From positions 1 through 35,415 of the forward strand of contig CALDSX010000002.1 in assembly GCA_937924445.1 (NCBI GenBank): a stretch of DNA of 35,415 nucleotides. Direction: 5' to 3'. Made by a program: the position numbers and the translations under genes. Source of the DNA: an uncultured Chthoniobacterales bacterium (GTDB taxonomy: Bacteria > Verrucomicrobiota > Verrucomicrobiia > Chthoniobacterales > CALDSX01). This document shows positions 1 through 35,415 of the stretch, in pieces (within the stretch, counting starts at the first letter, position 1; each line of letters starts with the position of its first letter). The notes beneath the pieces were generated by a model that was not told the DNA's origin, searched no databases, and saw nothing but the letters and a program-made list of their open reading frames with translations.

Positions 1-2115
1 TGTAGGCGTTGGCGCAGGAGGGGGGGGAGGAGTCGCCGTAGTGATTTTCTTATCACGAGACTCGGGAGCTGGTTGGGTGGTTGTGTTTGTGCTGCGGGAA
101 AAGATCAGTCCGGCAACGATAAAACCAAAGCCGACGAGCGCAGTAAGGCCCAAAATTAGGGGAATGAGTAAAGGACTTTGGGACGGTGGCTTGGGAGCGG
201 GTTTAGTTTTTTTGGGGACAGGTGCTGTGGATTTTGAGCTGGGTTGAATGCTCTGAGCCACACTGGTCAGTGGGGAGCCCGAGCGAGAAAGACTGGCAGC
301 GGGTCCGAGGGCGACAGAGATATTGCTGCTACGAAGGAGGCTGCCAACTCGGGATCCTCCAGTTGTGGGCGTGCCCGCTGTTGTCTGTGGTGTGGAGCCG
401 GGAACGACACCCTCGGCCTCGCAGAGCTGTGCGAGAAGCTCGCTGCAGGAGATCGGCTTGGCGTCGTCGAGAACAGCTCGGGAAAGAATGCGATTTCCTT
501 CTTCGCTAAGTGCTGAAACCGTAACAAAGGCTTCGGGAGCAATCCGGGCGGCAGTGTTGAGGGCGCGCCCGGAAACGAAGCGGTAAATAAGAGCGGCAAA
601 AGCTTGAGAGGAGTGGCTTTTGCCAGACTCCACGATCATCGTCGCGCTAGAGTGTGCATCGAAGTTGGCATTTTCATTTGGGGCGACCTCGACGAGTGCG
701 GGAAGGATGAGTATGCAAGCCTCCGAAGAGCTGAAACCCTCCTGGTGCAGTTGTGAGTTGGCAATGAGCGCATGGGGGGTAATGTCTACAGGCGGCAGGC
801 CAACGCTTTCAAGGGTATCAAGGGTGGTAGCGAGTGACGAAAGTTGCGAAAGACAGGTCTTAAAGGAGATGTCGCCTGAAGATTTAAGAACATCGAGCAA
901 AGGAACGCCAGGTTCGCGGGCGAACACAGCAGCGCAGCCGTCATCGGCAGAGACAAGCCTCAGCAGTGAAAGGAGATTCTTAGATTCGATTTTCTGAAGT
1001 GCTTGGGCGTGTTTTTGAATGCGCTCGCGATCCTCCGCTGAAGCAACGTTTGATTGGTCAAAAACGAGAAGCCACACCTTTTGACGATTGGCAGCGTCCT
1101 CAGCAGGAGCGATGGTGCCACCCGACGTTCTTTCGATAGGCCCTTCGATTTTGAACTGCGAGAGAAGGTTGCCTGCAAATGGTTCCCACCTGATCGCAAG
1201 ATTCTGTGGAGTGGAAGCCGTCGTATGGCTGTCCGCAATTTCTATTTCGTCAAGTTGCTTGAGAATTTCGCGCAAGTTTGCCGGTCTTCGAGAACGCTCT
1301 TTTGCGAGCATCGAGGCGAGAAGCCCGTGCAGAGATGGTGGGAGCGTGGTTGGCAATTGTTCGGCGTAATCTGCGGCGCGGAGACGTTCGGCAACTACGT
1401 GTGCCGTAGAGCCGCTTATGGGTGGTTTGCCGGTAATAAGGAACCACCACGTCATGCCGAGCGAAAAAATGTCGCTGCGTTCGTCTAGCACTTCCTCTCG
1501 GAGTTGCTCGGGGCTTGCAAACAGAGGTGTTCCGGCAAACTGGGCGGTTTCTGTGACGGGGTCTTGGGTCTCGCCCGAGTCTGAGCGACGCGTTGCGATG
1601 AATTCTTTAACGAGACCAAAATCTATCAACTTGACAGTGAGGGGCTGTTCTTCGCTGGCAAAGAGAAAATTAGATGGCTTTAGATCCCGGTGTAGGAAGC
1701 CCCGCTCATGGGCACAAAGAAGTGCACTGGCGCTTTGGCGAAACAGAGGAAGTGCAGCTTCAATTCCAAATGCTCCGTGTTTGTCAATGTAACGTTGGAG
1801 GTCGCCCCCGCCGCAGAATTCCATAGCGTAATAGAGTGCTCCTTCGCTTTCCCCAAAATCCAGAATGATCGCGATGTGAGGATGTCTCAGTTGAGCTGCG
1901 GAACGTGCCTCACGCAGAAACTGTGTCCGAGCTTTATCGAAGGAGTCGGGGTTTGGCCGGATGATTTTAAGGGCCGCCTCAGTGCCGAGAAAAATGTGAC
2001 GTGCCTTGTACGTTTTGCCGAACGACCCCTCCCCGAGAAGAATCGGCGTGCCGTCGGGGCCCTGTAAAACCTCGTGATTTCCAAATCGAAAAATTTGCGG
2101 AGTTGCTGATGACAT
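1..2115 (-). CDS. Membrane-anchored Ser/Thr protein kinase (PknB/Hanks type), C-terminus cut by window edge
   Basis: Reading the minus strand from ATG at 2115 gives 705 open codons running off position 1. The kinase domain has the glycine loop GEGSFG (about residues 28-33), the ATP lysine in ALKII (K50), the catalytic loop HRDLKPSN (H142), DFG (165-167) and an SPE variant of the APE motif near 195. The order and spacing are those of bacterial Hanks-type kinases. A long linker of unknown fold (about 290-640) follows, turning Pro/Ser/Lys-rich before one hydrophobic segment at about 648-672. A Thr/Pro-rich stretch after it would lie outside the cytoplasm, so this is a single-pass membrane kinase whose outer part is not in the window. 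AGGGGG lies about 8 bases upstream of the start. It is transcribed divergently from the DGR target gene. The substrate is unknown. Confidence 0.93.
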   Translation of the reverse strand, partial: MSSATPQIFRFGNHEVLQGPDGTPILLGEGSFGKTYKARHIFLGTEAALKIIRPNPDSFDKARTQFLREARSAAQLRHPHIAIILDFGESEGALYYAMEFCGGGDLQRYIDKHGAFGIEAALPLFRQSASALLCAHERGFLHRDLKPSNFLFASEEQPLTVKLIDFGLVKEFIATRRSDSGETQDPVTETAQFAGTPLFASPEQLREEVLDERSDIFSLGMTWWFLITGKPPISGSTAHVVAERLRAADYAEQLPTTLPPSLHGLLASMLAKERSRRPANLREILKQLDEIEIADSHTTASTPQNLAIRWEPFAGNLLSQFKIEGPIERTSGGTIAPAEDAANRQKVWLLVFDQSNVASAEDRERIQKHAQALQKIESKNLLSLLRLVSADDGCAAVFAREPGVPLLDVLKSSGDISFKTCLSQLSSLATTLDTLESVGLPPVDITPHALIANSQLHQEGFSSSEACILILPALVEVAPNENANFDAHSSATMIVESGKSHSSQAFAALIYRFVSGRALNTAARIAPEAFVTVSALSEEGNRILSRAVLDDAKPISCSELLAQLCEAEGVVPGSTPQTTAGTPTTGGSRVGSLLRSSNISVALGPAASLSRSGSPLTSVAQSIQPSSKSTAPVPKKTKPAPKPPSQSPLLIPLILGLTALVGFGFIVAGLIFSRSTNTTTQPAPESRDKKITTATPPPPPAPTPT

Positions 2116-2426
2116 GAAAATTTCCCCCTGTGAGGCTTTCTTAACCTGTATCGAGACGGACGGCAATGCGATTTCCATAAGGAGAATGCGCTTACTTGTT
2201 TGCGGGTTCAGGGTCTGTTTTACGCCGCATGGAAAGAGAGAGTTCCGATCGCGCTTTGGCCCTCCAGCGTGTATGAAGCTGCAAAAATTGAGGGTATCGT
2301 TCAGTTGGGCACAAAACGAATGTCCATTGTGACGGAATCGTTTCGTTTTTTGACAAAGCTGCCACTTTTTCATTAAAACCGATCCCGACTGAAATCTATG
2401 TCAACAATCCAAATTCCAATGAAAAA
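2116..2426. other. Divergent intergenic region, kinase / DGR target
   Basis: This holds 311 bases between the kinase start and the DGR target start. I see no credible gene. It must carry promoters for both directions. The last 80 bases before the target ATG are AT-rich and show no Shine-Dalgarno sequence. Confidence 0.6.
2350..2378 (+). promoter_or_regulatory. Possible sigma70-like promoter for the DGR target gene
   Basis: A perfect TTGACA (2350-2355) is followed after 17 bases by TTAAAA (2373-2378), a poor match to TATAAT. It sits about 50 bases upstream of the target ATG. The -35 match is good and the -10 weak, so this is tentative. Confidence 0.3.
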
Positions 2427-3449
2427 ATGAAATCGGCCGCAGCTCTTGGGCTGGCACTGGGAATGATGGCAATCGGAACCGCACAAGCCCAGATCACCAT
2501 CGATACAGTGATGGTTGGGGACGCGGGTAATGCGAATGACTCGACGGGCTACGGCGCGGTCTCCTACGAATACGCCATCGGCAAATACGAGGTGACCCTG
2601 ACGCAATACACGGCGTTCTTGAACGCGGTGGCGGCGACAGACACCTACAGCCTCTACAACACGAGCACGGCGACGAACCTGAACATTGCCGGGATTCAGC
2701 GGAGTGGGAGCCCTGGAAGCTACACCTATTCCGTGATCGGGAGTGGGAATCGGCCGGTGAAATATGTGGGCTGGTTCGACGCGGCGCGGTTTTCGAACTG
2801 GCTGACTAACGGACAGCCGACCGGGGCGCAGGGCAACGCGACGACGGAGAATGGCGCCTACTCGCTTTTTGGAGCGACGAGCGGGGTGGGCTACACGAAG
2901 AACGCGATCAACCCAAACACCGGGATGGCGCCGACGTGGTGGATCCCGAGCGAGGATGAGTGGTATAAGGCAGCCTATTATCAACCTGCCTCGGCAGGCG
3001 GGGATGTTGACGACTACTGGCTGTATCCGACAGGCAGTAACACGATCGCTGGTAACACGATCGGAGCGTCACCCAACCAGGCGAACTACAACGACGGGGA
3101 TTATTCCGTGACGCAGAGTTCAGCCTACAGCGCGAGCCAGAATTACTTGACCGATGGAGGAGCCTTCAGCAATTCGGCGAGTTTCTATGGGACATTTGAC
3201 CAAGGCGGGAATGTCTGGGAATGGAATGATGCCGTGATTGCCGGTTCGTCCCGTGGCCTCCGCGGGGGCTCTTGGGGCGGCGGCGACGACGGCCTGCTGT
3301 CCTCCGGCCGCCTCAGCGACGATCCCACGCTCGAGTACTTCCGCTTGGGGTTCCGCGTGGCCAGCGTCCCCGAGCCGTCAACAGCAGGGTTGATGTTGAT
3401 GGGAGGAGCAGCGTGGCTGCTCTGGAGGCGCCGTAAGGTTACCCTTTAA
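2427..3449 (+). CDS. DGR target: secreted FGE-sulfatase/C-type-lectin-fold protein with PEP-CTERM anchor
   Basis: The product is 340 residues. An N-terminal signal peptide ends at about residue 21 (AQA). An FGE-sulfatase (SUMF1-like, C-type lectin fold) domain spans about 30-312, with WWIPSEDEWYKAAYY, GNVWEWND and RGLRGGSW as family landmarks. A PEP-CTERM sorting signal follows: VPEPST at 314-319, a hydrophobic stretch, then RRRK. There is no cysteine, so it cannot be a catalytic formylglycine-generating enzyme of the cysteine type; a binding or display role is inferred. The variable repeat covers about residues 271-312 and replaces 16 residues of the TR-encoded sequence between 284 and 307. 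PEP-CTERM proteins are normally recognised by exosortase and sent to the cell surface. No gene for that machinery is in the window. It is followed by avd and the RT on the same strand. Confidence 0.93.
   Translation: MKSAAALGLALGMMAIGTAQAQITIDTVMVGDAGNANDSTGYGAVSYEYAIGKYEVTLTQYTAFLNAVAATDTYSLYNTSTATNLNIAGIQRSGSPGSYTYSVIGSGNRPVKYVGWFDAARFSNWLTNGQPTGAQGNATTENGAYSLFGATSGVGYTKNAINPNTGMAPTWWIPSEDEWYKAAYYQPASAGGDVDDYWLYPTGSNTIAGNTIGASPNQANYNDGDYSVTQSSAYSASQNYLTDGGAFSNSASFYGTFDQGGNVWEWNDAVIAGSSRGLRGGSWGGGDDGLLSSGRLSDDPTLEYFRLGFRVASVPEPSTAGLMLMGGAAWLLWRRRKVTL
3237..3364 (+). repeat. DGR variable repeat (VR)
   Basis: It aligns without gaps to TR at 4840-4967 (offset 1603). In the core (3271-3364) there are 24 differences at TR adenines (14 to G, 7 to T, 3 to C) and only one at another base (3283, C in TR). 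Nine of the 33 core adenines are unchanged. Three further non-adenine differences (3250, 3254, 3261) lie in the 5' flank, as drift or outside the mutagenised part. The 3' end, GC-rich and without differences (about 3346-3364), is where the initiation-of-mutagenic-homology site would be expected. Confidence 0.95.
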
Positions 3450-3464
3450 CCTTTAACTCTTTTA

Positions 3465-3510
3465 CCCTTTGCCTGTCTGGTGGAGGACAAATCTGCCAGA
3501 CAGGCAAGGG
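3465..3510. repeat. Long inverted repeat 100 bases downstream of VR
   Basis: TTGCCTGTCTGG (3469-3480) is the exact reverse complement of CCAGACAGGCAA (3496-3507), with a 15-base loop. Pairing extends outward to 3465 and 3510 with one bulged T. No U-tract follows, so it is not a classical terminator. A DNA hairpin just past VR is known to promote homing in some DGRs, but there it is shorter and closer; the role here is inferred. Confidence 0.75.
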
Positions 3511-3517
3511 AAAAAGG

Positions 3518-3535
3518 GACCCCGCGAAGCGGGTC
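3518..3535. repeat. Short GC-rich hairpin with GAA loop, upstream of avd
   Basis: GACCCCGC (3518-3525) pairs with GCGGGTC (3529-3535) with one bulged C and a GAA loop. AAAATTTTT follows at once. It could be a terminator for the target gene or a second cruciform-type element of the DGR. Confidence 0.5.
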
Positions 3536-3593
3536 GGAAAATTTTTCGCAAAATCGAGGGTCTGCTGGTGCGCCGCCCGAGGTCCCGGTTGTT

Positions 3594-3893
3594 TTGGTGA
3601 AGTGGTATGACTACGCGAAGTGGGTGCTGGAGCGGGTGGAGAGCTTCCCGAAGAACCAACGGTATGTGCTGGGTCAGCGGCTGAGCAATCAAGCCATGGA
3701 AGTTCTCGAAATGCTGGTGGAAGCCGCCTACAGCCGGGAGAAGCTCAGCCTGCTGACCACGATAAACCGGAAGATGGAGGTGGTGCGGTGGGCGGTGAGG
3801 ATGTGCAAGGATCGGAACCTGCTGAGCGCCTCGCAGTTCACGCACAGTGCCCGCTGCCTGAACGAATGCGGGAAAATGGTGGGCGGCTGGTGA
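3594..3893 (+). CDS. avd: DGR accessory variability determinant (Avd), four-helix-bundle protein
   Basis: The product is about 99 residues from the TTG at 3594. The sequence runs VKWYDYAKWVLERVESFPKN, then helices with RLSNQAMEVLEMLVEAAYSR, a basic RKMEVVRW helix and an ending NECGKMVGGW. This is the typical Avd/S23-like helical-bundle pattern. In studied DGRs Avd binds the RT and TR RNA and is needed for mutagenic cDNA synthesis. The start is uncertain: the frame is open to a GTG at 3480, but that lies inside the inverted repeat and the added residues are not family-like. GAGG at 3579-3582 favours TTG 3594 or GTG 3597. The RT start is 26 bases downstream. Confidence 0.85.
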   Translation: MVKWYDYAKWVLERVESFPKNQRYVLGQRLSNQAMEVLEMLVEAAYSREKLSLLTTINRKMEVVRWAVRMCKDRNLLSASQFTHSARCLNECGKMVGGW

Positions 3894-3919
3894 AAGGCGG
3901 AGGGGAAGAAGCAGACACC

Positions 3920-4811
3920 ATGAAAACCCACCACCATCTCTGGGAGCAGGTCGTCTCACCGGAAAATCTGATGGGTGCGGCGACGGATGCGATTCGGGGA
4001 AAGAGGTGCCGGAGTTCGGCAGCGCGGTTCTTCAGCCACTGGGAGACGGAAGTCTGGCGTTTGCATGGCAAGCTGGTTTCCGGCGAATACCAGCCCGGTG
4101 CCTACACGCATATCAAGATTTACGAGCCGAAGGAGCGGGTGGTGGCGGCGGCACCATTCCGGGACCGGGTGGTGCACTACGCGCTGGTGCGGGTGCTCCA
4201 GCCCATCTTCGAACCGCGCTTCCTCGAGGACAGCTATGCCTGACGACCCGGCAAAGGGCACCCATGCAGGGATGCGCCGGGCGGCAGAGTTTGCCCGGAG
4301 GTTCTCATGCGCGATGAAGTGCGACATCCGTCGGTATTTTCCAAGCATTGACCACGAAATCCTCCTTGATCGGATCGGGCGGGTGATCGCCGATCCCGGT
4401 GTGCTCTGGCTGGCCCGCACGATCCTCTCCACCCACCGGGACAGCACAAGGCGTGTCTATGGGGAATCGCTCTTCGATTGTCGCGAGTCGGGCTGCGGCC
4501 TGCCCATTGGCAAACTCACCAGCCAGTTCTTCGCCAACATCCACCTGGACGGGTTCGACCACTTTGTGAAGCAGACGCTGCGGGTCAAAGGCTATGTGCG
4601 CAATGTGGATGATTTTCTGCTCTTCGGCCTCGACCGCCCAACCGTGCGGGCATGGGGCGAGGCGGCGCGGGAATATTTGCAGCAGATGCGGCTGGAGATT
4701 CATCCCAACAAATACCGCCTGTGCCACTCCAAGCAGGGCGTGGATTTCTGCGGGTTCGTCGTGCGCTCGGACGGGCGCATCCGCATTCGCCGGGAGGTGT
4801 TGGCCGCTTGA
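3920..4811 (+). pseudogene. DGR-type reverse transcriptase, disrupted and truncated
   Basis: The first part (3920-4243, ATG start) encodes 107 residues ending FEPRFLEDSYA then TGA. The second part continues from about 4244 in the next frame, with KGTHAGMRRA, the DIRRYFPSID polymerase motif, GLPIGKLTSQ (the GxxxSQ motif typical of DGR RTs), NVDDFLLFG and VDFCGFVV. One base too many between GCC (4238-4240) and ACC (4259-4261) breaks the frame. It is either one inserted base or a TGC-to-TGA change plus an insertion. The catalytic YxDD reads NVDD (AAT where TAT is expected), although both aspartates remain. The protein ends about 12 residues after VDFCGFVV, so the thumb region (commonly 60-100 residues) is missing. 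A single sequencing error could explain the frame break but not the other two defects. It probably gives no active enzyme by itself. Confidence 0.88.
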
Positions 4812-4839
4812 ATAGAAGCCTCGGGTGGCGGGCGGCCGA

Positions 4840-4967
4840 ATTGCCGGTTCGTTCCGGGGCCTCTGCGGGGGCTCTTGGAACAACACCGACAACAACCTGC
4901 AGTCCTCCAACCACAACAACAACGATCCCACGAACGAGAACAACAACATGGGGTTCCGCGTGGCCAG
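4840..4967 (+). repeat. DGR template repeat (TR)
   Basis: It lies 28 bases after the RT stop, in the same orientation as VR. Its core is a run of AAC and other adenine-containing codons, reading GGSWNNTDNNLQSS, then Asn-rich, then MGFRVAR in the VR frame. This is the usual design that lets adenine mutagenesis reach many residues while avoiding stop codons. It ends in the GC-rich TGGGGTTCCGCGTGGCCAG shared with VR. It should be transcribed as RNA and copied by the RT with errors at adenines. The order target-avd-RT-TR is one of the known DGR arrangements. Confidence 0.94.
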
Positions 4968-5527
4968 GCCCCCGAAAAACAGGCCGGTCCATCAGGTCCA
5001 CACGGCCCGATCTGCGGAGGTGGGAAAAAGCGGCAGTGCCGTCTCGGGGACCAGCCCGCCATCCCGAGCCGATGGGAGCGATCCCGCCGGGTCAAATAAG
5101 CCAGAACCCCAGGCAGCGCCCAGTAGAAAACGAAAACCGTCGCCGGGGCGTTTTCTCAAAATCAAACCGAATTCAAAACAAACAAAACAAAGCCCAACGA
5201 GCCAGTCGACCGAATCCCTGTCCCCTCGGAACTTCTGGCATTTTGACTGCGGAGCAGGCTCGGATGCCAGAAGCAAGCAGGGATCGGTCACTGGGGACGA
5301 TGAACTGCGATTGGACCGAGAGGATTTTGCTAAAGACGACCGACTTTGCTGCTCCCTGTTAAGCCAGGTGAGCGAGTATGGTGGATCCGATTTCAGGTTG
5401 TCGGTGATAGTAGATAGTCAATCCACCCCAAGCGTAAGGTCTTCCAGGTGGTGTTTGGCATTTCGAATATCGAGGAAAGTGGCAGATGCTTGTGCTAAGG
5501 GTTATATTGGGTTAGAACAAGCAGATA
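4968..5527. other. Intergenic region after TR (possible DGR spacer RNA)
   Basis: This holds 560 bases between TR and the LarA-like gene. An open frame runs through TR into it but has no protein-like pattern. In the Bordetella phage DGR, RNA downstream of TR is needed for cDNA priming, so the first ~150 bases may serve that role (inference). Two inverted repeats occur: AGAAAACG 5125-5132 with 5149-5156, and CTTCTGGCA 5232-5240 with 5265-5273. Neither has a U-tract. The promoter of the next operon should lie near the end. Confidence 0.5.
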
Positions 5528-6826
5528 ATGCAAACTCCCATAGTTTCCACAGTCGCTGAGGATACTGGTGATAACGGAACGCTTTCGCAGGAGCAAATCG
5601 ATTCGGTGTTGGATCGGTTTGTTTCCGAGGCGGATCTCGGGGGAGAACGCGTTTTGCTTGTCATTCCCGATTCGACTCGCACTGCACCCGTGGGGCAATT
5701 GTTTAAAGGGCTACACCGTCGTCTTTCAAGGCGTGTGAAAGCACTTGACGTGATTGTGGCGCTCGGAACGCATCCGCCAATGTCGGATGCTGCAATTAAT
5801 CATAGGCTTGAAATCACCAGCGCCGAACGTGCGAAGCGCTACTGTGACGTGCAGATTTTTAATCACACATGGGACCAGCCCGATACTCTTATGGAGATTG
5901 GACGAATTCCGGCGGAGGAAATCACCATGCTCTCCGGTGGGCTTTTTTCGATGGAGGTGCCAGTCCACATTAACAAGCGCGTTGCGGACTACAGTGTCCT
6001 TATTGTGATCGGGCCCGTTTTCCCTCACGAAGTGGTCGGCTTTTCCGGTGGTAACAAATATTTTTTTCCAGGTATCGCCGGCCCGGATGTTCTGAACTTT
6101 TTTCACTGGCTTGGTGCGATTGTCACCAACCCCATGATCATAGGGAATAAATGGACTCCGGTCCGCAAAGTGGTGGACCGCGCTGCCTCATTTATCAAGG
6201 CGCGTCGCCTCTGTCTCGCCGCAGTGGTGGATGACAAGCGTTTTGCGGGACTCTACGCAGGGACGACAGAATCAGCATGGGACGCTGCTAGCGACCTTTC
6301 CGCCCAACTACACATAGAACGCAAAGCGAAGCCTTTTGTGCGTGTGCTTTCGTGTGCGCCGCCGATGTATGACGAGCTTTGGGTTGCCGGCAAGTGCATG
6401 TACAAATTGGAGCCGGTTGTGGCCGACGGGGGCGAGTTGATCATTTATGCCCCTCATCTGCACGAGATTTCCAAGGTGCACGGCCATCTCATTCGACGAA
6501 TTGGGTATCATTGTCGCGATTATTTCCTCGCGCAGTGGGAGCGATTTAGGAACGAGCCTTGGGGAGTGCTTGCCCACTCCACGCATGTTCGCGGAATTGG
6601 AACGTTTCTGGATGGAGTGGAACATCCGAGGATCCAGGTCACCCTTGCGTCGCAGATCGAAGAGCGGGTTTGCTGCGAGATCAATCTCGGCTACCTTGAC
6701 CCAAACAAAATTGACAAAGAGGAATTCACTGATCGTGAGGAAGAAGGAGTGTTAATCGTTACCAAAGCCGGTGAGCGGCTTTTTCATCTTCAAACACCTC
6801 CGAGCTGGGCTGGGGGTCGTGTGTAA
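5528..6826 (+). CDS. LarA-like nickel-pincer racemase/epimerase family protein (DUF2088)
   Basis: The product is 432 residues, the usual LarA length. Lactate racemase LarA interconverts D- and L-lactate with a nickel-pincer nucleotide bound to a lysine; homologues act on other 2-hydroxy acids. DSTRTAP (48-54) and ALGTHPPM (78-85) match the N-terminal domain. NH at 112-113 corresponds to the catalytic H108. FPHEVVGFSGGNKYFFPG places H167, K177 and H193 with spacings of 10 and 16, the same as LarA H174, K184 and H200, so the cofactor site looks complete. The substrate cannot be told from sequence. No larB, larC or larE cofactor genes are in the window. An M29 aminopeptidase follows 64 bases downstream. 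Confidence 0.85.
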   Translation: MQTPIVSTVAEDTGDNGTLSQEQIDSVLDRFVSEADLGGERVLLVIPDSTRTAPVGQLFKGLHRRLSRRVKALDVIVALGTHPPMSDAAINHRLEITSAERAKRYCDVQIFNHTWDQPDTLMEIGRIPAEEITMLSGGLFSMEVPVHINKRVADYSVLIVIGPVFPHEVVGFSGGNKYFFPGIAGPDVLNFFHWLGAIVTNPMIIGNKWTPVRKVVDRAASFIKARRLCLAAVVDDKRFAGLYAGTTESAWDAASDLSAQLHIERKAKPFVRVLSCAPPMYDELWVAGKCMYKLEPVVADGGELIIYAPHLHEISKVHGHLIRRIGYHCRDYFLAQWERFRNEPWGVLAHSTHVRGIGTFLDGVEHPRIQVTLASQIEERVCCEINLGYLDPNKIDKEEFTDREEEGVLIVTKAGERLFHLQTPPSWAGGRV

Positions 6827-6890
6827 GAATCGGTTCGCACGCGACGCAACGCCAGGTTGCAGTCAATTACCTTTGTGTTAGGCATTACGA

Positions 6891-8081
6891 ATGTCAGATC
6901 CTCGATACGAGCTCCTTGCCAAACGTCTGCTCAGCCACTCCGTTTCCCTGCGTCGCGGTGACAGCATTCTATTCGATCTGTTCGATATCCCAGACGAAAT
7001 GGCTTGTGCGCTTATCAGCGAAACGTCGCGGAGAGGCGGCTACCCGTTCCTTAATCTCCGGCGGGGAAGGATTGACCGAAAATTGCTCCTAGGGATGGAC
7101 GAGGATGCTCTTTCCATTGCCGCTGATGTTGAACTCTACCGGATGAAGAAGATGCAGGCTTATATCGCGATTCGCGGCAGCCACAACATCACTGAAATGT
7201 CGGACGTTCCGACCGCCAAATCCAAGCTTGTTGCACAAATGATGCGGCCGGTGACAGATTACCGCGTCAATCATACGCGCTGGTGTGTTTTGCGCTGGCC
7301 GACCCCATCAATGGCCCAACAGGCCGGGATGAGCACAGAAGCTTTTGAGGATTTTTTCTTTGAAGTCAGCACTATGGACTACTCGCTGTTCAACAAGGGT
7401 ATGGCAGCTCTTGTGAGAATGATGAGTGCGGCCGAAGAGGTCCACATCGAAGGTCCGGGAACAGATCTGCGTTTTAGCCTGGCAGGCATCCCCGCTGTCG
7501 GTTGTGGCGGAGCGCACAACATTCCAGATGGGGAAGTTTTTTCCTGCCCAGTTAAAACCTCTGTCGAGGGGTATGTGACATTCAACACCCCGACGATCTA
7601 CCAAGGACATGCACTCGACAATGTGCGGCTGGAGTTTTCCAAGGGACGCATCGTCCAGGCGTCCGGATCCGATAGCGAGAAAGTCAACTCTATTCTTGAC
7701 TCTGACGAGGGAGCGCGTTTCATCGGGGAGTTCGCACTGGGCTTTAATCCCTTCATCAGGCGCCCGATGCGTGATATTTTGTTCGACGAAAAGATTGCCG
7801 GCTCCTTTCATTTTACTCCAGGACAAGCTTACGAAAGCGCCGATAACGGAAACCGTAGCCAGGTTCATTGGGATCTTGTCTGCATACAAACCCCGGAGTA
7901 TGGCGGCGGCACCATTCGCTTTGATGGAAAACTGATTCGTAAAGACGGTCTTTTTACCCATCCATCACTGGAGGTGTTGAATCCTAAAAATCTATTGGCT
8001 GCCGCTGCGGCCCGTGAGGCAAACAGCAAATTCTCCGCAGACGGTCGTAAGCGGAAAGGTTCAAAACCGGCAAGGCTGTGA
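6891..8081 (+). CDS. M29-family aminopeptidase (AmpS/PepS-like)
   Basis: The product is 396 residues. M29 enzymes are co-catalytic two-metal aminopeptidases, usually cytoplasmic; no signal peptide is seen. Expected ligands are present in order: E215 in NIPDGEVF, E280 in IGEFALG, H307 in GSFHFTPG, H326 and D328 in VHWDLV. The C-terminus is a short basic tail. The stop overlaps the next start (TGATG at 8079-8083), so the aminopeptidase and the L,D-transpeptidase are almost certainly co-translated. Placement beside a peptidoglycan transpeptidase and a racemase-like protein suggests a role in cell-wall peptide turnover, which is inference only. Confidence 0.9.
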
Positions 8082-8854
8082 TGAGTGGGATGACTTCGGG
8101 ATTAGGAGTCGTGGCGTTGGCGTTGCTGCCCTGGACTTCTGTTTTGGCCTCAGGTCCGCGGCAAATGGTTGTCTCTGTAGCCCCCGATTGGAACTCGCAA
8201 AGGGGACATCTGCGTCTGTTCGATCTGTCTGAAGAGGGGCGCTGGATCCCGGTCTCTCCACACATCCCGGTTTTGTTCGGCAAAAATGGTCTCGCCTGGG
8301 GGCGTGGGATTATGTCTGGCCGTGTGCCTCCTCTTTTCAAAACGGAGGGTGACGGACGTTCTCCAGCCGGGATGTTCCGTATAGGAAAAATTTATACTGC
8401 TGACGCCTCACTCCCAATCGGGGCAAATTATCCTTTTGTGCGTATCGGAGAGAGGGATGCCTGGATAGACGATGTCGAGCATCCTCTCTACAATCAACAT
8501 GTCGTTATTCAAGACCCGCACAATCCACCGCCCTGGTTCGAAAAACAGCGGATGAAGACCGGCGATTTTGCTTACCGCTGGCTTGTGGAAATACGCCACA
8601 ACCGCGACCCAATCGTTAGGGGTGCCGGGAGTGCGATATTTTTTCATATTCGCCGTGGCGAAACCCGTCCGACTCATGGTTGCACCACAATGGCGGAGGA
8701 AGATTTGGCTGCCATGATCCGGTGGCTACGCCCAGAGGCGACACCTGTTTATGTTCTGTTGCCGGTGCGCGAATATCAGGCGTTATGGCGCAAATGGCAA
8801 CTGCCCCCTCCTGACCTCGTCATTCCGGCCCGCAACGCTATGACCGCACGATGA
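8081..8854 (+). CDS. Exported L,D-transpeptidase/YkuD-type catalytic domain protein
   Basis: The product is 257 residues from ATG 8081. A hydrophobic N-terminus (about 8-24, ending VLASG) looks like a signal peptide. The catalytic signature is H189 followed by RPTHGCTTM with C201, the YkuD HX(n)HGC pattern. The upstream KTEGDGRSPAGMFRIG is the typical beta-strand region of the COG3786 branch. Such enzymes cross-link peptidoglycan by 3-3 bonds, attach proteins to it, or act as carboxypeptidases in the periplasm. A GTG at 8078 is a possible but less likely start. The next gene is convergent. Confidence 0.9.
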   Translation: MSGMTSGLGVVALALLPWTSVLASGPRQMVVSVAPDWNSQRGHLRLFDLSEEGRWIPVSPHIPVLFGKNGLAWGRGIMSGRVPPLFKTEGDGRSPAGMFRIGKIYTADASLPIGANYPFVRIGERDAWIDDVEHPLYNQHVVIQDPHNPPPWFEKQRMKTGDFAYRWLVEIRHNRDPIVRGAGSAIFFHIRRGETRPTHGCTTMAEEDLAAMIRWLRPEATPVYVLLPVREYQALWRKWQLPPPDLVIPARNAMTAR

Positions 8855-8933
8855 GGCTCTGGAGCGGGATTTCGTAAAAAGACTCTCTAAGCCGCTCTGC
8901 TACCAGATGATTTTCCGTGTCGCTAAATACTAA

Positions 8934-9824
8934 TTAGCGCTGGGTGCCAGAGCCAAAATGACTTGATGTCGTCAAGCACTGGACAAGCCACTCTGCAAGA
9001 TCAGCAAGAAATTCAGATCTGCAGATGTCATTTTGCGGTTCGTGACGGATACCAGGCAGAAGGATAAAGCGACTTTTTACCGAACCAAGCCTCGAGACAA
9101 ATTGCTCCGAAGCCACAGGACATGTGACAGAATCATCTCCACCGTGCCAGACAGCAACCGGCAACCGTAGATCAGACGCGTGCTCGTAGACCCGTTCACC
9201 ATTCTCAATAGCTCCAAGATAAAGACGGGCACTGATCCATCCGTGCGTCAGCCGCTCGGGATCTATTCGATCGAGGTGTTCTGGATCCATAGATAATTGT
9301 TCCCATCGAAGACCCGTTTTTTGGCGCAATCCCGGGGCAAAGCGAGATAACAGGCGCAGCGTGAGTTGCTGAAATCGGGAAGGTTGAATGCGTAATCGAA
9401 ACCAAGGGGCCACAAGGGCGGCGCACTGCCAGTGTGTTTCCGCCATTTCGAGTAGGTGCGCCACAGCAATCTGGCCACCAAAGCTGAAGGCGAGCAGTCC
9501 GCTTGGAAGGCGAGGATCGAGCACAGCAGACATGGCGGCCACATCTCGGATGAAAAGACGGAAGTCAGGCACATCACCACGTCGGCCTCCAGATCGCCCG
9601 TGGCCGCGCAGGTCAAGCATTGCTCCAGCTAATCCCCTCGAGGCGAGCGCCGCAGCGACGTGGATGTGACGACCTATGTGGTCGCCCAAACCATGAATTA
9701 GAAGGATCTGCCCGAGGGGTGCTTCTGCGTGCGGAAGCCAGCGAGCCCCCCGGAGAGTTAGTCCATCAGAAGTGTGAATGTGGATTTCCTGAAAAGCCGG
9801 ACAGACGTCGACGTCAGAATTCAT
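8934..9824 (-). CDS. Alpha/beta hydrolase, monoacylglycerol-lipase-like (Hydrolase_4)
   Basis: The product is 296 residues. The fold signature is clear: oxyanion loop HGLGDH (44-49), DLRGHGRSGG (71-80), nucleophile elbow AFSFGG with S114, acid in HGGDD (D230 or D231) and H261 in GIRHEP. The elbow has alanine in place of the first glycine of GxSxG, which the family tolerates. No signal peptide is seen. Its start overlaps the stop of the DUF4388 gene by four bases (ATGA at 9824-9821), so the two are translationally coupled. The substrate is unknown; a lipid or other ester is most likely. Confidence 0.88.
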   Translation of the reverse strand: MNSDVDVCPAFQEIHIHTSDGLTLRGARWLPHAEAPLGQILLIHGLGDHIGRHIHVAAALASRGLAGAMLDLRGHGRSGGRRGDVPDFRLFIRDVAAMSAVLDPRLPSGLLAFSFGGQIAVAHLLEMAETHWQCAALVAPWFRLRIQPSRFQQLTLRLLSRFAPGLRQKTGLRWEQLSMDPEHLDRIDPERLTHGWISARLYLGAIENGERVYEHASDLRLPVAVWHGGDDSVTCPVASEQFVSRLGSVKSRFILLPGIRHEPQNDICRSEFLADLAEWLVQCLTTSSHFGSGTQR

Positions 9825-10612
9825 GGTCCGACGGGTGACTTCGTTTCAGGGAAAGGTTTGTTTACCGGCTGGCGCGTGAGTTTGGGAATGATCTTTTGTT
9901 CAGAGCTTCCGATAAGCTGGGTGCCGGGCTTGCGGGGAGGCTCGTCAGTAGGTTGGGGGCTGGGCTTCCCAATCGTGCCGTCTGCTTTACGCACCCTGAT
10001 GGCTGTGATGCTCTTGGCATCGAGGGCTTTGTCGAGACGCGACCAGAGTGCGTCGCGGCTGAGCGGCGCTATGGCGCCTGCTTCCAGCAAAGAAGCGATG
10101 TGATGTCTGACCTGTTCGACTGAAATCTGGAGATACTCCGCCAACTTTTCGGCACTTGAGCCATATCGGAACATCTCGGCTGACTCTTCAACGAAAAAAT
10201 TCAAGAGCGGGTCAGGGTATTCGGCCATTCTAGGATTGCCAGTCGAACGAAAGACTTGCGCAGCGTCAGGAAAGCTTTCGATGCGCGAGAGGATCTCGTC
10301 GCTGCGTGAGACAACCTCTAGCGCGAGACCCTGAGCAGGAAGCTTGCAGCGATACTGCAATCGCTCAGATGGGGATTGCTCAAATTCAAAATGCCCCTTC
10401 GACATAATTGTTACAGCTATGAGTTTCTCGAGAACACCCTCCTCTCGACGAATGATTTGTTCCGCAACCACGCAGGCGCAGAGGTTGCCCTTGAAAACAT
10501 GTAGATCCATTCGTCCTATAAGCGGCAGAGCGTCAAGGTGAAGAATCCCGTTTTTACTGGAAAGAACACCCAGAAGTTCCGGGAGGGGTATTTCTGAAAG
10601 GTTGCCTTGCAT
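9821..10612 (-). CDS. DUF4388 (PATAN-type) protein
   Basis: The product is 263 residues. The opening MQGNLSEIPLPELLGVLSSK, followed by a GILHLD strand and an HVFKGNLCAC strand, is the standard start of DUF4388/PATAN domains, which occur in bacterial signalling proteins and are thought to mediate protein interaction. A middle segment (about 135-205) looks helical with a winged-helix flavour (EYLQISVEQVRHHIASLLEA). The last 50 residues are Pro/Lys-rich and probably disordered. No enzyme motif is visible. It lies 53 bases after the TPR gene and overlaps the hydrolase gene. Confidence 0.85.
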   Translation of the reverse strand: MQGNLSEIPLPELLGVLSSKNGILHLDALPLIGRMDLHVFKGNLCACVVAEQIIRREEGVLEKLIAVTIMSKGHFEFEQSPSERLQYRCKLPAQGLALEVVSRSDEILSRIESFPDAAQVFRSTGNPRMAEYPDPLLNFFVEESAEMFRYGSSAEKLAEYLQISVEQVRHHIASLLEAGAIAPLSRDALWSRLDKALDAKSITAIRVRKADGTIGKPSPQPTDEPPRKPGTQLIGSSEQKIIPKLTRQPVNKPFPETKSPVGP

Positions 10613-10665
10613 AGAAATTGTCTCTGGGGTTGTAAAAATCAGTTAGGCATCGCAGTGCAACACAT

Positions 10666-12504
10666 TTATTGAGAATTCGTGGCGGGAGACGATGTGTTTG
10701 AGGTGAGGCGTTTCTTTTCTCGTTCAATCTTCTCAGCGATCTCGTTTTTAGACGGATTACTTTCGAGCGCGAGTGTCCAGTAATGAATCGCCTCGGCAAC
10801 GTTTCCCATAGCCAGATGCACATCACCAATATGATCGCGGATTACGGCAAGAAATTCAGCCCTCGCTTCTGGATAATCGGTAGGAGCGGCAGCTTCAGCT
10901 TTGAGCAGGTAGGAAAGCGCCTCCTTATATTCGCCTTTTTTGTAGTGATACCAGCCCAGGCTATCGAGGAAAGATCCACTCTCGGGCTCTAGCTCAACGG
11001 CGCGACGGATGAGCTCTCCCGCTTCGTCGAGATTTATTCCAAGTTCAAGCCACATGTAGCCGAGATCGTTGTAGGGCCCAGCCGCATTAGCGGGATCGGC
11101 TTCGATCGCTTTTTTATAATACTCCGCTGCAAGATCGAATTCTCCCGCTTTGTGGGCAAGACCACCGGCGAAATAGCTGGCGGACTGGGTGTTCAGAGAA
11201 CCCTGTCCCTCATTGCTAGCGTCCACAACTGAGCGCGCGATTGAAAGTGCTTCCACATGTCGCCCCGCTAAGGAGAGCGTGATAGCAAGCTCAATTTGCA
11301 CCTCTGGTAATTCCGGCAACGCTTTCATTGAGCTGTCAAGGATTTGAGCGGCGCGGTCATGTCGGCCTAACTGCCTCATTACTCGCGCAGCTTTGATGTA
11401 GCTTAACGGATCCGTGGGTGTGAGGGCGATGGTTTTCTCAAAAGCAGTTGCGGCTTTTTCAATTTCGCCATTTTTTTGATAAAGATCGGCCAACAACTCG
11501 AAGATTCCTGCGCGGGAGGGGTCAATCCGTGCAAGTTCTTCGAGCGGACCGATAGCGGCCGTATCTTGACCGATTCCGAGGAGAATGCGTGCCAGCCTTT
11601 CTCGAGGAGCCGCTTCGGCGGGAGCAATCTCAGCCGACTTAGTGTAAGCAGTGACGGCTTCCTCTTTGTTACCCAAAGCCGCAAGCAAATCGCCTCCCTC
11701 GATGAGGGCATTAAAGTCGTGCTCCGCGAGTTGAATTCCTCTGCGTACCCACTTCAGGGAACGCTCGGCAGTGTCTGCAGGTAAATCGGCACTGGTGCTT
11801 ACCGAAGCCGATGCCGATCCTTGTGAGCGGGCTATTGTTTTCACGAGCTGAAACCAGAGATAAGGGTTTTTCGAATTGCCACGCTCGGTATTAGTAATCA
11901 GCGCAGCGGCTTTTGCCGGAGTGCGATCAGCAAGGTAGAGGCTGTGGAGCGAAGAAAATGCTTCAGGACTGTCTGGGTTAGAGCGTTGTGCTTGTTCGGC
12001 GTATTCGATCGCAAGTTTACGGTTTTTGAGGATGCGCCAGTAAATGTCAGAGATCGTGAGAAGGATTCGTGGATCGCCTGGTTTGGCAGCATGAGCATTT
12101 TTGAGGACATCAAGAGCTGCCGATGTTGAGCCTTGGCGCAGATAAGCATGGGCGACTTTGAGAGCAAGTCCGATTTGACCCGGTTCGAGGTCGAGGGTGA
12201 TTTGATAGTTTGCCAAAGCAGCAACGGAATCACCGTTCTGCTCAAAGTGCAGGGCAGCCATCAGGAACTCGACTGCTTTGGCGCGTTTTTCGTTTTCGGA
12301 CGAGAGGCGCGCGGGAGGAGGCATTACACTTGACCCAATCGAAAATTCGTCCTCCTCGGTTACCTGAAAAGGTATTTGAACTTCACGCGGCAATTCTGCC
12401 GGTGATGCGGTGGCAAATCCACGGGGGCCGAAGCCGGTAAAAAAAAGCACCAGTGCGATGAAATAAAGAGCGTTCCCCGCACTGAACAAACTTTTCGCTG
12501 GCAC
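10666..12504 (-). CDS. Exported or membrane-anchored TPR-repeat protein
   Basis: From GTG 12504 the product is 612 residues. The N-terminus is a basic-then-hydrophobic signal (FSAGNALYFIALVLFFTGF). Many tetratricopeptide repeats then run from about residue 70 to the end, with patterns such as AATAFEKTIALTPTDPLSY and AAEYYKKAIEADPANAAGPY. A scaffold or assembly role at the envelope is likely, with no catalytic motif. The frame is open to an ATG at 12630 (654 residues). However, that ATG abuts a perfect hairpin, and the extra 42 codons contain two further palindromes and would bury the signal peptide inside the protein, so I prefer the downstream start. Confidence 0.85.
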   Translation of the reverse strand: MPAKSLFSAGNALYFIALVLFFTGFGPRGFATASPAELPREVQIPFQVTEEDEFSIGSSVMPPPARLSSENEKRAKAVEFLMAALHFEQNGDSVAALANYQITLDLEPGQIGLALKVAHAYLRQGSTSAALDVLKNAHAAKPGDPRILLTISDIYWRILKNRKLAIEYAEQAQRSNPDSPEAFSSLHSLYLADRTPAKAAALITNTERGNSKNPYLWFQLVKTIARSQGSASASVSTSADLPADTAERSLKWVRRGIQLAEHDFNALIEGGDLLAALGNKEEAVTAYTKSAEIAPAEAAPRERLARILLGIGQDTAAIGPLEELARIDPSRAGIFELLADLYQKNGEIEKAATAFEKTIALTPTDPLSYIKAARVMRQLGRHDRAAQILDSSMKALPELPEVQIELAITLSLAGRHVEALSIARSVVDASNEGQGSLNTQSASYFAGGLAHKAGEFDLAAEYYKKAIEADPANAAGPYNDLGYMWLELGINLDEAGELIRRAVELEPESGSFLDSLGWYHYKKGEYKEALSYLLKAEAAAPTDYPEARAEFLAVIRDHIGDVHLAMGNVAEAIHYWTLALESNPSKNEIAEKIEREKKRLTSNTSSPATNSQ

Positions 12505-12553
12505 GAAGTGGGAGATCCCGGCTTTTGCGTAAATTCGCCCCAAGAGGGTTCGC

Positions 12554-12652
12554 TTGTGTGTGAACGTCGCACACAAAGCTCCCGTGGAACGCGGGGACAG
12601 GTCCCCTGACTCGACCTGTGTCAATCGCATGTCCTAACCTAACGGTTAGGAC
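12554..12652. repeat. Cluster of three inverted repeats
   Basis: Between the AURKAIP1/COX24-like gene and the TPR gene are TTGTGTG/CACACAA (about 12554-12577), GGGGAC-AG-GTCCCC (12593-12606) and GTCCTAACC-TAAC-GGTTAGGAC (12631-12652, perfect 9-bp stem, 4-base loop). The last one overlaps the stop codon of the upstream gene. It may attenuate or stabilise the transcript, or be a REP-like element. No U-tract is present. Confidence 0.7.
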
Positions 12653-12750
12653 TTGTAACGCAACCTCTTCTTGTGGCGGTTTAGTTTCATGCGTTTGCGG
12701 CGCTTATGTTTTGCGATTTTGGCCTTACGCCGTTTTTTGAGCGATCCCAT
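12646..12750 (-). CDS. AURKAIP1/COX24-domain small basic protein
   Basis: The product is 34 residues, MGSLKKRRKAKIAKHKRRKR followed by MKLNRHKKRLRYKS. This very basic sequence matches the AURKAIP1/COX24 family, tiny proteins found in Bacteroidetes and PVC bacteria and related to a mitochondrial small-subunit ribosomal protein (mS38), so a ribosome-associated role is likely. The frame is open upstream to 12861, but the added residues are not family-like, so ATG 12750 is chosen. It lies 121 bases after hisG. Confidence 0.82.
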   Translation of the reverse strand: MGSLKKRRKAKIAKHKRRKRMKLNRHKKRLRYKS

Positions 12751-12871
12751 AGGGGGCGATTCGTTGGTCGGATGGTTTCCTGGTTGAGAGTTATGGTTGT
12801 CCGATAAGCGTATGTAGAAGGCTACAGACGCTGAAAATGACGGGAAGAGTAAAGCTAACACACTTCACGAT

Positions 12872-13756
12872 TTAGTAAACTACTTTATTTAACGGATATT
12901 CGATTATGCCCTCTGCGCCCACCTGCTTGAGGATGGGAATGATTTCGCGAACAATCCGCTCCTCGATTACTGTTTCAACAGCCAGCCAGTCTGAACGGGC
13001 AAGCTGCGAAACGGTCGGGTTTCTTAGCGCGGGAAGCTTGTCAAGGAGTTCCTCCAGGCGACCGGCGGGCAGATTCATCTTGAGGCCAACGAGGTCGCGT
13101 GCATTGAGTGCGCCCTGCAAAAGTGTCTTTAGCCCAAAAATTTTCTGGGCCTTCCATGAATCCTTCAACACCCCAATTCTTGCGATCAACTGGGGATATG
13201 ATTCCATTATTGTGTCGATGATGCGCAATTTATTGGCGCGAAGCGAGGAACCGGTTTCGGTGATATCCACGATGGCGTCCACAAGATCGGGTACCTTGAC
13301 TTCGGTGGCACCCCAGGAGAATTCGACATGCGCATCGATCCCTTTTTCCTCAAGATATCGGCGGGTCAGCCCCACCGCTTCAGTGGCTATGCGCTTTCCC
13401 TGAAGATCAGCAGGGCTACAGATAGGCGAATTTTCAGGCACAACCAAAACCCAACGCGTCGGTTTCGAAGTGGCCTTGTTGTATTTCAAATCGCAGATGA
13501 TCTCCACCTCAGAACCGTTTTCGGCTATCCAGTCCTTCCCCGTTATACCACAGTCAAGAAAACCTTCTGCGACATAACGACTTATCTCCTGAGCCCGAAG
13601 TAAGCTTATGGCGATTTCAGGATCGTCTGTCGAAGGTTTGTAAGAACGGCTTGAGACTGTGATTTGAAAGCCAGCCTTTTGGAAGAGATCCACCGTGGCA
13701 GTTTGCAAACTGCCGCTTGGGAGTCCGATTTTCAGGATGCGTGAGGGATCTGTCAT
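12872..13756 (-). CDS. hisG: ATP phosphoribosyltransferase, long form
   Basis: The product is 294 residues. HisG makes the first step of histidine synthesis, joining ATP and [14 protein letters not shown] opens the domain, DCGITGKDW follows, and the PRPP-loop region reads [13 protein letters not shown]. The C-terminal third (about 215-294) is the regulatory domain of the long, homohexameric form, which does not need HisZ and is usually feedback-inhibited by histidine. ATG 13756 is chosen over the in-frame TTG at 13777. It is the fifth gene of a same-strand run beginning at bamA and is not next to other his genes. Confidence 0.95.
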
Positions 13757-13780
13757 AAAGAAGTCTGCTCTCTCCAATGC

Positions 13781-14698
13781 TTAAGCCGACTTTGTTGTTG
13801 GGTTGTAAAGGCCCAGACTATCGTAAATGCGGCGCGTTGCGGTGGATTTGTTGAGTGTGTAAAAATGTATGCCTTTAACGTGATGATTAAGTAAATCGAG
13901 GCACTGCTCTGCGGCGTAGTGTATTCCTACCTGTTCAATTTTTGAGGGATCGCCTCCGCAGCGGTCGATGGCGCGGAGGAGCTTGGCAGGAAACCTCGCA
14001 CCTGCGGCAAGTTCCGCCATGCGCTTCATACCCGCAAGAGATGTTACTGGCATAATGCCGGCGATCACTGGAACAGTGATACCGGCAAGGTCACACCTCT
14101 CTTGAAAATCGAGGAAGTCGTGGTTATCAAAAAATAGTTGCGTCACAATGTAATCGGCTCCTGCATCCACTTTGGCTTTAAGATAATCCATCTCGAGCAG
14201 GCGATTCGGGGTGGCTGGATGTCCCTCTGGAAAGCCTGCGACACCAATTCCGAATCCACGACGATCGGGATGAACTCCAGAGTCATTAAACTTGCGGATA
14301 AAACGGACAAGATCGGCCGCGTAACGAAAAGCATCTTTATCCCGATTATACCCCGCGAGTTCTCTGGGTGGATCCCCGCCAAGTGCAAGAATGTTACTAA
14401 CACCGACTTCAGCGTAGGCACTAAGAATCGTTCTGATTTCATATTCAGAATGACAAACACAAGTCAAATGCGGAATAGGATCCAATCCGGCATTCGATTT
14501 CAATCGCAGCACCAGGTCATGCGTCAGTTCGCGGGTCGTTCCCCCCGCGCCATAAGTGACGCTTACAAAAGAGGGTCTGTAAGGCTTTAATTTCGTAATG
14601 GTCTCGAAAAGTTCCTCCGATGCGGCAGATGTTTTCGGGGGGAAAAACTCGAAAGAGTAGGTGGTGGTATCCCTCTCAAAAATGTCAGCAATGTGCAT
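13781..14698 (-). CDS. metF: 5,10-methylenetetrahydrofolate reductase
   Basis: The product is 305 residues, normal for bacterial MetF. It reduces methylene-THF to methyl-THF for methionine synthesis using FAD. YSFEFFPPKT at the N-terminus, VSVTYGAGG, HLTCVCH, ILALGGDPP, GVAGFPEGHP and DYIVTQLFFD are family landmarks in order. The frame is open upstream to 14857, but that part overlaps lpxD and is not conserved; MHIADIFERDTTTYSFEFF gives the family-like start at 14698. Confidence 0.96.
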   Translation of the reverse strand: MHIADIFERDTTTYSFEFFPPKTSAASEELFETITKLKPYRPSFVSVTYGAGGTTRELTHDLVLRLKSNAGLDPIPHLTCVCHSEYEIRTILSAYAEVGVSNILALGGDPPRELAGYNRDKDAFRYAADLVRFIRKFNDSGVHPDRRGFGIGVAGFPEGHPATPNRLLEMDYLKAKVDAGADYIVTQLFFDNHDFLDFQERCDLAGITVPVIAGIMPVTSLAGMKRMAELAAGARFPAKLLRAIDRCGGDPSKIEQVGIHYAAEQCLDLLNHHVKGIHFYTLNKSTATRRIYDSLGLYNPTTKSA

Positions 14699-14741
14699 GG
14701 TACGGTGAATAAAGGACTTTGTGCCGCTGAGGGAAGATCGC

Positions 14742-15809
14742 TCAGCGCAAGCCGAGCTTTGTCTCCAGGACCTTAACCCGTTCATACAGACGCCCGAGAA
14801 GACCGATATGAGCGAGTTTACGCTTCGCCTCACGCATTGGTTCAGCGGGACTTCCAAACAAGATCACTCCGTCGGGAACGTTTTTAGAAACACCGCTTTG
14901 AGCTCCAACCATCACTCTGTTTCCGATTGAAAGGTGCCCGGCCACACCGACCTGCCCCCCCAGAGTGACAAAATCGCCAAGTCGCGTGCTGCCAGCGATC
15001 ATTGCGCCTGCGACAAGAATACATCCGCGCCCGATGACTACGTTGTGTGCGATTTGAACAAGATTATCTATTTTAGTCCCATCACCAATCCGAGTGTTTC
15101 CAAACCGCGCGCGGTCAATAGTGCTATTTGCGCCGATCTCAACGTCGTTGCCGATAATCACACCCCCGCTCTGTCGGATTTTAACATGTCGTCCGTCATT
15201 AAATTCGTAGCCAAAGCCATCCGCACCAATCACACAACCGCAATGGAGAATCACGCGATCACCCAGGACACAACGCTCACGCACCGTTACACTGGGGTAA
15301 AGAGTACAATCCTCACCCAACCGGGAATTTTCGCCTATATAAGTGTTTGCGCCGATGACAGAGCGCTTCCCTATGATTGCTCCGCGACTGACAACCGCAA
15401 AAGGCCCAATCGAAACAGAGGGATCAATCATCGCGCCGGAGTCCACAACTGCGGAGGGATGCACTCCTGGCGCAGGAGGGAGCGCCGGAGGTGTCAACGC
15501 TTCCGAGATGTAAGCGAAAGCGAGCGAGGGGTTTTCATGTCGTATTACAGGAACGTGAAGACGCTCCGAAAATTCAGATGGCACAATAACCGCTGCTGCT
15601 GCCGTTTTCTGTGCCGCACGCAAATACTTTGGGTTGCTGAAGAAAGAGAGGTCGCCAGGAACAGCATCCTCTAGAGAAGCAAGGCCGGAGATTTGAACGG
15701 AGACAGCTTCAGGCGGATCGGGAGGCGGCATCTTATCTCCACCCATTCGGCTGGCAAGATCAAGAATCTCTCCCAGGCTCAGAGGGAAACGCACCGCAGT
15801 CTCTTCCAT
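14742..15809 (-). CDS. lpxD: UDP-3-O-acylglucosamine N-acyltransferase
   Basis: The product is 355 residues. LpxD adds the second acyl chain in lipid A synthesis, so the cell makes lipid A-type LPS. The N-terminal substrate domain is followed by left-handed beta-helix hexapeptide repeats (about 120-310, many I-G-x units). The catalytic histidine is in VQIAHNVVIG (about H255; H239 in E. coli). The C-terminal helix ends KVLETKLGLR. ATG 15809 is chosen over GTG 15827; it lies 4 bases after the skp stop. Order bamA-skp-lpxD is the classic envelope cluster. Confidence 0.96.
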   Translation of the reverse strand: MEETAVRFPLSLGEILDLASRMGGDKMPPPDPPEAVSVQISGLASLEDAVPGDLSFFSNPKYLRAAQKTAAAAVIVPSEFSERLHVPVIRHENPSLAFAYISEALTPPALPPAPGVHPSAVVDSGAMIDPSVSIGPFAVVSRGAIIGKRSVIGANTYIGENSRLGEDCTLYPSVTVRERCVLGDRVILHCGCVIGADGFGYEFNDGRHVKIRQSGGVIIGNDVEIGANSTIDRARFGNTRIGDGTKIDNLVQIAHNVVIGRGCILVAGAMIAGSTRLGDFVTLGGQVGVAGHLSIGNRVMVGAQSGVSKNVPDGVILFGSPAEPMREAKRKLAHIGLLGRLYERVKVLETKLGLR

Positions 15810-15813
15810 CCTG

Positions 15814-16395
15814 TCAATTTCCCCCACCTTTGTTCAGGTATCCGATAATTTCATCCGAAATGTCGTAGCTCGCTTTGGAAAAGATAACGGTCGGAAGAGC
15901 GTTCATGTTGCGCCCTGAGATGTCAAAGACAAAGTCGTAACCGTCTGCACGCGCCCGATCATTCACCGCCTTGATGATTTCTTCAACGATACCGTTGCGC
16001 ATACGCATAGCTTGTTGTTCAAACTGCCGACGTCGGGTGTCTCGAAAATCGGCGATTTCACGTTCGAGATTGCGAGCTTCGGCAACTTTTTCAGAATAAA
16101 GACGCTCTTTCTCCGCGCGAGCCTCGTCTGAGACCGATGTGTTTTTGCGCTCGACATCGAGTTTGCGGATGAGGTCCTGCACGGCATTCAAGGATTCAGC
16201 GCGGGCGTTGATCTCATCTTGCGCTTTTTTCTCAGCCTCTCTCAGACGTTGCGATGCATCTTTAGATTTGTTGTAGGAGTCGAACACTTTGGTGAGGTTG
16301 ACTGTTGCCACCTTTAATTGGGCGCGCGCGGGTTGAGGGCAGGCATACACGAAAACCAATGCCACACATGCAGTAAAAAACGGGGATGTTCTCAT
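15814..16395 (-). CDS. skp: OmpH/Skp-like periplasmic chaperone
   Basis: The product is 193 residues. A signal peptide ends at about residue 25 (PARAQ). KVATVNLTKVFDSYNKSKDA is the conserved N-terminal strand of Skp. A long charged coiled coil (about 45-140) forms the tentacle, and the C-terminal DGYDFVFDISG returns to the body. Skp holds unfolded outer-membrane proteins for the Bam complex. It sits between bamA (60 bases upstream) and lpxD. Confidence 0.93.
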   Translation of the reverse strand: MRTSPFFTACVALVFVYACPQPARAQLKVATVNLTKVFDSYNKSKDASQRLREAEKKAQDEINARAESLNAVQDLIRKLDVERKNTSVSDEARAEKERLYSEKVAEARNLEREIADFRDTRRRQFEQQAMRMRNGIVEEIIKAVNDRARADGYDFVFDISGRNMNALPTVIFSKASYDISDEIIGYLNKGGGN

Positions 16396-16455
16396 AGTGT
16401 CAGAAATAGGAAAAAGAAAGGAATTCAGGAATAAATTTTTTGAAGGGTTTCGACT

Positions 16456-18774
16456 TTAGAATTGCCAACCCACATTAAAGTTAAACCTGGCTCCGCTGTC
16501 GTTGAATTCATCGGTCTGAATCGGAAAACCGACATCAAGACGGATTGGGCCGATTGGGAGGTCGAGTCGTAGGCCAGCACCAATGTTGGAATTTAAATCG
16601 CCACCAAAGTCAAAAGCATCTTCCGACACCGCACCGAGATCATAGAAGACAGCTCCCCTCACACGAGAGATGATCGGGAAGGTGTACTCTAATGTGAAAC
16701 GAACCATGGTGTGACCTCCCACGGGCTCACCTTTCTCATCCTTTGGCCCTACATCACGATATTTGAAACCGCGAAGGGTGTTTGCGCCACCAAGGTAGAG
16801 GCGATTGTAAACAGGTATAAAGCTTGAGCTACCGGTGCTGTCTATTGTGGCAGCCTCTGCATTGATGAGGAAAATGGTATCGCCAGGCAGATGAAAGTAT
16901 TGCCAAGCTTCGGCACTCAGGCCGTAGCTCTCCTGTTCACCACCAAGGAAGGAGCCCATTACGAATGCACTGGCATCGAAACGGAATCCCCTGCGGGTGA
17001 GAATGGCGCTGTCTCGCCTGTCGTAGGAATAGAGCAACTTCAACTGACTCTGAACTCCGTCTTCCTGGGCAGAGCGAACAAACTGCTCTGTCGCGTTTTT
17101 GTCGAGTTTGGTCATCTGAATATCTTCGATCCGATATTCGAATTTCAAAGAGGAGTATTCCCCGACGGCGGTGTTGAGGCTAATAGCTCCGCCGAGGGTC
17201 TCGAGGTCATAGACATCGCTGAGATACTGTGCCTCCCGGTAATAGGCTTCTAATCCAAGTGCGAGTTGTCTGTTAAGAAACCATGGCTCTACAAAGCTGA
17301 ATTGCGCGTCTTGGCGCTCGAGACCAAACACTCCGCGAAGGCGAAGTTTTTGACCAGCACCTGTAAAATTGGGCCAATTACTCACATCAAAGTTGCCCTG
17401 GCTGATTTCCGCAAAGCCGATCAAGCTATCAATGGAACTGAAGCCGGCACCAAAGCTCAATTGGCCGGTGCGTTTTTCTTCTACATTGATCGTTAAGTCT
17501 TTTTGTCCCTGGATACCAGTGTCTTCGGGATAGGCATCCACTTTTTCAAACAACGCGGTGTTTTGGATCCGACGGCGTGCGTTGTCAACGAGGGTGGTGT
17601 TGAAAAGATCTCCCGGGGCCAGTGGAACCTCCCGGCGAATAACTTTGTCGCGTGTCTTGACATTGCCTGTGATGTTTACGTTACCCACACGGGAGGGAGC
17701 ACCTTCCTTGGCATCAAGCGAAATACCGACGACATTTTGTCCCGCCGAAATGGTCTGGAAGCCTGGATCAAAATCAACATAGCCCTGCGCTCCATACTGG
17801 TCACGGAGAGACTTTAATCCTGCCTCAATCCGTTTTGGGCGATAGAGCTCTCCCGGTTTTACACCAAAAAGTTCAACGGCTCTCTCATTGGTTATCCGAG
17901 TAAATCCATCAACAGAGATGTTGCCAACGATATATTGAATGCCTTCGGATATCACAAAAACAAGGCGCATCGAGTTCCCTTTGAATGGCTCTTGACGAAC
18001 CTCCGTCACGACGGCGTCCAGATAGCCTTTATCCTGGTAAGCTTCGGCAATTGCACGACGATCTGAGAGAAGTTTGAGATCATCTATTTTTCCGTCCTTA
18101 GTAAAAGGGGAGAGGATATTGGATCTTTTCGTCTTTAAAAGTTTTTGAAGTTCTCTTGAGGAGAAAATCGTGTTTCCCTCGAAAGAAATGATGCCAATCT
18201 TTGTTTTTGTGCCTTCAATGATGTTGTAGGTCACATTGGTGCGACCATCCGCACCGCGACTTTCGTTGTAATCTACTTCAACGCCGGAGTAACCTTTGTC
18301 GCTATACAACTCAAGGATTTTCTGGCGATCCACCTCGAGCTGTTCCTGTTTCAGTGTTTCACCAGGCTTGACAGTGAGTTCTTTGCGGAGGCGTTTTTCT
18401 GAAATTTGCGTTGCTCCTTGAATGAGCACCTCACCAACCACGGTGCGCGGGGTGATCAGCATTGTTACGGCAACGCCGTTATCGGCCGGTTCAGCATAAA
18501 CCTGCACGTTAGAGATTTCACCCGTTCCGTAAAGATTGCGGATGTCCTGTTCGATGACCGCCTGACTGAAGGGCTGACCTGGCGCAGTGCGGATGTTTGA
18601 GATAACACGCTCACGGGAGATTGTGCTGGCACTGGTAAACTCAACGTTTATAGATGTTACCGAGAGACCCTCGGTGTCTTCTTCCTGGGAAAAAGCCGCA
18701 ATGGCGCTAAGGGAAATCGCCAGAGCGATAGTGAACAGAGAATAAATCGAACGGAGGATTTTTGATTTTTTCAT
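16456..18774 (-). CDS. bamA: Outer-membrane protein assembly factor BamA
   Basis: The product is 772 residues. A signal peptide (MKKSKILRSIYSLF start, ending about residue 29, AFSQ) is followed by POTRA domains to about residue 420 (for example ISVDGFTRITNERAVELFG) and a C-terminal 16-strand barrel ending NVGWQF with terminal Phe. The NRLYLGGANTLRGFKYRDVG stretch contains the conserved RGF lid motif. ATG 18774 is preferred to the in-frame GTG/ATG further up because a proper signal peptide starts there. It is the first gene of the same-strand run. Confidence 0.96.
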   Translation of the reverse strand: MKKSKILRSIYSLFTIALAISLSAIAAFSQEEDTEGLSVTSINVEFTSASTISRERVISNIRTAPGQPFSQAVIEQDIRNLYGTGEISNVQVYAEPADNGVAVTMLITPRTVVGEVLIQGATQISEKRLRKELTVKPGETLKQEQLEVDRQKILELYSDKGYSGVEVDYNESRGADGRTNVTYNIIEGTKTKIGIISFEGNTIFSSRELQKLLKTKRSNILSPFTKDGKIDDLKLLSDRRAIAEAYQDKGYLDAVVTEVRQEPFKGNSMRLVFVISEGIQYIVGNISVDGFTRITNERAVELFGVKPGELYRPKRIEAGLKSLRDQYGAQGYVDFDPGFQTISAGQNVVGISLDAKEGAPSRVGNVNITGNVKTRDKVIRREVPLAPGDLFNTTLVDNARRRIQNTALFEKVDAYPEDTGIQGQKDLTINVEEKRTGQLSFGAGFSSIDSLIGFAEISQGNFDVSNWPNFTGAGQKLRLRGVFGLERQDAQFSFVEPWFLNRQLALGLEAYYREAQYLSDVYDLETLGGAISLNTAVGEYSSLKFEYRIEDIQMTKLDKNATEQFVRSAQEDGVQSQLKLLYSYDRRDSAILTRRGFRFDASAFVMGSFLGGEQESYGLSAEAWQYFHLPGDTIFLINAEAATIDSTGSSSFIPVYNRLYLGGANTLRGFKYRDVGPKDEKGEPVGGHTMVRFTLEYTFPIISRVRGAVFYDLGAVSEDAFDFGGDLNSNIGAGLRLDLPIGPIRLDVGFPIQTDEFNDSGARFNFNVGWQF

Positions 18775-19109
18775 ATTGGATGAGTCGTTCTCCTCTCGAA
18801 CCTCTGGCGGACGGGAAACCACCGTTTATGGCGAGGGCGAAGTTTTGATTCTGCCAAGCGTCAATGAAGGTCGAAAGCAATTTAGAGGATTGAGGAGAGC
18901 GGCGAGCAGGTCAAGCAGGGATTTTACTTTTTTCAAAAGGCCAAGATCTCTTTTTAAAAGGCACGGAGACCCGACAAAAAACACGTTCTCCTTGATTCTC
19001 GGCGCGGGCCGTAGAAATTTATTAATTCTTCCAAGAGCGCCTTTCGAGCATTCTGGCCAGTCGCAATTATCTGGTCAGCATATGGAGGGTCACCTGAGCA
19101 ACATCTCAA
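18775..19109. other. Divergent intergenic region, bamA / GT28 gene
   Basis: It is 335 bases long. No credible gene is seen. It should hold the promoters of the bamA run and of the glycolipid genes. I could not pick a convincing -35/-10 pair. Confidence 0.5.
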
Positions 19110-20312
19110 ATGAACCATTCTTCTGTTGAAAAACGGCGTGTCCTGATCATGTCCACAAGTGCGGGCACGGGGCATATACGTGCCGCCCAGGCTTTGGAAA
19201 AGGTATTTGCCTCGCACCCCGCAGTGATGGAGGTCGTCCACAAGGACGCGCTGGAATACACAAACAAACTATTCCGCGATTTTTATTCGAAATTTTATGA
19301 GCAGCTTGTTCGTTTTGCGCCGGAATTTCTCGGCTGGTGGTACAAAACCAGCGACGAACCATGGCGAACGGACACCATGCGTCATGCGCTGGATCGATTG
19401 AATACCGGTCCTCTTGTTAAGTTTATACGTTCTTTTAATCCGCATATCACTGTTTGCACACACTTCATGCCAGCGGGAATAATGTCTCATTTGATCGCAA
19501 AATCACTTCTGCCGGCACATCTTTCAATTGTGGTGACTGATCTGGATTTTCATGCGATGTGGCTCTCACGAGCCTTCCACCGCTATTTTGTGGCAATTGA
19601 GGAGACGAAGGCTCATCTTGAGGCGCTCGGTTTGCCCACGGAAAGAATCACGGTCTCAGGTATTCCAATCGATCCTGTCTTTGAACAACAGATCGAGCGC
19701 GAGAAAGGGCGGCTGGAGCTTGGCCTTGAACCGCGAAAAACCACCCTGCTTCTCTCTGCCGGAGCGCTTGGGGTTAGCCCGGCAGCATTTGTCGTCGAGC
19801 GCCTTATGCAATTAACCGAGGACGTTCAGATTGTCGTTATCTGTGGCCGTAATCCGGAGTTGGAGCAGCAGGTTCGCCAAATGGTGGCCGACTCCCGTAT
19901 GACTTTCAAAGTATTGGGATTTACTGACCAAATGCATTTACTAATGAAAGTGAGCGATCTTTTCATTGGCAAACCAGGCGGGCTCACCATATCTGAGGCC
20001 CTCGCCTGTGGATTGCCGATGGCGATTGTTTCGCCTATTCCCGGGCAGGAAGAGCGCAATGCGGATCATCTGCTAGAGGATGGCGTTGCGATCAAATGCA
20101 ATGAGATGACAACAATCCCGTTTAAGATCGGAGCGCTACTCCGCGATCCGGAGCGTCTTGGGACAATGCGGCAGAGGGCATTCGCACTCGGCAAGCCCGG
20201 AGCAACTCGGCAAATTGTACGCACTCTTATCGAAGACGACCTCCCGCCCCTTCAACTCGGAGAAAGTGAACGTGAGGCCATAGCCCAGGCCGGAAGCCGT
20301 GAGCGCGACTAG
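19110..20312 (+). CDS. GT28 diacylglycerol glycosyltransferase-like protein (MGDG synthase / UgtP type)
   Basis: The product is 400 residues. STSAGTGHIRAAQAL (about 15-29) is the N-terminal MGDG-synthase motif, and VVTDLDFHAMW is typical of the family. GKPGGLTISEALACGLPM (about 287-304) followed by PIPGQEERNADHL is the UDP-sugar binding region of GT28. Such enzymes add galactose or glucose from a UDP-sugar to diacylglycerol at the inner membrane. The sugar is not predictable here. Its end overlaps the GH1 start by 14 bases, indicating one transcript. Confidence 0.9.
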   Translation: MNHSSVEKRRVLIMSTSAGTGHIRAAQALEKVFASHPAVMEVVHKDALEYTNKLFRDFYSKFYEQLVRFAPEFLGWWYKTSDEPWRTDTMRHALDRLNTGPLVKFIRSFNPHITVCTHFMPAGIMSHLIAKSLLPAHLSIVVTDLDFHAMWLSRAFHRYFVAIEETKAHLEALGLPTERITVSGIPIDPVFEQQIEREKGRLELGLEPRKTTLLLSAGALGVSPAAFVVERLMQLTEDVQIVVICGRNPELEQQVRQMVADSRMTFKVLGFTDQMHLLMKVSDLFIGKPGGLTISEALACGLPMAIVSPIPGQEERNADHLLEDGVAIKCNEMTTIPFKIGALLRDPERLGTMRQRAFALGKPGATRQIVRTLIEDDLPPLQLGESEREAIAQAGSRERD

Positions 20313-21837
20313 TCAAACGTCGTCAGCAAACGATCGCAGCACATTTCTCTGGGGAGTTGCAACTTCAGCGTATCAGTCCGAAGGAGGTTACAACGGCAAA
20401 AATCAGCCCCAGACAAATTGGGCTGTTGTTGAGAAGCTGGGTAAGGTCGCCCACACCGGCGCGGCGGCAGATTTTCTTAAACATCACCGCGCGGATTTCA
20501 GGCGGGCCAAAGAACTTGGACTCAACGCTTTCCGTCTGGGCATTGAATGGAGCCGTGTTCAGCCCCACACGGAGGATCATGCAGCTAATACCCCGCCATT
20601 CGACGAGGTTGCAATCGAACTTTATGCCGAAATGATTGCTTCCTGCCAGGAGAATGGGCTGGAGCCGGTTGTCACATTACATCATTTCGTCCATCCAGCA
20701 TGGTTGGGGCAAGACGCCTGGCTTGACCCCGCGACGCCATCCCTTTTTGAGGCATTTGTGCGGCACGCCGTCGCTGGAGTGAACCGACGTTTGCTTGCGG
20801 CTGATCGCCGCCCGATCCGCTGGTTCATCACAGTTAACGAGCCGAACATGCTCGTTCTCAACACCTACTTCAGTCGGCAATTTCCCTCTGCGAAAGAGGG
20901 AGGCGTAAGGGTTAGCGTCTGTGCTTATGCTCATTTGCTGGCGGCACATATTCGCGCTTATAATGCGCTTCATGATCTCTACGCCGAAAACAGCTGGCCG
21001 ACACCCAAAATCGCATTCAACACTTACTCCAGCGACGTTTATTGGTCAGAGAAATTGCTTTATGATCTGGTTGAATTCCGGCATGCTCGCGTTTTGCGCA
21101 GAGATCTCGAGACCTATATCTGCCGGAAAGCGAAAGAGTTTCGAGCCGCCTTTCACAATGCAAAAATTCCGATTAAAAAAGATTTTGCCTATCTCTGTGG
21201 ATTTTTCGTGAAAGCGATTTGTAACCGTCTGGGGGCAAAATGCTTTGACCCCGAGGGATTTGCTGCCGCTTTGGACGCGATGGAAGAGTCGCCTCGCGAA
21301 CGGGTGCTTGATTACATTGCCATTGACTATTACGACCCGTTTCTAGCCCACAGTCTCCGTCTGCCCCGACTGGCTGATATCGAATCCCGCGACCATTCTC
21401 TCCGCGCGTGGATGATCAACTCCGTGACAAGCAAGTGGTGGGACTGGCGGGTGTTACCCTCCGGTTTGCGGTTCTTCTGCGACTACTACTCACGAGAGTT
21501 TGGTCTCCCCGTCCTCATAGCTGAAAACGGTATGGCTCTTTATCGCTCGTGGCATAATCATGTGGTGGAACGACGTGATAAAATTTCCCGCAGCCGTTTT
21601 CTCGAACTTTTTGTCGAAGAAGTGAACAGGATGGTTGATGATGGGATACCCCTTCTCGGCTACTTACATTGGTCATTGTTCGACAATTATGAATGGGGCT
21701 CCTACACACCAAGATTCGGTCTTTATTCAATTAATTTTTCTCAGGGCACCGATCGACTTGAAGAGGATCACACTGGGGATCGCCCGTCATTAACCTATAA
21801 GCGCCTCCTGGAAACCCGTAAAGGGGGCGGCTCATGA
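20299..21837 (+). CDS. Glycoside hydrolase family 1 protein (possible glycolipid-acting enzyme)
   Basis: The product is 512 residues from GTG 20299. GH1 retaining beta-glycosidase signatures are present: FLWGVATSAYQSEG at the N-terminus, HHF region near 130, acid/base E181 in TVNEPN, nucleophile E409 in IAENGM, and the C-terminal HWSLFDNYEWGSYTPRFGLY. It has no signal peptide. It overlaps the GT28 gene by 14 bases and the next gene by four (ATGA, 21834-21837). The plant protein SFR2 is a GH1 that rearranges MGDG, so a glycolipid substrate is a reasonable inference, but a simple beta-glucosidase remains possible. Confidence 0.92.
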   Translation: MSATSQTSSANDRSTFLWGVATSAYQSEGGYNGKNQPQTNWAVVEKLGKVAHTGAAADFLKHHRADFRRAKELGLNAFRLGIEWSRVQPHTEDHAANTPPFDEVAIELYAEMIASCQENGLEPVVTLHHFVHPAWLGQDAWLDPATPSLFEAFVRHAVAGVNRRLLAADRRPIRWFITVNEPNMLVLNTYFSRQFPSAKEGGVRVSVCAYAHLLAAHIRAYNALHDLYAENSWPTPKIAFNTYSSDVYWSEKLLYDLVEFRHARVLRRDLETYICRKAKEFRAAFHNAKIPIKKDFAYLCGFFVKAICNRLGAKCFDPEGFAAALDAMEESPRERVLDYIAIDYYDPFLAHSLRLPRLADIESRDHSLRAWMINSVTSKWWDWRVLPSGLRFFCDYYSREFGLPVLIAENGMALYRSWHNHVVERRDKISRSRFLELFVEEVNRMVDDGIPLLGYLHWSLFDNYEWGSYTPRFGLYSINFSQGTDRLEEDHTGDRPSLTYKRLLETRKGGGS

Positions 21838-23321
21838 ATTCTCCGGTGGGAGCTATTCATGGGGAAAAAGTCGTCTCCACGGCGGGCGTCGCATTGCTTG
21901 TTGGGCTATGCATTTTCCTCCCGTCGGCGACTTTTCCCCTTGAGTATCACAACGACGAGCCCTCAAAAGTTCTCCAAATTCAAACTGAAACGAGGAATCT
22001 CTGCCATCCTGTTCTCATGCTCGACATCGCGGATGCCATCATTCGCCTCCGGGGGGTGAGGGATGAACCGCAGAAAATCGCCGAGACCGGGCGCACGCTC
22101 TCCGGCTTGTATTCCGCGGGGACGGCGGCGCTTCTCGCGGCCGCCGTTACCGCCACTCGTGGCTCTCTGGCCGGGCTGGCTGCTGCTGTTTTTTTCTTAA
22201 TTTCTCCAGAGACCTTCGAAATTTCCAACTATTTCAAGGAGGACGCGCTTCATTTGTTTACTTTATCGTTGCTTGGGTTGTGTGTAGCTCTGCGGCCTCG
22301 GCACAGTGTTCGCGGCGTCTCTTGGTTCCCAATGCTCAGCGGGCTGGCGCTTGGGCTCGCGATCTCTTCCAAGTATTATACTTGGGGACTGTTGCCCGCT
22401 GTGGTTATTCTTGTGTATACAAGCAGCAAGCGCCACCGCCTGGGAGCCGTCGCACTGGCGCTGGCTGTTGCCCTCGGATTTACTGCAGCGTTGCATCTCC
22501 CCTGGCTTTGGAGAGGGTCTCCTTTGCAAGATGAACTTAAGCTTGAATTGGTTCACTTGTTCCATGGACACTACGGAGTTGGCATTCAAGCTCCGCACAC
22601 TCTTTATGTTGAGAATCTTTTGCAAAAAGTCTCTTGGATCGCACTTCCATTGGTTTTTTGGTCGGTCGGTCTTTTGACAAGACGAGGCAAAGCCTCTCTT
22701 TTTTTAATAATTTTGACTTTTGTCTATCTTGTGGCGATCTCCTTCTTGCCGAAATACTCAGAACGATATTTACACCCGGTTCTTTTGGCTGTTCAGACAG
22801 CGGCCGGTTGTGGTCTGGCCGACATGGCAAGGTATAAGGGGTGGTTTGGAGTCTCTCTTTCGTTAATTGTTGCGCTACTTGCATTGATAGGATGCGGATT
22901 CGATCACATCGCCCTTCGCCAACGGTTCCAGAGAGACGACCGCGCAGAGTTAGCGGTTTGGATCTCAAACAACCTCCCCGACTCCGCCCGCTTCGCTATT
23001 GACGCCCAGGCGCTTATGCAAGCGCACTTTCCTGATCGTGTGATTATTTCTCCAGAATTTTTGCCAGAAGCGGGCTCCATCGAAAATTTGCGACTTCTTG
23101 GAGTGACGCACGTGATTGTTGTGAAAGATCGCCACCACCGTTATACCGACCTGCCCGATGCCGCAGCAAAGAGCCTTGATCCTGTGTCCAAGCATCGGCG
23201 GGATCGTTATCTGGAATACTTCAGGGAGGGTAAACAACTGTGGGCTTCGCCCTGCCAAAACCCGAAACCTCTTAGGCCTGGATTAAGCCTGATTGCGATC
23301 AATGAACCGTCGCCCAACTGA
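21834..23321 (+). CDS. PMT/ArnT-like membrane glycosyltransferase (GT39/GT83 type)
   Basis: The product is 495 residues. About ten hydrophobic helices lie between residues 15 and 360 (AGVALLVGLCIFLPSATF first). YHNDEPSK in the first outer loop carries the Asp-Glu pair typical of the polyprenyl-phosphate-sugar-using PMT/ArnT fold. The last ~130 residues are soluble and probably periplasmic. Enzymes of this fold transfer sugars from lipid carriers to protein or lipid A. Its last 23 bases overlap the 3' end of the convergent GT28-PHP gene. Confidence 0.78.
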   Translation: MNSPVGAIHGEKVVSTAGVALLVGLCIFLPSATFPLEYHNDEPSKVLQIQTETRNLCHPVLMLDIADAIIRLRGVRDEPQKIAETGRTLSGLYSAGTAALLAAAVTATRGSLAGLAAAVFFLISPETFEISNYFKEDALHLFTLSLLGLCVALRPRHSVRGVSWFPMLSGLALGLAISSKYYTWGLLPAVVILVYTSSKRHRLGAVALALAVALGFTAALHLPWLWRGSPLQDELKLELVHLFHGHYGVGIQAPHTLYVENLLQKVSWIALPLVFWSVGLLTRRGKASLFLIILTFVYLVAISFLPKYSERYLHPVLLAVQTAAGCGLADMARYKGWFGVSLSLIVALLALIGCGFDHIALRQRFQRDDRAELAVWISNNLPDSARFAIDAQALMQAHFPDRVIISPEFLPEAGSIENLRLLGVTHVIVVKDRHHRYTDLPDAAAKSLDPVSKHRRDRYLEYFREGKQLWASPCQNPKPLRPGLSLIAINEPSPN

Positions 23322-25335
23322 TCTGTGGTCTCACCCCGCTCTCTTGGCTTGATGTGGTGGGAATGGCGGGAAGATGGTTCACCTCTTCGTCGCGCGCAAA
23401 AGCTGCACTCGCTGGCTCTTCGGTATCCCCAAAGCCGAAACCCGCCCGGTAATCCCGGAAAAGTGTGATTGCAAGATCCCTGTTCACGCGAATGCAATGT
23501 TTCACAGCTTCCGCATCTTTCTCGCAGAACAGGACGGTTTTCCAAGAGTAAATATGGCGCGGTTTGTGGAAATCGCTATTAGCAATAATCGGCAGACGCT
23601 TCAACCCCACGGGGTTGAAGATGTCGTCGCGGTTAGCCACTTCCCACGCGTCAATGAGCGGCGCGTAGGTCTTGATGTTCTCCCAAAAATGGAGGGTATC
23701 TTTGCCCCAGGCCGTTTTGAACTCATGCGGATGGGCCGCGACGGCCAGAGCTCCTTGGGAGTGAATGGCAGCAATAGTCTCAACGATAGATAGCGAAGGA
23801 CTGATCGGCTCTTTGAGGTCAATACCGAGAAGATGGGCAGAGCTTTTTTTGCGAAGACCATCCTTGTTGAACTCCAAACCGGTCATCACAATCATGCTAT
23901 ATTTCTTCCATGCCCGTTTGCGCTCGCGTTCGATCGTTTCAAAGTATTCCTCCACCTGCTCAGGCAGCAGAACAAGACCGGTAAGGTTAACGAGCTTGCC
24001 AATGAACTTTTGCGGGTCGCAAAAATGATCTGTAATGCAAATCACGTCAAAACCGCGTTGTCCATAAAAGTCAACCAACTCCGCAACCGTGAATTTGCCG
24101 TCGGAAAATAGAGTGTGCGTGTGTAGGTCACAGAGGAGAATGCTCCGCCCGCCTGAGTCGGCTCCTGAACTGCTTTTTTTTTCTGGAAGAAACCCTGCAA
24201 GTTTGCGCGTGGGGCTGTTGCCCGGAATGGATTGCTCGAGAATAAACCGAGCAATATCGAGCGAAGCTGACGGACGACTGAGGCTGGAGATATTTTCGTG
24301 AAGCTGGTGCCAACGCCCGGCATGGTTGTCGAAAAGCTGATCCACCGCATGGGCAATAGACTCTGCGTCGGTGGCCCGCACAGCGGCATCTCGCTCTAGC
24401 AGTAGGCGGGCATTCCCTTCTTCCTGGCCCGGCACTACCTGGCTTATGATCATCGGACAACAGGCTGCAATGGCTTCCTGCACCGTTGCCCCGCCGGCCT
24501 TGCTGATCAGCGCATGATGCTCGCAGAGTAACTCGGGAATTTTGTTCGACCATCCCAAGAGTTTCACGCTGCCGCCGAGATCAGAAACAATTTTCTCGAG
24601 TTTTTCCTTCAGAGCAGCGTCCCTTCCGACGGTGATCGTCAATTCGACCCATTTTCTTTTGAGGAGACGTTTAATCACGCGGGGAGCCTCCTTTTTCCCG
24701 GAATTGATTATGTAAAGGAGTTTGAACGCCTCGCCTCGTTCCGGCATCCGCCTCAGCGCGCGAAGTTTTGCATCGGCGAACCGGTGCGTGACAGGAAAAC
24801 CAAACGTTCGAAGTTTTGAATATGGCACACCGCCACGCCGCAGGGCCTCTGCAGTCGGTTCGTTCGGCACCAGAAAATAATCGCTTTTTCCCCGATACCA
24901 CACCGAATTTATTGTCACAGAATCTGTAACCACAGTAATCCGAGTGAAAGGACATTTCTCACTTTCCGGGTGGATATTATCTATCAGGTAGTTGTAGATC
25001 GGATACGTGCAGACAACGGCATCCGGCTCAATTTTCCCAAGCAGGTCGCCCAGGGAGCGTTTCATACGCGTGAAGAGGGGGATGTTGCTCTCCAAGGCAC
25101 TGGTCTGGTCCAACAGATCGTAAAGGGTGCCCCAAACCTTCGGTGCCCGATTAATCGTTGTAATATAAGCCCTACGAACCAGATCGTTAAGCTTACCGTA
25201 GCACTCGTCAAACAGGTCTACAATCTCTACCCGCACCTCGTCCGGTGCAATGTGCTCAAGGGCATCACGAATATTTCTCGCCGCCGTGTTGTGACCTTCC
25301 CCAAATCCCGCCGTAAAGATAAGTATTTTTTTCAT
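23299..25335 (-). CDS. Fusion: GT28 MGDG-synthase-like glycosyltransferase + PHP-domain phosphoesterase
   Basis: The product is 678 residues from ATG 25335, which has GGGAGGG about 9 bases upstream. N-terminal domain (1-370): FTAGFGEGHNTAARNI, VVTDSVTINSVWY, then SKAGGATVQEAIAACCPM and QVVPGQEEGNARLL, the same GT28 plan as the 19110 gene but only distantly similar. C-terminal domain (about 400-640): a PHP metal-dependent phosphoesterase with LHTHTLFSDGKFT, ICITDHF, TGLEFN, AAHPHEFK and IANSDFHKP supplying the metal ligands. The last ~40 residues look disordered. The frame is open upstream to 25536 but without family similarity. The combined activity is unknown. Confidence 0.9.
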   Translation of the reverse strand: MKKILIFTAGFGEGHNTAARNIRDALEHIAPDEVRVEIVDLFDECYGKLNDLVRRAYITTINRAPKVWGTLYDLLDQTSALESNIPLFTRMKRSLGDLLGKIEPDAVVCTYPIYNYLIDNIHPESEKCPFTRITVVTDSVTINSVWYRGKSDYFLVPNEPTAEALRRGGVPYSKLRTFGFPVTHRFADAKLRALRRMPERGEAFKLLYIINSGKKEAPRVIKRLLKRKWVELTITVGRDAALKEKLEKIVSDLGGSVKLLGWSNKIPELLCEHHALISKAGGATVQEAIAACCPMIISQVVPGQEEGNARLLLERDAAVRATDAESIAHAVDQLFDNHAGRWHQLHENISSLSRPSASLDIARFILEQSIPGNSPTRKLAGFLPEKKSSSGADSGGRSILLCDLHTHTLFSDGKFTVAELVDFYGQRGFDVICITDHFCDPQKFIGKLVNLTGLVLLPEQVEEYFETIERERKRAWKKYSMIVMTGLEFNKDGLRKKSSAHLLGIDLKEPISPSLSIVETIAAIHSQGALAVAAHPHEFKTAWGKDTLHFWENIKTYAPLIDAWEVANRDDIFNPVGLKRLPIIANSDFHKPRHIYSWKTVLFCEKDAEAVKHCIRVNRDLAITLFRDYRAGFGFGDTEEPASAAFARDEEVNHLPAIPTTSSQESGVRPQISWATVH

Positions 25336-25785
25336 TCGCGCGACCCTCCCTGCGACAGAGAGAAGCTGGCTGTTGCTGCTTGTGAATAACTTGTGAAATA
25401 CTCCCAATCTCCTTGCATGCGCGACTCTCTTCTCATTCGAACCAAAAGATTTATTCGCCGTTTGTTCCACAACAGGAAGCGACATGAAAAGGCTGTTCCA
25501 CGGCAGATGCAATAATCTTTTTCGAGTCTCCGCCAAGAGACCCGAGAGGCACCGATTTGTTCACACCCCCCTTCGCAGCACTCTTTTCTTGCCGGGAAAA
25601 TAGGAACCAAACTATACTAAAAATACTTATTAAGCTGCTTTTCATAAGAATTTTATTTTTTTCTATCCATGGTATTGTTTCAATAAACTGAATTGTGCTA
25701 TTCGCACAGTTCATCTCCGTTCGGCAACCCTTGTGTGGCGTCAGTGATGCTTGCGGCTCGTTTTTCCTTTGCTACCATCGCACGG
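25336..25785. other. Divergent intergenic region, GT28-PHP / amidase
   Basis: It is about 450 bases long. The part 25600-25690 is very AT-rich and likely holds promoters. No convincing gene is seen. Open frames here are extensions of the flanking genes or shadows. Confidence 0.5.
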
Positions 25786-26790
25786 ATGGGAAGAATTTTC
25801 CAACGTCCCAGATGGCAAAGTTTTGTCATTTCAATGGGCTTATTTTTTACGCTCGCCTTCGTTGCTGGGGGTAGAGCACCCGGTGAATTACTCCGACCGT
25901 CACATGGAGAAAAGCTTTCGCAAGAGGAGTTAAAACAACTTTTTCTCTCTTCAGGTGCTGCCTCATCACCGAGCCCGAGTCATCGTTCAACACCTTCACC
26001 GGAGACTTCCACATCAAAAAGACCACTCCCCTCCGAGATTTCCAAAAAGGCTAATCCAGCGCCTCCGTCTCCCCCACCGCAACACTCGATTAAGGTGGAA
26101 CGACCTGCGGTTGCACCGGCAGACTCGCGGCCGTTGTCAAAACCTCCAACCGTTATTGTGCTCAAGGAGAGCCTTTCGGAACCTGAAGAGTCTGATGAGG
26201 GAGAAGAACTGCCGACGACGTCGCAGAAAAAATCGGGTTTTTGGCCGTTCTCCTGGGGCCGCAAAGACCCCGGTGCCAAGCGCTGGCGATACCTCACCCC
26301 CGCGCTTCGGAGAGAACTCGACGCGATCAAACTCCGGCGCGGCCGTTGGCGCTATGTAATTGTTCACAACAGCGGTTCTCGGAACGGAAACGCACGAATT
26401 TTTGATTACTACCACAGACGTGTAAAAAAAATGCGCAATGGCATGGCTTATCATTTCGTCATCGGTAATGGGAGTGCCTCACGCATGGGCCAGATTGAGA
26501 TCGGCGACCGTTGGCGGCGCCAGATCAATGGCGGGCATGTGGCAAGTGACCATATGAACAACATTGGCATTGGGGTTTGTCTGGTTGGAGACTTCAATAA
26601 ATACCCCCCCCCTCAACAGCAGCTGGACGCGCTGCGCGAACTGGTAGAATACCTCCGCGAACGCGCAGGTGGCCGCTCCCGCGGCAGGCTCGTCGTTAAA
26701 GGCCATAAGGAAGTCAATCCACCCCACCGCAGTACAGACTGCCCAGGAGATAAATTTAGTCTGCGCGAGTTGCATCGAATGTTTGATTGA
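25786..26790 (+). CDS. Exported N-acetylmuramoyl-L-alanine amidase (Amidase_2/PGRP fold)
   Basis: The product is 334 residues from ATG 25786, giving a classic basic n-region (MGRIFQRPRW) and hydrophobic core (SFVISMGLFFTLAFVAG). In-frame ATG 25747 is possible. A Pro/Ser-rich low-complexity linker (about 55-165) leads to the amidase domain: VIVHNSGS with H194, AYHFVIGNG, GVCLVGDF, then GHKEV with H307 and STDCPG with C319 as the remaining zinc ligands. Family members cut the bond between muramic acid and the peptide stem. The long linker could let it reach through the periplasm. Confidence 0.88.
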   Translation: MGRIFQRPRWQSFVISMGLFFTLAFVAGGRAPGELLRPSHGEKLSQEELKQLFLSSGAASSPSPSHRSTPSPETSTSKRPLPSEISKKANPAPPSPPPQHSIKVERPAVAPADSRPLSKPPTVIVLKESLSEPEESDEGEELPTTSQKKSGFWPFSWGRKDPGAKRWRYLTPALRRELDAIKLRRGRWRYVIVHNSGSRNGNARIFDYYHRRVKKMRNGMAYHFVIGNGSASRMGQIEIGDRWRRQINGGHVASDHMNNIGIGVCLVGDFNKYPPPQQQLDALRELVEYLRERAGGRSRGRLVVKGHKEVNPPHRSTDCPGDKFSLRELHRMFD

Positions 26791-26818
26791 TCCCGTTCCC
26801 TGATGTAGAAGGCCCATA

Positions 26819-27760
26819 ATGAACGAAAATCTTAAAATCGGAGTGATCGGTGCCTCCGGCTTCATCGGCAAGCATTTGCTCGAATTGCTTCGCGCCAACG
26901 GCCACCACGCGGTTGCGTTCACAAGGAGATCTGGAGTTTTTTTGGAGGGTGCAGCCGAGACCAGAGTGTTTAACATGGAGCGCGCTCCGGTCATTGGCGA
27001 TCTGGATGCAGTGGTAAATCTCGCCGGTTCTCCCATTTTAAGGCGATGGAGCGCCAAAGCCAAGAAGCAGATTCTCGATAGCCGCGTCCTACCCACACGC
27101 AAAATTCTCCGAACGCTTGCCAACACATGTGTCGGCGGGCAGGGACCAACGGTGCTAGTCAACGCTTCGGGCATCGGTTTCTACGGTGACCAGGGCCCGA
27201 ATGCTCAAGTAATCACCGAATCAGCGCCGCCAGGCTTCGGTTTTCTTGCGCGAACTGCGGCAATTTGGGAAAACGAGGCTGTGCAAGGAGCAGCTGAAAT
27301 TCCCAATCTACGCACGATCACGCTGCGTATCGGGTTTGTCATCGGACCGGATGGCGGTGCAATTCCATTAATGCGCACCCCTTTCAAATGCTTTATGGGT
27401 GGATACCTTGGAAACGGGCACCAATGGATGTCTTGGATTCATGTGACCGACCTCGCCCGGCTCATCCTGTTTATTATACAGTCTCCAGGAATCGAAGGCC
27501 CTGTCAACGCTGTCGCTCCTAAGCCTGTCACAAACCGAGAGTTTACCAAGGCTTTCGCAAAAGCCGTTCATCGTCCGGCGCTATTCCCTGTTCCGGGATT
27601 TTTACTCCGGCTGATTCTTGGTGAGATGGCGGAACTTGTTCTTTCGAGCCACCGGGTCGCAAGCGAAAAGATTTCGGAATTCAGCTTCGTCTATCCAGAT
27701 GTTGTATCTGCGCTGCAAGCCGGTTGTGAAAAGCCTGCCCGGTTCATCAGCTCGATATGA
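26819..27760 (+). CDS. TIGR01777-family NAD(P)-dependent epimerase (YfcH/SDR39U1-like)
   Basis: The product is 313 residues. IGVIGASGFIGKHLL is the Rossmann glycine motif; VNLAGSPI, RWSAKAKKQILDSRV and ASGIGFYGD are hallmarks of the TIGR01777 branch, followed by LRIGFVIGPDGGAIPLM and WIHVTDLARL. GAAGG lies about 8 bases upstream of the start (GAAGG at about 26810). The substrate is unknown for most of the family. The end overlaps the HAD gene by four bases (ATGA, 27757-27760). Confidence 0.92.
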   Translation: MNENLKIGVIGASGFIGKHLLELLRANGHHAVAFTRRSGVFLEGAAETRVFNMERAPVIGDLDAVVNLAGSPILRRWSAKAKKQILDSRVLPTRKILRTLANTCVGGQGPTVLVNASGIGFYGDQGPNAQVITESAPPGFGFLARTAAIWENEAVQGAAEIPNLRTITLRIGFVIGPDGGAIPLMRTPFKCFMGGYLGNGHQWMSWIHVTDLARLILFIIQSPGIEGPVNAVAPKPVTNREFTKAFAKAVHRPALFPVPGFLLRLILGEMAELVLSSHRVASEKISEFSFVYPDVVSALQAGCEKPARFISSI

Positions 27761-28650
27761 GTAGCCTCCTTCAAAACACAATTGCCATCGTCTACGACTA
27801 CGACCAGACGCTGAGCCCGCTTTACATGCAGGATGATGTGATCTTTCCGGAATTCGGAATTGACGCAAAGAAATTTTGGGCTCGTTGCTCAGATCTTGTG
27901 CAACGGGGCGGTTTTGACAATGAACTTGCCTACATGAAAGCTCTGCTAGATGTTCTCGCACTTGACCGACCATCAAACAAACAACTTAAAGCGCTCGGAG
28001 CTCGTATGCGCCTCTATCCCGGATTACCGGCTATGTTTGATGAATTCGGTCGTGGCGGTGAGCATCTTCTTACAGAGGAACAAAAGGCACTTGGAGTGCG
28101 TGTTGAACATTACATCATTTCGAGCGGTCTCAAAGCGGTTATTGATGGCAGTGTCCTCGCTCCTTACCTTCGTGCAACCTTCGGCTGTGAATTTGCGGAG
28201 GATGAAGAAGGGCGCATATGTTTCCCATCGAGGGTCATCAGTCAGACGCAAAAAACTCAGTATCTATTCCGTATCAACAAAGGTCTGCTCAAACTTACAG
28301 AGGATGTTAACGATCACATGCCGGCCGAACTTCGCTCGGTTCCATTTCAAAATATGATTTATGTCGGCGATGGCCCAACCGACGTGCCCTGTTTTACTGT
28401 CATGCGAAAAGCCGGTGGCCAGGTAATCGCGGTATACAATTCTCTGGATGAAAGCCGAGCTAGCTTTCGCAAATGTTATCAACTCTCAACTCATGCGGAG
28501 AGGGTTCGTCACATCGCCCCCAGCGATTACCGTGCTGGCAGCCATCTTCGGCTTTTGCTTGAGGAAATGGTTTTGGAAATCGCCAATCGAATGGTCAGAG
28601 AGCACCATGAAAAAGCTGATGCCGCAACTGTTCGAGCCCCAAAGCATTGA
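27757..28650 (+). CDS. HAD-superfamily phosphatase (phosphoserine-phosphatase-like)
   Basis: The product is 297 residues. Motif I is YDYDQTLS with D14 and D16; motif II is in IISSG; motif IV is YVGDGPTD near 205. A helical cap lies between about 30 and 120. These fit a soluble Mg-dependent HAD phosphatase. Function cannot be narrowed. It is translationally coupled to the epimerase gene and ends just before a strong hairpin. Confidence 0.88.
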   Translation: MSSLLQNTIAIVYDYDQTLSPLYMQDDVIFPEFGIDAKKFWARCSDLVQRGGFDNELAYMKALLDVLALDRPSNKQLKALGARMRLYPGLPAMFDEFGRGGEHLLTEEQKALGVRVEHYIISSGLKAVIDGSVLAPYLRATFGCEFAEDEEGRICFPSRVISQTQKTQYLFRINKGLLKLTEDVNDHMPAELRSVPFQNMIYVGDGPTDVPCFTVMRKAGGQVIAVYNSLDESRASFRKCYQLSTHAERVRHIAPSDYRAGSHLRLLLEEMVLEIANRMVREHHEKADAATVRAPKH

Positions 28651-28702
28651 AGTCTGACAAACCGCTTTTTGTGGCTATCTCCGTGAGGCCAACCTTAAAC
28701 GG

Positions 28703-28735
28703 CACCCCGCGCTCGGATGGCCCGAACGCGGGGTG
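28703..28735. terminator. Strong bidirectional hairpin between convergent genes
   Basis: CACCCCGCG (28703-28711) pairs perfectly with CGCGGGGTG (28727-28735); the loop can pair further (TCGG with CCGA). TTAAAC and GTTTAAAC flank it, but the U-tract is weak. It lies between the convergent HAD and ppdK stops. Confidence 0.7.
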
Positions 28736-28774
28736 GGTGGTGTTTAAACCTCAGTAAGGAACAACGGTCAAGGC

Positions 28775-31609
28775 TTACTTACGCTTCGGAGCGGTTTTTT
28801 TGGTCGCGGAAGCTTCCTCGATCAATGCCGCCTGTGCGGCAGCCAACCTGGCAATCGGCACACGGAAAGGCGAGCAACTCACGTAGTTCAATCCAACGCG
28901 GTGACAGAATTTAACCGATTCGGGATCGCCACCGTGCTCGCCACAAATGCCCAGTTTGATGTTGGGGTTAGAGGCGCGACCTTTTGAAATGGCAATTTCC
29001 ATCAGTTTGCCAACGCCACTCTGATCAAGCGTGGCAAACGGATTTTTGGTGAAGATCTCGCTCTCGGTGTAAGAAGAGAGAAATGATCCCATATCATCAC
29101 GGCTCATGCCGAGAGTGGTCTGTGTGAGATCATTTGTTCCAAAGCTGAAAAATTGGGCAGTCTGCGCAATTTCATCGGCCGTTATTGCTCCGCGTGGTAC
29201 TTCGATCATTGTGCCGACGAGATAGTCTATCTTGACTTTTTTCTCAGCCATGACCTCTTTGGCAACGCGGTGAATGATCTCCACCTGGAGGTCCAATTCC
29301 TTCTTATAGCCGACCAGTGGAACCATGATTTCAGGTTTTACCTTGATCTTGGCTTTAACAACCTCAGCAGCGGCTTCAAAGATCGCGCGAGCCTGCATTT
29401 CTGTAATTTCCGGGTAGGATATCCCGAGGCGACACCCTCGATGGCCGAGCATGGGATTAAATTCGTGCAGCTCTTTTACACGCTGGGCGATTTTCTCTGC
29501 TGAGACGCCGATTTTAGATGCCAAAGCATTCTGGGACGCTTCATCGTGCGGCAGGAACTCGTGAAGAGGTGGATCAAGCAACCGGATGGTGGCCGGATAC
29601 CCCTTAAGCGCCTTGAAAATACCGGTGAAATCTTCCCGCTGGTACGGCAGGAGTTTCGCCAGGGCGGCTTTGCGCTCGACGACATTGTCAGCGAGGATCA
29701 TTTCACGCATGGCATCAATGCGATCCCCCTCGAAGAACATGTGCTCTGTGCGGCAGAGACCGATGCCAGTGGCGCCAAAGGCAACAGCATTGGCCGTCTG
29801 CTCAGGGTTGTCGGCATTGGTGCGCACTTCAAGCCGAGTGACCTTCGAGCACCAATCCATCAGTTGTTTGAAGTTCTTGAACTTCTCAGTGGCACGCGAG
29901 GCCGCGTCGCCATGAAGAAGCCCGGTGATAATTTCCGACGGTGCAGTTTCAATCTTCCCTTCGTAAACCGTGCCGGTTGTGCCATCAATCGAGAGGAAAT
30001 CACCTTCCTTGAAAGTGTGCCCTCCCACTGAAACCGTTTTGGCCTCGTAATCGATCGCAAGTGCGGAGGCACCGCAGATACAAACCTTGCCCATCTGACG
30101 CGCAACCAGCGCGGCGTGCGAGGAGACGCCGCCCTTGGCTGTTAGGATTCCCTCAGCCGCAATCATCCCGCGAAGGTCTTCGGGCGAAGTTTCATTCCGG
30201 ACGAGAAGAACTTTATCACCCTTCTCGGCTGCTGCGGCGGCGCGATCAGCGTTGAGGTAAATTTTTCCAGAAGCAGCTCCGGGACCGGCCGGCAGACCAG
30301 TAGCGAGAACCTTGGCCTTTTTCATTTCCGCAGAGTTAAACACCGGGGCGAGAAGCTGATCGAGTTGATCTGCTGGATTGCGATGAATGGCAGTCTTCCA
30401 GTCAATCAGTTTTTCCTTTACCATGTCCATCGAGAACTTCAATGCAGCCATTGCGGTGCGTTTACCGTTCCGAGTCTGAAGCATGAACAATTTACCATCC
30501 TGGATGGTAAATTCGAAATCCTGAACATCCTTGAAGTGCTTTTCGAGGATAATACGGACTTTCTCAAGTTCCGCCGCGGCTTTGGGTAAATGTTTTTTGA
30601 GCAACGAAACCGGCTCCGGAGTGCGAACACCTGCCACGACGTCCTCGCCCTGAGCATTGATAAGAAATTCTCCGTAAAATTCCTTCACACCATTGGCTGG
30701 ATTGCGTGTGAATGCGACTCCCGAACCGGAGTTCTCTCCTGTGTTGCCAAAAACCATGGCCTGGACGTTAACTGCGGTTCCCCATTCCGAGGGGATGTTA
30801 TATTTACGGCGATACACAATCGCGCGGTCGTTCATCCACGAACCAAATACCGCTCCGATGGCGCCTTTGAGCTGATCCCAAGGGTTGACAGGAAATGTCT
30901 TCCCAGTGCGTTCCTTGACCAAAGCCTTGAACCGTTTGACGAGTTCCTTCTGATCATCGGCTGTCAATTCACTGTCTGAGATATCCTTTCCATATTTTTC
31001 ATGCTTGAACCCGTGGATGACGGTCTCGAAGGGTTCATGATCTTCACCCTCACGTTTTTGCACTCCCAAGACAACATCTCCGTACATTTGCACGAACCGC
31101 CTGTAGCAATCCCAGGCAAAGCGTTCGTTTCCAGTAGCAGAAGCAAGCGCTTTAACTGTCTCATCATTAAGTCCCAGATTGAGAATGGTGTCCATCATGC
31201 CGGGCATTGAATCGCGAGCCCCTGAACGAACGGCAACAAGCAGCGGGAAGCCCGAGGCATCGCCAAATTTACAGCCCATGATCTTTTCCATGTTGCGAAT
31301 GCCGGCCTCGACCTGAGGCATCATTTCCGGCGGATAAGTCCGTTTGTTGGCGTAGAAATAAGTGCAGACCTCTGTGGTGATTGTAAACCCTGGGGGAACT
31401 GGCAGGCCAATGCGGGTCATTTCAGCTAGGTTAGCTCCTTTCCCTCCTAGCAAAGCTTTCATAGAACCGTCACCATCAGCTTTTCCTGCGCCGAACGTGT
31501 AAACTGTCTTGAATCTGCGTCCGGATGTAGGTTTTGCGACAGACTTTGAATTGGTCTTGGAAGCCGCTTTGGCGGCAGGTTTACTGTTTTTTACTGTTTT
31601 TGTAGGCAT
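28775..31609 (-). CDS. ppdK: Pyruvate, phosphate dikinase
   Basis: The product is 944 residues. It interconverts pyruvate + ATP + Pi and PEP + AMP + PPi. The N-terminal ATP-grasp part begins [28 protein letters not shown]-like (split: [11 protein letters not shown] and [12 protein letters not shown]). The swivelling domain has the phosphohistidine in [15 protein letters not shown] (H498), and the C-terminal TIM barrel has [12 protein letters not shown] and [10 protein letters not shown]. The start at ATG 31609 is chosen over 31639. Unusual features are a 30-residue Lys/Ala/Ser-rich N-terminal tail and a basic C-terminus (TKKTAPKRK). Confidence 0.97.
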
Positions 31610-31755
31610 GGTTTGATGTGATTGAGGCAGGCAGCTCACCTTCCGATTTAAAAACGAAAAACAGCCGGAATATGGCGGCCACGAACCGATCGCGGGAGCC
31701 TCGTCCGAGACAATCGAAATACATCTCTACGTCCACCCCCGTTTGCGGAATTACG

Positions 31756-31783
31756 AGTTTAGCCAGCGACTTTGACCTGTCAA
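31756..31783 (-). promoter_or_regulatory. Possible sigma70-like promoter for ppdK
   Basis: On the minus strand TTGACA (31783-31778) is followed after 16 bases by TAAACT (31761-31756). The -35 is perfect and the -10 matches at 4 of 6. The transcript leader would be about 140 bases. Confidence 0.4.
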
Positions 31784-31846
31784 TAAATTACAACTCGGAT
31801 TCCAGCTGTCGTTTATTCCAATAACTCTTACTATTCAGCGAAAGGG

Positions 31847-32053
31847 TCACAAGTCTTGTTCTACAACGTCCATCACCGTCTCCAAAGCTGTTGCAAAATC
31901 CTCTAGGCCAGTGCTAGGCACAATCACGTGATTCCGTCTTCCATGTGATTCCTCGGTTATTCTAAGGAATTTTCCGCGCTCGTTCTCGCAATACACGATC
32001 GTGAAATGCTTTCGCTCGACGCGAACGTCTTGAGAGGCAATGATGTTTTCCAT
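31847..32053 (-). CDS. PUR-alpha-like DUF3276 small nucleic-acid-binding protein
   Basis: The product is 68 residues from ATG 32053. The sequence VRVERKHFTIVYCENERGKF then LRITEES and a C-terminal helix with LEDFATALETVMDVV is the single PUR repeat fold (beta sheet plus helix) seen in DUF3276/BpuR proteins. These bind single-stranded nucleic acid and act as regulators. The frame is open to 32140, but the added residues are not family-like. Confidence 0.75.
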   Translation of the reverse strand: MENIIASQDVRVERKHFTIVYCENERGKFLRITEESHGRRNHVIVPSTGLEDFATALETVMDVVEQDL

Positions 32054-32259
32054 TTGAAAAAGTAATGTCGAACACATCGGTTTACCGATATAAACTCTCC
32101 ATCTGGCGAGAACAAAAGTTCCTGAGCCGGAGTGGGACAACCGATGTGACAGACGCCTTCGGAGATGAGGTTATCAAAAAATCTTCCGCTAAAGCCACCT
32201 GAATCGCAAGCGGTAAAAGTGAAATTTTTAATTCGTCGCAAATTCATGGTTAGACAGTA

Positions 32260-32556
32260 TTAAAAGTGTCTGCGTCCGAAGAGCCAGCGACCCACGAGCC
32301 AGCAGCCGGGCACTAGCCCGACCACTGGCCCGAGCACATTGAATGTTGCCAGTTTCACGAACTCCCTGAACGGAAACTGGAGATCGCGAAGTATCTTATT
32401 AAGATCGAAATATGCCTCTGCGTCATCCGTGCGGCTTTCATGCACAACTTCGCCATCTCTTCGGAACAGAACATTCGAGCTGCGAGTTGCCAAGAATGGA
32501 TATTGGCCAAAAAATCTGCGGCCCCCTCCGTAATTGCTTGAATATCGTGAAGTCAT
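32260..32556 (-). CDS. Small hypothetical membrane protein
   Basis: The product is 98 residues from ATG 32556 (frame open to 32586). I do not recognise it. It has a polar N-terminal half with RRDGEVVHESR and FDLNKILRDLQ, then a hydrophobic C-terminal helix (VLGPVVGLVPGCWLVGRWLF) ending in basic residues, consistent with a C-terminal membrane anchor. It lies upstream of the PUR-like gene on the same strand. Confidence 0.5.
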   Translation of the reverse strand: MTSRYSSNYGGGRRFFGQYPFLATRSSNVLFRRDGEVVHESRTDDAEAYFDLNKILRDLQFPFREFVKLATFNVLGPVVGLVPGCWLVGRWLFGRRHF

Positions 32557-33555
32557 GCGGCATTCGCAGCTATGTCTCCACTGCACGCAAGAACGGTCTC
32601 TACGCGCTCGATGCGTTGCAACGCCTGTTCCTGGGCGTTCCCTTCCTGCAAGCGGTTACGGTTAACGACTCGCGATCTTCGTTCCACGGTTCTGACTCAG
32701 GCAACCGCCCATATTCTCTCGGCTGAACGCCAGCACAGAGGGGCGGCTACCCGAGCGGTTACCAACTTCTTTGAAAAATTCGGGGGCAGAACGGGATTTG
32801 TTCCGACGTGTAAACTGTCAGAGCGCATTTTTCACAAAGGAAAATAACTCCTCAAAATCATTCAGATGAACCGTTTGTTCCCATAAAAATAGTCTCTAAA
32901 AGCACTCAAAAGGCCACGCACCTGATGTCTTCAACGAACTTTCGAAGCGCTTAGTTTATGTCTTTTTGTAGCGAATTTCAAAATCATCGTCGCGGGATGC
33001 CGTTTTTTCCATATTCACCTGATAACCCGGATTGGCCCCTATTTTGCTTTTGCGCTGTCTCTTCGGCTCGCATGCAACTCAAGCCAGAGGCCCCATCCTG
33101 TCGCTCCACTTTTCAAGGCATGCAGGCTATTCAGACCCCCATTTGCGAAATGTCTTGTTGCGAAGATTTTTAAGAACCGACCGAGGCCCAGAGCCGTCGG
33201 CGAGTTCAACCATTAGAACAGGTTCAATTTGAACTGCTGGCGATGTGTCATCGGCAAAACGAGGTTCCATGTATTGTTCTGATCCTCGATCCATCCGGTG
33301 ACCTTCTCGGCGCCGGTTACGATCACAGCTTCACCCGGCGCGACGCGATACGTGATTCGCAACGCATCCGAGATGCCACCCCCGGCGGATTGACACGCTG
33401 GCGCTCTGTGCCCCCATGGATCGTAATCGTGTCCTCAAGCTACATGATGTTGGCAGCAGGTTGAATCGTCCGCAAAGAAGGAAAACTGCCAATGGCATTA
33501 TGACAGCCAGTTGGACGACAGCTTCGAATGAATGATTTTTTATGATGTGCTTTGG
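32557..33555. other. About 1 kb without a convincing gene
   Basis: Short frames on both strands lack protein-like patterns, start context and length. One minus-strand frame (33213-33434) looks protein-like but has no start and is listed separately. No tRNA, repeat array or terminator stands out. The region may contain decayed genes. Confidence 0.5.
33213..33434 (-). pseudogene. Possible gene remnant
   Basis: An open frame of 73 codons after an in-frame TGA (33437-33435) ends TAA at 33215-33213. It contains ISDALRITYRVAPGEAVIV and WNLVLPMTHRQQFKLNLF, which look like beta-strand-rich protein. There is no plausible start codon, so it may be the tail of a broken gene. The family is not recognised. 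Confidence 0.25.
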
Positions 33556-35415
33556 TTATTTCACTTGTGTGGGGGGATGATTTTTCAAAAGTTCCCAGAC
33601 CTCATCGTCCACCAGCTTCTTGCCGGCGGCCGTGATCGGCAGATGTGGGCCGTTATCAAATTCGTCGTCAAGGATAACTATTTTATCCGGACCTTTTGGG
33701 ACGTTGGGATCCATGTCGTCGGGCGGATATGTTTTGGGTTGGTCAAACAGACTCGCATCCAAAGTTTTGGGTTGCGAGCCGTGGACCGCAGTGTGCAGCA
33801 GTGCCGCCAAGGCGTAACGCGGCAGACCGGTCCGCAACATTTCGCCATCCTTGTAGAACGCGCTGACGCTGGTCAGACCGGGCAACACGCCAGCCTGCAG
33901 CTTAACATCCAGTTGCGCCAACAATGCACCGGCATGAACCACGCGTACTTGTTTGGCTTGCGCCGGGCCCAATCGCTCCTGGATTTTGGCCGTCATGGCC
34001 GCGGCGGCGGCTGCGTTGCCGTCGGCCAGTTCTGTCTCGTTGAACACCGCCCGATAATCGAATGCCGACCATAACGGCGCGAGTTGCTCGGCGGTCAAGG
34101 GTTGCCACGTTTCGAGCTTGAGTTCTTTGCGCAACGCGGTGGCGGCTTCTAATTCCGGCCACGTGTAGAACAGAATCACCTCGCCAGTTGGGTGCGTATC
34201 GAGAAACTGTTTTGCCAACCACGCGGCCGCATCGGCTTCGCTGTCGCCGCAGCCCACGGGAGCAAGGATGAGCTTATCGAGCCGGCAAATCTTCCAGTTC
34301 TTGTCGGTGAGTTGGTGGAACAGCTCGCGGTGTGCGTTCTTTTCGCGCATCTCGGTAACGTAGCGGGTGAGCGAATACCAATCGGTGAAATACGTTTGCC
34401 ATCTGGCTTGTTTGCCAGCCTGTCGGTCCACGTCGCCCTGCCAGGCCAGCGCGGCGGATTGGAATTTTGACGGCAACCGGTCGGGCGTGCCGGCCACGCA
34501 CAACACGCGCACAGGTTCGGCGGCTTTTTCTGCCGCTTCGAGCGCGGTCAGTTTTTCTCGCGAACCGCCGAAACCGGTATAGGGGTGAGCTTGAATGACA
34601 TCCCAAATCGCGTCGTTGACAGCCTGCGCCAACTCGGGCGTTATGCGCAACAGTTCGCCCCAATCGTTGAATTGGTCCTTGCCGTAGTCGGCTTCGTTGA
34701 AAATGGTGTAGTCCAAGTCGTGCGGGCGCGACTGGAACGTCACGGCGTAGAACGTCGCCGCGCACAGATACGCCGGCAACCCGGCGCGTGTGTGTCCGCC
34801 GTCGGTGTGAAATTCGCCGATGTTGACCAGCCCCTTGACCTTGCCGGCGCGGATGCGGCGGTCAAGCAGACTCCAGACGTCGGGCACTGGCATCAATCGC
34901 AACCGGCCTGCTTTCCACAACTCGGGATAGGCTGCGATCAGGGCATCCATCAATTGAAACTCGCAATCGCGCGTGTGTGAGCCGGCGCCTTCCCACGGCA
35001 TGACCGATGGATCATAGGTCTGGAACCAATCGCGGGCGAAATCGTAGGAGCGACGGAGTGGCTCGATCTGATTGTGGTTCAGTTCCTTTCCGCGGGTGAT
35101 GCCGGCGATACGCTGGAGCGCGCTCGTGGGCCATGATTGAAAGATGAACACCGCGCCGTCCTTGTTATTGGTGTCGAGATAGATTTTGATGATGTCGCGG
35201 GCCGAGGCGACGTTGCCAATGTCCGTTGGTTCGTCGAAAATCACCTTTTTATCCCATGCGTCGTTGACCGGGCCATATTGAAGCAGCCAGCCGAATGGCT
35301 GGAGCATGATCGCGTCCCACTTTTTATCGCGGAAGCTGGATGCCTGCCAGTTGGTGGGCTTGAATTCCGGGTTGAGTGTCCACTCTCCATTGACCAGATC
35401 CATACCGCCTTTGTT
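33556..35415 (-). CDS. Protein with two diverged SGNH-hydrolase-like modules, N-terminus cut by window edge
   Basis: The frame is open to the right edge (residues NKGG precede the ATG at 35403), so the true start is outside. The 619 visible residues fall into two similar halves. The first has WDAIMLQPFG, SARDIIKIYLDTNNKDGAVF, FIFQSWP and GEFHTDGGHTRAGLPAYLCA. The second has LDKLILAPVG, AAAWLAKQFLDTHPTGEVIL, LFYTWPE and VSAFYKDGEMLRTGLPRYAL. The D-x-x-H near the end of module one resembles the catalytic Asp-His of SGNH hydrolases. In module two the His position is Met, so that copy may be inactive. The family is not recognised with certainty. Confidence 0.7.
   Translation of the reverse strand, partial: NKGGMDLVNGEWTLNPEFKPTNWQASSFRDKKWDAIMLQPFGWLLQYGPVNDAWDKKVIFDEPTDIGNVASARDIIKIYLDTNNKDGAVFIFQSWPTSALQRIAGITRGKELNHNQIEPLRRSYDFARDWFQTYDPSVMPWEGAGSHTRDCEFQLMDALIAAYPELWKAGRLRLMPVPDVWSLLDRRIRAGKVKGLVNIGEFHTDGGHTRAGLPAYLCAATFYAVTFQSRPHDLDYTIFNEADYGKDQFNDWGELLRITPELAQAVNDAIWDVIQAHPYTGFGGSREKLTALEAAEKAAEPVRVLCVAGTPDRLPSKFQSAALAWQGDVDRQAGKQARWQTYFTDWYSLTRYVTEMREKNAHRELFHQLTDKNWKICRLDKLILAPVGCGDSEADAAAWLAKQFLDTHPTGEVILFYTWPELEAATALRKELKLETWQPLTAEQLAPLWSAFDYRAVFNETELADGNAAAAAAMTAKIQERLGPAQAKQVRVVHAGALLAQLDVKLQAGVLPGLTSVSAFYKDGEMLRTGLPRYALAALLHTAVHGSQPKTLDASLFDQPKTYPPDDMDPNVPKGPDKIVILDDEFDNGPHLPITAAGKKLVDDEVWELLKNHPPTQVK

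What the first reader, a model, noticed from the sequence alone, without database searches (positions are those of the whole stretch)
2427..4967. Diversity-generating retroelement with target, avd, RT and TR
Seen: two repeats (VR 3237-3364, TR 4840-4967), 24 of 28 differences at TR adenines, changed to G, T and C. Seen: a RT with the GxxxSQ motif and an Avd-like gene between them. Known: this combination defines DGRs, which rewrite codons of a lectin-fold protein by error-prone reverse transcription. This is the main accessory system of the window.
Basis: partly seen in the sequence, partly recalled or inferred. Interest (0 to 1): 0.9.

Follow-up and report, generated by a model that had tools for sequence, protein, structure and literature searches.

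The report
Recently dead protein-diversifying retroelement
An uncultured bacterium carries a complete-looking cassette for rewriting one of its own surface-type proteins, but the copying enzyme is broken in several places, so the cassette looks like a fresh fossil whose last rewritten protein is still kept.

Summary
In detail: VR 3237-3364 and TR 4840-4967 differ at 28 of 128 sites, 24 at TR adenines, with an avd gene and DGR-type RT sequence between them. The implied working system does not hold. The RT is not one gene: it has a premature TGA and a one-base length change, lacks 48 codons near its C-terminus, and has lost the YxDD tyrosine and the IGN asparagine kept by 79/79 and 80/80 relatives. 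Against relatives' TRs, two lineage-specific TR changes were copied into the VR, but three others were not and a fourth is ambiguous: active in this lineage, then silent. The target survives: an FGE-type lectin protein whose best solved match is the Treponema DGR variable protein. A PEP-CTERM sorting motif follows its VR, as in intact relatives L015 and L016 but in only 4 of 68 surveyed loci. In a related element, two contigs differ at 24 columns, all inside the VR. Paralogues, some in genomes with no RT match, keep the AAC-to-NNC footprint of past rewriting. Verdict: a recently dead member of a PEP-CTERM-linked DGR group.

The parts
2427..3449 (+). Target gene, 340 aa: hydrophobic N-terminus that looks like a signal peptide (by eye), FGE-sulfatase domain, VR, PEP-CTERM tail
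   Evidence: Pfam FGE-sulfatase 66.6 bits (cut-off 23.3) and PEP-CTERM 26 bits (cut-off 20.7); model pLDDT 75.9, best PDB match 2y3c
3237..3364 (+). Variable repeat (VR)
   Evidence: 12 of 12 TR AAC codons changed at base 1 or 2, all still ending in C
3363..3434 (+). PEP-CTERM sorting motif directly after the VR
   Evidence: 3 exosortase matches in the same genome
3465..3512 (.). Strong hairpin between target stop and avd; role unknown
   Evidence: z -5.0 as single-stranded DNA
3480..3893 (+). avd accessory gene, open frame 137 aa; the conserved part begins near 3591, so the true start may lie later
   Evidence: NF033474 96.6 bits; match 3591-3896
3920..4243 (+). RT, first piece (107 codons), ends at a premature TGA
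4241..4258 (+). Break in the RT: premature TGA and, a few bases on, a one-base length difference from relatives
   Evidence: alignments with L015 and L016 and with the genome's own contig C69
4242..4811 (+). RT, second piece (189 codons), other frame
   Evidence: Pfam RVT_1 42.2 bits (cut-off 29.6)
4506..4526 (+). IGKLTSQ in place of IGNLTSQ (Asn in 80 of 80 relatives)
4602..4613 (+). NVDD in place of YxDD (Tyr in 79 of 79 relatives with the column)
4792..4797 (+). Junction of a 48-codon in-frame loss (C-terminal, thumb part) relative to L015 and L016
4840..4967 (+). Template repeat (TR), with its own later base changes

Best explanation
A diversity-generating retroelement that worked in this lineage and has since died. 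While alive (inferred from known DGR biology) RT and Avd copied TR RNA with errors at adenines and the cDNA replaced the VR of an FGE-type lectin protein. The PEP-CTERM tail (sequence shown, function inferred) would hand that protein to an exosortase for the cell surface or matrix. The RT was then lost by several mutations (shown), the TR began to drift (shown), and the last VR version was frozen in a target gene that stays intact (shown).
For: RT in two frames with premature TGA and a length change, 48 codons missing, Tyr of YxDD and Asn of IGN lost. Only RT over the Pfam cut-off in the genome; the other RT piece, on contig C69, is a fragment. TR changes at sites 12 and 123 are in the VR, those at 14, 25 and 47 are not. 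RT nonsynonymous/synonymous counts 33/27 on the window branch against 15/36 on the L015 branch, p 0.008. Target shows no such excess: 36/41 against 61/50 outside the VR, p 0.30. Related live element: all 24 differing columns between two contigs in the VR.
Against: The assembly is a draft in 127 contigs with no reads at hand, so consensus errors or a strain mixture are not excluded. Outside the two key residues the RT is not worse than an intact one: 55 of 71 conserved columns kept, L015 57. The window RT does not differ significantly from its own target in N/S (p 0.39). About 5% of the genome is missing, so an RT in trans is possible. Sites 12 and 123 are variable third codon positions, and their polarity rests on L015 and L016 agreeing (at site 12 L018 has the window's base).
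Confidence: 0.85

Rival explanations
1. The element is live; the RT breaks are consensus errors, or belong to one strain of a population with intact copies.
For: Draft metagenome-type assembly; the RT is otherwise well kept; both pieces stay open over long stretches.
Against: Five separate changes would all have to be errors, one of them an in-frame loss of 48 codons, and TR changes have not reached the VR.
Confidence: 0.08
2. The cassette's own RT is dead but another RT serves its TR or VR in trans, as complete loci may do for degenerate ones.
For: Thiohalocapsa PB-PSB1 has complete and degenerate loci with matching repeats (PMC10907252, section 5 and passages). About 5% of this genome is missing.
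Against: No other RT over the cut-off in the genome and no further copy of the TR or VR (E up to 1: only these two and a 16-base match). The uncopied TR changes speak against recent use of this TR by any RT.
Confidence: 0.06
3. The RT is made by programmed +1 frameshifting at the TGA and is functional.
For: A stop followed by C is the context of the prfB frameshift (recalled); the shifted product would keep the length of that stretch.
Against: The relatives L015 and L016 and the C69 fragment read this stretch in one frame; the shifted reading loses an Arg found in 80 of 80 relatives; the thumb and catalytic changes remain.
Confidence: 0.01

Closest known systems
DGRs with FGE-type variable proteins (Treponema denticola TvpA, Thermus aquaticus TaqVP)
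   Same: TR/VR with adenine-directed change, avd and RT; best PDB match of the target model is T. denticola variable protein 1 (2y3c); FGE-type lectin fold (PMC6328139, passages).
   Different: There the VR is at the very C-terminus (PMC6328139, passages); here a PEP-CTERM tail follows it, and the RT is broken.
Intact Chthoniobacterales elements L015 (M30B17) and L016 (C. flavus MAG)
   Same: Same gene order target, avd (compared for L015), RT, TR; FGE plus PEP-CTERM target; closest RTs (support 99, quick tree).
   Different: Their RT is one full-length frame with YVDD and IGN.
Degenerate DGR loci and orphan targets (Thiohalocapsa PB-PSB1; T. denticola isolates; Anabaena)
   Same: Machinery lost or pseudogenised while targets remain (PMC10907252, PMC4891356, PMC7517822; passages, and one section of the first).
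   Different: Here all parts are still in place, and the repeats record which TR changes were copied before the loss; no complete partner locus was found in the genome.

Membership tests
Diversity-generating retroelement (anatomy and descent) | TR/VR pair with differences at TR adenines | tested here: met
   24 of 28, p 3e-14
Diversity-generating retroelement (anatomy and descent) | RT of the DGR kind with GxxxSQ | tested here: met
   By descent: 85% and 74% identical to RTs of L015 and L016, which have their own TR/VR; GxxxSQ kept as IGKLTSQ
Diversity-generating retroelement (anatomy and descent) | Accessory protein Avd | tested here: met
   NF033474 96.6 bits over cut-off 80
Diversity-generating retroelement (anatomy and descent) | Target with lectin-type fold holding the VR | tested here: met
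Functional DGR | Complete RT with YxDD | tested here: not met
   Two frames, NVDD, 48 codons missing
Functional DGR | VR diversity among near-identical strains | not testable with these tools
   No close relative or reads of this locus; met in a related element
PEP-CTERM/exosortase substrate | PEP-CTERM motif at the C-terminus and exosortase in the genome | tested here: met
   8 of 9 matches over cut-off; 3 exosortase matches
PEP-CTERM/exosortase substrate | Processing and surface or matrix location | not testable with these tools
   experiment needed

The most novel reading that the evidence does not exclude
In Chthoniobacterales DGRs act as short-lived gene factories: they seed a family of PEP-CTERM-anchored lectin-type proteins, then die, and the once-randomised genes are kept and duplicated. 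Much of the order's PEP-CTERM FGE family would be the product of extinct DGRs, recognisable by an AAC-to-NNC codon footprint where no RT or TR remains.
Probability: 0.35. Interest if true: 0.75.

Novelty: new variant of a known kind. Interest (0 to 1): 0.52.

Why it matters
It is a DGR caught part-way through decay, with an internal record (TR changes copied or not copied into the VR) that orders activity and silence without reads. It links DGR hypervariation to the exosortase sorting pathway; two searches of the held library found no paper that has both a DGR term and PEP-CTERM. The NNC footprint offers a way to find genes once made by DGRs that have vanished, and so to ask whether frozen DGR products become ordinary genes.

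Tried and rejected
Set aside: chance repeat; live element, trans service, programmed frameshift (see rivals). A date from synonymous divergence was considered and dropped, the TR counts being too small.

Led nowhere: first structure model from 5 sequences, pLDDT 32.5, replaced by one from 28. Rfam: 0 matches in the window. PDB sequence search with Avd: 0. PADLOC gave RT-type matches only. The first RT piece has no Pfam match. Six window ORFs against L015, L016, L017, L019, L021 and L104 gave no match, so vertical or horizontal descent of the cassette is open; those loci hold only about 6 kb on a side or less. Paper searches on degenerate DGRs and on anchors returned mostly unrelated listings. 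The careful tree did not finish; the quick one is used.

Limits of the paralogue test: I fetched 20 stretches, chosen by me mainly from the high-scoring rows, plus the genome's own C69. Of these 21, 15 passed a placement score that itself rewards a kept C. Placed by flanks alone, all 21 and no threshold, 174 of 242 changed AAC codons end in C, although L256, L265 and L270 look misplaced by eye. The genes are related, so they are not independent tests. My first RT counts (38/27 against 18/36, p 0.0095) took in codons at the break and after the loss; one search leaves these out (33/27 against 15/36, p 0.0076).

Full report
The observation. The repeats at 3237-3364 and 4840-4967 are in register over 128 nt and differ at 28 sites, 24 of them adenines of the second copy (24 of 34 A, 4 of 94 others, p 3e-14). 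Twelve of twelve AAC codons of the TR are changed in the first or second base in the VR and keep the third-base C. The first copy lies in a 340-aa gene with an FGE-sulfatase domain and a PEP-CTERM motif, followed by avd and RT sequence. The window is a whole contig (C2, 35,415 nt) of a 2.58-Mb assembly in 127 contigs, 94.87% complete. The order is inferred to be Chthoniobacterales: genomes of the same order have contigs whose lengths equal those of records titled Chthoniobacterales M30B17 and Chthoniobacter flavus MAG.

The RT is broken. It reads as 3920-4243 and 4242-4811 in different frames. Against L015 and L016 and the genome's own fragment on contig C69, the break is a premature TGA and, a few bases on, a one-base length difference. 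The window lacks 48 codons that L015 and L016 have before the last five. Aligned with 80 RTs of the genome scan (these include the broken L020 and L021), the second piece reads NVDD where 79 of 79 rows with the column have Tyr, and IGK where 80 of 80 have Asn. Against this, over 71 well-conserved columns the window keeps 55 and the intact L015 57, so decay is not far advanced. Polarised with L016 and leaving out codons at the break, nonsynonymous/synonymous changes in the two pieces are 33/27 on the window branch and 15/36 on the L015 branch (p 0.0076). In the target outside the VR they are 36/41 and 61/50 (p 0.30). The window RT against its own target is not significant (p 0.39).

The repeats record when it died. 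Against the TRs of L015-L018, window TR sites 25, 47 and 74 differ from all four and site 14 from three. The changes at 14, 25 and 47 are not in the VR; 74 is ambiguous, because an A can be rewritten. Two other TR sites where L015 and L016 agree and the window differs, 12 and 123, have the window's base in the VR too. DGRs copy TR to VR only (recalled), so the element was active after the split from L015 and silent later. Of 72 non-A sites identical in the window, L015 and L016 TRs the VR differs at one (site 18). In the intact L016 15 of 15 differences lie at A; L017 21 of 22; L015 24 of 28 and L018 15 of 20, partly because the 128-nt frame reaches past the repeat edge (L015 has 23 of 23 inside its own repeat).

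The second cassette. Contig C69 holds a paralogous FGE gene (PEP-CTERM motif below the cut-off there, 17.0 against 20.7 bits; over it in the genome search), an RT fragment 89.5% identical to window 4154-4428, and, where avd and the start of the RT should be, a 23S_rRNA_IVP-family gene (58.2 bits) between inverted repeats. In the first 6 kb of C69 the best placement of the window TR is the VR-like end of that target, and the whole-genome search finds no other TR or VR copy beyond a 16-base match.

A PEP-CTERM-linked DGR group. Of 80 loci of the genome scan (the best 80 of 158 relatives) a TR/VR pair was found in 68; a PEP-CTERM-type tail after the VR was flagged by pattern in four (L015, L016, L017, L019). 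In 50 of the other 64 the detected VR ends within 8 residues of the end of its frame; the remaining 14 have a shortened or doubtful repeat or frame. L017's target reads only as a 124-residue open frame. Of 41 loci taken from the order and phylum searches (about 1.5 kb of flank each, so some targets are cut off, and a few are not DGRs) only the window, L109 and L110 have it, the last two being L015 and L016 again. Of 53 loci of the viral-contig scan I examined eight: L198-L202 and L204 have a PEP-CTERM-type tail, L203 and L205 do not (no TR/VR pair was found in either). In the tree window, L015 and L016 group (99), and with L017 and L020 (95); L019 lies near but outside, and the PEP label needs two changes (quick tree). 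Pfam scores of the motif in L200 and L258 are below its cut-off (17.1 and 17.7 against 20.7 bits), in L015 above (25.1).

Activity in a relative. L200 and L201 are identical over the 2,998 columns compared; L200 and L202 differ at 24 columns of about 3 kb, all in the 131-nt VR (three are a gap), 22 at TR adenines. Whether these contigs are viral is not known.

The target fold. With 28 sequences the model reaches pLDDT 75.9 and pTM 0.81. Foldseek ranks 2y3c, T. denticola variable protein 1, first (E 1e-9), then CarF, EgtB and formylglycine-generating enzymes. TM-scores are moderate (0.48 by query) and rmsd is high (7.1), so this supports the fold, not its details.

Frozen relatives. Homologues of the target are in 45 of 213 genomes of the order at E up to 1e-30; RT matches at E up to 1e-20 are in 29 of 213. 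Genomes such as G093, G094, G118, G113, G047 and G075 have strong target homologues and are not among those 29; many are incomplete. Of 21 paralogues examined 15 could be placed against a TR. In these 137 of 168 changed AAC-derived codons end in C, against 69.3 expected from the same genes' codon use given the first two bases (0 of 20,000 simulations as high); in seven from genomes without an intact RT match it is 60 of 79 against 35.1 (limits in Tried and rejected). Single genes vary: L266 has 4 of 9, L260 and L261 7 of 11. This is what dead VRs would leave; it does not show that each gene was itself a DGR target rather than the descendant of one.

What is in print. Degenerate DGR loci are known: Thiohalocapsa PB-PSB1 (PMC10907252, passages and section 5), T. 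denticola isolates with targets but no RT or TR (PMC4891356, passages), Anabaena remnants and the idea that the machinery may be removed once a good variant is selected (PMC7517822, passages). PMC8144416 (passages) classes DGRs as active or inactive from reads. No paper of the held library has 'diversity-generating retroelement' (with hyphen; with space) together with 'PEP-CTERM'; most subscription papers are not held.

Noticed in passing
window 3465-3512: Strong hairpin between the target stop and avd (z -5.0 for 3455-3525). Stretches downstream of the VR in L015 and L016 did not fold well, but they were not cut to match, so presence there is not settled.
   Followed up: partly
L104 (own contig C69) 1464-1926: A 23S_rRNA_IVP-family gene between inverted, partly tandem repeats sits where avd and the RT start should be in the second, broken cassette; it looks like an inserted unit.
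   Followed up: partly
L021 (G032 contig C7) and L020: Further RT remnants in relatives: L021 lacks the start and changes frame near YVDD, L020 ends soon after YVDD. G032 also has an intact copy (L016).
   Followed up: partly
G055 (genome of L015): At least ten target homologues in a genome with one RT match; those compared (L251-L255) differ from the TR mostly at A but with more other changes than the cassette's own VR.
   Followed up: partly
window 1-2400: No convincing gene: two frames tested have no Pfam match; part of 2304-2407 resembles the stretch upstream of the C69 target.
   Followed up: partly
window 5528-8854: Downstream genes with lactate racemase N-terminal, M29 peptidase and L,D-transpeptidase domains; they look ordinary.
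   Followed up: partly
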